Positions 1 to 64,000 of a stretch of 64,000 bases of DNA are shown here, in pieces. The notes under the pieces are model-generated. The model searched no databases and was not told the origin of the DNA. It saw only the letters and a list, made by a program, of their open reading frames with translations. Where the stretch lies: the NCBI RefSeq assembly GCF_004364865.1, contig NZ_SOAU01000001.1, positions 2,884,001 through 2,948,000 of the forward strand, read 5' to 3'. The stretch is from Ilumatobacter fluminis (GTDB lineage: Bacteria; Actinomycetota; Acidimicrobiia; Acidimicrobiales; Ilumatobacteraceae). The position numbers were made by a program, and so were the translations under genes. Positions within the stretch are counted from its first letter, which is position 1, and each line of letters starts with the position of its first letter.

Positions 1-174
1 CTTCAATCGAGCGTTGCCGACCAGCGTGTCGGCGTCCTCGACGACGTCGGGCACGTCGGCCGGACGAGGCAACAGATCGACGACGCCGTCGAGGATCGCC
101 GCGATCTCGGCGACCTTGTCGGGGTTCGCCGAGGCGCAGACGAGCTGGGGCAGCACCGCCGACCCGTCGGTCAC
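1..174 (-). CDS. rdgB: RdgB/HAM1 XTP/dITP pyrophosphatase, N-terminal part only
   Basis: House-cleaning nucleotide pyrophosphatase that removes non-canonical purine triphosphates (ITP, dITP, XTP) in the cytoplasm. Only the first 58 codons are present; the gene runs off the left edge. The visible part carries the family's start, [15 protein letters not shown] (the substrate-binding S/T-x-N-x-x-K-x-x-E segment), and then [14 protein letters not shown], matching the E-x-G-x-T-F-x-x-N-A-x-x-K motif. The GTG start at 172-174 overlaps the TGA stop of rph (171-173) as GTGA, so the two are probably translationally coupled. The rph-rdgB order is common in actinobacteria. Confidence 0.88.
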
Positions 175-926
175 GCCGGGCGCTCCGCCGGAGGCGTGGC
201 GACGAGCTCGCGCTGTGCGGCGCCGATCTCGGCCAAGCCACTCTCGGCGAGTGCCAAGAGCGAATCGAGCTCGCCACGGGAGAACGCCATGCCTTCGGCG
301 GTGCCCTGCACCTCGACGAAGCGGGCCTCGCCACCGTCGACCGGGCTCAGCATGACGACGTTCATGTCGACCTCGGCCTTGCTGTCCTCGACGTAGGGAA
401 GGTCGAGCACCGGCTCACCTCCGACGATGCCGACGCTGATCGCCGAACAGAACGAGTGGAGCGGGTGCCGGGCGAGGTCGCCGCGCTGAACGACACGACT
501 GAGCGCATCGTGGAGGGCGATGAAGCCGCCGCAGATCGAGGCGGTGCGGGTACCGCCGTCGGCCTGCAGGACGTCGCAGTCGACGACGACCTGTCGTTCA
601 CCGAGCAGCGTCATGTCGCACGCGGCCCGCAGCGACCGACCGATGAGGCGCTGGATCTCGACCGTTCGGCCGCTCTGTTTGCCCTTGGCGGCCTCGCGGC
701 CGATGCGCTCGGGCGACGAGCCCGGCAGCATCGAGTACTCGGCGGTGACCCAGCCCTTGCCGCTGTTGCGCATCCAGCGCGGCACGTCGTCGTCGACCGA
801 CGCCGTACACAGGACGCGGGTGTCGCCGAAGGACACGAGGCACGAGCCGTCGGCCATCGTGGTGAAGTCACGCTCGAACGTGAACGGGCGGAGTTGGTCG
901 GGGGTGCGGCCGTCGGGACGGGTCAT
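171..926 (-). CDS. rph: Ribonuclease PH
   Basis: Phosphorolytic 3'-5' exoribonuclease that trims tRNA 3' ends, releasing nucleoside diphosphates; acts as a hexameric ring in the cytoplasm. The 251-aa length fits the family (about 240-260). Residues 1-20 give the typical RPDGR...LRP start; the phosphate-binding segment [12 protein letters not shown] is at about 123-134, and [11 protein letters not shown] at 34-44 and AEYSMLP at 62-68 are also classic. It is followed with a 4-bp overlap by rdgB. The 59-bp gap to the upstream murI suggests a murI-rph-rdgB transcription unit reading leftward. Confidence 0.96.
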
Positions 927-985
927 GGTTGGCTCCGTGGAGAGATCAGGTGGTGTGGTGGATTCGGGAGAGCGGGTCAGATGGT

Positions 986-1795
986 TCAGGTGGCGGCGTT
1001 CGGCGACCAGGCCTCGGTGGCGGCGAGTTCGGGGCCGAGCAGACGCTCTCCCAACTCACGGAACACCTCGACGTCGCCGCTGGACAGGAATCGATGCTGG
1101 CCGACGTGGTCGTCGTCGCGCAACATCCCGAGCTCACCCAGCCGGTCCATCGCCGCGAACGCCGTCTCGTCGGCCGAGCTGACGAGGGTGACCGCCGGAC
1201 CCATCACGTCTGCGATCACTCGGGCGAGGAACGGGTAGTGGGTGCAGCCGAGGAGGAGCGCATCCACGTCGGCGTCGCGGACCGGGGCGAGCAGCCGCTC
1301 GGCGAGAACGAGGACTTCGTCGCCGCTCGTCTGGCCCCGTTCGACGAACTCGACGAAGCCAGGGCACGCCGCCAGCGCCAGGTGTACCGGGGCACCGGTA
1401 CGAGCCACCGCGTCGACGTAGGCCCCGGACGCCATGGTGCCGACGGTGCCGATCACTCCGACCCGGCCGGTGTCGGTCGCCCGGACGAGTGATCGGGCGC
1501 CCGGTTCGATGACATCGATGACGGGCACGTCGAGGTCGGCACGGATGTCGTCGAGGCCGCTCGCTGTCGCCGTGTTGCAGGCGACGACGATCGCCTTGAC
1601 GCCGAAGTCGTCGACGAGCGAGCGCGACAACTGCCGGGCGTAGCCGTGCACCTCGTCGAGTGGCTTCGAGCCGTACGGATAGCGGCCCGTGTCGCCGATG
1701 TAGACGAGATCTTCGCCCGGGAGCAGGTCGATCAGGGCGCGGGCGACCGTGAGCCCTCCGAAACCCGAGTCGAACATCCCGATCGGCCGATCCAT
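986..1795 (-). CDS. murI: Glutamate racemase
   Basis: Interconverts L- and D-glutamate, supplying D-Glu for peptidoglycan; cytoplasmic, cofactor-independent two-cysteine mechanism. The protein is 269 aa, normal for the family. The N-terminal FDSGFGG (residues 8-14) is the signature; the two catalytic cysteines are visible as VACNTATA (Cys73) and LLLGCTHYP (Cys184), and [11 protein letters not shown] (32-42) is also conserved. It is the first gene of a leftward unit with rph and rdgB. Its start lies 72 bp from the divergent acetyltransferase gene at 1868, so both promoters must sit in that short gap. Confidence 0.95.
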
Positions 1796-1867
1796 GACGC
1801 CGACAGGTTACGACCGGAGCCGGGTGGCCGTCGTCGGCCGGCGGAGCGATGTGCCAAGCTCGGAGGC

Positions 1868-4387
1868 GTGACGAACGTGCCCCCGTCGACGATCGTTCTG
1901 GGCGACGGAACCAGCGCCCTCATCCGCCCGATCGAGCCGGCGGATGCCCCGACGCTCCAGGCGTTCCACGAGCGGCAGTCGCCCGAGAGCCGGTATCGAC
2001 GGTACTTCTCGCCGAAGCCCGTCCTGACCGACGACGAACTCGAACGGTTCACGACCGTCGATTTCGTCGACCGGGCGGCCTTGGTCGTCGAGCAGCACGA
2101 TGAGTTCATCGCATGGGCCAGCTACGAGCGTTGGCAGAACCGCGGCGACGCCGAGGTCGCGTTCCAGGTCGACGACGGGCACCAGGGCAAGGGCATCGCC
2201 ACCTTGCTGCTCGAGCATCTCGCCTCCATTGCCCAGGACAACGAGATCGAACGGTTCACCGCCCAGACCCTCGGCGAGAACCGGGCCATGCTGTCGGTGT
2301 TCTCGAAAGCCGGCTGGCCGGTGCATCGTCGCTTCGATTCCGGTGTCATCGACGTCGACTTCTCGCTCGACGAGACCGCCGAGTTCATCGACTCCGTCGA
2401 GCGCCGTGAGCACCGTGCCGACTCCCGAGCGGTGGCACACTTGCTCCTCCCCAGTTCGATCGCCGTGATCGGGGCATCCGACCGACCCGACTCGATCGGC
2501 GCCCAGGTGTGGCAACACGTGCTGGCGACCGACCGGATCCGCAGCTACGCCGTCAACCCACGACTCGACGAGATCGACGGCCGCCCCTGCTACGACGCCG
2601 TCGGCGACATCCCCGACGATGTCGGACTCGCCGTGGTCGCCGTCCCCCAGCAGCACCTCGAGGCCACGATCGACCAGTGCATCGACAAGCGGGTGCGCGG
2701 CGCGATCGTGATCACGGTCGTCGAGCCCGACACGATCGACATGCGGGCGCTCGTGAGCCGAGCACGCCGGAACGGCCTGCGCATCGTGGGGCCGGCGAGC
2801 ATGGGCATCGCCTCACCGCGACCCGACGTCGAGATCCAGGCGGCCCTCGTCGACGTGCGACTACCGCCCGGCAAGGTCGCGGTGTCGATGCAGTCGGGCA
2901 CGCTCGGCACGTCATTGCTCCGCCTGGCAGCCCACCTGCACCTCGGGCTGTCGTGGTTCGTGTCGCTCGGCGACAAGGACGACCTCTCGGCGAACGACCT
3001 GTTGCAGTTCTGGGAAGACGACGACGCGACCGAGGTCATCGCGCTGTACACCGAGTCGTTCGGCAACCCGCGCAAGTTCGCCCGCATCGCCCGCCGGGTG
3101 TCGCGCAGCAAACCGATCGTGGCCGTCCGGGCAGGCGCAGCCCTGCTCGACCCGGCCAACGCCACGCTGTACCGCCAGACCGGCGTCATCGAGGTGCCCA
3201 CCGTGACGGCCATGCTCGACACGGCCCGCGTCTTCGCCTGCCAACCGCTCATGAACGGTGACCGGGTCGCCGTGTTGAGTAATTCTCGCAGTCCGGCCGT
3301 GCTGGCGGAGGCCACGCTCACACGAGCCGGCCTCACCCCGGTGGTGGCACCCGTGGCACTCGACTGGGCGAGCACACCGGACGACTACGAGAGCGCCGTG
3401 CGGACGACGCTTGCCGACGACGACATCGACGCTCTGCTCGTCGTCCACGCGCCACCGTCGACCGTCGACGTCAACGCACCGAGCGAAGCGATCGACCGTG
3501 CCGCATCGGGGGCCGACAAACCGGTCGTCGCCGTGATGCTCGGATCGGGCGACGGCCCGCTGCGGCCCGGCTCCGACATCGCGAGCTTCGCCTTCCCCGA
3601 GCAGGCCGCCGCTGCACTGGCGCGCGTCGACGCATACTCGCGGTGGCGCCGCACCGAGGTCGACGAGTCACCCGACGAGGTGCCGGCGAACATCGACCGG
3701 CTCGGGGCCGACGACGTCATCGACGAGATGATCGCCGGCGACGACACCGGCCCCCAGGAGGCACGCCGGCTGCTCGCCACCTACGGCATCGAGATGGCGC
3801 CCACACGGCGCGTCGACGCAGACGATGCGGTCGCCGCCGCCGACGAGCTGGGCTACCCGGTCGCCGTCAAGGCGGCCCAGCGACGGATCGGGCGGTCGGT
3901 CGAGGCGGGCATAGCACTCGATCTGGCCGATGCCGACGACGTCGCCGAGGCGATCTCGATCATGCGCGAGCACCTCGGTGACGATGCAGCGACCGTCGAG
4001 GTCCAGCGAATGCTGCCGCCGGGCACCGACCTCCGGGTCCGGGTCGAGGACGACGAGCGTCTCGGGCCGATCATCACGGTCGGTCTGGGTGGGGTGCAAG
4101 CCGACCTCATCGGTGACGAGATCAGCCGGTTGGCGCCGGTGTCGCCGGTCGTCGCACGTCGCATGGTGGAGGCGACCAGGGCGTCCGGTGCGCTCGACGA
4201 CGACACCCTGACGCGCGTCGCCGACCTGGTGGCCCGTATCGCACACCTCGCGTCCGATCACCCCCGCCTCCAGGAGATCGACGTGAACCCCGTCATCGTG
4301 AGCGAGGGCCACTGCCACGTCGCCGACGTGGTCGTCCGCCTCGGCACCCCCGACCGCCACGAACCCGTCCGCCGCCTCGAAACCTGA
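1868..4387 (+). CDS. Protein acetyltransferase of the Pat type: N-terminal GNAT fused to an NDP-forming acyl-CoA synthetase-like body
   Basis: An 839-aa fusion. Residues about 15-170 form a GNAT acetyltransferase (FQVDDGHQGKGIATLLLEHL is the acetyl-CoA loop), followed by a CoA-binding domain (VIGASDRPDSIG), a succinyl-CoA-ligase-like domain (SMQSGTLGTSLL) and an ATP-grasp domain near the C terminus. Related Pat enzymes acetylate lysines of acyl-CoA synthetases and thereby switch central metabolism. The GNAT-first order is the actinobacterial type (as in Streptomyces PatA), opposite to the enterobacterial order. The phospho-histidine SHTGALAG-type segment of active NDP-forming synthetases is missing (ANATLYRQTGVIEV instead), so the ligase half is probably a sensor only. 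I chose the GTG at 1868 because an upstream extension would run through the murI promoter and gene. Confidence 0.85.
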   Translation: MTNVPPSTIVLGDGTSALIRPIEPADAPTLQAFHERQSPESRYRRYFSPKPVLTDDELERFTTVDFVDRAALVVEQHDEFIAWASYERWQNRGDAEVAFQVDDGHQGKGIATLLLEHLASIAQDNEIERFTAQTLGENRAMLSVFSKAGWPVHRRFDSGVIDVDFSLDETAEFIDSVERREHRADSRAVAHLLLPSSIAVIGASDRPDSIGAQVWQHVLATDRIRSYAVNPRLDEIDGRPCYDAVGDIPDDVGLAVVAVPQQHLEATIDQCIDKRVRGAIVITVVEPDTIDMRALVSRARRNGLRIVGPASMGIASPRPDVEIQAALVDVRLPPGKVAVSMQSGTLGTSLLRLAAHLHLGLSWFVSLGDKDDLSANDLLQFWEDDDATEVIALYTESFGNPRKFARIARRVSRSKPIVAVRAGAALLDPANATLYRQTGVIEVPTVTAMLDTARVFACQPLMNGDRVAVLSNSRSPAVLAEATLTRAGLTPVVAPVALDWASTPDDYESAVRTTLADDDIDALLVVHAPPSTVDVNAPSEAIDRAASGADKPVVAVMLGSGDGPLRPGSDIASFAFPEQAAAALARVDAYSRWRRTEVDESPDEVPANIDRLGADDVIDEMIAGDDTGPQEARRLLATYGIEMAPTRRVDADDAVAAADELGYPVAVKAAQRRIGRSVEAGIALDLADADDVAEAISIMREHLGDDAATVEVQRMLPPGTDLRVRVEDDERLGPIITVGLGGVQADLIGDEISRLAPVSPVVARRMVEATRASGALDDDTLTRVADLVARIAHLASDHPRLQEIDVNPVIVSEGHCHVADVVVRLGTPDRHEPVRRLET

Positions 4388-4470
4388 CCAGAAGGGGTCA
4401 GGCACCTTCTGGCGGACCCGCCGGAAGGTGCCGCGACCTGCAACGCCAGAAGGTGCCTGACCCCTTCCGG
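4388..4470. repeat. Long palindrome (nested hairpins) between the Pat gene and nifJ
   Basis: Bases 4391-4413 are the exact reverse complement of 4445-4467 (23 bp). Inside, 4401-4415 and 4418-4432 can also pair with 14 of 15 matches, so three copies of a GGCACCTTCyGG-like word allow two competing folds. It starts a few bases after the Pat stop codon, so it may terminate that transcript. There is no T run. It could equally be a REP-like mobile palindrome. Confidence 0.7.
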
Positions 4471-4523
4471 CCCGAGTCGGTGGGACTTTCGGCCGTGGGG
4501 GCGACGAGGCGTGCCACCGGACA

Positions 4524-7500
4524 ATGGGGACCATGACGGTCACCACCCTCGACGGGAACGAGGCGGCGGCTCGCGTCGCGTACTCCCTGTCCGAAGTCAT
4601 CGCGATCTATCCGATCACCCCCGCCTCGCCGATGGGCGAGTTCGCCGATGCGTGGTCGGCGGCGGAGCAACCGAACGTGTGGGGCGGCGTTCCCGACATC
4701 GTCGAGATGCAGTCGGAAGCCGGCGCTGCCGGTTCGCTGCACGGCGCTTTGCAGGCCGGGTCGCTCGCCACCACGTTCACGGCCTCGCAGGGCCTCCTGC
4801 TCATGTTGCCGAACATGTTCAAGATCGCTGGCGAACTGACGCCGGCCGTCATCCACGTCGCCGCCCGCGCCCTCGCCACGCATGCGCTGTCGATCTTCGG
4901 CGACCACTCCGACGTCATGGCGGCCCGCACGACCGGGTTCGCGATGCTCGCGTCGAACTCGGTCCAGGAGGCGCACGACTTCGCGGCCGTCGCTCATGCG
5001 GCGACGCTGCGGTCCCGGGTGCCGTTCCTGCACTTCTTCGACGGCTTCCGCACCTCGCACGAGATCAACCGGGTCGAGCTGCTCGGCGACGACGATCTGC
5101 GCTCGCTCGTGCTCGACAGCGACGTCGCCGCCCATAAGGACCGGCGTCTCCGTCCGACCGCGCCGGTCATCCGCGGCACCGCCCAGAACCCCGACGTCTT
5201 CTTTCAGGGGCGTGAGGCCGCCAACGCGCACCACGACGCCGTGCCAGGCATCGTCGCCGAGGTGTTCGACGAGTTCGCCACCTTGACGGGTCGCCGATAC
5301 CAACTCGTCGAATACCACGGCGCTCCCGACGCCGAGCGCGTGGTCGTCATGATGGGGTCCGGTGCCGAGGCAGCCGTCGAGGCAGTCGATGCCCTCGTGG
5401 CTCGCGGTGAGAAGGTCGGCCTGGTGGTCGTGCGCCTGTTCCGTCCCTTCCCGACCGAGGCGTTCCTCGCCGCCCTGCCCGACACCGTGCGCCACGTCGC
5501 CGTGCTCGACCGGACGAAGGAGCCCGGATCCGTCGGAGAACCGCTCCTGCAGGACGTGGTGACCACGCTCGCCGACGGCGATCGCGGCAGCATCCGGGTG
5601 ATCGGCGGCCGGTACGGACTCGGCTCGAAGGAGTTCACACCCGCGATGGTCAAGGCGGTGCTCGACGAGGCCGGTGCGGCGTCGCCGAAGCGCCGGTTCA
5701 CCGTCGGCATCGTCGACGACGTCACCAATCTCAGCCTCGACGTCGACGACGACTTCCGAGTCGACACGGGTCATCACGCCGCCGTCTTCTACGCGCTCGG
5801 TAGCGACGGCACCGTCGGCGCCAACAAGTCGTCGGTCAAGATCATCGGCGACCAGCCGGGCCTGCACTCGCAGGGCTACTTCGTGTACGACTCGAAGAAG
5901 TCCGGTTCGATGACCGTCTCGCACCTCCGCTACGGACCCGATCCGATCCGGTCGACCTACCTGGTCGACCAGGCCGATCTGGTCGCCTGCCATCAGTTCG
6001 GTCTGCTCGACCGCTTCGAGGTGCTCGCCGAGGCGAAGCACGGCGGCACGTTCCTGCTCAACGCCCCCTACCCCGCCGACGAGGTCTGGCAACACCTGCC
6101 ACCGGCGATCCAGCGCGAGATCGTCGCCAAGGACCTCACCGTGTACTCGATCGACGCCGCTCGGATCGCCCGGGAGCTCGAGATGCCGGGCCGTATCAAC
6201 ACGGTCATGCAGCCGTGCTTCTTCGCGTTGGCCGAGGTCATGCCGGTCGACGACGCGATCGAGGCGATCAAGACGTCGATCGAGAAGACGTACGGTCGTC
6301 GCGGACGACTGGTCGTCGAACGCAACCACGATGCCGTCGATCGAGCCCTCGGTGAGATGGCCCGAGTCCCGGTGCCGACCGACGTCGACATTGCCGGCCT
6401 GCCCGAATCGACTCTCGCCGCGATCGATGCGTCGGGCGCGCCCGAGACCGATCGCGACTTCGTCGAGCGAGTGACCGCGACGATGGTGGCCGGCAAGGGC
6501 GACCTGCTCCCGGTGTCGGCGCTCCCGGTGGACGGCACCTTCCCCACCGGCACGACACGGTTCGAGAAGCGGTCGCTGGCCGCCCAGATCCCGATCTGGG
6601 AGCCCGACGTCTGCATCGACTGCGGCAAGTGCGCGATCGTCTGCCCCCACGCGGCGATCCGCCTCAAGGTCTACGAACCCGACGCCGTGGCCGACGCGCC
6701 GGCCGGCTTCCCGACCAAGTCGTTCCGATCACGCGAGCTCGACGGCTTCCACCTCACGGTGCAGGTCGCCCCCGACGACTGCACCGGTTGCGGGATCTGC
6801 GTCGACGTGTGCCCCGCCAAGGACAAGACACAGGTCAAGCGCAAGGCGATCAACATGCGCGACGTGGCCGAGCATCGCGACGTCGAGCGCGACCGCTGGG
6901 ACTTCTTCGGCTCGATCCCCGAACTCGACCGCACGGCCGTCAGCCACGACAACGTCAAGAACAGCCAGCTGCTCCAACCGTTGTTCGAGTTCTCGGGCGC
7001 CTGCTCCGGTTGTGGCGAGACGCCGTACATCAAGCTGCTGACCCAGCTGTTCGGCGACCGGCTCGTCGTCGCCAACGCGACCGGCTGCTCATCGATCTAC
7101 GGCGGCAACCTGCCCACCACGCCGTACACCAAGACCGATCAGGGTCTGGGGCCGGCGTGGGCGAACTCGCTGTTCGAGGACAACGCCGAGTTCGGCCTCG
7201 GCATCCGACTCGGCATCGAACACCATCAGAACGAAGCGGCTCGTCTCGTCGACGAACTCGCCGGGTCAATCGGCCCCGAACTGGCTGCGGCGCTGCTGGC
7301 GAATCCGCAGCCGACGGAGTCCGAGGTCGTCGCGCAGCGCCAACGAGTGGCGGCGCTGCGCGAACGACTCTCGTCGGTCGACGACCCTCGCGCACGGCGG
7401 CTCGAGACGATCGCCGACGAGCTGGTGCGGTCGAGTACCTGGATCGTCGGTGGTGACGGCTGGGCGTACGACATCGGGTACGGCGGCGTCGACCACGTGC

Positions 7501-8177
7501 TCGGCAGCGGGCGCAACGTCAACCTGCTGGTGCTCGACACCGAGGTGTACTCGAACACCGGCGGGCAGGCCTCGAAGGCCACACCGCTCGGGGCCGTCGC
7601 CAAGTTCGCCACCGCCGGCAAGCCCACCGGCAAGAAGGACCTCGGTGCGGTCGCCCGCTCGTACGGCAACGTCTACGTCGCGCAGGTCGCGCTCGGCGGC
7701 AGCGACATCCAGACGGTCAAGGCGCTGCGAGAAGCCGACGCCTGGGACGGACCGTCGCTGATCATCGCCTACTCGACCTGCATCGCCCACGGCATCGACA
7801 TGACGACGTCGATGGCGCATCAGAAGCAGGCCGTGAAGTCCGGCTACTGGCCGCTCTACCGATACACGCCGACCGACGCCGAGCACGAGCACCCGTTCCA
7901 TCTCGACTCGGCCGCACCGTCGATCCCCCTCCGAGAGTTCGCACTCCAGGAGGCGAGGTACGCCATGCTCGCTCGCACCGACCCCGAACGGTCGGAGCAG
8001 CTCCTCGACCTGAGCCAGGCGGCGATCGACGAACGCTGGCGGTACTACGCACAGCTCGCCGACGTCGAGCGTCAGCTCCCCCACGTCGACGAGCACGACG
8101 AACAGCTGACCACCGAGCTGGTCTCGACCGAGTCGGCGGCGACCGACACGCCCGTGGAGGTGGCGAAGCATGATTGA
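4524..8177 (+). CDS. nifJ: Pyruvate:ferredoxin (flavodoxin) oxidoreductase, single-chain
   Basis: Oxidatively decarboxylates pyruvate to acetyl-CoA and CO2, passing electrons to ferredoxin or flavodoxin; thiamine-diphosphate and Fe-S enzyme. At 1217 aa it is the full homodimer-type fusion. Domain I begins with YPITPASPMGEFAD (about residue 29-42). Two 4Fe-4S motifs follow: CIDCGKCAIVCPHAAIR (about 697) and CTGCGICVDVCPAKDK (about 753). The TPP domain shows GACSGCGETPYIKL and ATGCSSIYGGN, with GGDGWAYDIGYGG further on. An in-frame ATG at 4533 is an alternative start. It overlaps the next gene by 8 bp. No other nitrogen-fixation genes are here; the symbol reflects family only. Confidence 0.95.
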   Translation: MGTMTVTTLDGNEAAARVAYSLSEVIAIYPITPASPMGEFADAWSAAEQPNVWGGVPDIVEMQSEAGAAGSLHGALQAGSLATTFTASQGLLLMLPNMFKIAGELTPAVIHVAARALATHALSIFGDHSDVMAARTTGFAMLASNSVQEAHDFAAVAHAATLRSRVPFLHFFDGFRTSHEINRVELLGDDDLRSLVLDSDVAAHKDRRLRPTAPVIRGTAQNPDVFFQGREAANAHHDAVPGIVAEVFDEFATLTGRRYQLVEYHGAPDAERVVVMMGSGAEAAVEAVDALVARGEKVGLVVVRLFRPFPTEAFLAALPDTVRHVAVLDRTKEPGSVGEPLLQDVVTTLADGDRGSIRVIGGRYGLGSKEFTPAMVKAVLDEAGAASPKRRFTVGIVDDVTNLSLDVDDDFRVDTGHHAAVFYALGSDGTVGANKSSVKIIGDQPGLHSQGYFVYDSKKSGSMTVSHLRYGPDPIRSTYLVDQADLVACHQFGLLDRFEVLAEAKHGGTFLLNAPYPADEVWQHLPPAIQREIVAKDLTVYSIDAARIARELEMPGRINTVMQPCFFALAEVMPVDDAIEAIKTSIEKTYGRRGRLVVERNHDAVDRALGEMARVPVPTDVDIAGLPESTLAAIDASGAPETDRDFVERVTATMVAGKGDLLPVSALPVDGTFPTGTTRFEKRSLAAQIPIWEPDVCIDCGKCAIVCPHAAIRLKVYEPDAVADAPAGFPTKSFRSRELDGFHLTVQVAPDDCTGCGICVDVCPAKDKTQVKRKAINMRDVAEHRDVERDRWDFFGSIPELDRTAVSHDNVKNSQLLQPLFEFSGACSGCGETPYIKLLTQLFGDRLVVANATGCSSIYGGNLPTTPYTKTDQGLGPAWANSLFEDNAEFGLGIRLGIEHHQNEAARLVDELAGSIGPELAAALLANPQPTESEVVAQRQRVAALRERLSSVDDPRARRLETIADELVRSSTWIVGGDGWAYDIGYGGVDHVLGSGRNVNLLVLDTEVYSNTGGQASKATPLGAVAKFATAGKPTGKKDLGAVARSYGNVYVAQVALGGSDIQTVKALREADAWDGPSLIIAYSTCIAHGIDMTTSMAHQKQAVKSGYWPLYRYTPTDAEHEHPFHLDSAAPSIPLREFALQEARYAMLARTDPERSEQLLDLSQAAIDERWRYYAQLADVERQLPHVDEHDEQLTTELVSTESAATDTPVEVAKHD

Positions 8178-9204
8178 TCTGCACACCGAGTACATGGGGC
8201 TCTCGCTCCGGTCGCCGCTCGTGGCCTCTGCCGGCCCGTTCACCGGCGATCTCGACAAGCTCCGGGAGCTGCGTGACGCCGGTGTGGCCGCCGTCGTCCT
8301 GCCGTCGCTCTTCGAGGAACAGATCGAGCACGAGACGTCCGAGATCGACCGGCTCTACTCGATGCACGAGAACAGCTTCGGGGAGGCGACCTCGTTCGTC
8401 CCCGAGCTGGACAACTACAACACCGGCACCGACACCTATCTGTCGCTCATCGAGGCAGCCCGCGACGTCGTCGACGTCCCGGTGATCGCCTCGCTCAACG
8501 GTGCGAACATCGGCGGCTGGCTCCGGTACGCCCGCTTGCTGGAGGATGCCGGCGCCGACGCGATCGAACTGAACCTGTACGCCGTCAACGCCGACCCGGC
8601 GATCCCGGCCCAGGACATCGAGTCGGAACAGCTCGAGCTGGTCGCCCTGCTCACCGAGGACGTCGGCATCCCCGTCGCCGTGAAGATCTCGCCGTTCTAC
8701 ACGTCGGTGGCGGCGTTCGCCCTCGGGCTCCAGGAGGCGGGGGCAGCAGGCATGGTGCTCTTCAACCGGTTCTACGCGCCCGACCTCGACCTCGAGCAGC
8801 TCGACGTCAAGTCGAAGATCTCCCTCAGTCGGCCAGCGGAGCTGCGGCTACCGCTGCGTTGGATCGGGATCCTACGCGAGTTCCTCGACCTGTCGCTCGC
8901 CGGTTCGACCGGCGTTCACAGTGGTCGCGACGCCGTCAAGCTGATCCTGGCCGGAGCCGACGTGACGATGATGACGTCGGCGCTGTTGTTCAACGGCGCC
9001 TCGTATGTCGCACAGGTGGAGCAGGAACTCCTCGAGTGGATGCAGCACCACGACTACCGGTCGGTGAGCGAGATGCGCGGCGCCGTCAGCCGCGACTCCA
9101 CCGCCGACCCGGCGGCGTACGAGCGGGCCAACTACATCGGCAACATCGCGAGCTACTCGAGCCGGTTCATCGCCGGACAGCCGATCCGTCTGCAGTCACG
9201 CTGA
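8170..9204 (+). CDS. Dihydroorotate dehydrogenase-like flavoprotein coupled to nifJ
   Basis: A 344-aa TIM-barrel protein of the dihydroorotate/dihydropyrimidine dehydrogenase family: SLRSPLVASAGPFT near the N terminus, IELNLYAVNAD where DHODs have the N-x-S-x-P-N region, AVKISPF (phosphate/substrate lysine) and a C-terminal FMN-binding STGVHSGRDAVKLILAGA. The usual catalytic cysteine/serine loop of true PyrD is not evident. It overlaps nifJ by 8 bp (ATG inside the end of nifJ), implying one transcript and coupled translation. Such proteins often sit beside pyruvate:ferredoxin oxidoreductase, so an electron-transfer role with ferredoxin is more likely than pyrimidine synthesis. That role is inference. 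Confidence 0.8.
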   Translation: MIDLHTEYMGLSLRSPLVASAGPFTGDLDKLRELRDAGVAAVVLPSLFEEQIEHETSEIDRLYSMHENSFGEATSFVPELDNYNTGTDTYLSLIEAARDVVDVPVIASLNGANIGGWLRYARLLEDAGADAIELNLYAVNADPAIPAQDIESEQLELVALLTEDVGIPVAVKISPFYTSVAAFALGLQEAGAAGMVLFNRFYAPDLDLEQLDVKSKISLSRPAELRLPLRWIGILREFLDLSLAGSTGVHSGRDAVKLILAGADVTMMTSALLFNGASYVAQVEQELLEWMQHHDYRSVSEMRGAVSRDSTADPAAYERANYIGNIASYSSRFIAGQPIRLQSR

Positions 9205-9274
9205 CCGCTCCGGCGTCCGTAGCGACGACGGATACAGTGCAAGCGGCGCCGACCCACGGGTGCCGCGTGCACCC

Positions 9275-11662
9275 ATGAGCAGCGCCGACGCCGACCAGGA
9301 ACTCCGAGGACTCACCGCCGCCGAGATCGCCGAGCGTGTCGAACGCGGCCAGGTCAACCACGTCGACGACTCGTCGTCGCGCTCGCTGGGCGAGATCGTC
9401 CGGGCGAACGTCCTCACCCGCTTCAACGCGATCGTCGGAGCACTCGCCGCGGTGATCATCGTCGTCGGCGACGTCCGCGACGCCCTGTTCGCCGGCGTGA
9501 TGGTCTCGAACGCCGTGATCGGGATCGCCCAGGAGCTGCGCTCGAAGGCGACACTCGACCGTCTCACGCTCGTCGCGGCACCCCGACTGACGGCGATCCG
9601 CGACGGTGCCCGAGTCGAGGTCGGCCGCGACGACCTGGTGCTCGACGACCTGCTGGTGCTCTCCCCCGGCGACCAGGTCGTGGTCGACGGCGCGATCGTG
9701 CGCGTCGACGAACTGTCGGTCGACGAATCGCTCCTCACGGGCGAGGCCGACCCCGTCGGCAAGGCGGTCGGCGACGGCGTGCTGTCGGGCAGCTTCGTCG
9801 TCGCCGGGTCGGCCGTCATGCGGGCCACCGCTGTCGGCGACGACGCCTACGCCGCGAAGCTGGCTCGGGAGGCGAAAGCCTTTCGCCGGCCGCGCTCCGA
9901 GCTCGAACGGGGTATCGACATGATCCTCCGGGCCGTCACGTGGTTGATCGTTCCCGCCGGGCTCGCCCTGTTCTTCGCCCAGCGGTACGGCGAGGGCGAC
10001 TCGCTGCAGCAGTCGCTCGTCGGCACCGTGGCCGGGCTCGTGGCGTTGGTGCCGCAGGGTCTCGTCCTCCTGCTGAGCATGACCCAAGCGGCAGCGGTGA
10101 TCCGGCTCGGGCGCGACCAGGTGCTGGTGCAACAGCTGCAGGCGGTCGAGACGCTGGCACGGGTCACCCTGCTCGCCACCGACAAAACCGGCACGCTCAC
10201 GACAGGCTCCATCGTGCTCGAGGGAATCGAAGCCGATGAACCGCTCGACGAGGCACTCGCGGCGATCGCCGCCGCCGACCCGCAGCCGGATCCGACCATG
10301 TCGGCGATCCGGACCGCGCTGCCCGACGAGCCGGGATGGAGCGCGCAGGGACGCGTCCCGTTCGCGTCGTCGTACAAGTTCAGCGCTGTCGACTTCGGCG
10401 AACGCGGCGCCTGGTACATCGGGGCACCCGAGGTCGTGCTGCCGCCGACCGACGAACGCCTCGGTCGGGTAGGCGCCTTGGCGGACGACGGGCGGCGGGT
10501 GTTGGCGGTCGGTCGAGCCGACCGGTTGGCCGCCACCGGCGTGCTGCCGACCGACCTTCGCGTGCTCGGCCTCGTGGTCTGTGTCGACGAGATCCGGCCC
10601 GATGCGGCCGACACGGTCGCGTACTTCGAGCGCGAGCACGTCACCACGAAGGTGATCTCGGGCGACAATCCTCGAACCGTCGCCGCCATCGCACAGCGGT
10701 GCGGTGTCGCCGGCGCCGACCGGTGGGTCGACGCGCGAGAACTGCCGGACGGCGGCGACGAGTTCGGCGACACCGCCGATCGGACGGTGGTGTTCGGCCG
10801 CGTGACGCCCGAGGTCAAGCGATCGCTCGTCGACGCCGCCCAGTCACGGGGCGAGGTGGTCGCCATGACGGGTGACGGCGTCAACGACACACTCGCGCTG
10901 AAGGACGCCGACCTCGGCATCGCCATGGGATCCGGCACCCCGGCGGCCCGATCAGTCGCCGAGATCGTCCTGCTCGACAATCGGTTCGCCACGCTGCCCG
11001 GCGTCGTCGCCGAGGGTCGTCGGGTGATCGCGAACATCGAGCGGGTGGCTCGCCTGTTCGTCACCAAGACGGTGTGGGCGGCGGTCTTCGCCGTGATCAT
11101 CGGCGCGGCGACGATGAGCTATCCGATCCTGCCGCGGCAACTAACGGTCATCGACACCCTGACGATCGGCGTCCCCGGCTTCTTCCTGAGCTTCCGGGCG
11201 AGCCATGAGCCGGCCCGGCCCGGCTTCATCCGCCGAGTCGCCAGGTTCAGTGTGCCCGTCGGCATCGTGACCGGCGTGGTGACGATGGTGGCGTTCGGGA
11301 TCGCTCGCTCCGAACTGGTCGGACTCGACCGGGCCGAGTCGCAGAGCACGGCGACCATCATCCTGACCGGCCTGGGGCTCGTCGCGATCCACGAGCTGAT
11401 GCGCCCGCTCGACCGGTACGACGTGACCCTGCTCGTGTCACTCACCGCGGCGGCGATCGCTGCGTGGTCGATCCCGTTCGTCGCCGACTTCTTCGAGCTG
11501 CGGCTACCCGGCGTGGAGGACGGCATCCTCGCCGCCGCGGCGGTCGCCGTCGGCGGATTGGGCATCATGGCCGCCAACCGGAACGGCGACCGACTCGTCC
11601 GCCTGGCCTCGTCGTTGATGTCGAGAACGTCGAGGACGTCGAGGGTCGGGCGTCAGAAGTAG
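9275..11662 (+). CDS. ctpE: P-type cation ATPase, CtpE-like (P2 family)
   Basis: Membrane pump of 795 aa from the ATG at 9275 (a GTG 15 bp upstream is also open). It starts with the cytoplasmic motif GLTAAEIAERVERGQVN, has the actuator loop LTGEAD, the phosphorylation site DKTGTLT (Asp303) and the hinge GDGVNDTLALKDADLGIAMG, then six hydrophobic C-terminal segments. There is no heavy-metal-binding domain and no CPC motif, so it is not a P1B metal pump. The N-terminal and M2 region strongly resembles mycobacterial CtpE, reported as a calcium-uptake ATPase; substrate here is inferred. The 3' end overlaps the convergent cysM by 10 bp. Confidence 0.85.
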   Translation: MSSADADQELRGLTAAEIAERVERGQVNHVDDSSSRSLGEIVRANVLTRFNAIVGALAAVIIVVGDVRDALFAGVMVSNAVIGIAQELRSKATLDRLTLVAAPRLTAIRDGARVEVGRDDLVLDDLLVLSPGDQVVVDGAIVRVDELSVDESLLTGEADPVGKAVGDGVLSGSFVVAGSAVMRATAVGDDAYAAKLAREAKAFRRPRSELERGIDMILRAVTWLIVPAGLALFFAQRYGEGDSLQQSLVGTVAGLVALVPQGLVLLLSMTQAAAVIRLGRDQVLVQQLQAVETLARVTLLATDKTGTLTTGSIVLEGIEADEPLDEALAAIAAADPQPDPTMSAIRTALPDEPGWSAQGRVPFASSYKFSAVDFGERGAWYIGAPEVVLPPTDERLGRVGALADDGRRVLAVGRADRLAATGVLPTDLRVLGLVVCVDEIRPDAADTVAYFEREHVTTKVISGDNPRTVAAIAQRCGVAGADRWVDARELPDGGDEFGDTADRTVVFGRVTPEVKRSLVDAAQSRGEVVAMTGDGVNDTLALKDADLGIAMGSGTPAARSVAEIVLLDNRFATLPGVVAEGRRVIANIERVARLFVTKTVWAAVFAVIIGAATMSYPILPRQLTVIDTLTIGVPGFFLSFRASHEPARPGFIRRVARFSVPVGIVTGVVTMVAFGIARSELVGLDRAESQSTATIILTGLGLVAIHELMRPLDRYDVTLLVSLTAAAIAAWSIPFVADFFELRLPGVEDGILAAAAVAVGGLGIMAANRNGDRLVRLASSLMSRTSRTSRVGRQK

Positions 11663-12687
11663 ATGATCTGTTCGGCGGCTTCTTCGGCGGCGTCGAGGTC
11701 GCCGGTGTAGGCACCGGTCGAGAGGTACTTCCAGCCACCGTCGCACACGACGAACACGATCGTGCCCTGATCGATCTGGGCGGCGACCTTGGCCGCTCCG
11801 GCCAGTGCCGCACCGGACGACAGTCCGGCGAACACGCCGCACTCGTTCACCAGGCGACGGGTCCACTCGATCGATTCGCGCGGCCGGACGACACGCTTGC
11901 GATCGAGCAGCTCGCGGCCGTTCCAGTCGTCGAACACCGGCGGGATGTAGCCCTCGTCCATGTTGCGGAGGCCTTCGACGCGTTCGCCGAGCGGCGGCTC
12001 GACCGCGACGACCTGGACGTCAGGGTTCTGTTCCTTCAGGAACGTGCCGGTGCCCATCAGGGTGCCGCTCGTGCCGAGGCCGGCAACGAAGTGTGTGATC
12101 TCGGGGACGTCGCGCCAGATCTCGGGACCGGTTCCCTCGTAGTGCGCACGTGGGTTCGCCTCGTTCGCGTACTGGTAGATGAAGCACCACTCGGGATGCT
12201 CGGCAGCCAACTGTCGGGCACGCTTCACGGCGCCGTTCGACCCTTCGGGCCCGGGCGTCAGGATGATCTCGGCGCCCATGATCTCGAGCATCTGGCGACG
12301 CTCGATCGACACGCTCTCGGGGAGCAGGATCTTGATCGGATAGCCCTTGAGGCGAGCGATCCCGGCGAGTGCGATCCCGGTGTTGCCCGACGACGGCTCG
12401 ATGATCGTCTGACCGGGGAGCAGGCTGCCGTCGGCCTCGGCTGCCTCGATCATCGACTTGGCGATGCGGTCCTTCACCGAACCGAACGGGTTCTGCATCT
12501 CCAGCTTGGCGATGATGCGCACGTTCGGGTTCGGTGAGAGATTCGACACGTCGACCATCGGCGTGTTGCCGATCAGGTCGAGCACGTTGGCATGCACGGA
12601 GCTGATGCCGGACATCGCGCCGACACCGAGTCGACTGGCGGCGCCGGCTCGGCCGGCGGCGTCGGGTCGAGTGGTCATGTCGGTCAT
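11653..12687 (-). CDS. cysM: Cysteine synthase of the CysM (CysO/O-phosphoserine-dependent) type
   Basis: PLP enzyme of the beta-substituting family. PLP lysine in NPFGSVKDR (Lys72), the pyridoxal-phosphate cradle SSGNTGIALA, GLGTSGTLMGTG and the C-terminal GGWKYLSTGAYTGDLD. The last segment matches Mycobacterium CysM, which makes cysteine from O-phosphoserine and the thiocarboxylated carrier protein CysO. The long N-terminal stretch before MSGISSVHANVL is atypical; a start at 12615 is a good alternative. The neighbour to the right in the same direction is mec, the hydrolase that frees cysteine from CysO-Cys, supporting this assignment. The carrier gene cysO is not between them. Confidence 0.85.
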   Translation of the reverse strand: MTDMTTRPDAAGRAGAASRLGVGAMSGISSVHANVLDLIGNTPMVDVSNLSPNPNVRIIAKLEMQNPFGSVKDRIAKSMIEAAEADGSLLPGQTIIEPSSGNTGIALAGIARLKGYPIKILLPESVSIERRQMLEIMGAEIILTPGPEGSNGAVKRARQLAAEHPEWCFIYQYANEANPRAHYEGTGPEIWRDVPEITHFVAGLGTSGTLMGTGTFLKEQNPDVQVVAVEPPLGERVEGLRNMDEGYIPPVFDDWNGRELLDRKRVVRPRESIEWTRRLVNECGVFAGLSSGAALAGAAKVAAQIDQGTIVFVVCDGGWKYLSTGAYTGDLDAAEEAAEQIIYF

Positions 12688-12808
12688 GGTTGCTGCAACA
12701 CCTGCTGAATCCAGATCATTCCGATCAATCCGACCGGATTGGTCAGGATTCTACCCCCGGACCGTTGTCCGGACCACGTCGGGATCTTCCGAGACGTCGG
12801 TGTCGCGG

Positions 12809-13207
12809 TCAGGCGAGCTCGATCGGCTCTTCTTCGATCGTGCCGTCGACGATGCGGTAACTGCGCAGTTCGGGGGCCTCGCGCTTGAGGCTCACGATCA
12901 CGTAGTGCCAGCCGGGATCGACCGCCTGCGCCACGTCGGTCGGGCTCGGATAGGGCTCCGAGTGGGTGTGGCTGTGCACCACGCCGTTGATCTCCCAGCC
13001 CTGGTCGTCGGCATCGTCCTCCGCCCGCATGAAGTCGAGCGGTGCGATCGTGTACACCTTCGCCGACCGGGCGTCGTTGTGGCACGGGTAGAAGCGAGCG
13101 GCGTCGTCACCCTGCGGGCCGGCGATCAGGCCGCACATCTCGAGCGGGTACTCGCGGTACGCGAGTGCACAGATGTCGTCGAAGGCCGTTCGGTCGAGTC
13201 GCAGCAC
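12809..13207 (-). CDS. mec: Mec-type JAMM metalloprotease (CysO-cysteine hydrolase-like)
   Basis: A 132-aa Mov34/JAB1 zinc isopeptidase. The JAMM signature is complete: the upstream glutamate in YPLEMCGL, then HSHTHSEPYPSPTD, which fits H-x-H-x7-S-x2-D. In mycobacteria Mec cleaves the CysO-cysteine adduct produced by CysM. I place the start at the GTG 13205-13207 because the protein then begins, as in the family, just before LDRTAFDDICALAYREYP; the longer open frame would run backwards through smpB. It reads toward cysM with a 121-bp gap and is divergent from smpB, 81 bp away. Confidence 0.8.
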   Translation of the reverse strand: MLRLDRTAFDDICALAYREYPLEMCGLIAGPQGDDAARFYPCHNDARSAKVYTIAPLDFMRAEDDADDQGWEINGVVHSHTHSEPYPSPTDVAQAVDPGWHYVIVSLKREAPELRSYRIVDGTIEEEPIELA

Positions 13208-13288
13208 GCGTCGAACCCTAACGGCGAGCGGCCCTCCGGCGAACCGGTCCAGGGTCCTGGCTCGACGGTCGGTAGCCTCGGACGGGCC

Positions 13289-13786
13289 ATGGCGAAGAAG
13301 AAGGCGAAGAAGGGCGCACCCGAGGGCACGAAGCTGATCGCTTCGAACAAGGCCGCGCGCCGCAACTACGCCATCGACGACACCCTCGAGGCCGGCATCG
13401 TCCTGCTCGGCAGCGAGGTCAAGTCGATGCGGGAGGCGCAGGTCCAGCTCGCCGACGCCTACGCCCGGATCCGCGACGGCGAGGCGTGGCTCGAAGGTGT
13501 GCACGTGGCGCCCTACACCTTCGCCATCGGGTTCGGTGCCCACGACCCCGACCGATCGCGCAAACTGCTCCTCCACAAAGACGAGATCCGCCGCCTCAAG
13601 GCACGCGTCGATCAGGAGCGGGTGTCGATCGTGCCGACCAGCCTCTACTTCCGCGACGGCAAGGTGAAGGTCGAGCTCGGTGTCGGCAAGGGCCGAGCGA
13701 AGGCCGACAAGCGGCAGGCGATCGTCGAACGCGACACCAAGCGCGAGATGGAACGCGAGATGCGCCGCTACGCCAAGGGCGGCTGA
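13289..13786 (+). CDS. smpB: SsrA-binding protein SmpB
   Basis: Small basic RNA-binding protein (165 aa) that binds tmRNA and delivers it to stalled ribosomes. Diagnostic segments: IASNKAARRNYAIDDTLEAG near the N terminus, GSEVKSMREAQVQLADAYA, EAWLEGVHVAPY, RKLLLHKDEIRRL, VPTSLYFRDGKVKVELG and the basic tail KGRAKADKRQAI. The tail that folds into the decoding centre ends RRYAKGG. Start ATG at 13289 gives the usual lysine-rich N terminus. Its RNA partner ssrA lies 19 kb away at 32140. A GNAT gene follows 2 bp after the stop, likely co-transcribed. Confidence 0.97.
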   Translation: MAKKKAKKGAPEGTKLIASNKAARRNYAIDDTLEAGIVLLGSEVKSMREAQVQLADAYARIRDGEAWLEGVHVAPYTFAIGFGAHDPDRSRKLLLHKDEIRRLKARVDQERVSIVPTSLYFRDGKVKVELGVGKGRAKADKRQAIVERDTKREMEREMRRYAKGG

Positions 13787-13788
13787 CG

Positions 13789-14220
13789 ATGGATGTCGAC
13801 ATCCGCCGGTTCGAACCGGGCGACCGGGCCGCGGTCGTCGAACTCTGGGGCAGGGCCGAACTCACACGGCCGTGGAACGACCCCGAACTCGACATCAATC
13901 GCAAGATCGCCGTCGACCCCGAAGGCTTCCTCGTCGCCGAACTCGCCGGTCGGGTCGTCGGCACCGTGATGGCCGGGTACGACGGTCACCGGGGCTGGCT
14001 CAACTACCTCGCCGTCGACCCCGACACGCAGGGGCACGGACTCGGTGGTCGTCTGGTGCGCGAAGCCGAACACGTGCTCGCCCGGCGCGGCTGCCCGAAG
14101 ATCAACCTGCAGATCCGCACCTCGAACGAGGCCGCGGTCGAGTTCTACCGATCGATCGGCTACGAGCTCGACGACGTCGTGTCGATGGGGCGCCGACTCG
14201 TCGACGACGACCAAGGCTGA
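13789..14220 (+). CDS. ypeA: YpeA-type GNAT acetyltransferase
   Basis: A 143-aa single-domain GNAT. Conserved features: RPWNDPELDINRK near residue 25, GTVMAGYDGHRGWLNYLAV (beta4), the acetyl-CoA loop DTQGHGLGGRLV and GCPKINLQIRTSNEAAVEFYRSIGY. The pattern RPWNDP...VMAGYDGHRG...RGCPKI is specific to the YpeA subfamily, whose natural substrate is not established. It starts 2 bp after smpB and is probably translated from the same message. Confidence 0.88.
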   Translation: MDVDIRRFEPGDRAAVVELWGRAELTRPWNDPELDINRKIAVDPEGFLVAELAGRVVGTVMAGYDGHRGWLNYLAVDPDTQGHGLGGRLVREAEHVLARRGCPKINLQIRTSNEAAVEFYRSIGYELDDVVSMGRRLVDDDQG

Positions 14221-14284
14221 CGGGCTGACCAGGGCAGATCGAGGGCCCGATCGAGGGCCGTGCAGCCGGATCCGAATCGGCAAC

Positions 14285-14338
14285 GAATCCTCAAGACGGC
14301 GGCCGTTCGTGCCGATGACAGGAACGACCCGAGGATTC
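14285..14338 (+). promoter_or_regulatory. Possible hairpin covering the ribosome binding site of the tandem-repeat protein
   Basis: GAATCCTC at 14285-14292 is the exact reverse complement of GAGGATTC at 14331-14338, which contains the GAGG ribosome-binding site 6 nt before the GTG at 14341. Pairing would hide the site. The stem is only 8 bp with a 38-nt loop, so this is tentative. Confidence 0.35.
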
Positions 14339-14340
14339 CA

Positions 14341-15369
14341 GTGAACGACCACGTCATCTCCCCCAGCCGCCGCCCCATCGTCATCGCAGACAGCCAGCTC
14401 AGTACCGGCCAGGCATCGACATCGGTTCGATCCGACGACGCCGAAGCGCTGCTGCGCGACTATCTCCGCCTGATCCGGAAGGTGCGCAACCAGCAGCGCG
14501 CCCGCAACATCGCGTTGCGACGGGTCGACATCGAAACGCTCGCCCACCATCTCGACTGGACCGACGACGCCGTGCTCGCGCGGCTCGCCGATCTGATGGG
14601 CGCGACGCGCCGTCAGCGCGCGACCATGCTCGCCGTGTTGTCGACCGGTGCTGCACTGATCACCGTCGCAAGCCCGATGTCGGCTGCCGCCACGGGCGGC
14701 ACGACATCGCTCGACCAGACCGAACCGCCGGTGGTCATCGAAGCCGACGAGATCACGAACGTCGGTGCAGGCGTCGGTCGCCCGCTCGGGCGAGTCGGCG
14801 ACGACACCACCGAGGTCCCTCGTCGGGCACCGGTGCTCGACCTGCAGGCCGACCTCGCCTCGTTCTCCCACACCTCCGCAGCGCACACGTTCGATCCCCC
14901 GGCTGCAGCCGACGTGGTCGAGCAGCCGGCTCCGACGCCCGAACCGACCGCAGAGACGCCCGCAGCGAGCGATCCCGGCACCGACCCCGACGGCAACACC
15001 GTCGCCGTCGGCCAGGCACCCATCCCCCCGGCACCCACCGACGATGTCGTCCCGACCGGCACCGATCCCGACGGCAACACCGTCGCCGTCGGCCAGGCGC
15101 CCGTCCCCCCGGCACCTGCCCCGGTGCAGCCCGCACGGGTCGACATCACCGAGGCCGCGGTCGAGACGCCCGAGGTCGAGGCAGCCGAGACCGCAGCACC
15201 GGAGCCCGAGGTGGCGACCGGCACCGACGCCGACGGCAACACCGTGGCAGTCGGCCAGGCACCGGTTCCCCCGGCACCCACCGACGATGCCGTCCCGACC
15301 GGCACCGATGCCGAGGGCAACACCGTCGCCGTCGGCCAGCCCCCGGTCCCCCCAGCACCCGACGCCTGA
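14341..15369 (+). CDS. Membrane-anchored protein with four C-terminal tandem repeats, function unknown
   Basis: 342 aa, not recognised. Residues about 30-95 are charged and helical (LLRDYLRLIRKVRNQQRARN...LADLMGATRRQRAT), then one hydrophobic segment (MLAVLSTGAALITVASPMSA, about 97-116), so the N terminus is probably cytoplasmic and the rest outside. The external part is rich in Pro, Ala, Thr and Glu. It ends in four repeats of the form G-T-D-x-(D/E)-G-N-T-V-A-V-G-Q-x-P-(V/I)-P-P-A-P, starting at bases 14977, 15058, 15220 and 15301. GTG start at 14341 chosen for its GAGG 6 nt upstream. It may be a wall-spanning or peptidoglycan-associated protein, which is a guess. Confidence 0.65.
   Translation: MNDHVISPSRRPIVIADSQLSTGQASTSVRSDDAEALLRDYLRLIRKVRNQQRARNIALRRVDIETLAHHLDWTDDAVLARLADLMGATRRQRATMLAVLSTGAALITVASPMSAAATGGTTSLDQTEPPVVIEADEITNVGAGVGRPLGRVGDDTTEVPRRAPVLDLQADLASFSHTSAAHTFDPPAAADVVEQPAPTPEPTAETPAASDPGTDPDGNTVAVGQAPIPPAPTDDVVPTGTDPDGNTVAVGQAPVPPAPAPVQPARVDITEAAVETPEVEAAETAAPEPEVATGTDADGNTVAVGQAPVPPAPTDDAVPTGTDAEGNTVAVGQPPVPPAPDA
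14977..15366 (+). repeat. Four in-frame coding repeats (about 60-80 bp units)
   Basis: Units begin at 14977, 15058, 15220 and 15301, each encoding a GTDxxGNTVAVGQ core followed by a PPAP linker. Units 1-2 and 3-4 are direct tandems with an 81-bp period, separated by about 100 bp of Glu/Ala-rich sequence, as if one 81-bp pair had been duplicated. Confidence 0.85.
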
Positions 15370-15471
15370 CCGCCTCCTCCGCTCGTCTCTGCACAGGCGG
15401 ATCCTCCCGACACCCGCTGTCCGTTCGGCTCGGCTCGGACGCCGTTGCGTGCCGAGCAGTACCGTGGCCGC

Positions 15472-16899
15472 ATGTTCATCGACGGCCAGTGGACCGACTC
15501 CCGCTCGGGCGGCACGTTCGAGGTCACCGACCCTGCCACGGGTGAGGTGATCGGCGAGGTGCCCGACGGCGGCGCCGACGACGCCCGCGATGCCATCGCC
15601 GCTGCCGATGCCGCGTTCCGCGCGTGGTCGTCCACGACGGCGACCGCTCGCGCCGACCTGCTGTACGCCGCCTGGCGCCGCATGACGGAGCGATCCGACG
15701 AACTCGCCGAGCTGATGACCCGTGAGCAGGGCAAGCCGCTCAAGGCAAGCAAGGCCGAGGTGAAGTACGCCGCCGACTTCCTGCGGTTCTACGCCGAGGA
15801 GGCCACGCGTGTGACCGGCGAGTGGCTGCCGTCGTCCCGGCCGGATCAGCGCTTCCTCGTCCTGCGCCAGCCCGTGGGGGTGGTGGCGATGGTGACGCCG
15901 TGGAACTACCCGATCTCGATGCTGACCCGGAAGATGGCGCCGGCCCTCGCCGCCGGCTGCACCCTCGTACTGAAGCCGGCGGAGGCGACACCGTTGTGTG
16001 CTCGCGCCGTGTTCGAAATTTTCGAGGAGGTCGACACACCGGCCGGCGTCGTCAACCTGGTGACCGCCCTCGACCCGAAGCCGATCGGCGACGTGTTCAC
16101 GACCGACGACCGTGTCCGGAAGCTGACCTTCACGGGGTCGACAGCCGTCGGCCGGCACCTGGCCGGGGTCGCAGCCGGCAACCTCAAGCGCGTCTCGGTC
16201 GAGCTGGGCGGCCACGCGCCGTTCATCGTGTTCCCCGACGCCGATCCGGTGCGTGCGGCGAAGGGCGCCGCTGCACTGAAGTTCCTCAACGCAGGTCAGG
16301 CCTGCATCAGCCCGAACCGGTTGTACGTCTCCGCCGAGCACGAGGACGCGTTCGTGTCGACGCTGGTCGAGCGCGTGTCGCGCGTGAAGGCGGGCAACGG
16401 GTTCGACGACGGCGTGGGCGTCGGGCCGCTGGTGAACGAGGCGGCGGTGGCCAAGGTCGCCGACCAGGTGTCCGACGCGGTCGGCAAGGGTGCCTCTGCG
16501 CTGGTGGGTGGCGACCGGTTGCGTGAGGCGCCCTTCGACCGGGGTCACTTCTACGCCCCGACGCTGCTGTCGGGCGTGGCCGACGGGATGAAGATCTATC
16601 GGGAGGAGACGTTCGGGCCGGTCGCCCCCGTCATCCGGTACGACGACGTCGATCACGTGCTCGACCTGGCGAACGACACGAACTTCGGCCTCGCCGCCTA
16701 CGTGTACACGACGTCGCTGTCGACGGCGATCCGTGCGTTCGAAGGCTTGCGGTTCGGGATCGTGGGCGTCAACGACGTCAACCCCACGTCGGCGTCGGCC
16801 CCGTTCGGCGGCATGAAAGACTCCGGCATCGGCCGCGAAGGCAGCCACGACGGCATCGCCGAGTACCTCGAAACCAAAACCGGCGGCTTCGCCCTCTGA
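15472..16899 (+). CDS. NAD(P)-dependent aldehyde dehydrogenase, succinate-semialdehyde dehydrogenase-like
   Basis: A 475-aa aldehyde dehydrogenase. Cofactor site VTPWNYPISMLTRKMAPALAAG, the Rossmann turn FTGSTAVGRHL, general base in VELGGHAPFIVF, catalytic cysteine in NAGQACISPNR, and EETFGPVAPV near the end. The ELGG-x-AP-FIVF spacing is typical of the GabD (succinate semialdehyde) branch, but related aldehydes are possible. ATG at 15472 (MFIDGQW) is the family-typical start. A longer GTG start at 15445 is open but adds unconserved residues. It stands alone, followed by the palindromic repeat patch. Confidence 0.88.
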   Translation: MFIDGQWTDSRSGGTFEVTDPATGEVIGEVPDGGADDARDAIAAADAAFRAWSSTTATARADLLYAAWRRMTERSDELAELMTREQGKPLKASKAEVKYAADFLRFYAEEATRVTGEWLPSSRPDQRFLVLRQPVGVVAMVTPWNYPISMLTRKMAPALAAGCTLVLKPAEATPLCARAVFEIFEEVDTPAGVVNLVTALDPKPIGDVFTTDDRVRKLTFTGSTAVGRHLAGVAAGNLKRVSVELGGHAPFIVFPDADPVRAAKGAAALKFLNAGQACISPNRLYVSAEHEDAFVSTLVERVSRVKAGNGFDDGVGVGPLVNEAAVAKVADQVSDAVGKGASALVGGDRLREAPFDRGHFYAPTLLSGVADGMKIYREETFGPVAPVIRYDDVDHVLDLANDTNFGLAAYVYTTSLSTAIRAFEGLRFGIVGVNDVNPTSASAPFGGMKDSGIGREGSHDGIAEYLETKTGGFAL

Positions 16900-16924
16900 C
16901 CCCCGCCCGGACACCCGGCCACCC

Positions 16925-17058
16925 GGACACCCAGGCGATTAAATCCACCAGGCGTCCACCCGTGGACACCCAGGCGATTAAATCGACCAGGCGTCCCGAA
17001 CACTTTCCGGGCGCGCGGACCACCCGGACACCCAGGCGATTAAATCCACCAGGCGTCC
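16925..17058. repeat. Left cluster of 33-bp palindromic repeats (three full copies)
   Basis: Full copies at 16925-16957, 16964-16996 and 17026-17058. Each reads GGACACCCAGGCGATTAAAT followed by CsACCAGGCGTCC and is an imperfect palindrome centred on GATTWAATC. The first two copies are separated by six bases, ACCCGT. Further copies occur at 17065 (split by the IS) and 19129-19200. The dyad symmetry suggests a hairpin or a dimeric protein binding site. The spacers are too short for CRISPR. Confidence 0.88.
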
Positions 17059-17064
17059 ACCCGC

Positions 17065-17082
17065 GGACACCCGGGCGATTTA
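17065..17082. repeat. Left half of a palindromic repeat interrupted by the IS element
   Basis: GGACACCCGGGCGATTTA, the first half of the 33-bp repeat, stops at the IS boundary. Its other half is at 18051-18068. The last three bases (TTA, 17080-17082) are the target-site duplication. Confidence 0.85.
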
Positions 17083-18050
17083 GGGCTTGAGCGGATAGGC
17101 GTTGGCGGTCAGCGGCAGTAGCGGTCTCGGTAGGTGAGGAGTTTGCCGACGATCAGCACGGTGACGGCGAGGCAGATCGCGGCGTGTCGGTGGCAGATCT
17201 TGCGGTCGGTGTTGCGGCGTAGCTGTCCGTAGTTCGACAGCCAACTGTTGGCGGCTTCGACGATCCATCGCAGCCCGAGCGTGATCGATTTCGGTCGCTG
17301 GTCACCGGGTTGGCGGCGTCGTTGGATGATGTGGTCGGGCAGTCCAGCGTCGATGAGTTGTCGACGGATCTTGGGTTGGTCGTAACCGCGGTCGAGGTGC
17401 ATGGTCTCGATCTCGGCGGTCCAGCCGTCGGCTGCGATCGCGTCGAGGGTGGTTTCGAGCAGGCGGACGTCGTGGCGGTTGGCGCCGTCGATCGACCAGC
17501 CCAACGGGATGCCGTGGCGGTCGACGCCGATCGACCACTTCCAGCCGAGTTTGCCCCGGTCGACAGGACTCTTGCCGGTGCCTTCGCCGCCGTAGGGGGC
17601 TTTGTGGACTGATCCGTCGATGGCGACTTCGGTGAGATCCAGGCCGATGATGCGGTCGAACGCTCGGGTGGCTTCGTCGCGGAGTTGGTCGAACACGCCG
17701 GCGGCGATCCACTCGTCACGGCGAGATCTGAGCGTGGTATCCGACACGCGGTACTCGAGGATTGCTTCGATGTCGACCCAGGATGATCCGGTCGTGAGTC
17801 GGATCAGGATCCCCCAGAAGCAGAGCCGGTCCGGGACGCGTGGCCGGTGGCATCCGAGGGGGTGTGGCGGTGGTTCGGGCAGGAGCGGTTCGATGGTCGC
17901 GTAGACGGCGTCCACCACTTCTCGTTCGAGCGCGCGCATGATGTTCGGTGACCTCCCCGGTTGGGTGTGTTGGGCTGCACTCGGTATGAAAACCGAGCCA
18001 ACCCACCAACCGGTGGATGGTCACCACACACCGCCTATCCGCGCGGGTCC
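17083..18050 (-). mobile_element. IS5-family insertion sequence, 968 bp, with terminal inverted repeats and TTA target duplication
   Basis: Ends 17083-17101 and 18032-18050 are inverted repeats sharing GCGGATAGGCG and a terminal GG. TTA occurs directly outside both ends (17080-17082 and 18051-18053). Removing the element and one TTA restores a complete 33-bp palindromic repeat with GATTTAATC at its centre. One intact transposase fills the element, so it may be functional. A 3-bp TNA-type duplication fits the IS427/ISL2-like groups of IS5. Confidence 0.9.
17109..17939 (-). CDS. IS5-family DDE transposase
   Basis: 276 aa, intact. The N-terminal IEPLLPEPPPHPLGCHRPRVP is the DUF4096-type start of IS5 transposases, followed by FWGILIRLTTGSSWVDIEAIL. 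The DDE catalytic residues are visible as LTEVAIDGSVHKAP (first D), MHLDRGYDQP (second D) and RWIVEAANSWLSNY (E). HKAPYGGEGTGKSPVDRGKLG is the usual glycine/lysine-rich stretch after the first Asp. It occupies nearly the whole element and needs no frameshift. The start at 17939 lies 111 bp inside the right end, leaving room for its promoter. Confidence 0.93.
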   Translation of the reverse strand: MRALEREVVDAVYATIEPLLPEPPPHPLGCHRPRVPDRLCFWGILIRLTTGSSWVDIEAILEYRVSDTTLRSRRDEWIAAGVFDQLRDEATRAFDRIIGLDLTEVAIDGSVHKAPYGGEGTGKSPVDRGKLGWKWSIGVDRHGIPLGWSIDGANRHDVRLLETTLDAIAADGWTAEIETMHLDRGYDQPKIRRQLIDAGLPDHIIQRRRQPGDQRPKSITLGLRWIVEAANSWLSNYGQLRRNTDRKICHRHAAICLAVTVLIVGKLLTYRDRYCR

Positions 18051-18068
18051 TTAATCGACCAGGCGTCC
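18051..18068. repeat. Right half of the IS-interrupted palindromic repeat
   Basis: TTAATCGACCAGGCGTCC completes the repeat begun at 17065-17082. The first TTA is the duplicated target. Confidence 0.85.
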
Positions 18069-18094
18069 GGGACCGGGCGGACGGACGGGCGGGT

Positions 18095-19024
18095 TCAGGA
18101 TGCGGCCCGGAGGTCGGCAATTCGTCGGTCGAGCAGGCGGACGAGTTCGTCGACCGTTGCGACGAACCGGCGGTCGACGTCCTCATCGGTGATTCGCACG
18201 ATGGTCCACCCGAGTGCAGTGAGGAGCCGGTCGCGACGCTTGTCACCCTGAACATCGAGCCGGCCGCCATGGAACCGCGTGTGATCGACCTCGATGCCGA
18301 TCCGACACTCCCGCTGCGCGAGGTCGAGTCTCACGGTCGAGCCGTCCTCGACCTCGACCTCGACCTGCCGTTCCAGGGCATGGCCGACTCTCGCCAAGGC
18401 CTTCCACACGCGCAGTTCGAGTTCCGACCCGACCGGCTTGAGCCACTCCGGTCGAGCGTCGAGCAATCGGGCGACCTCTTGCGATCCCGGACGACCCGGA
18501 CGGCAGAAACGACGTGCGATCTGTCGTGCCGACGACACGGTGATGATCCGTCGGTCGAGCATCTGCTCGAACACGGACTCCAGCTCGGCCTCGTCGATGA
18601 ACCGGGCGAGATCACACAGCAGCCGGGCCGGGGCGAGGAGACGAAACCCCAGCTTCTCGACGCTGTCGCCGGACCGGAGTAGATCGGTGCGATGCGCATG
18701 GACCCCGCGCAACTTGATCGCCCGAAGCGCCAAGATATGGACGTCGTCTGTCCGCACGGATCGCAGGTTCCAGAAGCGGGCAGCCGTCGGGCCCGCCAAC
18801 ACCGCATCGGGGGCGGCGAGGAGCGCCGCCTTGGACCGCTGCTCGAACGTCTCGGCGTGGGAACCGATGCGGTAGACGCCCTTGTGGACACGAACGAGCA
18901 GTCCGCAAGCGAGCGCGTCGGTGCGGGCTCGACCCGCATAGTCGGCACGACGGAGGTCGGTCGCGGTCACCAGACCGTGTTGTCGGCGAGCACCGTCGAG
19001 TACGGCCCGTGGAAGTGGACGCAT
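18095..19024 (-). CDS. AbiEi-type N-terminal domain fused to a DUF559 (Vsr/PD-(D/E)XK-like) endonuclease domain
   Basis: 309 aa. The N-terminal 100 residues look like the AbiEi antitoxin winged-helix region (QHGLVTATDLRRADY, VHKGVYRIGS, AARFWNLRS). The C-terminal 120 residues match DUF559: GSELELRVWKALARVGH, RLDLAQRECRIGIEVDHTRFHGG and RDRLLTALGWTIVRIT. The D...E-x-D pattern (LDLAQ...IEVD) fits a PD-(D/E)XK nuclease core. Such proteins are frequent in actinobacterial accessory DNA; no target is established. The start at 19024 is preceded by TTGGGAGA on the coding strand. No AbiEii partner is adjacent, so this is not a recognisable complete AbiE system. Palindromic repeats lie on both sides. 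Confidence 0.75.
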   Translation of the reverse strand: MRPLPRAVLDGARRQHGLVTATDLRRADYAGRARTDALACGLLVRVHKGVYRIGSHAETFEQRSKAALLAAPDAVLAGPTAARFWNLRSVRTDDVHILALRAIKLRGVHAHRTDLLRSGDSVEKLGFRLLAPARLLCDLARFIDEAELESVFEQMLDRRIITVSSARQIARRFCRPGRPGSQEVARLLDARPEWLKPVGSELELRVWKALARVGHALERQVEVEVEDGSTVRLDLAQRECRIGIEVDHTRFHGGRLDVQGDKRRDRLLTALGWTIVRITDEDVDRRFVATVDELVRLLDRRIADLRAAS

Positions 19025-19128
19025 GAGTATCTCCCAATACCTCGTGGAGCGTGGGAGAGTCGGCCATGCCGAAGGTATCGGATGTGCCCGAACCCTGCAC
19101 CGGGCACAACTCCCCACCCATCCCGCTC

Positions 19129-19200
19129 GGACACCCAGGCGATTAAATCGACCAGGCGTCCACCCGTGGATACCCAGGCGATTAAATCGACCAGGCGTCC
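19129..19200. repeat. Right cluster of 33-bp palindromic repeats (two copies)
   Basis: Copies at 19129-19161 and 19168-19200, again separated by ACCCGT, the second with one change (GGATACCC). Same orientation and spacing as the left pair. They lie upstream of the DUF559 gene and 48 bp before the FAH-family start. The remaining sequence from 19025 to 19128 shows no gene. Confidence 0.88.
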
Positions 19201-19247
19201 GGGGCGGGAAGTGTGGTGGGGCGGGGTCGAGCGGGCAGACTGCGGGG

Positions 19248-20078
19248 ATGCGGCTTGCGACGATTCGGACCGGGAACGGACACGCCTGTGTGCGGGTCGA
19301 CGACGACCAGGCGGTCGAGATCGGACACGCCGACGTCGGAGCGCTCCTGGCCGACCCCGACTGGCGGTCGGTCGCCTCGTCGGCCGACGGCGCCCGGCAC
19401 GACGTCGACACGCTCGACTATGCGACGCTGATCCCGAATCCGGAGAAGGTGATCTGCGTCGGCCTCAACTATCTCGACCACATCGCCGAGACCGGACGAG
19501 AGCGACCCTCGCACCCGACCCTGTTCCCCAAGTTCGCCCGCTCGCTCACCGGCGCCTACGACGACGTCCCGCTCCCCCGAGACGACGAATCGACGTCGGC
19601 CGATTGGGAAGCCGAGCTCGGCGTCGTGATCGGGTCGCCGGTGCGACGTGCGAGCGCCGACGAGGCAGCCGCGGCGATCGCCGGATGGACGGTCGTCAAC
19701 GACCTGAGCATCCGCGACTACCAGCGCCACACCACACAGTTCATGCCGGGCAAGGCGTGGGAAGGCTCCACGCCGGTCGGCCCCCACCTGCTCGTCGCCG
19801 AGCCGGGCACCACCGCCGACACACCATCGTTCCCGATCTCGTGCATCGTCGACGGTGTGGTGATGCAACAGTCGAACACGCGAGAGCTGTGCTTCGGCCC
19901 CATCGACCTGATCGAGTACGCCTCGACGTTCGTCACCTTGGTTCCCGGCGATCTCCTCGTGACCGGGACGCCGGGCGGCGTCGGCATGGCCCGTGACCCA
20001 CAGGTGTTTCTCCGCCGTGGGCAGACCTTGACGACCGTGATCGACGGCGTCGGCGAGTGCCGCAACCGTCTGGTCTGA
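19248..20078 (+). CDS. Fumarylacetoacetate hydrolase (FAH) family protein
   Basis: 276 aa, with a short N-terminal domain then the FAH catalytic fold: VICVGLNYLDHIAETG, FPKFARSLTGAYDDV, the metal-binding DWEAELGVVIG, VVNDLSIRDYQ and the C-terminal PGDLLVTGTPGGVG. Members include acylpyruvases, 2-hydroxyhepta-2,4-diene isomerases and ureidoglycolate-lyase-like enzymes, so the substrate is open. The ATG at 19248 removes an upstream extension that would translate the palindromic repeats. A weak 9-bp hairpin follows the stop. Confidence 0.88.
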   Translation: MRLATIRTGNGHACVRVDDDQAVEIGHADVGALLADPDWRSVASSADGARHDVDTLDYATLIPNPEKVICVGLNYLDHIAETGRERPSHPTLFPKFARSLTGAYDDVPLPRDDESTSADWEAELGVVIGSPVRRASADEAAAAIAGWTVVNDLSIRDYQRHTTQFMPGKAWEGSTPVGPHLLVAEPGTTADTPSFPISCIVDGVVMQQSNTRELCFGPIDLIEYASTFVTLVPGDLLVTGTPGGVGMARDPQVFLRRGQTLTTVIDGVGECRNRLV

Positions 20079-20087
20079 AACCCGGAG

Positions 20088-20126
20088 CGGTCGACGACGA
20101 CCGAATCCCTCGGAGCCCGTCGACCG
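20088..20126. terminator. Possible hairpin between convergent FAH and VOC genes
   Basis: CGGTCGACG (20088-20096) pairs with CGTCGACCG (20118-20126), 21-nt loop, no T run. It lies between two genes that converge, where a shared terminator is expected. Confidence 0.3.
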
Positions 20127-20150
20127 TCGGGCCACGAGCGCGGGGACGGC

Positions 20151-20540
20151 TCACTCCCCGGCCGGCATGTCGGGCCACAGGAACAGGCAGAACGGGTGCC
20201 CTTCGGGGTCGAGCATCACCCGCACGTCGTCCTGCGGCTGCACGTCGGCGGGACTCGCCCCACACTCCTGCGCATGGGCCACGGCCGATTCGAGGTCGTC
20301 GACGGCGATCTCGAGATGCGCCGTCATCGACGGTTGACCGGCACGGGACGGCCAAGCGGGCGCCGAGTAGTGGTCATCGTGGTGGAAGCCGAGGCGGTGC
20401 CCACCGGCAGGGTCGCCGATCGTCACCCACCCGGGTTCGTCGCTCCCCCGCTCCCACCCGAGCAGCCGTTCGTAGAACGCAGCGAGCGCACGGGCATCCC
20501 GGGTACTCAGCGTCGTCGTCGTGAAACGGAAACGGGCCAT
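20151..20540 (-). CDS. VOC (glyoxalase/bleomycin-resistance) superfamily protein
   Basis: 129 aa, two beta-alpha-beta-beta-beta modules: TTTLSTRDARALAAFYERLLGWE at the start and AHLEIAVDDLESAVAHAQECGA then VMLDPEGHPFCLFLW at the end. The His/Glu metal ligands of classical glyoxalase are only partly obvious, and this subfamily (often annotated as glyoxalase-like domain) has no assigned reaction. It is 6 bp downstream of the GNAT gene on the same strand, so the two form a short operon. Confidence 0.8.
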   Translation of the reverse strand: MARFRFTTTTLSTRDARALAAFYERLLGWERGSDEPGWVTIGDPAGGHRLGFHHDDHYSAPAWPSRAGQPSMTAHLEIAVDDLESAVAHAQECGASPADVQPQDDVRVMLDPEGHPFCLFLWPDMPAGE

Positions 20541-20546
20541 GACAGG

Positions 20547-21149
20547 TCAGCGTGGCGGACGGAGCATGCCCCACATGTGCGGGCCGAACGTGTCGTGTGT
20601 CGCCAGGTCCCACTCGCTGCGGACCTCGAAGCCGTGCCGTCGGTAGTACGCGACGTTCTCCTCCGACTCGGTCTCGAGATAGCACGCAAGTCCGGCCTCG
20701 TCGGCGATCGAGAAGACCTCGCCCATCAGCGCCGCGCCCAACCCGCGTCGCTGCCAGTCGGGATGAGTCGCCAGCATGTTGAGGTACCAGTGAGGTTCAG
20801 GCGGCGTGTGCTCCGCCAGCGCGGCGCCGACCGCCTTGAACCGTTCGATACGCCACTCGGGATGGTCGTACTCGACGATGCCGTCGTCGGGACCCAACTC
20901 GACGGTCGGCCGGCCCGGCGGCACCCATCCGGCCATGGCGGCGACGTCGTCGGTGCACCACAACGAGTCGGTGGCGTGCCAACGACGGGCGATGTTGCCG
21001 AAGACGGCCAACCACGCCGACTCGTACTCGTCGTCGTCGGGGATCAACCAGCGCATCACCGGGTCGGCGGCGAACGCTCGACTGGTGGTGCGCGCCACCT
21101 GGACGATGTCGCCCGCTCGTGCCTTCCGGATCTGGACCACGCCGACCAC
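20547..21149 (-). CDS. GNAT acetyltransferase
   Basis: 200 aa with the GNAT core in the C-terminal half: HWYLNMLATHPDWQRRGLGAALM (beta4 and the Q/R-x-x-G-x-G/A acetyl-CoA loop) and ACYLETESEENVAYYRRHGFEV. N-terminal VQIRKARAGDIVQVARTTSRAFAADPVMRWL is typical of this family. The start codon is GTG at 21149. Substrate unknown. It is divergent from an MFS transporter whose start is 113 bp away and is followed 6 bp later by the VOC protein. Confidence 0.83.
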   Translation of the reverse strand: MVGVVQIRKARAGDIVQVARTTSRAFAADPVMRWLIPDDDEYESAWLAVFGNIARRWHATDSLWCTDDVAAMAGWVPPGRPTVELGPDDGIVEYDHPEWRIERFKAVGAALAEHTPPEPHWYLNMLATHPDWQRRGLGAALMGEVFSIADEAGLACYLETESEENVAYYRRHGFEVRSEWDLATHDTFGPHMWGMLRPPR

Positions 21150-21262
21150 GGTACGAGAACCGGCGGGTGCGGGCCGAGCGCGAGTCGTACCGGCCGCGTC
21201 CGGCGCCGGACGAGTGCGGCTCCACTTCGTCGCACCGGGACATCACAGAGCACGATGCGGCT

Positions 21263-22489
21263 GTGGGAGAAACGACCGAGGTCGTACCGAAACCGGCAGT
21301 CGGCGACCTGCTCCGGCTGCCGCCGTTCCGGGCGCTGCTCGTCGCCAACATCTTGTCGGCGACGGTGTTCGGGACGAGCCGTTTCGTGTTCGTCTGGCTC
21401 GTCGGCGAACTGACCGACTGGAACCCGGCGACGGCGATCCTCGGGATCGTGATCGGCCTCCCTCCGCTGTTCCTCAGTGCGTGGGCCGGTTCGCTCGCCG
21501 ACTACCTGGCGCCGAAGCGACTCGGTGCGATCCTGTTCGTCATCAGTGCCGTCATGTTCACGGTCACCGCGCTCCTCGTCCAGACCGACACGATGACCGT
21601 GGCGCTCACGATGGTGACGGGACTGGTCGCGATCGCCGCGCCGTCGATGCTGATGCCGCTGATGCAGGCGCTCGTGCCGACCGTGTCACCGAAGGAACAG
21701 TTGATGCAGGCCGTGGCGCTGCAGAACCTGAGCATGATGATCTCGACGATCGGCGGCATCTTCCTCGGTGGCGCCGTCATGCAGGGCTTCGGCACGGCGG
21801 CCGGCTTCTGGCTCTTGGTCGTCGCCAGCGTGCTCGGACTCGCCGTCGTGTCGAGGGCGCCGCTGCCGGACCGGCTGATCGGGGCCGCCGCCACCCGCGG
21901 GTCGGTGTTCGACGGCATCCGCATCGCGCTGGGCACCGAGCCGCTCCGGTCGCTGTTGGCGATCACCGGCGTGCTGGGGGTCGCGATCGCGACGTCGTCG
22001 CTGCTGCTCCCGGAGTTCGCCCGCGACGTGCTCGGCAAGGACTCGCTCGCCGCGAGCGCGCTGAACGTGGCGATGAGCATCGGCATGATGATCACCTCCA
22101 TGGTCTTGGCCAACCGCTGGACGCCGAGCCGCCCTGGCTTGGTCCTCGCGTTCTTCACCTCGGTCCCGCTCGGCGGTGGTCTCGTGGCGATCGGTCTGTC
22201 GCGCGAATACGCCATCACGATGCTATGTGGCTTCGTCTGGGGACTCAGTGGCGGCATCGCGATGACGGTGCTCCGCACGCTGACACAGCAGCACACCCCG
22301 TCGGAACTGATGGGGCGCGTGATGGGCCTCGTCGCAATGGCCCAGAACGGGGCGTTCCCGATCACGGCGCTCGTGCTGTTCGGGCTGGTCGCTGCGACCA
22401 GCGTGTCGACGGCGATGGTCGTCATCGGACTGCTGTGTTGCGCTCTGGTCGGGCTCGTGGTGGCCCGGCCGACCGTTCGCTCGCTCTGA
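21263..22489 (+). CDS. MFS transporter (probable exporter)
   Basis: 408 aa, about 12 hydrophobic segments, in two halves with a cytoplasmic break around TRGSVFDGIRIALGTEP. The first loop WAGSLADYLAPKRLG carries the D-x-x-x-x-x-R signature of loop 2-3. The style resembles EntS-like MFS exporters (MFS_3). I placed the start at the GTG 21263 so that the protein begins VGETTEVV just before the first transmembrane helix; the open frame further upstream would cover the divergent GNAT promoter. Substrate unknown. Confidence 0.85.
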   Translation: MGETTEVVPKPAVGDLLRLPPFRALLVANILSATVFGTSRFVFVWLVGELTDWNPATAILGIVIGLPPLFLSAWAGSLADYLAPKRLGAILFVISAVMFTVTALLVQTDTMTVALTMVTGLVAIAAPSMLMPLMQALVPTVSPKEQLMQAVALQNLSMMISTIGGIFLGGAVMQGFGTAAGFWLLVVASVLGLAVVSRAPLPDRLIGAAATRGSVFDGIRIALGTEPLRSLLAITGVLGVAIATSSLLLPEFARDVLGKDSLAASALNVAMSIGMMITSMVLANRWTPSRPGLVLAFFTSVPLGGGLVAIGLSREYAITMLCGFVWGLSGGIAMTVLRTLTQQHTPSELMGRVMGLVAMAQNGAFPITALVLFGLVAATSVSTAMVVIGLLCCALVGLVVARPTVRSL

Positions 22490-22507
22490 CGCCGGGGAGT
22501 CTTCCCC

Positions 22508-22870
22508 ATGTCGTCCGAGACGTCGGTCGTCGACACTGGCGGCATGCCCACCGCTTCGGAGTATCGGCACATTGCGACGGTGCTCGACGACGCCCGCCAT
22601 CAACTCGACACGCTCGCCGCACAGTTGCGCTCCCTGGCCGATGGGCTCGTGTTGTCCGGCCCGCAGCGCACGGCGATCGACGCCACGACCGGCGTCTCGC
22701 TCGCGAACATCCGGGCGGCGACCGTCGACCTCGAACAGCAAGCCGTCGAGGCCCGGCACCGGGCGACGATCTGCGATGCGTACACGGCGGCGTACGGTCG
22801 CTTCCTGCGGTCCGACGAGGTCGACGCCAGCCCGCCACAGCGTCCCGCTCCGTGGGTGCGCTATGGGTGA
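22508..22870 (+). CDS. Small helical protein resembling a WXG100-like secretion partner
   Basis: 120 aa, not assigned by signature. Residues about 18-100 are predicted mostly helical with two long amphipathic stretches (IATVLDDARHQLDTLAAQLR and IRAATVDLEQQAVEARHRA) separated by a turn GLVLSGPQRTAID. This resembles the W-x-G hairpin of ESX substrates although the tryptophan is absent. There is no signal peptide. It overlaps the next gene by 8 bp (22863-22870), so both are made together. Alternative start at the ATG 22544. I infer a heterodimer partner or chaperone for the larger protein; nothing proves secretion. Confidence 0.5.
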   Translation: MSSETSVVDTGGMPTASEYRHIATVLDDARHQLDTLAAQLRSLADGLVLSGPQRTAIDATTGVSLANIRAATVDLEQQAVEARHRATICDAYTAAYGRFLRSDEVDASPPQRPAPWVRYG

Positions 22871-24197
22871 CGCCCTGACGCTCGACACCGCCCAGGTCGG
22901 GCTGACGGCGTCGCGACTCGACGATCTCGCCGAGCGGGCACGCGATCAGGCGGCCTCGATCGAGACGGCGCTCGTCACTGCCGAACTGTCGAGGTCGTCG
23001 GTCGCGATCGTGCGCGAGCTCGGCGACGAACTTGTTGCGCTCGCCAGGTTCCTCACGGCGACCGTCGAACAGGCCGAGCTCGCCGACCGCTTCGGCTCGT
23101 CGATCAGCAGCGAAGGGTGGTTCGCCGCGATGCGCGCCGATTGGGTCGATGCGGAACGGAGCCTGTGGGCGGGCTTGAACGACGACGTCGGCGCAACGGG
23201 TCTCGAAGCCGGAGAGTTCTCGCTCGCTCGGTCGATCGTCGCGCTCGACCGTTCGATCTGGATGCAGACCGCGATCCCGCCCGGCTGTCGGTCGTTCGGA
23301 CCCGACGCCTACTACACCGGCGGCGGTGCCGTCCGCGGGCCCGACGGGAGGCTCTACCCGATCGTGATCCCGCACGTCGACCGAGGCGACGAGCACTACA
23401 CGATCGACGCCGACATCCCCGACGGCATCCCGACCGCCGCATCGCTCGACGGGCAGGATCCGGGATGGGTCGTCGTGTCGTACCGGACAGGGGTCGAGCA
23501 GGTCCACGCCGAGATCTCGGGGGTCTGGCAGACGCTGCTGTCACTCGCGTTCGCCACTGGGCTGCGAGCTCCGGCCACCGTCGACGACGACCACCTCGAG
23601 GCGATCGAGATCCGACTCGGAGGTCGGCCGACCTTCGTCGGGTCGACGTCGGCGACCGGAAGCGGCGGCGTCGACGTGACGACCGGGCAGGGTATCCAGC
23701 CGCACACCGGGCCCGTCGTCGACGGTCGCATCGGTGGCCGCAACGCCGACGGCAGCCCACGCACGAAGCCGCTCCCGACCCCGCCGGCCTCACCGGGCAC
23801 CGTCGCCCACGCCAACCGACACGTGAACGCTGCGTCACTCGTCATCAACGGGTTGCAGGGCGTCCAGGTCGCGCTGTCGGTCAACGACGCGAATCATCGC
23901 GCCTACGAAGTCATCCTCGAAGAACACGCCGACGGACGACTGCGGGCACGGGTCCAGACCTTCCACCTCGAACCGCGCCGAGACACGGTGCTCGTCGCCG
24001 GGTGGCACCTCTTCGTCGACGACGACGGCGCGCTCCGGCAGAGCCCGGTCAAGTACCAGACGCCGCCCGACGACGACGCAGCCGACGATGGGAACGATGA
24101 CGGTGAGCCCGACGGCGACGACGACCCGGTCGCCGTCAACGGACTCGACCACGACTACACACCGAAGGTCCCCAACCCGGCCTTCGACACCGATTGA
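22863..24197 (+). CDS. Protein with WXG/LXG-like helical N terminus and an unrecognised C-terminal domain
   Basis: 444 aa. Residues 1-105 are helical (LTASRLDDLAERARDQAASI, ELGDELVALARFLTATVEQA), like the targeting domain of type VII-associated polymorphic toxins. Residues about 110-260 include SFGPDAYYTGGGAVRGPDG and DPGWVVVSYRTGVEQVHAEI. The C-terminal region (GTVAHANRHVNAASLVINGL...HRAYEVILEEHADGRLRAR) has two histidine-bearing segments but matches no family I know. It ends in an Asp-rich tail. ATG at 22863 overlaps the end of the preceding gene. No immunity gene is evident downstream. Function unknown. Confidence 0.55.
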   Translation: MGDALTLDTAQVGLTASRLDDLAERARDQAASIETALVTAELSRSSVAIVRELGDELVALARFLTATVEQAELADRFGSSISSEGWFAAMRADWVDAERSLWAGLNDDVGATGLEAGEFSLARSIVALDRSIWMQTAIPPGCRSFGPDAYYTGGGAVRGPDGRLYPIVIPHVDRGDEHYTIDADIPDGIPTAASLDGQDPGWVVVSYRTGVEQVHAEISGVWQTLLSLAFATGLRAPATVDDDHLEAIEIRLGGRPTFVGSTSATGSGGVDVTTGQGIQPHTGPVVDGRIGGRNADGSPRTKPLPTPPASPGTVAHANRHVNAASLVINGLQGVQVALSVNDANHRAYEVILEEHADGRLRARVQTFHLEPRRDTVLVAGWHLFVDDDGALRQSPVKYQTPPDDDAADDGNDDGEPDGDDDPVAVNGLDHDYTPKVPNPAFDTD

Positions 24198-24286
24198 CCC
24201 GAGCCCCGTACCGACTCCGGACAGCCTTACCGAGTCGTCCGGTCATCCGGATGGTGGTCGTGCCGGATCATCGTCACGCTGGACCG

Positions 24287-25336
24287 ATGAACATGGTGCG
24301 GACACGATGGGCGGCGATCGGCGCAGTGATCGCCATCACGTTGGGAGCGGGCGGCGTCGGGCTGGTCGAGGCAACGAAGGGAACCGGCGATCGGACGGTG
24401 TTCACGAGCGTCGCCTCGTGCCGGTTGGTCGACACCCGGCCGGCCAACGGCATCGGCGGACGCGTCACACCACTCGGCCCGACCGACACGCACACGGTCT
24501 CGGCTCGCGGCACCAGCGGCGAGTGCTCCGACATCCCGGTCGACGTCCGAGCGGTGGCGCTCAACATCACCGCACTCGGTGCCAGCGAGCCGACCCACCT
24601 CACCGTGTGGCCCGGCGGCGACGTGCCCAACGCGTCGAGCCTGAACCCGTCGCCGGGTCAGCCGCCGGTGCCGAACGCGGTGACGACCCCGTTGTCGGTC
24701 GACGGCACGTTCGACGTGTTCAACTTCGCCGGCACGGTCCACGTCGTCATCGACCTCGTGGGCTATCACCAGGACCACCACCACGACGACCGCTACCACA
24801 CCAAGACGGAGGTGGACGGCCTGCTCGCCGACAAGGTCGACGCCGGCGACGTCTATGCGCGCAGCGATGTCGACCAACGCCTGGCAGCGAAGGCAGACAC
24901 CGACTCGGTGTGGACCAAGGGACAAGCCGACGGACGGTACGCGAACCGGCAGGTCGTCGAACGGACCCTGCCGTACGCGATCCGCAGCTCGTCGTTCGGT
25001 GGGTCGCAACTGTCGACCAACGACCGGACGGTGTTGTCGTTGTCGTACGAACTCCCGCAGGGTGGCCAGCTCGTCGTCGGCTACAGCGGCATCGTCTATG
25101 GCAATCCGGGCGATCGGGCCAACTGTTCGGTCGGCACCTCCACCAGTTTCTCGTGGGCGAGCGGCACCAGTGAGATCGACTTCGGTGACGGCGTCGGCAC
25201 GGCGACGATCTCCGGCACGCGCGTCATCGACTTCTTCAGTGCGTCACAGGGAGCCGTCCGTCTCGTGTGCAAGAACTCCGATGCGACCGCCTCGATCGGC
25301 AACATCGAACTCAACGCCCTCGTGCTGCCGAACTGA
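24287..25336 (+). CDS. Secreted surface protein: Acidimicrobiia-type beta domain plus tail-fibre-like repeats
   Basis: 349 aa. Residues 1-28 are a signal peptide or N-terminal anchor (WAAIGAVIAITLGAGGVGLV). Residues about 33-160 form the domain often seen in actinobacterial surface proteins: ASCRLVDTRPANG, VRAVALNITALGA, HLTVWPGGDVPNASSLN, VPNAVTTPLSV and VVIDLVGY. Then comes a His/Asp stretch (HQDHHHDDRYHT) and repeats of the type YTKTEVDGLLADK / YARSDVDQRLAAK, which resemble phage tail-fibre trimerisation stalks. The C-terminal third is beta-rich with two cysteines. Start ATG 24287. It may be an extracellular adhesin-like trimer, by inference. Confidence 0.7.
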   Translation: MNMVRTRWAAIGAVIAITLGAGGVGLVEATKGTGDRTVFTSVASCRLVDTRPANGIGGRVTPLGPTDTHTVSARGTSGECSDIPVDVRAVALNITALGASEPTHLTVWPGGDVPNASSLNPSPGQPPVPNAVTTPLSVDGTFDVFNFAGTVHVVIDLVGYHQDHHHDDRYHTKTEVDGLLADKVDAGDVYARSDVDQRLAAKADTDSVWTKGQADGRYANRQVVERTLPYAIRSSSFGGSQLSTNDRTVLSLSYELPQGGQLVVGYSGIVYGNPGDRANCSVGTSTSFSWASGTSEIDFGDGVGTATISGTRVIDFFSASQGAVRLVCKNSDATASIGNIELNALVLPN

Positions 25337-25350
25337 CACCGGGACGCGAC

Positions 25351-25380
25351 GAGGGCACGGTCCGTGCGGACCGTGCCCTC
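25351..25380. terminator. Bidirectional hairpin terminator
   Basis: A perfect 13-bp stem, GAGGGCACGGTCC pairing with GGACCGTGCCCTC around a 4-nt loop, sits between the convergent surface-protein gene and the MT0933-like gene. There is no clear T run on either side, as is usual in GC-rich actinobacteria. Confidence 0.75.
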
Positions 25381-25399
25381 GAGTCGTCGGTGGACGGCG

Positions 25400-25579
25400 T
25401 CAGCCGTCGCCGAGCTTGTCGACCGCGTCCTTCGCCGCGTCGGCAGCCTGATCGATCTTGTCGGAGCCGACCTTGTCGCCGAGCTTGTCGTCGGCGACGT
25501 CGGCAGCCTTGTCGATGCCGTCGGTGATCTTGTCGTCGTGCTTGCCGACGAGATCCTTGGCCTTGTCGAACAGTCCCAT
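25400..25579 (-). CDS. MT0933-like small antitoxin-family protein
   Basis: 59 aa: MGLFDKAKDLVGKHDDKITD followed by a charged Asp/Lys/Ala-rich helix to KDAVDKLGDG. This matches the MT0933 (Rv0909-type) antitoxin family. The start at 25579 is fixed by a strong ribosome-binding site (AGGAGG, about 7 nt upstream). No toxin gene of the Rv0910 type is adjacent; the neighbours are unrelated and in other orientations. It may therefore be an orphan that acts as a stress-related, CsbD-like small protein rather than an antitoxin. Confidence 0.7.
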   Translation of the reverse strand: MGLFDKAKDLVGKHDDKITDGIDKAADVADDKLGDKVGSDKIDQAADAAKDAVDKLGDG

Positions 25580-25770
25580 GGTGTTTCCTCCTGTGGTCGT
25601 GGATGGACCCGGACAGCCTAGAACGTCTCGGGACCCGAGCCGGGCGTGCCGAGGGGTGACGCCATGACCAGGGGAAACACCAATTGTCCGGTCGATAGCA
25701 ATACCCCCGGAGCCGGGACCTAGGGCCCTAATCGATTGCCGGCGCAAACGTCAGCATGAGTACCGAGAAC

Positions 25771-25790
25771 TTCGTGAAACACCTCACGAA
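25771..25790. promoter_or_regulatory. Perfect inverted repeat upstream of the two-TM membrane protein
   Basis: TTCGTGA (25771-25777) and TCACGAA (25784-25790) form a perfect 7-bp dyad with a 6-bp spacer, 33 bp before the ATG at 25824. It looks like a repressor operator or an mRNA leader hairpin. Confidence 0.45.
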
Positions 25791-25823
25791 TCACTGCACA
25801 ACAACTCGAAAGGAGTTGGGACA

Positions 25824-26600
25824 ATGTTCAAGAAGCCACTCGGACTCCTCGGAGTCTTCTTGATCGTGGTCGGCCTCGGATTCTTCGTCGGAGGCGGCTA
25901 TGCGTACAGCCAAGTGCAAGGCGGCTACGGCTCACTGCAGGCCTTCAGCGAGGCCCAGAACGTCGAGCTCAGCTACAACGAAGACGGTCAGCTGACCGAC
26001 CGGGGCACCACCGAAGGTGCCGAGGCGATCATGCAACTGCTCGAGGACGACTGGAACTTCCCCGTCGTCGAGAGTGACCTCGACCCCAACGACCCGCTGG
26101 TGAACACCGCCACTGAGTACATGTACCAGATGGCGACGATCGGCTACCACGTGCTCCACGGTGAGCAGATGGTGACCCTCACCGCCGACGACATCGCCGC
26201 CGGCATCGAGAGCGGAGCGCTCGACCCCGATGGCACCTACAACGGCGTCGTCGAGGCCTACCAGGGTGAGGTCCTCGAGGCAGGCACCTACACGGTGCCC
26301 GTCGACGGCCGCTACTGGACCGGCTTCGCCCGGACCGACATCCTCGACGGCCCCGCCCGTGAGGGTGCCTGGAGCGGCACCGCACACGGCCTCTTCGGTG
26401 AGCTCGGCGTCGGCGCTGCGACCCACGCCACGCTGCAGATCGGCCTCGGCATCTCGATCCTGCTGGCCGGCCTCGGGTTCGTCTTCCTGGTGATGGGCGG
26501 TGCCTTCGTCTGGCAGGCCCGCCGCAAGGAGATCCCCGACACGGTCCCCGAAGCGTTCCTCACCGAGCAGGTCCCGATGAAGGACAAGCAGACGGTCTGA
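25824..26600 (+). CDS. Membrane protein with N- and C-terminal transmembrane segments, function unknown
   Basis: 258 aa. One hydrophobic segment at about 6-29 (LGLLGVFLIVVGLGFFVGGG) and another at about 204-230 (ISILLAGLGFVFLVMGGAFV) flank a 170-residue domain predicted to be extracytoplasmic and acidic (YNEDGQLTDRGTTEGAEAIM, LEDDWNFPVV, TATEYMYQMATIGYHVLHGE). The C-terminal tail is cytoplasmic. The start is supported by a good site, AAAGGAG, about 10 nt upstream. I do not recognise the family. The gene is monocistronic, bounded by the inverted repeat at 25771 and the terminator at 26662. Confidence 0.7.
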   Translation: MFKKPLGLLGVFLIVVGLGFFVGGGYAYSQVQGGYGSLQAFSEAQNVELSYNEDGQLTDRGTTEGAEAIMQLLEDDWNFPVVESDLDPNDPLVNTATEYMYQMATIGYHVLHGEQMVTLTADDIAAGIESGALDPDGTYNGVVEAYQGEVLEAGTYTVPVDGRYWTGFARTDILDGPAREGAWSGTAHGLFGELGVGAATHATLQIGLGISILLAGLGFVFLVMGGAFVWQARRKEIPDTVPEAFLTEQVPMKDKQTV

Positions 26601-26661
26601 CGAACCAGATCAGCACCACGATCTGATCGGCCACCCACACCTCGCCGGTCGGTCAGAAACA

Positions 26662-26695
26662 GGAAGAGCCCGGAGCTTCGGCCCCGGGCTCTTCC
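26662..26695 (+). terminator. Hairpin terminator after the two-TM membrane protein
   Basis: GGAAGAGCCCGG (26662-26673) pairs perfectly with CCGGGCTCTTCC (26684-26695) around a 10-nt loop, 61 bp after the stop at 26600. It precedes the GH92 gene, so it probably separates the two transcripts. Confidence 0.8.
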
Positions 26696-26772
26696 GCGTC
26701 CGCACACCGTCTTCACCGAGTGGAAACACATCGGACGGCATCCGTTGTTGCTCGTTTCCTACCGTCGACGAC

Positions 26773-28998
26773 GTGTTCGATCGTGTCGATCCGTTCATCG
26801 GGACCGATGCCATCGACCTGTCCCCGCCCGAGGGCATCGCCGCCACGTGGTGGTTCCCGAAACCCCAGGTCGGCAACACCCACCCCGGAGCGTGCCATCC
26901 GTTCGGCATGGTGTCCGCGTGCGCCTATTCAGGCGCCTACCCGACCGGCTACGGCGTGTACGACCTCGGCACCGAAGGACTCCCCACTCGGCGGTTCGAC
27001 CATCTCCAGGCCTCGGGCTTCACCCACTTCCAGCAATCGGGCACCGGCGCGATCCGCAAGTACTACAACTACGTCCGGGTCACCCCGATGCTCGGCCCGC
27101 TCGACGAACTCGGCACCAGCTGGCGGATCACCGACGAGGTCGCCGAGCCCGGCTACTACGCGTGCACCCTCGAGTCGGGCATCCGCTGCGAGATCACCGT
27201 CGGCCCGAAGTCGGCGGTGCATCGGTACACGTTCCCGAGCGCGACCGACGCTCGCGTCGTCGTCGACCTCTCGCAGGGCGGTCTGGCGATCGACCACGGC
27301 GCGACCGTGCCGCTGCGAGCACACATGCAGACCCACGGCCACGCCGAGGCGGCCGGCCAGATCACGGTCGAGGGCGCGCCCCTCTCGTTCCATCTCGCGT
27401 GCGACTCACCCGGGTGGCGACAGAGCCTCTGGTACGACCGCCGGCTCATGGAGGGCAGCACTCGACTCGAGTTCGACGACATCCGCCCCACGACGCTCCG
27501 CCCGTTCGGCCTGCTGTGGCGCGGACCGGTCGAGGCGGGCGGCTCGGTCGAGCTGCGAATCGGCTTCTCGCTGCGGGGCACCGAGCGTGCCGCGAGCAAC
27601 CTCTCGACCGACATCGCGACCCGACAGGAGGCATTCGACACCCGCCGGACGGCGACGAAACGTGCGTGGCGAGAGCATCTCGGGACGATCGCCGTCGAGA
27701 CCGACGACGCCGACCGGGAGACGGTCTTCGCCTCGGCGCTGTACCACTCGCTGATCAAGCCGTGCTTCGCGCCGGGCGAGAGCCCGTTCTGGCCGGCCGA
27801 CGGGCCGTTCGTGTTCGACCTCTGCACGATGTGGGACATCTACCGGACGCAGCTGCCGCTGATCTCGACCCTGTTCCCGCAGCGTTCGGTCGAACTCGCC
27901 AATGCACTCCTCCACATCTGCGAGGAGGAAGGCAACCTCCCGATCGGCTATCGGATGGCACGGGGCGCCGACCGCTTCGCCCGACAGGGCAGCGCGCTGG
28001 CCCACACCTTCTTCGCCGATCTGTGTGCCCTCGAGGTACCCGGCATCGACTGGGACTGGGCGCTGTCGTGCATGCACAGCGATCTCCGACGCGGCTACGC
28101 CGAGGACTATCTGGAGCGCGGTGTGGCTCACCCGATCACGCACACGCTCGACGTGGCATTCGCCTACCACTGCACCGCCGTCGTCTCGCGTCAGGTCGGC
28201 GACGAGGCGCTGGCCGGCCAGCTCGAGGCCCTGGCCGACGGCTGGACCGCTGCCTTCGACCAAGCGTCGGGGCTGCTCGTCGACTCGTCGTTCTACGAGG
28301 GCGGCAAGTGGAACTACTCGTTCCGGATCCTCCACGACATGGCGACGAGGATCGGCTTCGCCGGCGGCGACCGGCGCTTCGTCGCGCTGCTCGACGAGTT
28401 CTTCGGGTACCACGCCGATCCGGTCAAGCAGCCGGGCGAACGACCGGCCAAGGACGAGATGGACCGCGGCTACGCGCTCAACCGGTTCGAGGGCATGAAC
28501 AACGAGCCCGACATGGAAGCGCCGTGGGCCTATCACTACGCCGGGCGACCCGATCGGACGACCGAAGTGGTGCGGGCGGCGATCGACCAGCAGTTCGGGC
28601 CGGGTCGTGGCGGGCTCGCCGGCAACGACGACTCCGGCGGTCTGTCGTCGTGGTACGTCTGGGCGTCGCTCGGCCTGTTTCCGGTGGCCGGGCAGAACTT
28701 GTTCCTCGTGAACGCCCCCTCGTTCGCACACGCCACCGTCGATGTCGGCGGGACACCGCTGACGATCGAGGCACCCGGGTTCGTCGAACCCGAGCGCGGC
28801 CGACCGTGCCAGTACGTCCAGGAGGTGCGACTCGACGGTGAGCCCGTCGACCGCTCCTGGCTCGGCGCCCACGAACTCCGAGGTGGCCGACGCCTCGACA
28901 TCGTTCTCGGCGATCGCCCCTCCACCTGGGCGACGTCGACCCGCCCCCCATCCGCATCGACCAGCGATTCGCTCGCACGAACACCAGGAGCCCCATGA
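26773..28998 (+). CDS. Glycoside hydrolase family 92 alpha-mannosidase
   Basis: 741 aa. GH92 enzymes are calcium-dependent exo-alpha-mannosidases. The signature start VDPFIGTD...VGNTHPGACHPFGMV, then HLQASGFTHFQQSGTG, the helical-domain piece YALNRFEGMNNEPDMEAPWA and the C-terminal GLAGNDDSGGLSSWYVWASLG are all diagnostic. No signal peptide is visible, which is unusual since most GH92 proteins are exported, so it may act in the cytoplasm. The start codon is GTG. The stop overlaps the start of a GT4 glycosyltransferase (ATGA), so making and trimming of the same mannoside is a reasonable inference. Confidence 0.88.
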   Translation: MFDRVDPFIGTDAIDLSPPEGIAATWWFPKPQVGNTHPGACHPFGMVSACAYSGAYPTGYGVYDLGTEGLPTRRFDHLQASGFTHFQQSGTGAIRKYYNYVRVTPMLGPLDELGTSWRITDEVAEPGYYACTLESGIRCEITVGPKSAVHRYTFPSATDARVVVDLSQGGLAIDHGATVPLRAHMQTHGHAEAAGQITVEGAPLSFHLACDSPGWRQSLWYDRRLMEGSTRLEFDDIRPTTLRPFGLLWRGPVEAGGSVELRIGFSLRGTERAASNLSTDIATRQEAFDTRRTATKRAWREHLGTIAVETDDADRETVFASALYHSLIKPCFAPGESPFWPADGPFVFDLCTMWDIYRTQLPLISTLFPQRSVELANALLHICEEEGNLPIGYRMARGADRFARQGSALAHTFFADLCALEVPGIDWDWALSCMHSDLRRGYAEDYLERGVAHPITHTLDVAFAYHCTAVVSRQVGDEALAGQLEALADGWTAAFDQASGLLVDSSFYEGGKWNYSFRILHDMATRIGFAGGDRRFVALLDEFFGYHADPVKQPGERPAKDEMDRGYALNRFEGMNNEPDMEAPWAYHYAGRPDRTTEVVRAAIDQQFGPGRGGLAGNDDSGGLSSWYVWASLGLFPVAGQNLFLVNAPSFAHATVDVGGTPLTIEAPGFVEPERGRPCQYVQEVRLDGEPVDRSWLGAHELRGGRRLDIVLGDRPSTWATSTRPPSASTSDSLARTPGAP

Positions 28999-30275
28999 AC
29001 ACACCGAATCGACGCCTCGTCATCGTCGTCCGCGCCGACCCTGTGATCTGCGGTCACTCGGGCGAGGCACGCAACCTGGCCGAAGTCGCTCTCACACGCG
29101 GGTTCGACGACGTCCGGATCGTCACCTGGCCGATCGATGTCCTGCGCGCTGCGCACCTGCCGCTCAAGCCGCTCGACGCGGTGATGCCGTACTCGGACGG
29201 CATCACCGTCGAACGGCCGACGGGTGTCGGTGACTACAAGGTGCCCGACGGCCGTTACCTCGCCGGGCTCACCGGCCGCCTCGTCGAGCTGTTCACCGAC
29301 GGGGTTCCCACCGTTGCGATGTCGCTGTACCTCACGCCACACGCGACCGTCGTCGCCGACGCCCGGCGGGTCGCCGCTGCGACGGGTCTCCCCCAACACG
29401 TCACGACCATCGCCGAGGCCGTCGGCTCCGACATCACGAACGTGGTGCGGTCGTGCGTGGAGTCGGAGAAGTTCGGCGCCGCCGCCCACCTGTTCTCGAC
29501 CTACCTCAGCAACGAGACGTGCGTCGCCGTGAGCGAGTACACGAAGGAGATCATCATCCACGCTGCGGCCGAGATCGACGATCAACACGGCACGCAGTTC
29601 GCCCCTCAGTGTGCGGAGCGGATCGGCATCTCGTATCCGGCCATCGACGCGTGCCAGTACACGAACCTCGACGACGGCGCCATCGCGAGGGCACTCGCCG
29701 CTCGCGGGCTCGAACGCGATCGGTACGTCCTGTTCCTCTCTCGCCTGTCGAAGGCCAAAGGCGTCGACGACCTGATCTCCGGCTTCGCCCGGAGTCACAG
29801 CCGGAACCACACCAAGCTGGTCATCGCCGGCAACGGCCCCGAGGCGGTTGCGCTGCGGGCACACGCCACCTCGTCGCTCGCCGCCGACCAGATCGTGTTC
29901 CTCGACGACGTCGACGACACCGAGAAGCCGCTCCTGATGGCCGGTTCGGCAGCGTTCGCGCTCCCGAGCAAACCCCGACCCGAGTTCGTCGAGACGTTCG
30001 GGATCGCCCTGGTCGAGAAGATGCTCGCCGGCGGCGGTCCGGTGATCACCTGCCAGACCGGCGGCATCCCGGAAGCCGTCGGGTCGAACGCCCTGATGGT
30101 CCCGCACAGCTCACCCCAGAAGCTGGCCGAGGCGATCGACCTGGCGATCGGCGGGATGAGCGCCGCCGAGCTGCGCACGCGCGAAGCCGCGGCTCGCACC
30201 TACGCCATGCGGTTCGACCGCAACAACGTGTTCGACAACCTGTTCACCGGGCTCACCGACACGCTCGCCGCCTGA
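28995..30275 (+). CDS. GT4-type (GT-B) glycosyltransferase
   Basis: 426 aa. The C-terminal half is a clear GT4 nucleotide-sugar domain: YVLFLSRLSKAKGVDDLISG, KLVIAGNGPEA, VFLDDVDDTEKPLLMAGSAAF, PEFVETFGIALVEKMLAGGG (the E-x7-E region) and VITCQTGGIPEAVG. The N-terminal half (VRADPVICGHSGEARNLAEV) is the acceptor domain. The start lies within the GH92 stop (ATGA overlap) behind AGGAG at 28986, showing tight coupling. Donor and acceptor are unknown. A retaining mannosyl- or glucosyltransferase is likely from the family and from the GH92 neighbour. Confidence 0.82.
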   Translation: MNTPNRRLVIVVRADPVICGHSGEARNLAEVALTRGFDDVRIVTWPIDVLRAAHLPLKPLDAVMPYSDGITVERPTGVGDYKVPDGRYLAGLTGRLVELFTDGVPTVAMSLYLTPHATVVADARRVAAATGLPQHVTTIAEAVGSDITNVVRSCVESEKFGAAAHLFSTYLSNETCVAVSEYTKEIIIHAAAEIDDQHGTQFAPQCAERIGISYPAIDACQYTNLDDGAIARALAARGLERDRYVLFLSRLSKAKGVDDLISGFARSHSRNHTKLVIAGNGPEAVALRAHATSSLAADQIVFLDDVDDTEKPLLMAGSAAFALPSKPRPEFVETFGIALVEKMLAGGGPVITCQTGGIPEAVGSNALMVPHSSPQKLAEAIDLAIGGMSAAELRTREAAARTYAMRFDRNNVFDNLFTGLTDTLAA

Positions 30276-30290
30276 GCGCCGCCGACTCGG

Positions 30291-31559
30291 TCAGTCGTCG
30301 ACTCGGTCGGCGATCGACGTGCCGTCGGAGAGCGCCTCGAGCGCGAATCCGGCGGTGCGGCGGTACCCGTCGGTGACCGCCAGGATCTCGTCGCGGGTGA
30401 TGACGTCGCCGATGTCGTCGAAGCCGTCGGGCGCACGCTCCTCGACGAGTTGCATCGGCGCCTCCGGGCCGAGGCCGCGGTTCGCGAGCACGATCTGGGC
30501 CGTTGCGGGACGTCGGATCTCCTCGTAGCGCTCCAGCGCCCGATCGATGTCGCCGGGGTGGGAGCGGAGACAACCGGTGAGCACTCGGGCGTCGAGGATC
30601 GCCTGCGATGCTCCGTTCGATCCGATCGGATACATCGGATGTGCGGCGTCGCCGAGCAGTGTGGTCCGACCGAACGTCCACCGGTCGACCGGATCCCGAT
30701 CGACCATCGGGAACCGGAAGGTTCCCGGCGCCGAGCGGATGAGGGCCGGCACGTCGAGCCAATCGAACCGCCACGACTCGAAGCGGTCGATGAAGTCGTC
30801 GAGTCGGCCGGGCTGGTTCCAGTCCTCGCGCTCGGCCAGCACGACCGAATCGGTCCGGAACTCGGCGATGAAGTTGAACAGTTGACGACCACCGTCGAGG
30901 TCGAGCACTGGGTAGCCGACGAACTTCTGATCGGGGTGACCGGCCCACACCATCGTGCGCCCGTCGAGAACCGGCTCGGTCTCGGCGAGGCCGCGCCAGA
31001 GCAACGCTCCGTTCCACTCGGGCATGCCCTCGTGGGGGTAACGCTGCGCCCTGGCGGCGGAGTGGATGCCGTCCGCACCGATCACGAGCGGCGACGACAC
31101 CTGCGCCGCTCCTCGGTCGGTCTCGAACGTCGCGATCGCTCGGTCGCCATCGGAACGCACGCCCGTCAACCGGTGGCCGAGGCGGATGCGGTCGTGACCG
31201 AGTTGCTCGACACACGCAGCGCTCAGGATGCGGTGGAGCGTGCCTCGATGGACCGACAGTTGTGGCCACCGGTATCCGGCGGCTCTGCCGCGCTGCTCCT
31301 CCCAGATCGGCTGTCCCCGCTTCGTGAAGTACGCCAGCGCGGTCGGTGCGACCGATTCGGCTTCCAGGTCGGCGAGCAGACCGAGTGCGTCGAGTTCGCG
31401 CACCGCGTGGGGCAGCAGGTTGATGCCGACGCCCAAGGCCCTGAGCTCCGGCACTGCTTCGTGGACGACGACGTCGTGGCCGTCCTGGTGGAGACTCAAC
31501 GCGGTGACCAGCCCGCCGATGCCGCCGCCGACCACGAGGATCGCGTCGGTGTGCTCCAC
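30291..31559 (-). CDS. PhzS-like flavin-dependent monooxygenase
   Basis: 422 aa, class A aromatic hydroxylase (FAD_binding_3). ILVVGGGIGGLVTALSLHQ is the dinucleotide-binding motif, VIGADGIHSAAR the DG motif, and LLGDAAHPMYPIGSNGASQA the GD motif. LRALGVGINLLPHAV and RFPMVDRDPVDRWTFGR closely resemble the phenazine enzyme PhzS, but no phenazine core genes are near. The start is GTG at 31559, immediately after the stop of the DUF3237 gene (1-bp gap), so the two are an operon. It probably hydroxylates a small aromatic compound; substrate open. Confidence 0.86.
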   Translation of the reverse strand: MEHTDAILVVGGGIGGLVTALSLHQDGHDVVVHEAVPELRALGVGINLLPHAVRELDALGLLADLEAESVAPTALAYFTKRGQPIWEEQRGRAAGYRWPQLSVHRGTLHRILSAACVEQLGHDRIRLGHRLTGVRSDGDRAIATFETDRGAAQVSSPLVIGADGIHSAARAQRYPHEGMPEWNGALLWRGLAETEPVLDGRTMVWAGHPDQKFVGYPVLDLDGGRQLFNFIAEFRTDSVVLAEREDWNQPGRLDDFIDRFESWRFDWLDVPALIRSAPGTFRFPMVDRDPVDRWTFGRTTLLGDAAHPMYPIGSNGASQAILDARVLTGCLRSHPGDIDRALERYEEIRRPATAQIVLANRGLGPEAPMQLVEERAPDGFDDIGDVITRDEILAVTDGYRRTAGFALEALSDGTSIADRVDD

Positions 31560-31560
31560 G

Positions 31561-32010
31561 TCAGAGCACCTCGTGGACGTGGATGGCAACACCGCCCGGC
31601 GCCCGCTCACCGCGGGCGACGCCGAGCACACGGTTGAGTCGGTCGAGTCGTTCGGAGTCGGTCGACAGCCGGATGTGCGTCCGGAAGTAGTACTCGTCGG
31701 GGTCGACCTGCTCCCCCGCGGCGAGGCGGGCCAAGACCTCGGGCGGTGCCGCCCGGACCCCTTCGGAGACCACTTCGATCGACTCGCCCCGGTCGGTGCG
31801 GAGTGCATAGTGCGCGCGGATCTCAAGCGTGCCGTCGGGTGCGACCAGCTGCCAGTCGACCCCGCCGGGCAGCAACGTGCCGCGGAGGTCGGCCCCCTCG
31901 AACGTTCCCTCGTCGAACGTGATGAGTCGACGCTCACCGAAGGGAAACCGGCCGAACGACTCGACCGGGTTCACGGCGATCCGAATCGTCATGAGGTGGC
32001 GCAACTCCAT
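31561..32010 (-). CDS. DUF3237 family protein
   Basis: 149 aa, a single beta-barrel-like domain: VESFGRFPFGERRLITFDEG, GTLLPGGVDWQLVAPDGTLEI, RAHYALRTDRGE and DEYYFRTHIRLSTDSERLDRL with the closing GVARGERAPGGVAIHVHEVL. The family has no established reaction but frequently accompanies aromatic or steroid degradation enzymes. Start chosen at the second methionine (32010), as the preceding residues are not conserved-looking. It directly precedes the monooxygenase. Confidence 0.82.
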   Translation of the reverse strand: MELRHLMTIRIAVNPVESFGRFPFGERRLITFDEGTFEGADLRGTLLPGGVDWQLVAPDGTLEIRAHYALRTDRGESIEVVSEGVRAAPPEVLARLAAGEQVDPDEYYFRTHIRLSTDSERLDRLNRVLGVARGERAPGGVAIHVHEVL

Positions 32011-32139
32011 CGGACGAGTGTGGCACCTCACCCGCGCCCGTCGACGACCGAAGACCGCCGAACAGCGTGCCGACGGCCGAACCGAACGTGGGAGCGGCGT
32101 TCACCGCTCGTACACTGAGCCGCTGACATATCGTTCACG

Positions 32140-32514
32140 GGGCTGACTGGTTTCGACATCAGAACTGTTGGGCGGGTTTGCGACCCGAGTTGCTCAGACT
32201 CGCTAAACGGGGCAACCCAAAGAATTGCCGATGAGCAGTTCACTCTCGCCGCCTGATTTCCAGGTGAGTGAAGAGTCATCGTGAGCAGAAATGCCGCACG
32301 GGGCCAATCCATCACAGCCCGGCAACAGAAGTGAGGGATGACGGCGGGAAAGACCGCTGACGGCGAGAAAGACCGCTGACTCCCGGGAAAGCTCGGGCGC
32401 TGATCGCAAGGTCGGCTGACCCGCCAGTGCGCCGGCGTTAGGTGCAATGCGGGAATGGTCGTATCGGGTCCGTTCACGGACTGGTGGACGGGGGTTCGAT
32501 TCCCCCCAGCTCCA
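32140..32514 (+). ncRNA. ssrA: Transfer-messenger RNA (tmRNA)
   Basis: Rescues stalled ribosomes and tags their nascent chains for proteolysis, together with SmpB. The 5' end GGGGCTGACTGGTTTCGACA is the canonical tRNA-like half. The 3' end has the T-loop GGTTCGATTCC and CAGCTCC that pairs with the 5' GGGGCTG acceptor strand. Length about 375 nt. The CCA is not encoded (sequence continues CAA), so it must be added. The tag frame at 32212-32256, opening with GCA, reads ATQRIADEQFTLAA then TGA. The resume codon is inferred from position; the LAA ending is certain. Confidence 0.95.
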
Positions 32515-32879
32515 CAATGGGGCATTCGTAGAATTACGGGTGCCCGGTTCGTAGAATTCGGCGGTGTCCGGCAACGCCCGGCGCCGCCCGCTACGAGTCA
32601 CCGCGCTGCTGGCCGCAGGTGGCCTTCCATGTCCAGACGCTCGTCGCAACGCACCTCGACCCCTCGCCACGACGGTGTGTCCTTCAAAGCCGGCGACGTC
32701 GCCGACCCTTCGCAACCTTGTGCGCTCAACTCGATCTGCAAACGAGGAAGAGGGTTTGGCGCCGGGACGGTCGAGGCGGTCGTCGCTGACGGCGTCGTTG
32801 ATGCCGAGTGGGGATGCCGAGTGGGGATGCGAAACGCCAGGCGGCCCCATCTCGACCGTCGATGTTCGGATCCGTTGGT
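32515..32879. other. Gene-free stretch after ssrA
   Basis: 365 bp with no convincing coding frame. It holds an 11-bp direct repeat TTCGTAGAATT (32525-32535 and 32548-32558) and a perfect 13-bp tandem duplication GATGCCGAGTGGG (32800-32812 and 32813-32825). No integrase or tRNA-like attachment repeat was seen. Confidence 0.6.
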
Positions 32880-33263
32880 CTACGCAGCGAGTTGGCGGAG
32901 TCGATTGGCGATCGATTCGACGGTCGGTTTTCCGGCCGCGACCTCGATGACCAGGTCATAGACGTCGTCGTTGCTGGCATTCGAGATCTCGACGCCGTTG
33001 ATCTCGAGGAAGACGGCGGTCGCCAACCAGCCGAGACGCTTGTTGCCGTCGACGAGCGCGTGGTTCCCCACGATCGAATGGAGCAGCGCAGCGGCTTTGG
33101 TCCAGATGTCGGGGTATGCGTCCTCGCCGAACGCTGCCGTCTGCGGACGTGCGACGGCCGAGCCGAGCAAGCCGATCTCGCGGATGGGGGCAGGGTCGCC
33201 GAGGAGCGCAACGGCGAGGCCGACGACGTCGTCGAGGTCGAGGAACTCGACCGGATCGCTCAC
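32880..33263 (-). CDS. doc: Doc-type Fic-fold toxin
   Basis: 127 aa. The Fic/Doc active-site loop is HALVDGNKR (residues 68-76), matching H-x-F/x-x-D-x-N-K-R of Doc, which phosphorylates elongation factor Tu. Other family segments: FLDLDDVVGLAVAL, ARPQTAAFGEDAYPDIWTKAAALLHSIVGN and RLGWLATAVFLEINGVEI. Translation starts at a GTG (33261-33263) inside the antitoxin stop (GTGA overlap), so the toxin is coupled to its antitoxin. The pair sits downstream of the tmRNA on the opposite strand. Confidence 0.88.
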   Translation of the reverse strand: MSDPVEFLDLDDVVGLAVALLGDPAPIREIGLLGSAVARPQTAAFGEDAYPDIWTKAAALLHSIVGNHALVDGNKRLGWLATAVFLEINGVEISNASNDDVYDLVIEVAAGKPTVESIANRLRQLAA

Positions 33264-33463
33264 TCGCCGAGCCGACGAAGGGCGTCGCTGTGGGTTTCGA
33301 TGATCAGACCCGCGGCCTGTGCGACTCGGTCTCGGTGTTCGCTGCGACTGACGAACTCCCGAACGGCGCGCCGCGCGGCCTCTTGCATGGAGATTCCTTC
33401 CGCGTCAGCGCGTGCTCGGAGAGCTTCTTGTTCGGTGTCGGTGAGCCGGAGCGTCATCGCCAT
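33260..33463 (-). CDS. Ribbon-helix-helix antitoxin of the Doc module
   Basis: 67 aa. Residues 3-37 form a ribbon-helix-helix: MTLRLTDTEQEALRARADAE then GISMQEAARRAVREFVSR. The C-terminal part (DRVAQAAGLIIETHSDALRR) should wrap the toxin. Type II antitoxins of this kind bind DNA as dimers and repress their own operon. The start is followed closely upstream by a perfect palindrome (33471-33489). Its stop overlaps the toxin start. Confidence 0.85.
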   Translation of the reverse strand: MAMTLRLTDTEQEALRARADAEGISMQEAARRAVREFVSRSEHRDRVAQAAGLIIETHSDALRRLGE

Positions 33464-33470
33464 GTCAGCA

Positions 33471-33489
33471 TGGTATCACTTCGATACCA
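33471..33489 (-). promoter_or_regulatory. Palindromic operator of the Doc module
   Basis: TGGTATC (33471-33477) and GATACCA (33483-33489) form a perfect 7-bp dyad with a 5-bp spacer, ending 7 bp before the antitoxin start codon. Position and symmetry fit an autoregulatory operator for the RHH antitoxin. Confidence 0.7.
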
Positions 33490-33589
33490 GAGAGCGGGTC
33501 GCGAGACATCGGAGACTCCCGGGCCCTCGTCAGGGTTCGGGAGTTCGGGTTTCTGGTCCCGATCGAGCCGCCTCGAAGCGTCGGCGGGT

Positions 33590-34474
33590 TCAGCGCAGCT
33601 GCGCAAGCGCCTGCTCGTGGACCGCCAGGTCGGGCGGGTCGCCGTCGGTCCACGGTGCTCCGTAGACGATCAGTTCGTCGAACCCGAGTGCGGCGGCGTG
33701 TTCGACGGCTGCGAGGTAGGCGTCCACACTCGTCGTCGGCGACACCCGACCGAAGCCGAGCAGCACCGACCGTCGAACGTTCTTCGGGTCACGCCCCTGC
33801 CGGAGGCACGCCTCCTCGCAACCCGCGACCTGACGTTCGAGGAGCGGCCAGAAGTCGTCGCCGTCGAGGTCCCTGGTCCCGGGGCCGCCGTACGTATTCC
33901 AGGTGTCGGCGTGGGCCGCGGCGAGTGCGAGCGACCGTGGGCCGTGACCGGCCAAGAGCAACTCGGGCGAGCCGACACCGTCGGGCCCTGACGTCGTCTG
34001 GAGCCCGGCGAACGCCATGGTGTCGCCCTGCCACTCGGTCGCGCCGTCGAGCACCGCTCGGAACCCCCGGACCACGTCGGCGTACCGTTTCGACATCTCG
34101 CCGACGGGTTCGGCGACCCCGCGATCGGCCTCGGCGCAGAACGGCGCACCCATCCCGACCCCGAGCACCAGACGACCGGCGCTGACGTCGTTCACCGTCA
34201 TGGCGACCCGAGCCAGCGACACCGGCGTCCGGAACGTGGACGACGCGACCAACGTGCCCAGCAGGACGCGATCCGTGATTGCCGCCGCTGCCGTGAGGGT
34301 CGTGAACGCCTCGCCCAGCCACAGGCCCGGGTAGGTCGGGTGCGTGAGATGGTCAGCCGTGTACACAACGTCGTACCCGACCTCCTCCGCCCACCGGTAC
34401 CCGCGTGCCTCTGCACGCCAGGGTCCGACGGGCGGGAGAAGCAGGCCGAGACGACTGAGGCTCATGGAACGCAT
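33590..34474 (-). CDS. LLM-class (F420- or FMN-dependent) oxidoreductase
   Basis: 294 aa from the ATG at 34474. Bacterial-luciferase-like TIM barrel: SRLGLLLPPVGPWRAEARG, VVYTADHLTHPTYPGLWLGE, ITDRVLLGTLVASSTFRTPV, LVLGVGMGAPFCAEADRGV and LLLAGHGPRSLALAAAHAD. In actinobacteria many such enzymes use coenzyme F420, but the cofactor cannot be read from sequence alone. It stands alone, with no neighbour hinting at a substrate. Confidence 0.82.
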   Translation of the reverse strand: MRSMSLSRLGLLLPPVGPWRAEARGYRWAEEVGYDVVYTADHLTHPTYPGLWLGEAFTTLTAAAAITDRVLLGTLVASSTFRTPVSLARVAMTVNDVSAGRLVLGVGMGAPFCAEADRGVAEPVGEMSKRYADVVRGFRAVLDGATEWQGDTMAFAGLQTTSGPDGVGSPELLLAGHGPRSLALAAAHADTWNTYGGPGTRDLDGDDFWPLLERQVAGCEEACLRQGRDPKNVRRSVLLGFGRVSPTTSVDAYLAAVEHAAALGFDELIVYGAPWTDGDPPDLAVHEQALAQLR

Positions 34475-34524
34475 CTTGACATCCCGTCGCGAGGGAGTCG
34501 CCCGATGCACCTGTCACCACGCGG

Positions 34525-35061
34525 TCACGCGTCGTCGGTGGTGACGAGCGCCGCCGCCGCAGCGAGGGCGAACGCTCCGACGCTCGCTGCCGTGCGGAGG
34601 AAATGCCAGCGGTTCCACGGTGACTCGTAGGACGTGCGTCGAGCCTCGACGGCCGACGCACTCGAGTTGCGCAGGTCGAACGCATCGAGGGCGTCGTTGA
34701 GCGGAACGTTGCCGCCGATCGTCACCCCGAGCACGCCCACGACGTAGGTGCCGGCCGCTCCGACCAGCAGCCACCCCTTGCGGTGATCGCCGGCCCGGAA
34801 CTGCATCCACGCAGCCCCTCCGAGCACGAGCGGGATGCCCATGAACGGGATGACGAAGGCCGGGTTGATGATCGCCCGGTTGATGTGCTGCATCGTGTCG
34901 ACGTAGTTGCCTGCAGCGATGCGACGGGTGCCGGGGATCACCGACACGCTCCAGCCGTAGAGCAGGCCGGACATGAGGCCGGTGGTAACGATGCCACCGC
35001 CGAGCAGGAGGGTCTTGAAGTCCATGTCGAGGTCCGTTCGTGAGGTCGTTTCGGGCTGCAT
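34525..35061 (-). CDS. DUF1772 (anthrone-oxygenase-like) membrane protein
   Basis: 178 aa with about four hydrophobic segments: LLLGGGIVTTGLMSGLLYGW, NPAFVIPFMGIPLVLGGAAW, WLLVGAAGTYVVGVLGVTIG and FLRTAASVGAFALAAAAALV. NVPLNDALDAFD matches the conserved N-x-P-L-N-x-x-L motif of DUF1772, a family that includes anthrone oxygenases. The ATG at 35061 lies 3 bp after the NmrA stop codon; an internal ATG at 35025 is possible. It is the last gene of the left operon facing the LuxR regulator. Confidence 0.8.
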   Translation of the reverse strand: MQPETTSRTDLDMDFKTLLLGGGIVTTGLMSGLLYGWSVSVIPGTRRIAAGNYVDTMQHINRAIINPAFVIPFMGIPLVLGGAAWMQFRAGDHRKGWLLVGAAGTYVVGVLGVTIGGNVPLNDALDAFDLRNSSASAVEARRTSYESPWNRWHFLRTAASVGAFALAAAAALVTTDDA

Positions 35062-35064
35062 CGG

Positions 35065-35931
35065 TCAGACCTTCGCCAGGACGCTTGCGTCCCAGGCGCC
35101 GGTAGCGGCTGCCTCGGCGGCGAACGTCGCGAAGTCGCGGGCGGGGCGGCCGAGGGCGCGCTGCACACCGTCGGCGGTGTGTGCGTTGTGGCCGAACACC
35201 TCCGAGAACAGGTAGGTCAGGAAGCCGACCAGTTCCTCTGGCACACCCTGCTCGGCGGCGCCGGCGGCGTAGTCGTCGACCGAGACCGGGATGTACCGGA
35301 CGTCTCGACCGGTCGCCCGGCCGAGCTCGGCGGCGAGATCGGTCAGCGTGTACAGCTGCGGGCTCGTCAACTCGTACAGCTCACCGACGTGACCGGGCTC
35401 GGTCAACGCGGCGACCGCCACGTCGGCGATGTCGTCGGTGTCGATCCACGGTTCGAGGGCGTCGCCACCCGGCAGGACGAGTTCGCCCGACAGCACGGCG
35501 TCGCGCAGGAAGGCCTCGGAGAAGTTCTGCATGAACCAGGCGCACCGGACGACCGTCACGTCGGCGCCGGAGTCGAACACCGCCCGCTCGGCACGCTGCG
35601 CCTCGACCTCGCCGCGCCCCGAGAGCAGGACCAGACGGCGGACGCCACGCTCGAGGGCCACATCGGCAAGGGCTCGGACGGCCTCGGGCGCTCCGGGTGC
35701 TGCGAGGTCCGGGTAGTACGAGATGTAGACGGCGCGGCAGCCGTCGAGGGCCGGACCCCACGTCGACGGGTCCTCCCAGTCGAACGGTGTCTCACCGGAA
35801 CGTGACGCGATCCGGACGGGGACACCTCGTTGTTCGAGGCGCTGGGCGACGCGGCGACCGGTCTTGCCGGTGCCGCCGAGGACGAGGACGGGCTGCTGAT
35901 CGTCGTGTCGGTTGTCGTGGGTGTTGGTCAT
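35065..35931 (-). CDS. NmrA-like NAD(P)-binding atypical SDR protein
   Basis: 288 aa. PVLVLGGTGKTGRRVAQRLEQ (glycine-rich nucleotide-binding loop), VRIASRSGETPFDWED, LVLLSGRGEVEAQ, VVRCAWFMQNFSEAFL and PWIDTDDIADVAVAALTE are typical of the NmrA / NAD(P)H:quinone oxidoreductase-2 branch (QOR2, AzoB-like). These either sense redox cofactors or reduce quinones. The start ATG overlaps the stop of the preceding small gene (ATGA), and DUF1772 follows after 3 bp. Confidence 0.85.
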   Translation of the reverse strand: MTNTHDNRHDDQQPVLVLGGTGKTGRRVAQRLEQRGVPVRIASRSGETPFDWEDPSTWGPALDGCRAVYISYYPDLAAPGAPEAVRALADVALERGVRRLVLLSGRGEVEAQRAERAVFDSGADVTVVRCAWFMQNFSEAFLRDAVLSGELVLPGGDALEPWIDTDDIADVAVAALTEPGHVGELYELTSPQLYTLTDLAAELGRATGRDVRYIPVSVDDYAAGAAEQGVPEELVGFLTYLFSEVFGHNAHTADGVQRALGRPARDFATFAAEAAATGAWDASVLAKV

Positions 35932-36143
35932 GACCGCTCCTTCGGGTCGGGATCGACACGGGTCACGGAGACGACCGTGAGACCGAAGTCGCGCACACGG
36001 TCGAGCAGTCCGTGGAGGGCCGACTGGTCGGCGACGTCGCCGGCGATCGTCGTGCCCTCGGATCCGCTCGTGATGTGCATGCCGTCGAACCACTCGGAAC
36101 TGCTCGCTCCGATCCGCTCGTCGACGTGGATCTCGTATCGCAC
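35928..36143 (-). CDS. Small 71-aa protein leading the NmrA operon
   Basis: Reads VRYEIHVDERIGASSSEWFD then GMHITSGSEGTTIAGDVADQ and SALHGLLDRVRDFGLTVVSV. It resembles short ACT/ferredoxin-like alpha-beta proteins seen beside DUF1772 or NmrA genes; no function is known. The GTG at 36141-36143 is preferred because GAGGAG lies about 5 nt upstream on the coding strand. An upstream ATG (36179) has no such site. It overlaps the NmrA start. Confidence 0.7.
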   Translation of the reverse strand: MRYEIHVDERIGASSSEWFDGMHITSGSEGTTIAGDVADQSALHGLLDRVRDFGLTVVSVTRVDPDPKERS

Positions 36144-36203
36144 GATGTCTCCTCGTGTCGGGTTGATGTGTGCCGACACCGTGCGCAGCGGAGCCGCACT
36201 CGG

Positions 36204-36236
36204 TCGCCACCCGAAGGTGGTATCCGGGGTGGAATC
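36204..36236 (-). promoter_or_regulatory. 33-bp putative LuxR-regulator site facing the NmrA operon
   Basis: On the minus strand it begins GATTCCACC and ends with CACCTTCGGGTGGCGA. It matches the site at 39116-39148 in 28 of 33 positions, and each copy has the same orientation relative to the operon it faces. The core CCACC-CGAA-GGTGG is a dyad. It is 60 bp upstream of the small gene's start codon. Confidence 0.7.
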
Positions 36237-36350
36237 AGCGCCCGAACGGCACCCTCGCAGGTGGTAGCCGGCAGCGTCGACGCCGGATCAGGCCTGGTGA
36301 CGACGGTGCTACCGTGCTTCGGATGCCGGGCGGGAAGGCCCGATCGAACC

Positions 36351-39104
36351 ATGGCCGATCTCCCCCACGCCCCCGCCGACGCACCGCTCGGCGGCCAACC
36401 CGTGCTGTTGACCAAGCTCCACGCGCCGCGCCCACCGGCGACGTTCGTCTCACGGGCCCGCCTCACCGACCAGCTCGACCGGGTCGCTCCGGGGACGATG
36501 GCGCTCGTGTGTGCGCCTGCAGGTTGCGGCAAGTCGGTGCTCGTCTCCGACTGGTGTCGTCGACAATCGTCCGCGGTCGCCTGGTTGTCGCTCGACGCGG
36601 ACGACAACGACCCGATCCGATTCTGGCGGCACGTCGCTGCATCGCTCGACGGTGCGGCCGGCGACACCTCCGCGTCGCTGCGAGCGGCGGTCGAGCAGCT
36701 GTCCCGACGGGCGAACGCCGCGACGGTCGACGACATCGTCACGACGATCGTCAACGCCGCCGCCGACGACGACCGCGACATCGTGCTCGTGCTGGAGGAC
36801 TACCACCTGATCGTCGACGAAGGCGTGCACGACGGCGTTCGGCTGCTGCTCGAGCGGGCACCCGCTCCGCTCCGCTTCGTGGTGATCAGCAGAGCCGACC
36901 CGCCCCTGCTCCTCGCTCGCCGTCGAGCGCGCGGCGAACTGATCGAGATCCGCGCCGCCGACCTGCGGTTCGGCGCCGATGAGGCAACGGCGTTCCTCGA
37001 GCAGGCGACCGGTGTTCGCCCCGCCGACTCGACCGTGGCGACGCTCACGGACCGGACCGAGGGGTGGGCGGTCGGCCTGCAGCTCGCCGCGCTGTCACTG
37101 AGCGGGCGCGACGATGTCGAGGCGTTCCTCGGCACGTTCACCGGTAGCCACCGCTTCGTGCTCGACTACCTCACCGAAGAGGTGCTCGACCGGCAGCCCG
37201 ATCGGGTGCGCGACTTCCTGCTGTCGACGTCGATCCTCGATCGGCTGTCGGGCCCACTGTGCGATGCGGTCACCGGGGGCGACGACGGCCAGGAGCTGCT
37301 CGAACGGTGCGAACGGGCCAACCTGTTCCTCGTGCCGCTCGACGACGAGCGCCGATGGTGGCGATACCACCATCTCTTCGCCGAGTTGCTCCGCACGTGG
37401 CTCGATCGGCGCCCGGACGAGGAGGTGCACGAGCTGCATCGCCGCGCCGCAGCGTGGTACGAGTCGAACGACCTCGTCGAACGGGCGATCGAGCATGCCA
37501 CGGCTGCGGGCGACACCGCGTTGGCCATGCGGCTGATCGAGCGGCACGCGGACGAACTGCTCCTCCGCCGTGAAGGTGCCACGCTGCGACGCCGGCTGGC
37601 CGAACTGCCCGATGGGGTCGAGGCGTCACGTCGCCTGCTCGTCGCACACGCACGAACTGCGGCATACGCCGGCCGGCCAGGCGAGGCCGAGCTACTGCTC
37701 GACGCCGCTGCGCACGCACGCCCCGAACCCGACGATGCCTTCGAGCCGTCGATCGACCGCGCCGCGAGCCCGCTCTCGACGCTCGATCCGACCACGGCGC
37801 TCGTGCACGCGTTCATCGCCCATCTGCGCGGCCGCTCCGACGATGCCGTCTCCTTCGCGCAGGGAGCGCTCGCCGACATCGAGGACGACTCGTCGGCCGT
37901 CGCCCTGATCGCACAGCTCCACCTGGCGAGCGCCCAGTGGGTCCGCGGTGAGGTCGGTCCTGCCGAGTCGGCGCTGACCACCAACGTCGAACGGTGGCGT
38001 GCGCTCGGCGAACCGGGTCGTGTGGCCTTCGGATGCCACTACCTCGCTCGGGCGCAGCGCGCTCGGGGAGAACTCGATGCCGCGATCGCGACGTATCGAG
38101 CGGCGCTCGACGTGGAGGCGGATGCGTCCGCCTCGGGTTCACCGGCGGCGGGAGTCTCCCTGATCGGGCTGGGCGAGATCGCATATCAGCGCGACGAGCT
38201 GGAGCCCGCGCGGAACCTGGTCGACCGAGGCCTGGAGGCGAGCCGACAGCTCGTCTACACCCAGGCGCTGGCGTCGGGCCTTGCCACCATGGCGTGGATC
38301 CACCGATGCGACGGCGACACCGACGTGGCTCGGGAACTGATGGACGAGGCCGTCGACGTCGGACCCGACGACGACGTCATCGATCTCGTCAATCCCGTGC
38401 CGGTGCAGCGAGCCCGGCTGTTCCTCGCCGAAGGCGATAGCGCCCCGGCCGAACGATGGATCCGGCACCGCGCCGTCGGGCTCGACGACGAGCCACACCA
38501 CCCGGTCGAGGCGGCACATCTGCTCCTCGCTCGCCTGACGACCGCCGAGGGCCGTGGCCGCGAGGCAGTGCCGTTGCTCGACCGGCTCCTGCACACTGCG
38601 ACCGACGACGGGCGTGTGGCGAGCATGATCGAGATCGAGCTGTTGCGAGCGTTGGCGTCGGCCGATGATCACCCGGCCGACGCGGCAGCATCGCTGACGC
38701 GAGCGGTAGTGCTGGCCGCACCGCAACGGTACGTGCGTCCCTTCGTCGACGAGGGGACGCCGGTGGCGACGCTGCTCGGCCGGGTGGTCGCCGCACCGTC
38801 ACCCGAACTCGACCGGACCGTGCTCGGGCACGTCGCCACCTTGATCGCCGCCTTCGAACGGACCCCGGGTCCCGCCGCTGCAGCGGCGTCGCCTGCACAA
38901 CCGCTCGTCGTGCCGCTCACCGACCGGGAGCTCGAGGTGCTCGCCGAGTTGGCGACCGGGAAACCCAACCGGCAGATCGCCGACGAGCTCTACGTGTCAC
39001 TCAACACCGTCAAGAAGCACATCACCCACATCCTCGACAAGCTGGGTGTCTCGAACCGCACCGCTGCCGTCGACCGAGCCCGCTCGCTCGGGCTTCTCCC
39101 CTGA
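36351..39104 (+). CDS. LuxR-family transcriptional activator of the MalT/LAL type
   Basis: 917 aa. Near the N terminus is the MalT-style opening LLTKLHAPRPPATFVSRARL, a Walker A motif CAPAGCGKS (about 54-62), then LSLDADDNDPIRFWRHV and IVLVLEDYHLIVDEGVHDGV (Walker B-like). The middle is a TPR-like helical repeat region of about 400 residues. The last 65 residues are the LuxR helix-turn-helix: LTDRELEVLAELATGKPNRQ then IADELYVSLNTVKKHITHIL. Such ATP-dependent activators bind an inducer in the TPR part. Near-identical 33-bp sites occur on each side of the gene, so it probably controls both flanking operons. Confidence 0.88.
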   Translation: MADLPHAPADAPLGGQPVLLTKLHAPRPPATFVSRARLTDQLDRVAPGTMALVCAPAGCGKSVLVSDWCRRQSSAVAWLSLDADDNDPIRFWRHVAASLDGAAGDTSASLRAAVEQLSRRANAATVDDIVTTIVNAAADDDRDIVLVLEDYHLIVDEGVHDGVRLLLERAPAPLRFVVISRADPPLLLARRRARGELIEIRAADLRFGADEATAFLEQATGVRPADSTVATLTDRTEGWAVGLQLAALSLSGRDDVEAFLGTFTGSHRFVLDYLTEEVLDRQPDRVRDFLLSTSILDRLSGPLCDAVTGGDDGQELLERCERANLFLVPLDDERRWWRYHHLFAELLRTWLDRRPDEEVHELHRRAAAWYESNDLVERAIEHATAAGDTALAMRLIERHADELLLRREGATLRRRLAELPDGVEASRRLLVAHARTAAYAGRPGEAELLLDAAAHARPEPDDAFEPSIDRAASPLSTLDPTTALVHAFIAHLRGRSDDAVSFAQGALADIEDDSSAVALIAQLHLASAQWVRGEVGPAESALTTNVERWRALGEPGRVAFGCHYLARAQRARGELDAAIATYRAALDVEADASASGSPAAGVSLIGLGEIAYQRDELEPARNLVDRGLEASRQLVYTQALASGLATMAWIHRCDGDTDVARELMDEAVDVGPDDDVIDLVNPVPVQRARLFLAEGDSAPAERWIRHRAVGLDDEPHHPVEAAHLLLARLTTAEGRGREAVPLLDRLLHTATDDGRVASMIEIELLRALASADDHPADAAASLTRAVVLAAPQRYVRPFVDEGTPVATLLGRVVAAPSPELDRTVLGHVATLIAAFERTPGPAAAAASPAQPLVVPLTDRELEVLAELATGKPNRQIADELYVSLNTVKKHITHILDKLGVSNRTAAVDRARSLGLLP

Positions 39105-39115
39105 CGCAGCGCGAC

Positions 39116-39148
39116 GATTCCACCCGGTGTTCCACCTTCGGGTGACGA
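39116..39148 (+). promoter_or_regulatory. 33-bp putative LuxR-regulator site facing the SnoaL-flavodoxin operon
   Basis: Reads GATTCCACC at the start and CACCTTCGGGTGACGA at the end, 32 bp before the ATG of the SnoaL gene. It is the mirror copy of 36204-36236 (28 of 33 identical when reverse complemented). Confidence 0.7.
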
Positions 39149-39180
39149 CGGGGCCGCGCGATCTCCGAACACTTGGAGGC

Positions 39181-39639
39181 ATGAACACCACCAGCGACAT
39201 CAGCCCCTCCGAGCACACCGGCATCACGGTGGTCCGACGGTTCGTCGATGAGATCCTCAACGCGGGCCGCTTCGACGTGCTGACCGAGATCGTCCACCCC
39301 GACTACCGGTACGAGGGCCCCGGCGGTGAACGACTCGACGGCCCCGACGAGCTCGCACTGCTCCTCGCGGGTTATCGGGCCGGCTTCTCCGACTTCCACG
39401 TCTCGATCACGTCGGAGATCCACGACGGCGACCGCGTGGCCGCCACGATGACGATGACCGGCACGCACGATGGCGAGTTCGACGGTGTGCCGCCGACCGG
39501 GCGCCGCATCGACATCCCCGTCGCCGTGTTCAGCACCGTCGCCGGCGGGATGATCGTCGAGGAACGTGAGTTCTACGACACCGGCACACTGCTCACCCAA
39601 CTCGGGCTCGGCCACGACGAGTCAGGTCGGGCGTCATGA
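39181..39639 (+). CDS. SnoaL-like (ester cyclase/NTF2-fold) protein
   Basis: 152 aa. TVVRRFVDEILNAGRFDVLT then VHPDYRYEGPGGERLDGPDE, GYRAGFSDFHVSITSEIHDG, DRVAATMTMTGTHDGEFDGV and REFYDTGTLLTQLGL form the SnoaL polyketide-cyclase-like cone fold. The family ranges from cyclases to uncharacterised small-molecule-binding proteins. The GGAGG before the start is only 1 nt away, too close for ideal initiation. The stop overlaps the flavodoxin start (ATGA). It faces the right-hand LuxR site. Confidence 0.85.
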   Translation: MNTTSDISPSEHTGITVVRRFVDEILNAGRFDVLTEIVHPDYRYEGPGGERLDGPDELALLLAGYRAGFSDFHVSITSEIHDGDRVAATMTMTGTHDGEFDGVPPTGRRIDIPVAVFSTVAGGMIVEEREFYDTGTLLTQLGLGHDESGRAS

Positions 39640-40193
39640 AGCCAGCTCGTGTCCTCGTCGTTGCCGCATCCGGTCACGGCACGACGGCCGAAGTCGCCCG
39701 GCACATCGGCGAGTCGATCGCGGCGGCCGGCCACGCCGTCGACGTGCGCCCGGTCGACGAAACGGTTCACATCGACGACTACGACCTCGTCGTCGTGGGT
39801 GGAGCCATCCGATACGACCGGTGGCTGCGGGGAGCAACGACGTTCGTTCGCGACCATCGTTCGGAGCTCGCGTCGACGACGGTCGCCTTCTTCTTCACGT
39901 GTCTGGCGTTGTCGAAGCCGGGCGCGCAGTCGACGCGCTCGGCCGATCAGTACGAGTCGAGGATCCGGACGATCGCGCCCGAACTGGATCCGTTGACCGT
40001 GGGCCGGTTCGCCGGTGCCGTCGCCCCGGCACGCATGAACCCGCTCCTACGCATCGCCGCCCGGGCGTTCCTGGCCGTACGCGGCGTCGCAGCCGGCGAC
40101 CACCGCGACTGGGACGCCATCGACGCCTGGACCGATCATCTGACGGTGACGTTTGCCGAACGGAGTGGGCGTCCCCGAACGGAAACCGTGTGA
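39636..40193 (+). CDS. Flavodoxin-domain protein (HemG-like)
   Basis: 185 aa. RVLVVAASGHGTTAEVARHI is the phosphate-binding loop of flavodoxins, and DDYDLVVVGGAIRYDRWLRG, FFFTCLALSKPGAQSTRSAD and RFAGAVAPARMNPLLRIAAR match the flavodoxin_5 group with menaquinone-dependent protoporphyrinogen oxidase HemG. The C-terminal membrane-facing segment AARAFLAVRGVAAGDHRDWD is also typical. The actual electron partner is unknown. It overlaps the SnoaL gene and so should be co-regulated by the LuxR protein. Confidence 0.83.
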   Translation: MKPARVLVVAASGHGTTAEVARHIGESIAAAGHAVDVRPVDETVHIDDYDLVVVGGAIRYDRWLRGATTFVRDHRSELASTTVAFFFTCLALSKPGAQSTRSADQYESRIRTIAPELDPLTVGRFAGAVAPARMNPLLRIAARAFLAVRGVAAGDHRDWDAIDAWTDHLTVTFAERSGRPRTETV

Positions 40194-40208
40194 CACCCCT
40201 TCGTCAGG

Positions 40209-41444
40209 ATGGGTGGCATGGATGTCAGCGCCGTCGTCGAGCACGTGGAGCAGGTTGCTGCTGCCCGCGCCGCCGGCCGTGATGGTCACGGTGTCGACTC
40301 GCTCCAGGTACAGGAGGCGTTGCGGTCGGTCGCCCGCCTGCAGGCATGGTTGTCGTCGTCACGCACCGAACTGACGTCGCTGCTGTCCGAACACGACCCG
40401 TTCCCCGAAAAGACCGCAGCGGAATGCACACGCGGGTCGACCCGCGACGCGATCAAAGACCGCGACCGTTCCGACACGATCGACCAGATCCCCGTCTTCG
40501 GCGGACTGTTGGACGACGGCGACATCACCGAAGGCCACGTCGACGCCCTGACGAACGCGGCCCGTGGCTTGGACAACGACGAGCAACGCGCCGAACTGTT
40601 CGACCGAGTCGGCGACCTCGGCGACGTCGCCAGCGTGGCATCGGTCGACGAGTGGCGCCGTCGATTGGGCATCGAAGCCAAGAACATCCGCCGTCGTGAC
40701 GGCATCGACAAGTTGGAACGCCAGAAGCGCGACACCCGCCTGTCGTCGTGGACCGACGGCGACGGCATGATCTGCATCCGCGGCCGGTTCGACCCCGTCA
40801 CCGGCCGACAACTCCTCGGCCGGATCGACAACACCGTCAACGCCCTGTTCGCCGAGACGGTGCCCGACACCTGCCCGACCGACCCGATCGGCAAACAACA
40901 TCACCTCAACGCCTTGGCCCTGGCCCGACTCGTCGCCGGTGACGCACCCCGATCCGGACGCCCCGAATACATCGTCGTCGTCGACACCTCGTCCGGAGAC
41001 GGCAACGGTGGCCCCACCGTCGACTGGGGCATCCCCATCGACATCCCCCAACGGGTCCTCGCCGACATGATGAGCGACGGCGTCGTGCACACCGTCGTGG
41101 TCCGCAACGGCATCGTGTTGCACGCACCCGGCCAACTCGACCTCGGCCGCTCGACCCGACTGGCATCACCAGCACAACGACGAGCACTGCGAGCGCTGTA
41201 CGCGACCTGTGCGATCCCCGGCTGCGACACCCGGTTCGAACGCTGCAAGATCCACCACATCATCTGGTGGCGCAACGGCGGCACCACCGACCTCGACAAC
41301 CTCATCCCAGTCTGCACCCACCACCACACCAAGATCCACGACGACGACTGGCACATCGAGTTGGGTCCGAATCGTGAACTCACCCTCCGATTCCCCGACG
41401 GCACCATCCACAACACCGGACCACCCACCCGCCGCGCCGCCTGA
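40209..41444 (+). CDS. DUF222/HNH-endonuclease (13E12-repeat-like) protein
   Basis: 411 aa. The N-terminal DUF222 region is helical (LRSVARLQAWLSSSRTELTS, DGDITEGHVDALTNAARG, RLSSWTDGDGMICIRGRFD). The C-terminal HNH motif is clear: CAIPGCDTRFERCKIHHIIW followed by NGGTTDLDNLIPVCTHHHTK, with paired CxxC-like cysteines. Proteins of this type are multi-copy in actinobacteria (13E12 family in mycobacteria) and carried by mobile DNA, but their role is unsettled. A second start ATG lies at 40218. Codon use does not stand out from its neighbours. Confidence 0.88.
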   Translation: MGGMDVSAVVEHVEQVAAARAAGRDGHGVDSLQVQEALRSVARLQAWLSSSRTELTSLLSEHDPFPEKTAAECTRGSTRDAIKDRDRSDTIDQIPVFGGLLDDGDITEGHVDALTNAARGLDNDEQRAELFDRVGDLGDVASVASVDEWRRRLGIEAKNIRRRDGIDKLERQKRDTRLSSWTDGDGMICIRGRFDPVTGRQLLGRIDNTVNALFAETVPDTCPTDPIGKQHHLNALALARLVAGDAPRSGRPEYIVVVDTSSGDGNGGPTVDWGIPIDIPQRVLADMMSDGVVHTVVVRNGIVLHAPGQLDLGRSTRLASPAQRRALRALYATCAIPGCDTRFERCKIHHIIWWRNGGTTDLDNLIPVCTHHHTKIHDDDWHIELGPNRELTLRFPDGTIHNTGPPTRRAA

Positions 41445-41786
41445 CCAGGCGGCCGAGCACACCGGCTCGATCTGCATCCCCTCGATCATCCTCGAACACC
41501 CCCAACCGTCGGATCACCCCTGCCCCGACACGCCCCTTCACAACCGAAGAACCTCGGGCTCGGACGAGGGTCGGGTACCGGACGGAACACCGCGGCACCG
41601 CCGAGGCGATTCGGGAGATCACTCGACCCGATGATCGATGGGTCGGGTGCCGAGCGATGCGAGCAGGGCGCCGTCGCCCGGTGCCCAGGCATCCCGAGCT
41701 CGCCTCGCCCAGTGCAGGGCGGCATGGGTGCTCCTCCCGCCGGTCGACCCGGCGAGGCGACCGCCCTCGGCTGTACGGTCGTCGCC
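41445..41786. other. Spacer between the HNH gene and the oxidoreductase
   Basis: 342 bp with no firm gene. On the minus strand 41619-41790 is open with codon-like GC3 and would encode an Ala/Arg-rich tail, HAALHWARRARDAWAPGDGA, but its start would lie inside the next gene and no family is recognisable. It might be a gene remnant. Confidence 0.4.
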
Positions 41787-42806
41787 ATGGGAAGCGGGGT
41801 CGGGTTCAGCGTCGTGGGCATCGAGCATCCGCACGTGTTCGAGCTGGTCGAGGGGCTGCTCACTGCCGGGGCTCACGAGGTCGGTCATGCCGGCGACGAC
41901 GGTCCGCTCATGGAGCTGTACGAGCAGTGGCGTGCCGATTCGCCACGGCTCGACGTTCCCGCTGCGCTCGGTCACGATGCCGCCGATCTCGTCGTCGTCG
42001 CTGGCGTGCCTGCCGAGCGAGCCGGTCATGCCGCAGCAGCACTCCGCGCCGGCAAGCACGTGTTGTCCGACAAGCCGGGGGTGACCACGCTCGAGCAACT
42101 CGATGACGTCGTCGACGCAGAGCGATCGAGCGGCCGGCGTTGGTGGGTGCTGTTCTCCGAACGGTTCGGCAACCGTGCCGTGAGCGAGGCCGTCCGACGA
42201 GCCCGCGCAGGCACGATCGGTCGAGTGGTCGACGTCGTCGGGCTCGGACCCCATTCGCTGCTGGCCGACCAACGACCCGACTGGTTCTGGGATCCGGCGA
42301 CGTCGGGCGGGATCCTGGCCGACCTGGCGACGCATCAGATCGACCAGTTCTGCGCGATCGCCGACCCCGCCGACACGGCGGTGGTCGAGCTGATCTCGTC
42401 GTCGGTCGGCAATGTGAGTTGCCCCGACCGGCCGACGATGCAGGACGTCGGGCGAGTGATGCTGGCCGCCAACGGCGTCGTCGGCACGCATCGGGTCGAC
42501 TACCTGACCGCTGCCGGACTCGGCAGCTGGGGCGACTGTCGGCTGATGATCACCGGCACCGCCGGCACGCTCGAGGTGAGGGCCAACGTCGACCCGGCCG
42601 GGGCCGATGGCGGAGAACACCTCATCCAGGTCGACGCCGACGGCACGCACCGCATCGACGTGGCCGGCGTCGAACTCGACTGGGCGGCTCGGCTCCTCGC
42701 CGACATACGCGCCGGCACCGACACGCTGATGACGGCCGCTCACGTGCATCGCGTGTGCCGTCTGGCCGTCACCGCCCAGACCCGAGCCAGGCCGTGGCCC
42801 CGTTGA
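41787..42806 (+). CDS. Gfo/Idh/MocA-family oxidoreductase
   Basis: 339 aa. The N-terminal Rossmann part has VGFSVVGIEHPHVFELVEGL, then VVAGVPAERAGHAAAALRAG and HVLSDKPGVTTLEQLDDVV (the EKP-like motif is DKP here). The middle WFWDPATSGGILADLATHQI contains the conserved G-G-x-x-x-D-x-x-x-H motif with Asp and His of the active site. The ATG at 41787 gives a normal family start. Substrates are usually sugars or inositols with NAD(P); this one is unassigned. Confidence 0.85.
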   Translation: MGSGVGFSVVGIEHPHVFELVEGLLTAGAHEVGHAGDDGPLMELYEQWRADSPRLDVPAALGHDAADLVVVAGVPAERAGHAAAALRAGKHVLSDKPGVTTLEQLDDVVDAERSSGRRWWVLFSERFGNRAVSEAVRRARAGTIGRVVDVVGLGPHSLLADQRPDWFWDPATSGGILADLATHQIDQFCAIADPADTAVVELISSSVGNVSCPDRPTMQDVGRVMLAANGVVGTHRVDYLTAAGLGSWGDCRLMITGTAGTLEVRANVDPAGADGGEHLIQVDADGTHRIDVAGVELDWAARLLADIRAGTDTLMTAAHVHRVCRLAVTAQTRARPWPR

Positions 42807-42896
42807 CGACCTGCGAACGACGACCTGACGACCGGCGAGGCACGGTTTCGCCGGTTCGCGTTGACCGGCTGCCGGGTCGTGTGGTGGAGTGACTCG

Positions 42897-45167
42897 ATGT
42901 TGCGGCGACGGGAGTTCTTGACGGGTGGACTGAGCTTGGCGGCGATCGCCGCCTGCAGCGGCACCGAGTCGAGCAGCTCGACGAGCACGAGCGCTGGCGC
43001 CACGACCGCGCCGTCGACCAGCACGACACCGACCACCACGCCGTCACCCGCCACCACCGCTCCGCTGGCGACCACGTCGACCCTGCCGTCGGCGCCTGCC
43101 TCACCGATCGCCCCGCCCGGAACACCGGGCCTCGTCGACGAGGCGTTCTTTCGCGCCCGGGTCGACAGCTACCTCGAGTACGCATCGGTCAGGACCAACC
43201 CGGGCAACCCGACCGGCATCGTCGTCCAACTCGCACAGGCCCGACGCGACCCGTCGTACTGGTGGGACATCGACGCCGTCACCGTCGAGGCGCTCCAACC
43301 GACCTGGACGAAGATCGACGAGTGGCGCGACACGCGTGACTTCGACTTCATGTACCTGAACTGGGTGTATGCCCTGGGCCGGGGTGACACCGACACGACC
43401 CGGATCGATCCCGGCGTCATCGACGCGATCGCGTTGCGCACGATCGCGAATCGCTACCGGTACGACGATCCGCTTCCCGACGACCGCATCGACCATCTCT
43501 GGTACTGGTCGGAGAACCACCGCCTGATCACGCTCGCGAACGAGTGCCTGGCCGGCGAGATGTTCCCCGACGAGACGTTCCCGGTGACCGGGATGACCGG
43601 CGCCGAGCACGCCGCCCGAGCCAAGCCGGACATCCTCGAGTGGATCAACGAACGTGGCCGGTTCGGCTTCTTCGAGTGGCACTCGAACGTCTACATGGCG
43701 AAGAACGTCACCCCGCTCCTGATGCTGTGCGAACTGTCGGACGACGACGACCTCGTCCGAGCGGCGGCGGTCGGCCTCGACGCCTGCCTGCTCGACATGG
43801 CGTCCCACTATCACCGAGGCGCCTACGTCGCCCCGCACGGACGCACCTACAAGAAGGACAAGATGACCGCCCGTGACGAAGACACCTTCGACCTGGCGAA
43901 GATGCTCTTCGACCGCACACCCGGCGGCTACGAGAGCACCACGAGCACGACCGCGACGTACTTCGGTGCTGCAACCCGCTACCGGCCGCCGGCACTCGTC
44001 CTCGACGTCGCGCACGACGACTCGACCACCGTCACGAGGGAGCGACACGGTGTCTGGGCCGACGCATCCGAACCGATCACCGACGACCCGGTCGCCCCGT
44101 TCGGATACGACTACGACGATCCCGCCAACCTCCCCTTCTGGTGGTCGCTCGGCGCCGTCGGCATGTGGCAGCTCGCCGAGGTCGGCACCGCGCAGGCCGA
44201 CGAGTTCCGCCTGTGGGAAGGCGACGCCTTCACCCAGGTGAAGCTCCTGAGCGATGCCCAGGGTGGCGACGTCGAGGCGATCAAGGCGTGGGAACAGGCC
44301 AACCCGCAGATCCTGAACCTCGGCTTCCTGGCCGAGGCCAACACCTACGCGTGGCGCAGCCCGCAGGTGTCGTTGGCCGCCGTGCTCGATCACCGCAAGG
44401 GCGAGCTGCGAGATCAGGGTCACGCCTGGCAGGCGACGATCGACCCCGACGCCCGCGTGTTCACGACCCATCCGATGACCGACCGCGCCGAGTCGAACGA
44501 CTGGAACGACGACGGCGACCCGGGCTACTGGACCGGTGAGGCGTCGATGCCGCGGTCGGCCCAGTTCGAACGCACCGCCGTGCACCTGTACCTGCCGGCG
44601 TACGACGAGACCACCGACGCCCTGCTCGGGGCGTTCTTCCCGTACCGGCCGTTCACCCACGCCTACTTCCCCACCGACCACTTCGACGAGGTCCGTGAGG
44701 TCGGCAACTGGGTCGTCGGCAGCAAGAGCGGCGGCTACGTCGCGCTCTGGTCGTGGCGACCGACCGCGTGGCGCGAGTACCCGGCCGGTGTCGCCACCAA
44801 CGGCATGACCGGCCCGTTCGACCTCGTCGCCGACGGCGGTCCGGACAATGCCTGGATCGTCGAGGTCGGCAACGAGGACGACGGGACGTTCGACGAGTTC
44901 GTCACCGCGGTCACGTCGACCGAGCCGCAGGTCGAGCGCACCGACACCGGCTTCGACGTGGCGTGGACCTCGCCGACCGCCGGCACGATCGAGTTCGGCT
45001 GGGATGCACCGTTCGTGGTCGACGGCACCGAACAGCCGATCAGCGAGTTCCCCCGACACGACTCGCCGTGGGGCACCGTCGAGCGACTCGAGACGAACCA
45101 GCGATACCAGACCACGACGTCCGGCCTGACCCTCGACTTCGAGTCGTTCGACCGGATCATCGCCTGA
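42897..45167 (+). CDS. Large Tat-exported lipoprotein, probable alpha/alpha-toroid carbohydrate-active protein
   Basis: 756 aa. Starts MLRRREFLTGGLSLAAIAAC: a twin-arginine motif followed by a lipobox ending at Cys20. Residues 22-80 are a Ser/Thr/Pro linker typical of wall-spanning tethers. The main domain is rich in aromatic helices, such as YWSENHRLITLANECLAGEM, WINERGRFGFFEWHSNVYMA and LLDMASHYHRGAYVAPHGRT, in the style of (alpha/alpha) toroid polysaccharide lyases or hydrolases, then a beta-rich C-terminal domain. I do not recognise the family and catalytic residues cannot be named; carbohydrate activity is inference. Start chosen for GGAG about 8 nt upstream. Confidence 0.7.
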   Translation: MLRRREFLTGGLSLAAIAACSGTESSSSTSTSAGATTAPSTSTTPTTTPSPATTAPLATTSTLPSAPASPIAPPGTPGLVDEAFFRARVDSYLEYASVRTNPGNPTGIVVQLAQARRDPSYWWDIDAVTVEALQPTWTKIDEWRDTRDFDFMYLNWVYALGRGDTDTTRIDPGVIDAIALRTIANRYRYDDPLPDDRIDHLWYWSENHRLITLANECLAGEMFPDETFPVTGMTGAEHAARAKPDILEWINERGRFGFFEWHSNVYMAKNVTPLLMLCELSDDDDLVRAAAVGLDACLLDMASHYHRGAYVAPHGRTYKKDKMTARDEDTFDLAKMLFDRTPGGYESTTSTTATYFGAATRYRPPALVLDVAHDDSTTVTRERHGVWADASEPITDDPVAPFGYDYDDPANLPFWWSLGAVGMWQLAEVGTAQADEFRLWEGDAFTQVKLLSDAQGGDVEAIKAWEQANPQILNLGFLAEANTYAWRSPQVSLAAVLDHRKGELRDQGHAWQATIDPDARVFTTHPMTDRAESNDWNDDGDPGYWTGEASMPRSAQFERTAVHLYLPAYDETTDALLGAFFPYRPFTHAYFPTDHFDEVREVGNWVVGSKSGGYVALWSWRPTAWREYPAGVATNGMTGPFDLVADGGPDNAWIVEVGNEDDGTFDEFVTAVTSTEPQVERTDTGFDVAWTSPTAGTIEFGWDAPFVVDGTEQPISEFPRHDSPWGTVERLETNQRYQTTTSGLTLDFESFDRIIA

Positions 45168-45336
45168 CACCCGAGCGGCGCGGGCGAGCGCCGAGCTCAT
45201 GTCTGCGCGGGTCGAGGGTCTCCGACTCGGGACACGAGGTGGCGATCGCTCCCGACCGACGTCCCCTTCCGTCATCACCGGACGATGGTTGCATCGGAGG
45301 TTGCGAATGTCATCAGTGTTTTGCGATGATGCACGC

Positions 45337-45693
45337 ATGACGACCACGACACCGGTGCAGATCGCGACCGCAGCGGAGCTGTTCCACGGGATGAGCGACC
45401 CGACCCGGCTGCGGATCCTGCTCGAACTCCTCGGCGGCGAACGCCGCGTGACCGATCTCGTCACCGCCGTCGGTTCATCGCAGTCGAACGTGTCGAACCA
45501 TCTGGCGTGTCTGCGTGGATGCGGACTGGTCACCGATCGCCCGGCCGAGCGCCGGCAGGTGTACTACTCGATCGCCCACCCGGAGCTGATCGATCTCCTC
45601 AGGGCATCCGAGCAGTTGCTCGCTCGCACCGGCCACGAGGTCCGGCTCTGCGACCACCCTTCGACCGGCGCCTGCGGAGACGGGTGTGGGTGA
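45337..45693 (+). CDS. cmtR: CmtR-type ArsR-family metal-sensing repressor
   Basis: 118 aa. The winged helix SDPTRLRILLELLGGERRVT and QSNVSNHLACLRGCGLVTDR is closely similar to mycobacterial CmtR, a Cd(II)/Pb(II) sensor. The two helix cysteines of its metal site are present (Cys58 and Cys62 in CLRGC) and a third lies at Cys105; in CmtR the ligands are Cys57, Cys61 and Cys102. The tail has two more cysteines. ATG at 45337 gives the family-typical length. It overlaps the ATPase start by 8 bp and should repress both until metal binds. A CATCA/TGATG half-dyad lies just upstream of the start. Confidence 0.87.
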   Translation: MTTTTPVQIATAAELFHGMSDPTRLRILLELLGGERRVTDLVTAVGSSQSNVSNHLACLRGCGLVTDRPAERRQVYYSIAHPELIDLLRASEQLLARTGHEVRLCDHPSTGACGDGCG

Positions 45694-47686
45694 CGCCTGC
45701 TGCGGCGGCGCGCAGGTCGCCGACGAACGAGCGAGCACCGACGACCGCAGTCGGTTCGCGCACTGGCAGTGGTGGGCTGCCGCGCTCGCCGCGGCGAGCT
45801 GGCTGATCGGGATCACCGCCGAACTCTCCGATCTGTCGATCTCGCGACCGCTGTTCGTCGTCACGATCGTCGCAGGCGGATCGACGTTCGTGCCCGGCGC
45901 CGTTCGGGCGGTCGTCGGCGGTCGCCTCGGCGTCGACGTACTGATGACCATCGCGCTCGTCGGCGCCCTGGCGCTCGACCAGTGGGGCGAGGCCGCCTCA
46001 CTCGCCTTCCTGTTCTCCATCTCCGAAGCGCTCGAGGCCTGGGCCGTCGCCCGATCCCGACAAGGCTTGCGTGCCGTCCTCGCACTCGTTCCCGAGACGA
46101 CTCGAGTTCGGTTGGGTGACGGCACCGTCGAACGCGCGACTTCCGAGATCACCGCCGGTGATCGCATCGTCCTGTGGGCCGGCGATCGGCTGCCCACCGA
46201 CGGCGTCGTCGTCGCCGGCACCTCCAGCGTCGACGTGTCGGCCGTGACCGGCGAGTCGATGCCGGTCGACGTGTCGACCGGGAGCACCGTGCTCGCCGGC
46301 AGCATCAACGGGGGCGGCGTGCTCGAGGTCGAGGCGTCGGCACCGGCGTCCGACAGCACCTTGTCGCGCATCGTCCGAGCCGTCGAGGAGGCACACGACC
46401 GCAAGGGCAGCGCACAGCGGCTGGCCGACCGGATCGCCCGCCCGCTCGTGCCGGGCATCCTCGTCCTCTCCGCTGCCATTGCGGTGGTCGGCTCACTGTT
46501 CGGCGATCCGACCCTCTGGATCGAGCGAGCGCTCGTCGTGCTCGTCGCTGCATCACCCTGTGCCTTCGCCATCTCCGTACCGGTCACCGTGTTCGCCGCG
46601 ATCGGCGCCGCCAGCCGGGTCGGCTTGGTGATCAAGGGCGGCGCTGCGCTCGAAGCACTCGGCACCGTCCGCACGGTCGCCCTCGACAAGACCGGCACGC
46701 TCACGCGGAACCGTCCGGCCGTGGTCGATGTCGCCACGGCGACCGGCGCCGACCGCGACCGGTCGCTGGCGCTCGCCGCAGCCGTCGAAGCGTCGAGCGA
46801 TCATCCGCTCGCTGCTGCGATCGTCGGCGCCGCTCCGGCCTCCCTACCCACCGCCGTCGACGTGACGACCTTTCCCGGACACGGCATCGTCGGCACGGTC
46901 GACGACGTCGCCGTCCGGGTCGGGAAGCCGGGATTCATCGGTGAGGGAGCGTTGGGGAGCGACATCGACCACTTCCGACGCAATGGGGCGACCGTGGTCG
47001 TCGTCGAGATCGACGGACACGTCGAGGCCGCGATCGCGATCGCCGACGAGGTCCGCCCCGAAGCGGCCGAGGTCGTCGCCGGCCTGCATCGTCGCGGGCT
47101 GGGCGTGACGATGCTCACCGGCGACAACGCGGTCACGGCAGCCGCACTCGCCGGCCAGGTCGGCATCGACGACGTCCGCGCCGAACTCCTGCCCGACGAC
47201 AAGGTCGGTGCGGTCGGCGAGCTGTCCAGCGACGGCGCCGTCGCGATGGTGGGAGACGGCATCAACGACGCCCCGGCGCTGGCGACCGCCGACATCGGCA
47301 TCGCGATGGGCGCCGCCGGCACCGACGTGGCCATCGAAGCGGCCGACATCGCCATCATGGGAGATCGACTCGATCACCTCCCCGAGGTGATCGACCACGC
47401 CGTCCGGACGCGGCGCCTGATGATCCAGAACCTCGTGATGTCCGGCCTGATCATCGCCGTCCTCGTTCCGGTCGCCGGGTTCGGACTGCTCGGCCTCGGT
47501 GCGGTCGTCGCGATCCACGAGGTCGCCGAGATCGTCGTCATCGCCAACGGACTCCGCGCCCGGCGCCTCCAGCGGTCCGACACCTCGAGGCACCACTCCC
47601 CCACGCCTCGCCACGACCACGAACGACCGCACGACGTCGGCAACGGACACGCCCACGCCTGCACGCCGGCCTGCGCTCACGCCTGA
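45686..47686 (+). CDS. ctpG: P1B-type heavy-metal-exporting ATPase, CtpG-like
   Basis: 666 aa. STFVPGAVRAVVGGRLGVDV, VTGESMPV, the phosphorylation site DKTGTLT (Asp334), LTGDN and GDGINDAPAL are standard. The ion-site motif in the sixth membrane segment is SPC (Ser290-Pro-Cys292) rather than CPC. The next-to-last helix carries AIHEVAEIVVIANGLRARR. The N terminus has a CC pair (GDACCGG) instead of a heavy-metal-associated domain, as in mycobacterial CtpG, and the C terminus has a His/Cys-rich tail (HHSPTPRHDHERPHDVGNGH). With CmtR this forms a cadmium/lead-type efflux unit. GTG start; overlaps cmtR by 8 bp. Confidence 0.88.
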   Translation: MGDACCGGAQVADERASTDDRSRFAHWQWWAAALAAASWLIGITAELSDLSISRPLFVVTIVAGGSTFVPGAVRAVVGGRLGVDVLMTIALVGALALDQWGEAASLAFLFSISEALEAWAVARSRQGLRAVLALVPETTRVRLGDGTVERATSEITAGDRIVLWAGDRLPTDGVVVAGTSSVDVSAVTGESMPVDVSTGSTVLAGSINGGGVLEVEASAPASDSTLSRIVRAVEEAHDRKGSAQRLADRIARPLVPGILVLSAAIAVVGSLFGDPTLWIERALVVLVAASPCAFAISVPVTVFAAIGAASRVGLVIKGGAALEALGTVRTVALDKTGTLTRNRPAVVDVATATGADRDRSLALAAAVEASSDHPLAAAIVGAAPASLPTAVDVTTFPGHGIVGTVDDVAVRVGKPGFIGEGALGSDIDHFRRNGATVVVVEIDGHVEAAIAIADEVRPEAAEVVAGLHRRGLGVTMLTGDNAVTAAALAGQVGIDDVRAELLPDDKVGAVGELSSDGAVAMVGDGINDAPALATADIGIAMGAAGTDVAIEAADIAIMGDRLDHLPEVIDHAVRTRRLMIQNLVMSGLIIAVLVPVAGFGLLGLGAVVAIHEVAEIVVIANGLRARRLQRSDTSRHHSPTPRHDHERPHDVGNGHAHACTPACAHA

Positions 47687-47704
47687 GCACAGGTGCAGGA
47701 GACG

Positions 47705-48010
47705 TCAGCGCGAGAGTTCGTCGACCTCCGGGTCGTACTCGGGCGATGATGCGTGCACGGCACGGAACAACAGGTGCACGGCGACCGGCAGCGTGAGGAT
47801 CAGGGCGGCGGCGGCGAGCACGAGCCGCAGCGCTCCCGACCACCCGACATCGGCGGCAGCACCGACGGCGACGATCACGAATGCGACCGGGCTCGCCTTG
47901 CCGGCGGCGTGGACACGGGCGTACGGGCTGTCGAACCGCATCAGCCCGACCGCGGCGACGAGCACGACCAGCGCGCCGAGCAGTGCAGCGACCGTTGCGA
48001 GCGGGTTCAC
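47705..48010 (-). CDS. mrpG: Na+/H+ antiporter subunit G
   Basis: 101 aa, three hydrophobic segments: LATVAALLGALVVLVAAVGL, SPVAFVIVAVGAAADVGWSG and LVLAAAALILTLPVAVHLLF. MRFDSPYARVHAAGKASPVAF is the signature of the MnhG/PhaG subunit. Start is GTG at 48010 inside the mrpF stop (GTGA overlap). It is the last gene of the mrpABCDEFG operon and belongs to the membrane complex that exchanges Na+ for protons. Confidence 0.92.
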   Translation of the reverse strand: MNPLATVAALLGALVVLVAAVGLMRFDSPYARVHAAGKASPVAFVIVAVGAAADVGWSGALRLVLAAAALILTLPVAVHLLFRAVHASSPEYDPEVDELSR

Positions 48011-48273
48011 GGCCGGGCCCCTCTCGCCTCACGCTCGATGTAACGAGTGAGCGCAACGGTCGCGGTGAAGCCGATGATCGCGATGACGACGAGCAGGTTC
48101 AGCCATGTGTCTACGCCACGATTCGCGGCATCGACCGCGATCGCCATCATCAGGCTGACCAGCAGCACGTCGAGGGCGATGATGCGGTCGGCCAAGGTGG
48201 GCCCCACGACCATGCGGGCGATCGCCAGGACGGCGGACAACCCCAGGATCGAATAGACGACGGTGACGATCAC
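48007..48273 (-). CDS. mrpF: Na+/H+ antiporter subunit F
   Basis: 88 aa, three hydrophobic segments. VLAIARMVVGPTLADRIIALDVL is the family signature (R-x-x-x-G-P-x-x-x-D-R-I-x-A-x-D), then LMMAIAVDAANRGVDTWLNL and VIAIIGFTATVALTRYIER. Start GTG overlaps the mrpE stop; its own stop overlaps mrpG. Confidence 0.92.
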   Translation of the reverse strand: MIVTVVYSILGLSAVLAIARMVVGPTLADRIIALDVLLVSLMMAIAVDAANRGVDTWLNLLVVIAIIGFTATVALTRYIEREARGARP

Positions 48274-48848
48274 GACGAGACCTCGATTCGCTCGGCTTCT
48301 GGGGTGGGCAAGGCGGCGCAGGCCAGCTCGGCGAGCCTGCGGGTGTGCGCCTCGACGTCGGCCCGTCGTTCGACGTCGAGCACGTGGAGGTAGAGCACCG
48401 ATCCGTCGGCCTCGGCCGCGACCACCGCGGTGCCGGGCGTGACGGTGATCGCGACGAACAGCAACAGGAGGTGGTGTTTCGCCGGTGCCGAGATCGGCAC
48501 GGCGATGATGCCTTCGCGTGGACGATCACCGGGTGCGACGACGGCGCGCGCGACGACCAGGGTCGACACGACCATGTCGACGGCGACCACGGCGACGAGC
48601 CGGAGCATCGGCACGCCCCGGACGCCACCTCGTCCGCTCCCGCCGACGCCGATCGTCAGCGCGACCAGGCCGACGACGATGCCGGACAGGACGTTCGCCC
48701 AGCTCACGGATCCCCACAGGGCGCACCACGCCGCCACGAGGGCAGCAAGGGTCACGAGCCGGCGCACCGTCAGCAGGTCGCTCCAGGACATGCCGTTGCG
48801 GGTCATGCGGTTGCGTGACATGCGGTTGCGGGTCGGGGGCTGCTTCAT
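48270..48848 (-). CDS. mrpE: Na+/H+ antiporter subunit E, with repetitive N terminus
   Basis: 192 aa. Membrane segments LVTLAALVAAWCALWGSVSW and LSGIVVGLVALTIGV, then MLRLVAVVAVDMVVSTLVVA and VPISAPAKHHLLLLFVAITV with TPGTAVV, the typical MnhE core. The N-terminal 20 residues (RNRMSRNRMTRNGMSW) are encoded by three 15-bp tandem repeats and contain extra methionines, so translation could begin at several points. The start at 48848 overlaps the mrpD stop (ATGA). Confidence 0.9.
   Translation of the reverse strand: MKQPPTRNRMSRNRMTRNGMSWSDLLTVRRLVTLAALVAAWCALWGSVSWANVLSGIVVGLVALTIGVGGSGRGGVRGVPMLRLVAVVAVDMVVSTLVVARAVVAPGDRPREGIIAVPISAPAKHHLLLLFVAITVTPGTAVVAAEADGSVLYLHVLDVERRADVEAHTRRLAELACAALPTPEAERIEVSS
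48790..48834 (-). repeat. Three 15-bp tandem repeats at the start of mrpE
   Basis: Units ATGCCGTTGCGGGTC, ATGCGGTTGCGTGAC and ATGCGGTTGCGGGTC (plus strand, 48790-48834). Since the unit is a multiple of three, changes in copy number would keep the frame. Confidence 0.85.
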
Positions 48849-50326
48849 CCGGACATCACCTCCGTCACGTACGGCTCCTTGTCGAGCAGCTCGGTCGCTG
48901 CTCGTTCGCTCATCTCCCACAGCGGTCCGGAGAGGACGGCGACCGCGAGGGTCACGCCGACGGCCGTCGCTGCGGCCGTCGTCATCGTGCGCCACGACGT
49001 GGCGGGCACGAGGCGCCGCTCACCGTCGTCGGGAGCGCCCCAGAACACGCCGATCCAGATCTTCACCATCGACAAGAGCGTCAGCAGGCTGCCGACGAGG
49101 GCGACGACCACGATCGCGATGGCGACGTCGTCGATGCCGGCGTCGACCAGCGCCAGCTTGGCCACGAAACCGGAGAACGGCGGCAGACCGGCGAGGCTGA
49201 GCGCAGGCAGTGCGAACAGCACTGCAACACCCGGCCGACTGGCGATCATGCCGCTGACCCGGTCGAGCGCCGAGGTCCCGCGGTCGACCTCGATCAGACC
49301 ACCGACGAGGAACAGCACCGTCTTGACCGGGATCTGGTGGACGAGGAACAGCACGGCCCCGGCGACACCGGCCACGGTGAACAGGCCGAGACCCATCAGC
49401 ATGTAGCCGATCTGGCTGACGATGTGGAACGACAAGATCCGCTTCACGTCGTCCTGTGCCAGCGCACCGGCCACGCCGACGATCATCGTCAGGCCGGCGA
49501 TCACGAGGATGAGTGGCCCGAGGGCGTCCATGTCGGTCAGCGTGTGGAACCGGATCATGACGTACACGCCGATCTTGGTGAGCAGACCGGCGAACACCGC
49601 CGTGATCGTGGTCGGCGCCGTCGGGTAGCTGTCGGGCAGCCACGAGAACAGCGGGAACATCGCCGCCTTCGTGCCGAACACGACCAGGAACCACAGCCCG
49701 ATGCCGAGGCGGACACCGTCGCTCAGGTCGGGGACCCGCTCGGCGAGCAGTGCCATGTTGACGGTGCCGGTCGCGGCGTAGACGATGGCGACGCCGATGA
49801 GGAACAGGGTCGAGGCGAACAGGTTCATCACCACGTAGGTCATGCCGGCCCGCACCTGGCCGGCGCGTCCCTGGTGGGTCAGCAGGACGTAGCTCGCCAC
49901 GAGCATCAGTTCGAAGCCGACGAACAGGGTGAACAGGTCACCGGTGAGGATCGACAAGGACACGCCGCCGGTCAGCACGAGCAGCATCGGACCGACGACG
50001 GTCGGGTCGGCGCCCATGGCCGACCGCCGCTGTCCGATGGCGAACACCTCGACGATCGTGATGGTGAGCACCGCAGCGAGCAGCACGAGCACGGCGAACG
50101 CGTCGGCGACGAGGACGATGCCGAGTTCGGGGTCCCAGCCGCCGACCCGTAGCACGACCGTGCCCTCGGCGCGCACGTGCACGAGCAACGTCGTCGCGAT
50201 GCCGGTCAGGCCGACCAGCGAGCCGAGCGTGACGACGTCGCGCCAGCGGGCGGCGGTGCGGAGCAGGAGCGCGAGCATCGCCGCCACGAGCGGGATGCCG
50301 ACGGCCAGGCCGACGAGGGTGGTCAT
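48845..50326 (-). CDS. mrpD: Na+/H+ antiporter subunit D
   Basis: 493 aa, about 14 hydrophobic segments, homologous to NuoN/NuoM. ALAQDDVKRILSFHIVSQIG and YMLMGLG are the conserved antiporter core with the helix-8 lysine/histidine region, preceded by KAAMFPLFSWLPDSYPTAPT. This subunit, with MrpA, is thought to carry proton translocation. Start overlaps the mrpC stop (ATGA), stop overlaps mrpE. Confidence 0.95.
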   Translation of the reverse strand: MTTLVGLAVGIPLVAAMLALLLRTAARWRDVVTLGSLVGLTGIATTLLVHVRAEGTVVLRVGGWDPELGIVLVADAFAVLVLLAAVLTITIVEVFAIGQRRSAMGADPTVVGPMLLVLTGGVSLSILTGDLFTLFVGFELMLVASYVLLTHQGRAGQVRAGMTYVVMNLFASTLFLIGVAIVYAATGTVNMALLAERVPDLSDGVRLGIGLWFLVVFGTKAAMFPLFSWLPDSYPTAPTTITAVFAGLLTKIGVYVMIRFHTLTDMDALGPLILVIAGLTMIVGVAGALAQDDVKRILSFHIVSQIGYMLMGLGLFTVAGVAGAVLFLVHQIPVKTVLFLVGGLIEVDRGTSALDRVSGMIASRPGVAVLFALPALSLAGLPPFSGFVAKLALVDAGIDDVAIAIVVVALVGSLLTLLSMVKIWIGVFWGAPDDGERRLVPATSWRTMTTAAATAVGVTLAVAVLSGPLWEMSERAATELLDKEPYVTEVMSG

Positions 50327-50757
50327 GTCGAGCTCCTGTTCTCGATCGTCGCGTCCCGGGCACCGGGGGCGACGGCGTACCCGATCAGGTGGTCACCGTC
50401 GGCGTCGATCGCCGGCGCCGCTATCCGGCGGTCCTCGATGTCGTCCTCGACCAGGTCGTCGCCGGTCAACTGCTGCTGGCGCCGTGCCAGTGCGAGCAGG
50501 AACAGCGTCAGGCCGAACGAGATCACGATCGCCGTCAGCGCCAACGCCTGCGGGACCGGGTTCGACATCTCGTCGGCGGTCGAGCGATCGGCGAGCGGTG
50601 GGGCCCCGTCCTCACCGCCGGCAGCGACGAGGGCGAGCACGGCCGCATGGCCGAACAACGCGAACCCGAGCACGATGCGGCTGAGCAGCCGAGACGTGAC
50701 GAGGTAGGTCCCGATCGCCGCCAAACCGGCGATCACGACGATCAACGTGGCGCTCAT
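50323..50757 (-). CDS. mrpC: Na+/H+ antiporter subunit C
   Basis: 144 aa, NuoK-like with three membrane segments: LIVVIAGLAAIGTYLVTSRL, IVLGFALFGHAAVLALVAAG and PVPQALALTAIVISFGLTLF. DPLPQALVLTAIVI-type motif (here NPVPQALALTAIVIS) is the MrpC signature. The tail of about 35 residues is charged and longer than in Bacillus MrpC. Overlaps mrpB and mrpD by ATGA on both ends. Confidence 0.93.
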   Translation of the reverse strand: MSATLIVVIAGLAAIGTYLVTSRLLSRIVLGFALFGHAAVLALVAAGGEDGAPPLADRSTADEMSNPVPQALALTAIVISFGLTLFLLALARRQQQLTGDDLVEDDIEDRRIAAPAIDADGDHLIGYAVAPGARDATIENRSST

Positions 50758-51182
50758 GAGCGATCCTCTCCGGCGAGTTCGTCGCCACCGAGTGCGAGCA
50801 GGACGGCGACGACCAGGCCGACGACGATGAAGGTGACGCCGAGGTCGAAGATCAGCGCCGTGCCGCTCTTGACCGTGCCGAGCACGGGAAGGTCGGCGTC
50901 GACGACGACCTGATCGAGCAGGGCGTCACCGAACAACAGCGGGGCGATCGCGACCACCCCGGCGAGCACGCCGCCGATCCCCATGAGAACCACGGGGCGA
51001 CGCGGTGCCGACAGTCCGACGACGATGCGCAGCGCGGCGACGGCTCCCAGGACCAACCCGGCGCCGAAGCCGCCGCCCGGCTGGTTGTGCCCGGCGAAGA
51101 ACAGGTAGGCGGCGACGACGACGGCGAGCGGGCTGGCGAGCTCGATCCCCGTGCGGACGACGATGGAACGTTCGGCGATCAT
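50754..51182 (-). CDS. mrpB: Na+/H+ antiporter subunit B
   Basis: 142 aa, four hydrophobic segments. GHNQPGGGFGAGLVLGAVAA is the MnhB-domain signature, followed by LPVLGTVKSGTALIFDLGVT and FIVVGLVVAVLLAL. Start overlaps the mrpA stop and stop overlaps mrpC, so all seven subunits are coupled. Confidence 0.93.
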   Translation of the reverse strand: MIAERSIVVRTGIELASPLAVVVAAYLFFAGHNQPGGGFGAGLVLGAVAALRIVVGLSAPRRPVVLMGIGGVLAGVVAIAPLLFGDALLDQVVVDADLPVLGTVKSGTALIFDLGVTFIVVGLVVAVLLALGGDELAGEDRS

Positions 51183-53497
51183 GACGCCACCTCCGTGAGT
51201 TCGCGCTCCGTCTCGGGAGCGACTCGATCCCGTTGTCCCGCCTGCTCGTCACGACCGGCGCGAGCGAGTGACACGACACCGACCGAGACGGCGACGAGCA
51301 CGATGATCTCGCCCCACGTGTCGAGCGCTCGGATGTCGGTGAGCACGACGTTGACGATGTTGTTGCCGCCACCGGTCTCGACCGACTCCTCGACGAGGGC
51401 CTGGCGCGGCGGTGCGCCGGTCGGACGACTCCCGGCCGCGGCGAGCGCAGCGGCGACCGCGATGCCGACGAGCACCGACACGGCGATGCGCACCTGGCGC
51501 CACAGCAGACCGAAGCGAGGGAAGTCGCGGCCGAGGTGACCGAGGCCGACGACGAAGCCGACGACGATCACGGTCTCGACGAGGAGCTGGGTGAGTGCCA
51601 GGTCGGGTGATCCCTGCACGACGAACAATCCGGCGACGGCGAACCCGACGGCGCCGAGCCCGAGCGCCGCCCCGAGCCGGTTCGGAACCAGCGTCAGGGC
51701 GATCGCAGCACCGAGCACGATCGCTCCGAGCACCACCTGGGCGGGGCTGTCCCACGGGCGGAGTGTGTCGACGTCGATCTCGGTCACGAACGGCACCGCC
51801 GCGAGCGCGGCGACGACCGCGGCCGTGAGCACGTAGCCGGGCAACGAGCCGTGTTGCACCACGCCGGCGACCCGGCGGGCGGAGCGCAGGGTCACCGTGA
51901 CCATTGCGTCGACGGCATCGGCGCCGAGCGGGCGCGGAGCCGCCGAGTCACGACGCACCAGGACGAGGCCGAGGACCGCGCCGGCCGCGACGATCGCCAT
52001 CGAGATCGCGAACGCCGTGGTGAGCCCCGGCCAGCGCAGCAGCGTGTAGGCCTCGGCCGCCGGGTCGATGCGGACAGCGCCGGCCCGGACCCGATCGCTG
52101 ACCACGCCGAGCAGGACGAAGCCGACGAGGCTTGCCAGACCGAGGAGTCCGGACACGACCGTCATGGCGGGGCGGCGAGGGGCGACCGTCAGCCCGTCCG
52201 GCTCCGTACCGGCGAACACGCCGAGCAGGAACCGGAGCGTGTAGGCAACGGTGAGCACCGAGCCGCCGACGACGCCGGCGAGCAGGACCGCCCGCTCGGC
52301 GCCGCCGAGCTGCAGCGCGGCCTCGATGCCCGCTTCCTTGGCGGCGAAACCGAGCAGGGGCGGCACCCCGGCCATCGAGAGGCCGGACAGGACAGCGACA
52401 CCGAACGCGACGGGCATCGATCGCCACAAGCCGCCGAGCTCGGCGATCTCTCGAGTGCCGGTGCGCACGTCGATCTCGCCGACGACCATGAACAGCGCCG
52501 CTTTGAACACGGCGTGGGCGACGAGGATCGAGACGGCGGCGAAGGTGGCCTTTCCCTCGCCGACGCCGAGCAGGGCGACCATCAGGCCCAGCTGCGACAC
52601 CGTGCCCCAGGCGAGGATGAGCTTGGCGTCGGTCTGGCGGAGTGCACCGATCGCTCCCCACAGCATCGTCGCGAGACCGACACCGACGACCAGTGGCAGC
52701 CACGGCCCGGTGTCGCCGAGCGCCGGTTGCAGCACGGCGAGCAGGATGATGCCCGCCTTCACCATCGTGGCCGAGTGCAGGTATGCGCTCACCGGCGTCG
52801 GCGCAGCCATCGCGCCCGGCAGCCACACGTGGAACGGCACCTGTGCCGACTTGGTGGCGGCCGCGACGACCACCAACACCGCGGCGACCGCTCCGGTGGT
52901 GCCGCCGACGGGCTGCAGCGCACCGAGACGTGTCGAACCGTCGGCTCCGGTGAGTACGAGGAGTCCGGCGAGGAGGACGAGTCCGCCCGCGGCGGTGATG
53001 AGCAGCGCTCGGCGGGCGGCGATCTGCGCCGTGGGGTCGGCGTACTTGTGACCGACGAGCAGGAACGACGTGACCGAGGTCATCTCCCAGAACACGAACA
53101 GCGTCCAGACCGAGTCGGCCCACACGAGGCCGAGCATCGACCCCGAGAAGGCGAGCAGGGTGGCGGCGAAGCGTCCGAGGCCTGCGGCCCCCGACGAGAA
53201 GTAGCCGGCGGCGTACACGAAGACGGCGACGCCGATACCGGCGACGATCAACCCGAGCAGCGCCGTCAACGCATCGATCCGGAACGCCACCTCGAGGCCG
53301 AGCCCCTCGACCCACGTCACCGACGCGGTGAGCGAATCACCGGCGGCGAGCCACACGATCGAGCAGACCGACGTGAGGGCGGGCGGCACCGCTGCGATCG
53401 AGAACGCGGTGCGACCCGACCACGGCCGGGAGGCCAGCACGAGCACGGCGACGCCGAACGACGCGAGCAGGAGCCAGATGATCGAGGAATCGCTCAT
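51179..53497 (-). CDS. mrpA: Na+/H+ antiporter subunit A
   Basis: 772 aa, about 20 hydrophobic segments. The N-terminal two-thirds is NuoL-like (FWEMTSVTSFLLVGHKYADP, KSAQVPFHVWLPGAMAAPTP, YLHSATMVKAGIILLAVLQP, KLILAWGTVSQLGLMVALLG). The C-terminal third has the DUF4040/MnhB-like part (GSPDLALTQLLVETVIVVGF and TGGGNNIVNVVLTDIRALDT). First gene of mrpABCDEFG. Start placed at the ATG 53497; the frame stays open to 53572, but that would include the operator-like repeat. Divergent from the 2-phosphoglycerate-kinase operon. Confidence 0.94.
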   Translation of the reverse strand: MSDSSIIWLLLASFGVAVLVLASRPWSGRTAFSIAAVPPALTSVCSIVWLAAGDSLTASVTWVEGLGLEVAFRIDALTALLGLIVAGIGVAVFVYAAGYFSSGAAGLGRFAATLLAFSGSMLGLVWADSVWTLFVFWEMTSVTSFLLVGHKYADPTAQIAARRALLITAAGGLVLLAGLLVLTGADGSTRLGALQPVGGTTGAVAAVLVVVAAATKSAQVPFHVWLPGAMAAPTPVSAYLHSATMVKAGIILLAVLQPALGDTGPWLPLVVGVGLATMLWGAIGALRQTDAKLILAWGTVSQLGLMVALLGVGEGKATFAAVSILVAHAVFKAALFMVVGEIDVRTGTREIAELGGLWRSMPVAFGVAVLSGLSMAGVPPLLGFAAKEAGIEAALQLGGAERAVLLAGVVGGSVLTVAYTLRFLLGVFAGTEPDGLTVAPRRPAMTVVSGLLGLASLVGFVLLGVVSDRVRAGAVRIDPAAEAYTLLRWPGLTTAFAISMAIVAAGAVLGLVLVRRDSAAPRPLGADAVDAMVTVTLRSARRVAGVVQHGSLPGYVLTAAVVAALAAVPFVTEIDVDTLRPWDSPAQVVLGAIVLGAAIALTLVPNRLGAALGLGAVGFAVAGLFVVQGSPDLALTQLLVETVIVVGFVVGLGHLGRDFPRFGLLWRQVRIAVSVLVGIAVAAALAAAGSRPTGAPPRQALVEESVETGGGNNIVNVVLTDIRALDTWGEIIVLVAVSVGVVSLARAGRDEQAGQRDRVAPETERELTEVAS

Positions 53498-53698
53498 GCC
53501 GGGGGCCGCCGGAGGGGGCTCGCTTCGGTGCGCATGGCGAAAGGTTATCTCGTAATAGCTATTTTCAAACATAGCTATTATGATCTACGTCATTCACATG
53601 ACCTGTTCAGCCCGTCATGACCGATCGGCCGAGCGCCCGCCAAACGATCGCTCGGATCCGCGGCATCGACGCCGACAGGACGAACGAAGGAGACGCAC
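53498..53698. promoter_or_regulatory. AT-rich divergent control region between mrpA and the 2-phosphoglycerate-kinase operon
   Basis: 201 bp. The part from about 53540 to 53605 is markedly richer in A and T than anything else near it. TATTAT at 53576-53581 is a fair -10 element for the rightward operon and overlaps the inverted repeat. TTGAAA on the minus strand (53563-53568) could serve mrpA. A strong GAAGGAG precedes the kinase start. Confidence 0.6.
53553..53580. promoter_or_regulatory. Perfect inverted repeat, probable operator of the mrpA / kinase divergon
   Basis: TAATAGCTA (53553-53561) and TAGCTATTA (53572-53580) form a perfect 9-bp dyad with a 10-bp spacer. The size and spacing suit a winged-helix dimer such as the regulator encoded at 55221, the last gene of the rightward operon. 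The right half overlaps the -10-like TATTAT. Confidence 0.75.
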
Positions 53699-54604
53699 AT
53701 GCCCATCGACCTGGCTTCCGACGACCCGACGCTGCGGATCACGAACCGTCACGGCGAGGTCCTCCCCTTCTCGCGAGGCATCATGGCGACCAGCCTGTTG
53801 GCGACCGGCCTCCACACCGAAGAGGCGTACCGATTGGCGTCGATCGTGCAGGAGTCGCTCCACGACGGTCGTGCACGTCACGACTCCGACGAACTCGTCG
53901 AGGTCGCGTGCGACGTGCTCCGAGCACAACCGGAGGGCGAGCAGATCGTCCGCCGTTGGCTCGCCTGGCGTGCCGTTCGTCGCAGCGGTCGGCCCGTCGT
54001 CATCGTGCTCGGCGGTGCGCCGGGTGCCGGCAAGAGCACGCTGGCGACGCGTCTCGCCGTCCGGCTCGAGATCACCCGGCTGGTCACGACCGACGCCATC
54101 CGCGAGGTGCTCCGCACCGTCGTGCCCGCCGCCGTGCTCCCCGAGCTCCACGCATCCACGTTCGAGATCGTCGACACGACGAAGGCCGACCCGTTCGTGG
54201 CGTTCGACCGTCAGTGCGAGGCGGTGTCGAACGCCCTCGGCGCCGTCGCATCGCGACTGGTCACCGAGAACCGATCCGTCATCGCCGAAGGCGTGCACCT
54301 CCGTCCCGGCGCACTCACCGAGGCTCTGTCCGATCACCCGATGCGACCCGTGGTCGTCGAGCGGGTCGTGATCGCTCCACCGTCGGTCCATCGATCGAAC
54401 CTCGCGAGCCGACGGAACGCCGAGCCGCTCCGCGACGGCGACCGTCACCTCCAGCGGTTCGATCACATCACGGCGATCCAAGATCACCTCGTCGCCCAGG
54501 CCAAGACGGCCGGCATCCCCACGATGAACGTCGCCGAGTCCACCGCCCTCACCCAAGACCTCGTCGGTGAGGTCGTCGAACGGCTCGGCCAGGTGGCGGC
54601 GTGA
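53699..54604 (+). CDS. 2-phosphoglycerate kinase-like protein with ATP-cone domain
   Basis: 301 aa. Residues about 10-90 form an ATP-cone (LRITNRHGEVLPFSRGIMAT, GLHTEEAYRLASIVQESL), then a P-loop GGAPGAGKST (105-114) and TTDAIREVLRT, the TDxIREV motif of archaeal 2-phosphoglycerate kinases. Those convert 2-phosphoglycerate to 2,3-bisphosphoglycerate, a precursor of the osmolyte cyclic 2,3-diphosphoglycerate. A bacterial role is not settled. GAAGGAG is 9 nt upstream of the ATG. It leads an operon with an HAD hydrolase and a regulator, all coupled, and is divergent from the Mrp antiporter. No cyclic-diphosphoglycerate synthetase is in the window. Confidence 0.78.
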   Translation: MPIDLASDDPTLRITNRHGEVLPFSRGIMATSLLATGLHTEEAYRLASIVQESLHDGRARHDSDELVEVACDVLRAQPEGEQIVRRWLAWRAVRRSGRPVVIVLGGAPGAGKSTLATRLAVRLEITRLVTTDAIREVLRTVVPAAVLPELHASTFEIVDTTKADPFVAFDRQCEAVSNALGAVASRLVTENRSVIAEGVHLRPGALTEALSDHPMRPVVVERVVIAPPSVHRSNLASRRNAEPLRDGDRHLQRFDHITAIQDHLVAQAKTAGIPTMNVAESTALTQDLVGEVVERLGQVAA

Positions 54605-55224
54605 CGGCGTCGGCAACCACGAAGCAGCGCATTCGCAGCGTCGACACCAGCGGGCCGTCGTCGGCGGCGTGGGGCGACGACACCGTGCTCGTCTTCGATG
54701 CGCACGGCGTCGTCCTGAACCGGGCGTTCCCGACGTTCGTCCATCGACACGCCGCGGCACGGGGTGACGATCCCCGTCGCGTGTGGCGACGATGGCGCCG
54801 ACACGTTCGTCTCGATTGCTGGGAGGGGCGCCTCGAGGTCGAGGAGGCGTGGAACCGTCTGTTCCCGGGCGACGACCCGGCCACGCTCGATCGTGGACTC
54901 GCAGCGAGCTATGCGCCCGGACCGATCTTCGACCTGGTCGCGAACTCCGACCGACGGGCCTGGCTCCTCAGCAATCACCGGTCCGAGTGGCTGCTCCCCC
55001 AACTCGAGCGCTTCGGCCTCGAGCACCGGTTCGAAAGGGTGCTCGTGTCGGACGTGCTGGGCGTCGCCAAACCGGACCGCGAAGTGTTCCGCGTCGTTCG
55101 GCGCCGAGCCGGCCACGGACGCATCGTGCTCTTCGACGATTCGTCACGCAATGTGTCGACGGCGCGCCAGGTCGGCATCGAGGCGTACCAGGTCGTCGAC
55201 GTCACCGCTGGGAGGACCGAATGA
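54601..55224 (+). CDS. HAD-superfamily hydrolase
   Basis: 207 aa. Motif I is VLVFDAHGVVLN (nucleophile Asp in FDAHG; the second motif aspartate is replaced by His, similar to the FDAYG of haloacid dehalogenases), motif II WLLSNHR, motif III KPDREVFRVV and motif IV IVLFDDSSRNVSTARQVGI. A cap helix region lies between. The GTG start at 54601 overlaps the kinase stop (GTGA). It may act on a phospho-compound made or used by the kinase next door; that is inference. Confidence 0.8.
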   Translation: MTASATTKQRIRSVDTSGPSSAAWGDDTVLVFDAHGVVLNRAFPTFVHRHAAARGDDPRRVWRRWRRHVRLDCWEGRLEVEEAWNRLFPGDDPATLDRGLAASYAPGPIFDLVANSDRRAWLLSNHRSEWLLPQLERFGLEHRFERVLVSDVLGVAKPDREVFRVVRRRAGHGRIVLFDDSSRNVSTARQVGIEAYQVVDVTAGRTE

Positions 55225-55598
55225 ATGACACGAAACGTCGACGTTCTGATCGCTACGATCGATCGACGATGTCGTCCGCCACCGAAACCGACACCGACAC
55301 CGACGCCGGGGACGGCCGGCCGTCCTGGACGTTCCTGACGAACCACGCCCACGTGCTCGTCGCGATCGGCCAAGATCCCGAGATGCGCCAGCGCGACATC
55401 GCCGACGCCGTCGGCATCACGCCGGGGGCCGTCACCCGGATCCTCGCCGAGCTCGAGGCGTCGGGGTGCGTCACCCACGAACGCGTCGGTCGCCGGAACC
55501 GGTACCACATCAATCCCGAAGTCCACTTCCGTCACCCGCTCGAGTCCGAGGTGACGATCGGGCAACTGATCGAACTCACCGACGGCATCATCGACTGA
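55221..55598 (+). CDS. Winged-helix transcriptional regulator (MarR/ArsR-like)
   Basis: 125 aa. A charged N-terminal tail of about 30 residues with alternating Thr and Asp, then SWTFLTNHAHVLVAIGQDPE, MRQRDIADAVGITPGAVTRI and LAELEASGCVTHERVGRRNR, a helix-turn-helix with a wing ending YHINPEVHFRHPLESEVTIG. GGGAGGA lies just upstream, and the start overlaps the HAD stop. No metal-binding cysteines are visible, so it likely senses a small molecule or ions indirectly. Being last in the operon, it is the natural candidate for the operator at 53553-53580. Confidence 0.8.
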   Translation: MNDTKRRRSDRYDRSTMSSATETDTDTDAGDGRPSWTFLTNHAHVLVAIGQDPEMRQRDIADAVGITPGAVTRILAELEASGCVTHERVGRRNRYHINPEVHFRHPLESEVTIGQLIELTDGIID

Positions 55599-55642
55599 GC
55601 ATCCGTCCGGAATAATCACGGCCATCGCACGTTCCATCTGGC

Positions 55643-56902
55643 ATGGACGAGCGTGACCACACACGCCCGGTCCCCGAGTCGGCCGACGTCGTGATCGTCG
55701 GTGCCGGCCTCGCCGGACTGGCCGCCGCCACCACCCTCCAGCGCGCCGGACACGACGTCGTCGTGCTCGAGGCGTCCGACGGTGTCGGCGGACGCGTTCG
55801 TACCGACGTCGTCGACGGCTATCGCCTCGATCGCGGGTTCCAGGTGCTCCTCACCGCGTACCCCGAACTCGATCGGCAGTTCGACGTCAACGCACTCGAC
55901 CTCCGCCGATTCGAACCGGGCGCCATCGTCTGGGACGGCGCCGCCACCCATCTGATCGGCGACCCGCTCCGCCGGCCCACCACCACACCCAAGACCGTCA
56001 TCGCCCCGATCGGCTCGCTGGGCGACAAGCTCCGCATCCTGCGTCAGCGTGTGCGGCTCACCCGGACGAGGGCGCCCGATCTGCTCCGGCAACCCGACGC
56101 CACGACGCTCGACGCGTTGCACGACGACGGGTTCGGCGACCGCGTCATCGAACGCTTCTATCGCCCGCTCGTCGGTGGCATCCAACTCGACCCCTCGCTC
56201 CGTACCAGTCGACGTATGTTCGACGTGATCCTGCGCAGCCTGCTCCAGGGCGACTCCGCCGTCCCGGCGCTCGGCATGGGAGCGATCCCCGCCCAGCTCG
56301 CGAACACGCTGCACCCCGGCACCGTCCACCTCCGCAACGAGGTCACCGAGGTGGCACCCGAGCGCGTCACGACCGGCGACGGCCATGTCGTCACCGCACG
56401 ACGGGTCGTCGTGGCCGCCGAGGGGCCGAGGGCCGCGGCGCTGCTCGGTCTCCCGCCCGTCGAATCGAACCCCGCCACCTGTGTGTGGTTCGCCGCCGAA
56501 CGACCGCCGATCGACGACCGATACATCGTGCTCGACGGCACCGGCGTCGGCCCGGCGCTCAACGTCGCGGTCATGAGCAACGTCGCCCCGGAGTACGCAC
56601 CGTCGGGCGATGCGCTGATCGCCGCCGCCTGTCCGGGCGTCCGCGCCCCCGACATCGAGTCGGCGGTCCGCACCCAGCTCGGCCGGATGTGGGGCCCGCA
56701 GGTCGACGAGTGGCGACATCTCCGCACCGACGTCATCGCCCACGGGCAGCCCCGCCAACACCCGCCGTTCGACCCGAAGCAACGCGTCGACCTCGGTGAT
56801 GGACTCTTCGTCTGCGGCGACCATCGCGACACCGCCTCGATCCAGGGCGCACTGTTCTCGGGACGGCGCTGCGCCGAAGCCGTCGCCGACTCGCTCACCT
56901 GA
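55643..56902 (+). CDS. FAD-dependent oxidoreductase (amine-oxidase/phytoene-desaturase fold)
   Basis: 419 aa. [20 protein letters not shown] and [20 protein letters not shown] are the FAD-binding signatures, followed by [20 protein letters not shown] and the C-terminal [20 protein letters not shown] with GRRCAEAV. The class includes phytoene dehydrogenases, monoamine oxidases and protoporphyrinogen oxidases; no carotenoid genes flank it, so the substrate is unassigned. A 45-bp gap follows the regulator gene. Confidence 0.86.
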
Positions 56903-56947
56903 CGAGCCGATCCCCGCCGACGAGCCGATCCCCTGCCCGCAGCGACC

Positions 56948-57763
56948 ATGACCACGAGCGAGACATCATCTGCGACATCGACGCCGAGCGCCTCGGTCGA
57001 GATGATCTCGCCCGAGCCGCCGACGTGGGATCGACGCACCTTGATGCGACAGCGTTGGGACGAACTCGCATACTTCCACTGGTCGTACGAGCCGGACGTC
57101 GTGCAGCGCCTGTTGCCCGACGGGCTCATCGTCGACACGTTCGACGATCGAGCCTGGGTCGGCCTGATCCCGTTCGAGATGCGCAACGTGCAGCTCGGCC
57201 CGACGCCGCCGGTTCCGTTCCTCGGGTCGTTCATCGAGATCAACGTGCGCACCTACGTCCGCGACCGGCTCGGCCGCCGCTCCGTGTGGTTCTTCTCGCT
57301 CGACGTGCCGCGTTCGGCGATCGTCGGGGTCGCACGAACGGTGTTCTCGCTCCCGTACTGCTGGGCGAGCACCGAGCACACCGTCGACGGCGAACGTCAC
57401 CGCTACCGGATGCGGCGTCGTTGGCCCCGCCGCAGCGGCGGCGAATCGGCGGTTGCCGACATCGCGTTCACCGTCGGCGCACCGATCGCCGACGACGACG
57501 TCACCGATCTCGACCACTTCCTGAGCGCCCGTTGGGCGCTCGTCACGACTCGGCGAGCGACGCCGCTGTACGGGCGGGTGCACCACGAGCGTTGGCCGCT
57601 GCACGAGGTGACCGGCGTCCGGATCGAGCAGGACGTGATCGAGGCAGCCGGACTGCCGGGACCCGTCGGCGAGCCGATCGCCCGCTACTCCCCCGGTGTC
57701 GGCGTCAGCGTGGCCTGGTTCGAACGGATCCGATCCGTCGAGGCCGTGGCGGCGGGCGGATGA
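56948..57763 (+). CDS. DUF2071 (YqjF-like) family protein
   Basis: 271 aa. MRQRWDELAYFHWSYEPDVV, LLPDGLIVDTFDDRAWVGLI, PFEMRNVQLGPTPPVPFLGS and FIEINVRTYVRDRLGRRSVW are the family signature; function unknown. The stop overlaps the start of the small membrane protein (ATGA), so the two are coupled. Confidence 0.86.
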   Translation: MTTSETSSATSTPSASVEMISPEPPTWDRRTLMRQRWDELAYFHWSYEPDVVQRLLPDGLIVDTFDDRAWVGLIPFEMRNVQLGPTPPVPFLGSFIEINVRTYVRDRLGRRSVWFFSLDVPRSAIVGVARTVFSLPYCWASTEHTVDGERHRYRMRRRWPRRSGGESAVADIAFTVGAPIADDDVTDLDHFLSARWALVTTRRATPLYGRVHHERWPLHEVTGVRIEQDVIEAAGLPGPVGEPIARYSPGVGVSVAWFERIRSVEAVAAGG

Positions 57764-58188
57764 CGTCGGTGCTCGTCGCCGGCGCTGCGGCGACGTGGGC
57801 GATGGCCGGCGTGATCTGGGTGATGCAACTCGTGCACTACCCGATGCTCGTCGGGTACTCGGCGATGTCGCCGGTGACGGCGGCCGTCGACCACCAACGC
57901 CGGATCACCTGGATCGTCGGGCCCCTGATGGCCGTGGAGGGAACGACCGCGCTGGCGTTGCTCGTCGACCGCCCGGACACGATGAGCGCCCTGAGCGCAT
58001 GGGTGGCCGCCGCACTCCTCGGCGTTGCGCTGGCCTCGACGTGGCTGCTCCAAGTACCGATGCACAGCGTGCTCGCCCGCGGCCACGACGCCGACGCCGG
58101 CCGGCGCCTCATCACCACCAACTGGATCCGCACCGCCGCATGGACCGCCCGCGGCATCGTCCTCGCCGCCGTCCTCGCCACCCCCTGA
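57760..58188 (+). CDS. Small four-TM membrane protein
   Basis: 142 aa with about four hydrophobic segments: MTSVLVAGAAATWAMAGVIW, RRITWIVGPLMAVEGTTALA, LSAWVAAALLGVALASTWLL and AWTARGIVLAAVLATP. WVMQLVHYPML and QVPMHSVLARG recur in DUF4149-like membrane proteins. No function known. It overlaps the DUF2071 gene and probably forms one operon with it. Confidence 0.75.
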   Translation: MTSVLVAGAAATWAMAGVIWVMQLVHYPMLVGYSAMSPVTAAVDHQRRITWIVGPLMAVEGTTALALLVDRPDTMSALSAWVAAALLGVALASTWLLQVPMHSVLARGHDADAGRRLITTNWIRTAAWTARGIVLAAVLATP

Positions 58189-58327
58189 CGCTCCCGCGCC
58201 GCCACGGCCTCGCCGAGCGGTTCGCCGGGTCTCTGCGAGATCCGTCTCGGGTGCGGGCTGGGCGTGGTGGCTAGCGTCCGGGGCGAGCGTGGCACGGGGC
58301 TGCGCACCGACCCGAGGGGAATCACCC

Positions 58328-59395
58328 ATGCCGAACGTGCTCGAGACCGACCGCAACGACGCCCAGCGGACCCGCACCGTCGACCAGCCGACGACACCGC
58401 TCGCCGACGGCGAGGTTCGGTTCGCGATCGAGTCGTTCGCACTGACCGCCAACAACATCACCTACGCCGTCGCCGGCGACATGCTCGGCTACTGGGACTT
58501 CTTCCCGTCGGGCGACGACGCCTGGGGACGCGTTCCGGCGATGGGCTGGGCGACCGTCACCGAGTCGGCCCACCCCGACGTTCCCACCGGCGACCGCTAC
58601 TACGGCTGGTTCCCGCTGGCGTCGGAGCACGTGGCCACCGTCGCGCCGACGTCGGCCGGCATCCGCGACGACGGAGACCACCGGTCGCAGCACGCACCGG
58701 TCTACCGCAGCTACGTGGCGACGGACCGCGACCCGTACCACCAGGACGGCACCGACGCCGAGCACCGGCACGCCTTGCTCCGCGGCTTGTTCGTGACCGG
58801 CTTCCTCGCCGACGGCCATCTCGCGCTCACCTCGGGCTCGGCGACACAGACCGTCGTCCTCTCGGCCTCGTCGAAGACGGCGATCGGCTACGCCGCCTGT
58901 GCGAAGGCGCGCGGCGTCGAGGTGGTCGGTGTCACCTCGCCTCGCAACGTCGACTTCGTCCGGAGCCTGCCCTACTACGACCAGGTCGTCACGTATGACG
59001 ACGTCGATCAGATCCCGGCCGCGCCGAGCACCGTCGTTGACATGGCCGGCGTCGCGTCGGCGACCGCGGCGGTGCACGACCGTCTCGGCGACTCGATCGC
59101 CCGGTCGCTGACGATCGGGATGAGCCACCACGAGGCCGAACGGGTGCCGGTCAACGCCGGCCCTGCGCCGGAGTTCTTCTTCGCCCCGACCGCCTCCCAG
59201 GCGTTGATCGATGAGAAGGGGGCGGAACGCCACGAGCGCGAGATCGCCGAGTCGCTGTTCACCTTCGTGGATGCGAGCAGCGACTGGCTCACGGTCGACG
59301 TCCGCACGGGTGCGGAGGCCGTCGCCCAGGCGTGGAGCGACGTCTACGACGGAGCCGTCCCGCCGAACGTCGGCGTCATCGGCAGCCAGACCTGA
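58328..59395 (+). CDS. DUF2855 family protein (MDR-like fold)
   Basis: 355 aa. EVRFAIESFALTANNITYAV is the typical DUF2855 start, related to medium-chain dehydrogenases but without zinc ligands. DDAWGRVPAMGWATVTESAH, SGSATQTVVLSASSKTAIGY and VDMAGVASATAAVHDRLGD follow. Its reaction is unknown. ATG at 58328 is preceded by GAGGGG. It converges with the AraC gene 6 bp away. Confidence 0.84.
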   Translation: MPNVLETDRNDAQRTRTVDQPTTPLADGEVRFAIESFALTANNITYAVAGDMLGYWDFFPSGDDAWGRVPAMGWATVTESAHPDVPTGDRYYGWFPLASEHVATVAPTSAGIRDDGDHRSQHAPVYRSYVATDRDPYHQDGTDAEHRHALLRGLFVTGFLADGHLALTSGSATQTVVLSASSKTAIGYAACAKARGVEVVGVTSPRNVDFVRSLPYYDQVVTYDDVDQIPAAPSTVVDMAGVASATAAVHDRLGDSIARSLTIGMSHHEAERVPVNAGPAPEFFFAPTASQALIDEKGAERHEREIAESLFTFVDASSDWLTVDVRTGAEAVAQAWSDVYDGAVPPNVGVIGSQT

Positions 59396-59401
59396 TCGGC
59401 G

Positions 59402-60406
59402 TCACGTTCCGGGCCCGCCTCGCCGGCGGAACTCGGCCGGTGTCAAGCCGGTCCACCGCTTGAACGCGCGGCTGAACGCCGTCTGGTCGGAGAAACCCGT
59501 GAGGAAGGCCACATCGGCCAACGAGTGCGCACTCGCCTGCAGCAGCGACTCGGCCGCGTCGCGGCGTGCGTCGGTGACGAGGGTCTGGAAATTGACGCCA
59601 TCGTCGGCGAGGCGGCGGTGCAGCGTCCGCTCGCTCATCCCGAGGCGGCGGGCGACCGCCGACTTGCTCGGCTGACCGTCGGCCAACGTGTCGGCGACCA
59701 CACCACGCACGACGACGGTCAGCGACCGGTCGGCCGCTTTCGCCTTGAGGTCGTCGAGTTGGGCGAGCAGGTAGGTCGACAACCCCTCGTCGGCGAGCAG
59801 CGTCGGTCGGGCGAGCTGCTCCGCATCGAGCAGCAGCCCGTCGACGTGGGCGCCGAACCGCACCGAGCACCCGAAGTACTCGCGGTGTGGCGCAGCGTCA
59901 GCGGGTGGTTCGTGACGGAAGCCGACCTGCCGGGGCACGAACGACGAGCCGGTCGCCTGTCGGATCATCGAGACGACCGCTGCCAACGCACACTCGTTGG
60001 CGAGGGCGGCGCCGGGCCGGTGGTGCGGTCGCCCGACCAGGGCGAACGTCGACCCGTCGGACTCGTCGAGCAGCTCGTAGTCGAGGGTGTCACTGAGCAC
60101 GAGCACGTACCGCATCAGACGCCGGAGCGAGTCGCCGACGGTCGGCGCCGTCTTCATCGCCAACCCCAACGCGCCGAGGGAGTCGGCGGAGATCGACGCC
60201 CCGTACCGGAACGGCAACTCGGGATCGTCCGGTACCGCCACCCGCTCCAGCAGGTCGTAGTAGGCGTCGGCGTCGACCGACTGTCCGGTCCACGGCACTT
60301 CCGGCTCGATCGGGAGGCCGAGATCGGCGAGGAGCCGGTCGTGCGGGACCGACGAGCGTGACACGCCGACGATCCGCCGGATGACCGGTGTTCCGACCGA
60401 TGGCAT
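59402..60406 (-). CDS. AraC-family transcriptional regulator (Arabinose_bd N-terminal type)
   Basis: 334 aa. N-terminal ligand domain (FRYGASISADSLGALGLAMK, TAPTVGDSLRRLMRYVLVLS), C-terminal double helix-turn-helix: KSAVARRLGMSERTLHRRLA and AHSLADVAFLTGFSDQTAFS with RAFKRWTGLTPAEFR. This architecture (as in the OruR/ArgR-like group) usually activates catabolic genes. Divergent from the DUF4386 gene with a 137-bp gap, so it probably controls the DUF4386-oxidoreductase operon and itself. Confidence 0.87.
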   Translation of the reverse strand: MPSVGTPVIRRIVGVSRSSVPHDRLLADLGLPIEPEVPWTGQSVDADAYYDLLERVAVPDDPELPFRYGASISADSLGALGLAMKTAPTVGDSLRRLMRYVLVLSDTLDYELLDESDGSTFALVGRPHHRPGAALANECALAAVVSMIRQATGSSFVPRQVGFRHEPPADAAPHREYFGCSVRFGAHVDGLLLDAEQLARPTLLADEGLSTYLLAQLDDLKAKAADRSLTVVVRGVVADTLADGQPSKSAVARRLGMSERTLHRRLADDGVNFQTLVTDARRDAAESLLQASAHSLADVAFLTGFSDQTAFSRAFKRWTGLTPAEFRRRGGPGT

Positions 60407-60543
60407 CCGCCGATTCTGGCACGCACCCAGCGGTGGCCGATCCGGTCACGACGTTGGCAGCAGCAGCCAAGACCCCGACCCCGGGCGATCCGTACGTTCG
60501 AAACCGTCATCCACGAGTGACGAACGACGAACCAGGAGGAATC

Positions 60544-61311
60544 ATGTCGAACACCACCATTCCCACCATCGATGGCACCGGTGCCACCGGCTCGGCGCAG
60601 GTCGAACCGGCCGGCCACGGTGCGCCGGGGATCGCCCGACTCACCGGTCTGGCCTATCTGGGCATCATTGCGACCGGCATCTTCGCCGAGTTCGTCGTGC
60701 GAGGATCACTCGTCGTCGACGACGATCCCATGGCCACCGCCACCGAGATCGCCGCGAACCCCGCACTCTTCCGGGCCGGCATCGGCGCCGACATCGCGAT
60801 GGTCGCCTTCGACGCCATGGTGGCGTTCGGCTTGTTCCGACTCCTCCGCCACGTCGACCGCAAGCTCGCCATCACAGCCACCGTCTGGCGCCTCCTGCAG
60901 GGCGCCGTCATCGCCGTCAACCTGCTGTTCCTGGTGAGCGCGCTCGGCCACGCCACCGATGCGGTCACCGCCGACGGAACGGTGCTCCCGGAGCCGGCCC
61001 GGAGCGCGCTCGACGCCATCGAACGCCACGCCGTCGGGTACGACATCGGTCTGATCGCGTTCGCCCTGAGCTGCTTCGCGGTCGCACGCCTGCTCCAGAT
61101 CTCCCGCCTGACGCCCCGCTGGATCGCGCTCGGCATGTACGCCACCGGCGCCGTATACCTCACGGGCTCCTTCGCCGCCGTGTTCGCTCCCGACCTGCTC
61201 GCCGTCATCGATCCGTTCTACGGGATCGCCCTCGTCGTCGAGTTCGGCTTCGCCATCTGCCTGCTCCGCGGGCTCCGACCCCGGACCGCCGGCTCGGGCC
61301 GCCCCGAGTGA
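60544..61311 (+). CDS. DUF4386 membrane protein
   Basis: 255 aa with about six hydrophobic segments: RLTGLAYLGIIATGIFAEFV, RAGIGADIAMVAFDAMVAFG, LLQGAVIAVNLLFLVSALGH, YDIGLIAFALSCFAVARLLQ, WIALGMYATGAVYLTGSFAA and YGIALVVEFGFAICLLRGL. RHVDRKLAITATVWRLLQ is typical. Start ATG 60544 behind AGGAGG. Function unknown. 51 bp upstream of the quinone-oxidoreductase-like gene. Confidence 0.82.
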   Translation: MSNTTIPTIDGTGATGSAQVEPAGHGAPGIARLTGLAYLGIIATGIFAEFVVRGSLVVDDDPMATATEIAANPALFRAGIGADIAMVAFDAMVAFGLFRLLRHVDRKLAITATVWRLLQGAVIAVNLLFLVSALGHATDAVTADGTVLPEPARSALDAIERHAVGYDIGLIAFALSCFAVARLLQISRLTPRWIALGMYATGAVYLTGSFAAVFAPDLLAVIDPFYGIALVVEFGFAICLLRGLRPRTAGSGRPE

Positions 61312-61362
61312 CACGACCGGACACCCACACGCACACACAACCCACACGAACAGGAGCGCACC

Positions 61363-62442
61363 ATGTCCGCACCGAACGCACCCACCGCCACGACCACCAA
61401 CTCCGCCACGATCGAGCTCGACGTCTCGCCCCGACCGGACCGGATGCGGGCGATCGTCCAGCGACGCTACGGCGGCGCCGACCAGCTCGTCCTCGACGAG
61501 ACCGATCGGCCCACGGTCGGCGACCATGATGTGTTGATCCGGGTCGTCGCCGCCGGCGTCGACCGTGGGGTCGGCCACCTCATGACCGGCCGGCCGTATC
61601 CGACCCGGCTCGGGTTCGGCCTCCGACGTCCTCGCAACCCGATCCCGGGCCTCGACGTGTCCGGCGTGGTCGAAGCGGTCGGGCGCGGTGTCACCCGCTT
61701 CGTCGAGGGCGACCGTGTCTTCGGCGTCGCACGTGGCTCGTTCGCCGAGTACGCGATCGCCGCGGAAGGCAAGCTGGCCGCAGCGCCACACGGTCTCGAC
61801 CCCGTCGCCGCCGGTGTGCTGGCCGTCACCGGGTCGACCGCACTCCAGGCGATCGAGGACCACGGTCGGGTCACGGCCGGTCAACACGTCCTGGTGCTCG
61901 GAGCATCCGGTGGTGTCGGGACATACGCCGTCCAGATCGCTCGAGCGGTCGGAGCGCTGGTGACCGGCACGGCGTCGACCGACAAGCTCGATCTCGTCCG
62001 GGCACTCGGCGTCGAGTCGACGATCGATCACCGGGTGGACGACCCGCTGTCGGGCGACGTCCGGTACGACGTCATCGTCGATACCGGTGGGAACCGGCGC
62101 CTGCGCGATCTGCGACGAGCACTCGCCCCGGACGGCACCCTCGTGATCGTCGGCGGCGAGGGCGGCGGCCGCTGGTTCGGCGGCCTCGACCGCCAGCTGC
62201 GTGCCGTCGCCTGGTCGTCGGTCTCCACCCAGCGCATGACCACGTTCGTCGCGTCCGAGGACGCCGACCACCTCGAGCGGCTCGTCGACCTCGTCGAAGC
62301 GGGCGCGGTCGCACCGGTCGTCGACCGGCGGTTCCCGCTGCACCGGGCCGCCGACGCCATGCGTTACCTCGAATCGGGAGCAGCTCGCGGCAAGGTCGCA
62401 CTGACCGTCGCCGACGCCGATCCGGTCGTCGGCGAGCGCTGA
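61363..62442 (+). CDS. Zinc-independent quinone oxidoreductase/MDR-family dehydrogenase
   Basis: 359 aa. GroES-like N-terminal half (RAIVQRRYGGADQLVLDETD, GDHDVLIRVVAAGVDRGVGH, GLDVSGVVEAVGRGVTRFVE) and a Rossmann half with VLVLGASGGVGTYAVQIARA, GVESTIDHRVDD and RYDVIVDTGG. There are no clear zinc ligands, so an NADPH:quinone or enone reductase is most likely. RBS AGGAG before ATG 61363. Downstream of the DUF4386 gene in the AraC-associated operon. Confidence 0.85.
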   Translation: MSAPNAPTATTTNSATIELDVSPRPDRMRAIVQRRYGGADQLVLDETDRPTVGDHDVLIRVVAAGVDRGVGHLMTGRPYPTRLGFGLRRPRNPIPGLDVSGVVEAVGRGVTRFVEGDRVFGVARGSFAEYAIAAEGKLAAAPHGLDPVAAGVLAVTGSTALQAIEDHGRVTAGQHVLVLGASGGVGTYAVQIARAVGALVTGTASTDKLDLVRALGVESTIDHRVDDPLSGDVRYDVIVDTGGNRRLRDLRRALAPDGTLVIVGGEGGGRWFGGLDRQLRAVAWSSVSTQRMTTFVASEDADHLERLVDLVEAGAVAPVVDRRFPLHRAADAMRYLESGAARGKVALTVADADPVVGER

Positions 62443-62519
62443 TCCCCGGGGCCGAGTCGTGGGCCGATCGCCGTTCGAGCGGTCGGTGCTGCGGCTTGGC
62501 CCCGTCCGCGTGGATCGGC

Positions 62520-64000
62520 TTGACTGAAGACGTGGGCCAGACGACCGAACCGCTGCAACCAGGGGCCGATTTCCCGAGTGCCGACCGCGACGACTGGCTC
62601 GCCGGCGTCCGCAAAGTCCTCACCCGCAATCGCCCCGACGCGACCGACGACGAGGTCGCTTCGCTCTTCGCGAAGCAGCTCGTCACCCACACCGAGGACG
62701 GCTTCGATCTGCAGCCGTTGTACACCGCCGACGATGCGCCGACCGGTCGACCCGACCCCGGCGAGTTCCCGTTCGTTCGAGGCACGCACCGCGAGCCGCG
62801 TGACTGGGAGATCCGCCAGCGCGTGTGGCCGACGGTCGACGGCTCCGACGCCATCACCGAACTCGAGCAGGGCGCCACCGGCGTCCTGGTCGAGGTCCCC
62901 GGCGACGTGACCTCCGATCAGCTCGAACGCGTCCTCGACGGCGTCCTGCTCGATCTCGCACCGGTGTCACTGTCCACGCCTGCCGACTCGGCCGGCGTCG
63001 GAGCCGCCCGGGCGCTCATGACGGTGTGGGACGCACGCTCGATCGGCCCAACCGTTCGCCGTGGCTCGCTCGGCGTCGATCCGATCGGAGCGTGGGCTCG
63101 CTCCGGTGGCGGCACCGAGATCGACATCGCTCCGGTCGCCGACATGGTGAACGAACTCGCCGAGAGCGCACCCGAGGCTCGTGCCCTCGTCGCCGACGGC
63201 ACGGTCTGGCACGACGCCGGTGCCTCCGACGGTCAAGAACTCGCCTGGACGATCGCCGCAGCCGTCGACACGGTGCGCCGCCTCGCCGATGCGGGCGTCG
63301 AGACCCGGCGCGCCTTCGCCTCGATCGAGTTCCGCTTCGCTGCGACCGCCGACCAGTTCGCCACGATCTGCAAGCTGCGAGCGGCACGCTCGCTGTGGTC
63401 GCGCATCGGCGAACTGTCGGGCCTCTCGCCCGAGCAGTGTGCGATGCGCATCCACGCCGACGCCTCACGTCCGATGCTCACCCGCTACGACCCGTGGGTG
63501 AACACCCTTCGGTCGACCGTCGCGTGTTTCGCCGCCGCGTTGGGCGACGCCGACGCGATCACGCTGACGCCGCACGATGTGCTCATCGAGCAGGGCGGCT
63601 CGTCGCTCGGCCGACGGATCGCACGCAACACCCAGTCGGTCCTGCTGCTCGAATCGAACCTCGCCCGGGTCACCGACATCGCCGGCGGCTCGTGGTACGT
63701 CGAGCGTCGCACCGATCAGCTCGCCGACGTCGCCTGGAACGAACTCCAGCGCGTCGATGGAGCCGGCGGACTCGTTGCCGCGGTCGAGAGCGGTTCGATC
63801 CACGAGGCGATCGCCGACGTGTCGTCGGAGCGATCTCGTGCGGTCGCCACGCGCAAGCGCCCGCTCACCGGACTCACCGAGTTCCCGAACATCGCCGAGA
63901 CACCACCGCCACCCTCGACGATCTCGCCGGACGCCGACGGCGGTGGGTCCTTCGAGCCGTTCACCCTGCATCGGTTGAGCGACGAGTTCGAACAGTTGCG
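62520..64000 (+). CDS. mutA: Methylmalonyl-CoA mutase small (beta) subunit, cut by the window end
   Basis: Partner chain of the B12-dependent mutase that interconverts methylmalonyl-CoA and succinyl-CoA. The visible 493 residues have EPRDWEIRQRVWPT, RAARSLWSRIGELSGL, HADASRPMLTRYDPWVNTLR, STVACFAAALGDADAITLTP and SVLLLESNLARVTDIAGGSW. These match the small subunit, whose barrel lacks full active-site residues. The B12-binding C-terminal part is outside the window. I prefer a TTG start at 62520 (MTEDVGQ...), which gives the usual M-T-E opening; the GTG at 62532 is the alternative. Partial gene, no stop codon seen. Confidence 0.87.
   Translation, partial: MTEDVGQTTEPLQPGADFPSADRDDWLAGVRKVLTRNRPDATDDEVASLFAKQLVTHTEDGFDLQPLYTADDAPTGRPDPGEFPFVRGTHREPRDWEIRQRVWPTVDGSDAITELEQGATGVLVEVPGDVTSDQLERVLDGVLLDLAPVSLSTPADSAGVGAARALMTVWDARSIGPTVRRGSLGVDPIGAWARSGGGTEIDIAPVADMVNELAESAPEARALVADGTVWHDAGASDGQELAWTIAAAVDTVRRLADAGVETRRAFASIEFRFAATADQFATICKLRAARSLWSRIGELSGLSPEQCAMRIHADASRPMLTRYDPWVNTLRSTVACFAAALGDADAITLTPHDVLIEQGGSSLGRRIARNTQSVLLLESNLARVTDIAGGSWYVERRTDQLADVAWNELQRVDGAGGLVAAVESGSIHEAIADVSSERSRAVATRKRPLTGLTEFPNIAETPPPPSTISPDADGGGSFEPFTLHRLSDEFEQL

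What the first reader, a model, noticed from the sequence alone, without database searches (positions are those of the whole stretch)
22508..24197. Overlapping pair resembling a WXG100-type partner and an LXG-like effector with a new C-terminal domain
A small two-helix protein overlaps by 8 bp a 444-aa protein with a helical N terminus and a C-terminal domain that fits no family I recognise. The layout is that of type VII-linked polymorphic effectors, yet no secretion ATPase or obvious immunity gene is adjacent.
Basis: inference. Interest (0 to 1): 0.68.

Follow-up and report, generated by a model that had tools for sequence, protein, structure and literature searches.

The report
Paired genes resembling type VII cargo
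Two overlapping genes encode a small hairpin-shaped helper and a larger protein of unknown activity, and they belong to a family of such pairs whose large proteins share a front end but carry different back ends, a layout like that of proteins exported by bacterial type VII secretion machines.

Summary
The pair is real: 120 and 444 aa, overlapping by 8 bp, conserved with its overlap in 4 of 10 genus genomes. Neither protein matches Pfam or NCBIfam above cut-off. The small protein models as a two-helix hairpin whose best PDB matches are WXG100/Esx/PE-PPE proteins, but it lacks W-x-G. A profile of it found 10 further genus loci, one in this genome 1.7 Mb away, each with a large gene directly downstream; another pair lies in a different family of the order. 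The large proteins share a ~90-residue N-terminal domain (leave-one-type-out, 0 of 1000 shuffles each) but differ afterwards: calpain protease (Pfam), GHSxG protein, glycine-rich, and three unknowns including this one. The genome encodes an EssC-like ATPase 1.38 Mb away. A relative of the N-terminal domain sits in a T7SS-like locus. Best reading: a T7SS-type cargo/partner pair of an unmodelled family, not a member of WXG100 or LXG. Pairing, export and the C-terminal activity are inferred.

The parts
22508..22870 (+). Small partner gene, 120 aa, WXG100-like two-helix hairpin without W-x-G
   Evidence: ORF; AF2 model pLDDT 84; PDB neighbours Esx/PE; 14-member family
22652..22663 (+). Bend between the two helices, residues 49-52 (L-S-G-P), the place where WXG100 proteins have W-x-G
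   Evidence: Helix limits; sequence
22760..22783 (+). Partner signature RAxxCxx[YH], residues 85-92
   Evidence: Present in 14 of 14 partners; R85, A86, C89 invariant
22802..22816 (+). F-x3-D, residues 99-103, like the Lap1 motif; in 3 of 14 partners only
   Evidence: motif in Lap1 from PMC9600955
22835..22855 (+). Partner signature PxxPxxW, residues 110-116
   Evidence: 14 of 14 partners; P110, P113, W116 invariant
22863..22870 (+). 8-bp overlap of the two genes
   Evidence: conserved in homologues
22863..24197 (+). Large gene, 444 aa
   Evidence: homologues in 4 of 10 genus genomes
22863..23132 (+). Shared N-terminal domain, residues 1-90, predicted helical
   Evidence: Leave-one-type-out profile tests; profile-profile alignment to the GHSxG type covers only residues 4-83
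23244..23636 (+). Most conserved central region, residues 128-258, with invariant C142, H171, H178, D182; unknown fold
23892..24068 (+). Conserved C-terminal region, residues 344-402, predicted strands at low confidence
24069..24194 (+). Poorly conserved acidic tail, residues 403-444

Best explanation
The pair is one member of a family of type VII secretion (T7SS)-type cargo pairs. Shown here: a small WXG100-like protein is encoded directly before a large protein, and the large proteins share an N-terminal domain but differ in the rest. Inferred: coupled translation makes both together; their helical hairpins pack into one bundle in the cytosol; the bundle is recognised by the EssC-type FHA/FtsK ATPase encoded elsewhere in the genome; the large protein is exported, and its C-terminal part acts outside. 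In this member that part is conserved, of unknown fold and possibly an enzyme (invariant Cys142, His171, His178, Asp182). A conserved secreted activity is more likely than a fast-changing rival-killing toxin, because the C-terminal part is conserved within the type and no immunity gene travels with the pair.
For: Partner fold: first 30 PDB Foldseek hits and VIA-align ranks 1-15 are T7SS proteins. Family: 10 of 10 further partner loci at E <= 1e-3 have a large gene directly downstream; partners score 46-74 bits and N-terminal domains 10-39 bits in leave-one-type-out tests, 0 of 1000 shuffles each. Six C-terminal types, one a Pfam calpain. A hit to the N-terminal domain in another family of the order lay behind an unsought partner gene, E 1.4e-22, itself behind a helical protein with W-T-G. 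In G503 the N-terminal domain is next to a WXG100-like gene, an FHA/FtsK ATPase gene and a kinase gene. The own genome has an EssC-like ATPase, TIGR03928 E 2.4e-150.
Against: No sequence match of either protein to WXG100, LXG or PE/PPE models. No W-x-G in the partner; Y-x3-[DE] in 1 of 14 partners and F-x3-D in 3 of 14. Partner profile shows no similarity to the WXG-like protein beside the own ATPase. The ATPase scores below the EssC cut-off (502 against 778 bits), and a WXG100 search of the own genome found nothing at E <= 0.01. ATPase presence does not track the pair. Foldseek E-values are weak (0.1 or more) and helical hairpins match easily. The large-protein model is poor. The G503 relative has no partner of this family directly upstream, and the W-T-G protein in L088 does not hit PF06013.
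Confidence: 0.7

Rival explanations
1. A cytosolic enzyme family with a dedicated small helical chaperone or regulator. The N-terminal domain docks the partner, which controls activity or stability; nothing is exported.
For: No known export motif in most partners; no adjacent machinery in the window; no Pfam match to WXG100; the GHSxG type lies between acyl-CoA dehydrogenase and ClpB genes.
Against: One shared N-terminal domain on unrelated C-terminal domains is typical of trafficking modules. A relative sits in a T7SS-like locus, and the best solved neighbours of the partner are T7SS proteins rather than random hairpins.
Confidence: 0.17
2. An antibacterial toxin of the LXG kind: the C-terminal part kills competitors and an unrecognised immunity gene protects the producer.
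For: Six C-terminal types behind one N-terminal domain; presence in only 4 of 10 genus genomes and in two different neighbourhoods; in L081-L083 a further gene follows the large gene closely.
Against: C-terminal regions are the conserved ones in this type. The downstream 349-aa gene of the window was not called in L002, and a different gene follows in L007, so no immunity gene is conserved. No toxin family hit.
Confidence: 0.1
3. The partner is a chance two-helix hairpin and the genes have no relation to T7SS or to the other pairs.
For: Hairpins and coiled coils match many proteins; designed coiled coils top the PDB sequence searches with the partner profiles.
Against: 14 partners share RAxxCxx[YH] and PxxPxxW and score far above shuffles, and each precedes a large gene with the shared N-terminal domain.
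Confidence: 0.03

Closest known systems
LXG effectors with Lap1 (DUF3130) and Lap2 (DUF3958) partners, T7SSb (PMC9600955, abstract and passages read)
   Same: Small WXG100-like partner genes beside a large protein with a helical N-terminal domain and variable C-terminal domain; L088 has two small helical genes before the large one; this type's partner has F-x3-D as Lap1 has.
   Different: No LXG Pfam hit; F-x3-D in only 3 of 14 partners; no adjacent immunity genes recognised; a different phylum.
PE/PPE pairs, T7SSa (described in PMC9600955, passages; otherwise recalled)
   Same: Small two-helix protein encoded with a larger partner that has a helical N-terminal domain; PE25 and PPE4 are among the structure matches.
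   Different: No PE or PPE Pfam hit; Y-x3-[DE] in 1 of 14 partners.
T7SSd/e and other variants with FHA-bearing ATPases, kinases and RHS substrates (PMC11217815, abstract and passages read)
   Same: G503 locus: WXG100-like gene, FHA/FtsK ATPase gene, kinase gene; own genome: FHA ATPase beside a DUF6531/RHS-like gene.
   Different: Acidimicrobiia are not mentioned in that paper's main text; the subtype was not assigned here.
DUF7162 (PF23721) with a downstream hydrolase-like gene, as in L033
   Same: Small helical gene overlapping by 4 bp a larger gene whose protein has W-R-G and GHSYG; one of four partners hits DUF7162 at E 0.11.
   Different: The similarity is not significant.

Membership tests
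WXG100 (PF06013), small protein | Match to the Pfam model | tested here: not met
   0 of 4 members of this type hit it at E <= 10
WXG100 (PF06013), small protein | W-x-G in the bend between two helices | tested here: not met
   The bend has L-S-G-P; no W-x-G in 13 of 14 partners, and in the other it is not in the bend
WXG100 (PF06013), small protein | About 100 residues folded as a helical hairpin | tested here: met
   Predicted only: AF2 pLDDT 84, best PDB matches EsxA/EsxB
LXG (PF04740), large protein | Match to the Pfam model at the N terminus | tested here: not met
   0 of 4 members hit it at E <= 10
LXG (PF04740), large protein | Shared N-terminal domain with interchangeable C-terminal domains | tested here: met
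   Six types share the N-terminal domain; within this type there is no swapping
PE/PPE | Match to the PE or PPE Pfam models | tested here: not met
   No such hit at E <= 10
T7SS substrate in general | Known export motif (Y-x3-[DE], or F-x3-D in Lap1) | tested here: inconclusive
   Y-x3-[DE] absent in this partner; F-x3-D at residues 99-103, but in only 3 of 14 partners
T7SS substrate in general | EccC/EssC-type ATPase in the genome | tested here: met
   TIGR03928 502 bits, E 2.4e-150, below the 778-bit cut-off; relatives YukB and EccC5 in the PDB
T7SS substrate in general | Export that depends on the machinery | not testable with these tools
   Needs an experiment
Polymorphic toxin | Cognate immunity gene and toxic C-terminal domain | tested here: inconclusive
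   No conserved neighbour gene across the four members of this type; toxicity not testable here

The most novel reading that the evidence does not exclude
Acidimicrobiia have their own T7SS cargo superfamily: a partner without W-x-G, marked by RAxxCxx[YH] and a C-terminal PxxPxxW, pairs with a ~90-residue docking domain that carries interchangeable modules, including a calpain-type protease and, in this window, a new domain possibly built around an invariant cysteine. The partner motifs would be a further T7SS export or pairing signal beside WXG/YxxxD-E and LXG/FxxxD.
Probability: 0.5. Interest if true: 0.75.

Novelty: new variant of a known kind. Interest (0 to 1): 0.6.

Why it matters
If true, type VII-type cargo reaches into a little-studied actinobacterial class with its own partner family that the WXG100, LXG and PE/PPE models miss. 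A genome that looks almost free of T7SS substrates by those models would have several, and the partner signature gives a direct way to list them. It also makes testable whether a different conserved motif can do the work of the known export signals.

Tried and rejected
Searches for the 444-aa protein outside the genus: 221 family, 397 order, 395 class and 396 phylum genomes (overlapping draws, own genome included) gave, outside the genus, only weak partial hits below 25 bits. The G058 hit was judged chance. All 15 weak loci were scanned with the two family profiles; only L076 (a real pair) and L022 (N-terminal domain, later L089) stood out. These searches scored only 4-7 candidates per genome, so distant members can be missed.

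No fold search was run on the large protein because its model has mean pLDDT 36. PDB profile searches gave no relative for it (one hit at E 0.62), none for the GHSxG type, and mainly designed coiled coils for the partner, which reflects helical composition; an LXG chain, 8gmh_B, appeared at E 0.8 only. A missing match is no evidence of a new fold. 'Hydrolase-like' for the GHSxG type rests on a recalled motif, not on a database hit. NCBIfam and PADLOC gave nothing useful for the large proteins. Plasmid records and viral contigs gave no relative.

Paper searches: T7SS with Acidimicrobiia, Ilumatobacter with WXG100, and DUF7162 returned none; calpain with T7SS and actinobacteria returned one general review. 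Read: abstract and passages of PMC11217815 and passages of PMC3482391 and PMC9600955; everything else only as listings. That the family is undescribed is claimed only against these searches and against Pfam and NCBIfam.

The shuffles keep composition but not helix periodicity. As a second control the profiles were run over 3,481 ORFs of the held loci (overlapping loci counted repeatedly): after the family, the next hits of the N-terminal profile built without this type were mainly WXG100 genes (E 0.018 upward), but the held loci were partly fetched for such genes.

Full report
What is there. The window carries a 120-aa ORF (22508-22870) overlapping by 8 bp a 444-aa ORF (22863-24197), both on the + strand. 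Upstream is an MFS-type transporter gene (21263-22489; name from sequence, recalled) and downstream a 349-aa protein gene (24287-25336). No Pfam or NCBIfam model claims either protein. A close relative (L002, 65% identical over 448 columns) comes from a record titled Acidimicrobiaceae bacterium, so the window is probably from that class.

Conservation of this type. The large protein occurs in 4 of 10 genomes of the genus, the window's included. The partner is upstream in 4 of 4, with overlaps of 8, 8, 8 and 11 bp. L002 and L006 share the window's neighbourhood; the fourth, L007, lies elsewhere. The MFS orthologue is followed by unrelated genes in two genomes without the pair, G101 and G054. 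The pair is therefore accessory within the genus. Against L002, L004 and L005, residues 1-80 are 46, 40 and 25% identical, residues 128-258 are 72, 73 and 50%, and residues 344-402 are 78, 68 and 63%. This is the reverse of a toxin with a constant head and a variable tip, but four sequences from one genus are few.

The small protein. AlphaFold2 gives a two-helix hairpin (16-46 and 52-101, mean pLDDT 84). In the PDB the first 30 Foldseek hits are T7SS proteins (EsxA, EsxB, WXG100 or PPE chains; E 0.1-1.4), and VIA-align ranks 1-15 are Esx or PE chains with Z 8.9-10.4 before unrelated helical proteins begin. For helical bundles such Z values can mean only a common arrangement, so this is support and not proof. 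In the bend the sequence is L-S-G-P, with no W-x-G.

A family of pairs. A profile of the four small proteins found, in the 10 genus genomes, 10 further loci at E <= 1e-3. All 10 were fetched; weaker matches of that call were not followed except by fetching the regions around two of them, where the gene calls showed no pair. In all 10 a large gene follows directly on the same strand. In L087 the partner match lies at the contig end; its large protein was not used in training and still hits the N-terminal profile at 28.6 bits. Nine of these, the four above and the L088 pair below give 14 pairs: 11 of 14 overlap by 4-11 bp and three are 1, 1 and 12 bp apart (some starts are my choice). All 14 partners carry RAxxCxx[YH] and PxxPxxW; R85, A86, C89, P110, P113 and W116 are invariant.

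What follows the shared head differs. (A) The window's unknown region. (B) A protein with an invariant GHSxG motif, near acyl-CoA dehydrogenase and ClpB genes in several loci, one of them in the window's own genome (L078:7647-9334, that is G000:C1:4592647-4594334). It has no Pfam or PDB match, so 'hydrolase-like' is a recalled motif reading. (C) A calpain-family cysteine protease, PF00648 E 1.9e-16 (L081). (D) A glycine/alanine-rich tail (L083). (E) A 533-aa protein without a match above cut-off (L082). (F) A 622-aa protein without a match above cut-off (L088).

Homology of the head. Profiles built from the other types score the N-terminal 90 residues of each type at 10-39 bits and the partners at 46-74 bits; 0 of 1000 shuffles of each sequence reached its score. 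The weakest is L005 (10.2 against a shuffle maximum of 9.8). A profile-profile alignment of types A and B aligns only residues 4-83 with 3-85 (pairwise E 4e-4, probability 35%): the head and nothing else.

Outside the family. A weak order-wide hit to the head of the large protein (G1067, 23.5 bits) lay behind a partner gene that the search had not used (E 1.4e-22). Immediately before that partner is a 164-aa helical protein with W-T-G (L088:7343-7837); it does not reach PF06013, so WXG100 is read from its sequence only. In G503 a 577-aa protein with the same head (30.8 bits over 3,481 ORFs; 37.6 bits on its first 90 residues, 0 of 1000 shuffles) is encoded next to a WXG100-like gene (21.6 bits, below cut-off), a 1,385-aa FHA/FtsK ATPase gene and a protein-kinase gene. 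No partner of this family is directly upstream there.

Machinery in the own genome. At G000:C1:4286359-4290678, 1.38 Mb from the pair, lies a 1,439-aa protein with FHA and FtsK domains and hydrophobic stretches near residues 231-273. It matches TIGR03928 EssC over residues 237-1174 (502 bits, E 2.4e-150, cut-off 778); EccC and YukB chains are among its best solved relatives. Beside it are a 210-aa RHS-repeat/DUF6531-like protein and a 194-aa protein with a weak WXG100 match (21.3 bits, below cut-off). A PF06013 search of the own genome at E <= 0.01 found nothing. Open frames over 1,300 aa with FtsK matches occur in 9 of 10 genus genomes, so the ATPase does not track the pair.

Mechanism. Shown: gene pairing, shared head with different tails, and a machinery-type ATPase in the genome; the WXG100-like fold of the partner is predicted. 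Inferred: coupled translation, a hairpin bundle, recognition by the ATPase, export. LXG toxins with Lap1 and Lap2 are reported to work this way (PMC9600955, passages). This type's partner has F-x3-D at 99-103, the Lap1 motif, but only 3 of 14 partners do, so it may be chance. What the C-terminal part does is open; invariant C142, H171, H178 and D182 allow an enzyme.

Verdict. The pair should not be filed as WXG100 or LXG, but as a member of a family of T7SS-type cargo pairs that Pfam and NCBIfam do not model.

Noticed in passing
L081:6862-8399 (genus genome G079): A calpain-family protease (PF00648) carries the same N-terminal domain behind a partner gene; a lipoprotein-like gene follows 24 bp later.
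   Followed up: partly
L083:7364-9442 (genus genome G079): Partner plus a glycine/alanine-rich, partly hydrophobic large protein; a 237-aa gene overlaps its end by 4 bp and could be a cognate gene.
   Followed up: no
L021:1795-10488 (genus genome G112): A second T7SS-like locus: FHA/FtsK ATPase, FHA proteins and a true WXG100 protein (PF06013, 56 bits).
   Followed up: partly
L032:2359-6678 (own genome): The first ~80 residues of the EssC-like ATPase, before the FHA domain, look ubiquitin-like by eye; this was not tested.
   Followed up: no
L033:2-1680 (genome G655): A DUF7162 gene overlaps by 4 bp a gene for a W-R-G-bearing, GHSYG-bearing protein beside a gene recalled as pafA: a similar small-plus-large layout.
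   Followed up: partly
window 25400-25579 (-): 59-aa protein matching MT0933_antitox (PF14013, E 2.3e-15).
   Followed up: no
window 24287-25336 (+): 349-aa protein with a hydrophobic N terminus 89 bp after the pair; not called in L002, where the next gene downstream follows directly.
   Followed up: partly
window 23916-24086 (residues 352-408): Sub-threshold match to ABC_trans_aux (PF03886) in 3 of 4 members; a shared strand pattern or chance.
   Followed up: no

Follow-up and report, generated by a model that had tools for sequence, protein, structure and literature searches.

A small winged-helix protein as a putative shared regulator of an mrp antiporter operon and a kinase–hydrolase pair in Ilumatobacter fluminis

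The 64,000-nucleotide stretch of the Ilumatobacter fluminis genome analyzed here (the window) encodes a small winged-helix (wHTH) protein which is probably a local regulator, putatively also of its own gene, acting on two divergent operons through an inverted repeat that lies between them. One of these operons encodes an Mrp antiporter, the other a kinase, a HAD hydrolase and the wHTH protein itself; the trigger would be inorganic carbon, pH or Na+, with the kinase–HAD pair recruited into the response. A preliminary description of the sequence had proposed that one protein controls both Na+ extrusion and the production of 2,3-bisphosphoglycerate. Control of both operons through a shared operator remains plausible in light of the conserved linkage of regulator and mrp and of the dyads found in relatives, but the physiology needs rewriting.

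The divergent operons and the inverted repeat

The source genome is a single contig of 4,775,416 bases. On the minus strand of the window, a complete mrpABCDEFG operon (47705..53497) is headed by mrpA (51179-53497, start at 53497), whose product is a real MrpA in both the Pfam and the NCBIfam scan and contains antiporter and MbhD/MbhE-like domains. The remaining genes were named by order and sequence: mrpB (50754-51182), mrpC (50323-50757) and mrpD (48845-50326) match mrp genes of relatives, and mrpE (about 48270-48850), mrpF (48007-48273) and mrpG (47705-48010) are putative assignments from order and sequence. Divergent from mrpA, on the plus strand, are a 2-phosphoglycerate-kinase-like P-loop kinase with an ATP-cone-like N-terminal part (53699..54604), a HAD-IA hydrolase (54601..55224) and the wHTH regulator (55221..55598). 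These three genes are translationally coupled, each stop overlapping the next start, as had been described for a fully coupled trio beside mrpA. The assignments of HAD hydrolase and winged-helix regulator likewise hold, with scores above the cut-offs of PF00702 (29.0 versus 26.4 bits) and PF12802 (MarR_2; 42.7 versus 27 bits).

The putative operator (53553..53580) lies upstream of both operons, 55 bp from mrpA and 118 bp from the kinase, and reads TAATAGCTAT-TTTCAAAC-ATAGCTATTA. It is the same site as the perfect 9-bp inverted repeat with a 10-bp spacer noted earlier in this AT-rich gap, which is real and even longer than stated: as TAATAGCTAT-N8-ATAGCTATTA, it has two exactly matching 10-bp arms around an 8-bp spacer. 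No other AT-rich perfect inverted repeat occurs in the window (arms of at least 9 bp, spacer of at most 14 bp, at least 60% AT), and when the intergenic gap was shuffled 2000 times, only 40 of the shuffled sequences (2%) held any 9-bp repeat. The dyad is unique in the 4.78-Mb genome with 3 mismatches allowed, and the 10-mer AATAGCTATT has one match in the whole genome, at the dyad. The GC content of the surrounding 60 bp (53540-53599) is 30%, versus ~70% in the neighboring sequence. A sigma-70 consensus scan of the mrpA–kinase gap found no promoter. Counting against the regulatory reading, 28 bp is long for a single small wHTH dimer. Elsewhere in the genome (G000:C1:3111663-3113948), a second, divergent mrp operon lies downstream of a fumarase-like gene, without a wHTH gene. 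This operon and both carbonic-anhydrase genes of the genome were considered as further targets and dropped, as none of them carries such a dyad.

The regulator family and its genomic neighbors

Beyond its MarR_2 match, the wHTH protein falls short of the ArsR/SmtB model NF033788 (28.8 bits versus a cut-off of 55), and no LysR match is listed in the Pfam and NCBIfam scans, setting it apart from CcmR/NdhR-type regulators. Its structure model (pLDDT 77, with low confidence in the N-terminal 30 residues) has MarR/ArsR folds as top PDB matches; a ligand hint was sought in the model and fold matches, and none was seen. Family members are roughly 95 to 125 aa long and share the signature WTFLTNHxHVL...GRRNxY...LRHPxE. 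Residues W36, H42, H44, R104 and H105 are conserved in 95-97% of 138 copies and lie outside the DNA-reading helix, forming a candidate sensing site. The recognition helix starts with GITPGA in five Mrp-linked copies, including that of the window, and with GITERA or similar in most others.

Among 101 genomes of the host family, homologues of the wHTH protein were found in 42 and of the kinase in one, the source genome; a wHTH profile matched 80 of 221 genomes of this family. In a tree of 97 copies, the window protein falls in a clade of 14 (support 99/96, values that are rough because the protein is short) containing all 12 Mrp-linked copies; of the remaining two, L125 adjoins DabBA and L139 (genome G050) shares a contig with mrpD. 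In five genomes (G012, G064, G038, G054 and G019), the wHTH gene and mrpA diverge without an intervening kinase or HAD gene, a carbonic anhydrase lying between them in G012 and an exchanger-like gene in G064; in three more (G017, G532 and G533), the wHTH gene is placed after the end of the mrp operon. A carbonic anhydrase immediately adjoins the wHTH gene in G012, G038, G054 and G019. The regulator–mrp linkage is conserved across Acidimicrobiia, and the wHTH gene, not the kinase, is the ancient partner of mrp. The neighborhood envisaged in the preliminary description is thus conserved in part: the regulator–mrp pairing recurs, but kinase–HAD membership is rare, and the quartet of kinase, HAD, wHTH and mrp, rejected as a general arrangement, occurs only in the source genome and in a second Ilumatobacter (G529). 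The dyad expected in relatives is also not conserved as such, the exact TAATAGCTA half-site being present only in the source genome; the G064 locus (L035) keeps a single ATAGCTATT.

Two further arrangements were observed. In G012 (L034, 4292000-4304000), the wHTH gene and a beta-carbonic anhydrase lie between two tandem mrp operons, the carbonic anhydrase immediately preceding mrpA on the same strand. In G064 (L035) and G050 (L139), a Na+/Ca2+ exchanger gene, Pfam-confirmed in G050 only, lies directly upstream of the wHTH gene on the same strand.

Across the wHTH family, neighbors were scored within a 2.5 kb radius using Mrp, SbtA, DabAB, beta-carbonic anhydrase, NHE, isocitrate dehydrogenase and other cation-transporter genes as markers. 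Such markers accompany 83/96 copies in the host family and 35/42 in other Acidimicrobiia, or, more strictly, 70/96 and 29/42 without the isocitrate dehydrogenase and cation-transporter markers, which were added after inspection of unlinked cases. As a control, 15 loci chosen around an unrelated gene produced a single marker match. The 96 host-family copies in the loci examined lie near SbtA (52, of which 49 within 150 bp), Mrp (12), isocitrate dehydrogenase (10), DabAB (3), a Na/Ca exchanger, P-type ATPase or SLC12 gene (3), carbonic anhydrase (2), NHE (1) or none (13). For the 42 copies in other Acidimicrobiia, the neighbors are Mrp (21), Dab (4), a cation ATPase, Na/Ca exchanger or SLC12 gene (4), SbtA (2), carbonic anhydrase (2), isocitrate dehydrogenase (2) or none (7). 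Of 20 copies in other Actinomycetota, 8 are linked and 12 are not; the five that come from one genus (g217), with genomes of 8-10 Mb, are all unlinked. Pfam scans of representatives confirm DabA, Sbt_1, Pro_CA, Iso_dh and Na_Ca_ex. These neighbors point to inorganic carbon, Na+/H+ and cation balance as the theme of the family, in place of the counter-ion or osmolyte pathway based on 2,3-bisphosphoglycerate that had been suggested at first. Copies without a transporter neighbor often adjoin isocitrate dehydrogenase (Iso_dh and Isocitrate_DH_C_bact; L156, L165, L182, L191, L246, L281 and L282), a CO2-releasing or CO2-fixing step.

Dyads of similar design precede wHTH genes in relatives. Among 32 non-redundant SbtA loci, 17 carry a dyad with a gap of 8 bp upstream of the wHTH gene, versus 1.2 expected (8-bp arms, at most one mismatch). 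Even gaps occur in excess and odd ones near expectation, a pattern that a single even-centered dyad predicts. Examples are AATACATGA-N8-TCATGTATT, AATACATGATATTGATATCATGTATT (L178 and L181), ATACATGAAATATGTGTCATGTAT (L129) and ATACCTGAAATCTGTATCAGGTAT (L141). Written as AATAGCTAT-N8-ATAGCTATT, the window dyad has the same 9-8-9 layout and the same AATA ends, with different inner bases, and we infer that it corresponds to the dyads of the SbtA loci. A common 9-8-9 dyad was looked for in 8 non-redundant Mrp-group loci, and none was found.

The kinase–HAD pair

The kinase aligns to 2-phosphoglycerate kinase models over residues 17-298, nearly its full length, with scores under the NCBIfam cut-offs (NF003259, 200.9 versus 343 bits; NF008994, 201.8 versus 603 bits), and reaches only 42 bits against mevalonate-3-phosphate 5-kinase. 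It carries the Walker A motif GGAPGAGKST, and its model (pLDDT 88) adopts the P-loop fold of small-molecule kinases over residues 94-300 (Z about 14), preceded by a separate N-terminal alpha/beta region. Over residues 13-95, the ATP-cone family PF03477 scores 19.4 bits versus a cut-off of 25.8, and a search of solved structures with the kinase sequence returned only P-loop generics. Of the ATP-cone 2-phosphoglycerate kinase named in the preliminary description, the P-loop fold and 2-phosphoglycerate kinase as the nearest curated family survive, with both scores under their cut-offs. As the 2-phosphoglycerate kinase match is far under its cut-offs and the mevalonate-3-phosphate 5-kinase match weaker still, 2,3-bisphosphoglycerate is a candidate product and not a result. 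In the HAD hydrolase, motif I reads D33-x-H35, not D-x-D, in all four aligned homologues (54601-55224 of the window, L049, L050 and L051), in which the other motif residues S124, K157 and D179-D180 are invariant. The hydrolase gene adjoins the kinase in 4/5 subfamily members, and their functions suggest a make-and-remove pair.

Besides the copy in G529, kinase relatives with at least 50% identity were found in three MAGs: one of Acidimicrobiia (69%; NuoF-kinase-HAD on a contig that stops about 140 bp past HAD), one of Planctomycetota, with a kinase-HAD pair, and one of Bauldia, with the kinase only. Class-wide (395 genomes), 17 other homologues form a distant subfamily at about 28-40% identity; 15 of them have long flanks, and no HAD, wHTH or mrp gene lies nearby in any of these. 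From this distribution, the kinase–HAD pair is apparently a rare accessory. A stand-alone NuoF-like gene (Complex1_51K and NADH_4Fe-4S) adjoins the kinase at L049 (2462-4072) and L050 (6478-7905).

The cluster in the second Ilumatobacter (G529; loci L050/L120 on a contig of 26,913 bases) is ordered NuoF-like(-), kinase(+), HAD(+), wHTH(-) and mrpA(+), and its mrp is a different paralogue, with an MrpA that matches the window's at 45%. Its kinase promoter carries AATAGGTCTTTTGTGTTTACCTCTT, and its mrpA–wHTH gap carries GACCTATT, the reverse complement of AATAGGTC. Across seven genomes, AATAGGT-N9..12-ACCTMTT has only two occurrences, in the kinase promoter of G529 and in the mrpA–wHTH gap of G038; as the pattern was built from these same two sites, its weight rests on their uniqueness and not on pattern discovery. 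Between HAD and wHTH, a short frame (L050 9622-9780) resembles the N-terminus of the carbonic anhydrase neighboring wHTH in relatives, possibly a decayed carbonic anhydrase.

Regulatory model, alternatives and known parallels

In the model we favor, the 55221 protein would regulate locally, most probably by repression: one dimer (or two) of this winged-helix protein would occupy the palindrome between the divergent promoters, probably overlapping them, and so control both mrpA-G and kinase-HAD-wHTH; with its own operon among the targets, the regulator is proposed to autoregulate. Since the family is tied to Na+/H+, bicarbonate and CO2 genes, the status of inorganic carbon, pH or Na+ is the probable trigger, perhaps sensed via the family-conserved histidines H42, H44 and H105. 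The kinase and HAD hydrolase may then, as recruited accessories, form and break down a phosphorylated metabolite, with 2,3-bisphosphoglycerate as one candidate.

Given the rarity of the kinase–HAD pair, its placement could be a chance insertion, and the wHTH protein might regulate mrp with the pair as co-transcribed passengers between operator and regulator gene, without a role in the response. Such an origin would account for the kinase occurring in one of 101 host-family genomes, for the nearest wHTH relatives (G012 and G064) as well as G038, G054 and G019 pairing regulator and mrp without it, and for its relatives on Planctomycetota and Bauldia contigs without mrp. It is nevertheless rather unlikely, though well above negligible, as G529 has the pair beside wHTH and another mrp paralogue in a rearranged order, with the dyad of the G038 mrpA–wHTH gap in its kinase promoter, and as all three window genes are translationally coupled. 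We also give a low probability to a salt-stress switch in which 2,3-bisphosphoglycerate made by the kinase, cyclised or not, serves as an anionic osmolyte or balances K+ as its counter-ion. In its favor, 2-phosphoglycerate kinases are the closest match of the kinase (201 versus 42 bits); these enzymes open the pathway to cyclic 2,3-DPG and are K+-activated in Methanothermus (PMC10690619), and Mrp extrudes Na+. However, the curated cut-offs of 343 and 603 are far from reached, cyclic 2,3-DPG has been reported only from hyperthermophilic methanogens (PMC10690619), and the family-wide neighbors of wHTH are mainly inorganic-carbon genes. That another regulator binds the dyad, or that the dyad works as a hairpin in RNA or DNA, with wHTH acting elsewhere, would agree with the unconserved half-site and with the promoter hexamers not found in the gap, but seems improbable for a dyad with a single genome copy, at the head of the wHTH operon, when related wHTH genes carry dyads of similar size and layout; a terminator role makes no sense where the flanking genes diverge.

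Few studies have addressed the control of bicarbonate uptake and CO2 hydration in non-cyanobacterial, mostly heterotrophic actinobacteria. The relevance of inorganic-carbon control in the class is indicated by a report of an Acidimicrobiia strain with chemolithoautotrophy and very high carbonic anhydrase expression (PMC11697166). More speculatively, and with somewhat less than even confidence, the wHTH proteins may constitute an undescribed Actinomycetota family of inorganic-carbon/pH sensors that read CO2, bicarbonate or Na+, perhaps via H42, H44 and H105, and that use long dyads to switch the loci of SbtA, DabAB, Mrp, carbonic anhydrase or isocitrate dehydrogenase, with a bisphosphoglycerate-type cycle of kinase and HAD as a further target in some Ilumatobacter. 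The control of the mrp and kinase operons proposed above would in itself point to an unrecognized regulator of carbon-dioxide and ion balance from an uncharacterized actinobacterial family. With SbtA, DabAB, Mrp and carbonic anhydrase genes as neighbors, this family offers a direct handle on bicarbonate and CO2 control, a question made testable by the operator-like dyads.

The regulatory logic resembles that of Synechocystis CcmR/NdhR, a LysR-type factor whose targets include the gene of the Na+/HCO3- symporter SbtA, CO2-uptake genes and an Mrp-like mnh operon, the presumed source of the Na+ gradient that SbtA uses (PMC4390856). CcmR has a wider regulon, whereas the small winged-helix protein is apparently local, and SbtA, Dab and Mrp loci each have their own wHTH copy, in different genomes. 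With local MarR and ArsR/SmtB repressors it shares a small winged-helix form, a palindrome in an AT-rich divergent gap and a position within the controlled operon; it differs in falling outside the named subfamilies tested, in its WTFLTNHxHVL / LRHPxE signature and in its linkage to inorganic-carbon and cation genes. A literature search, with most subscription papers outside its reach, showed among the papers listed no regulator of MarR/ArsR type for SbtA, Dab or Mrp, nor any in Actinomycetota for the DabAB/MpsAB, SbtA and beta-carbonic anhydrase genes. The inorganic-carbon toolkit of DabAB/MpsAB, SbtA and beta-carbonic anhydrase (PMC10880623, PMC6689103) matches the family-wide neighbors of wHTH, and the toolkit review does not contain the word ‘regulator’. 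The kinase recalls the 2-phosphoglycerate kinase of the cyclic 2,3-DPG pathway in Methanothermus fervidus, the nearest curated family, in being a P-loop kinase with an ATP-cone-like N-terminal part, and departs from it in scoring under the cut-offs, in its bacterial context and in its HAD hydrolase partner; the pair offers a place to seek bacterial use of 2-phosphoglycerate-kinase-like chemistry. Near the Planctomycetota kinase–HAD pair lies a LysR gene (L051 5961-6863), NhaR-like (Na+/H+ antiporter regulator) by sequence appearance.
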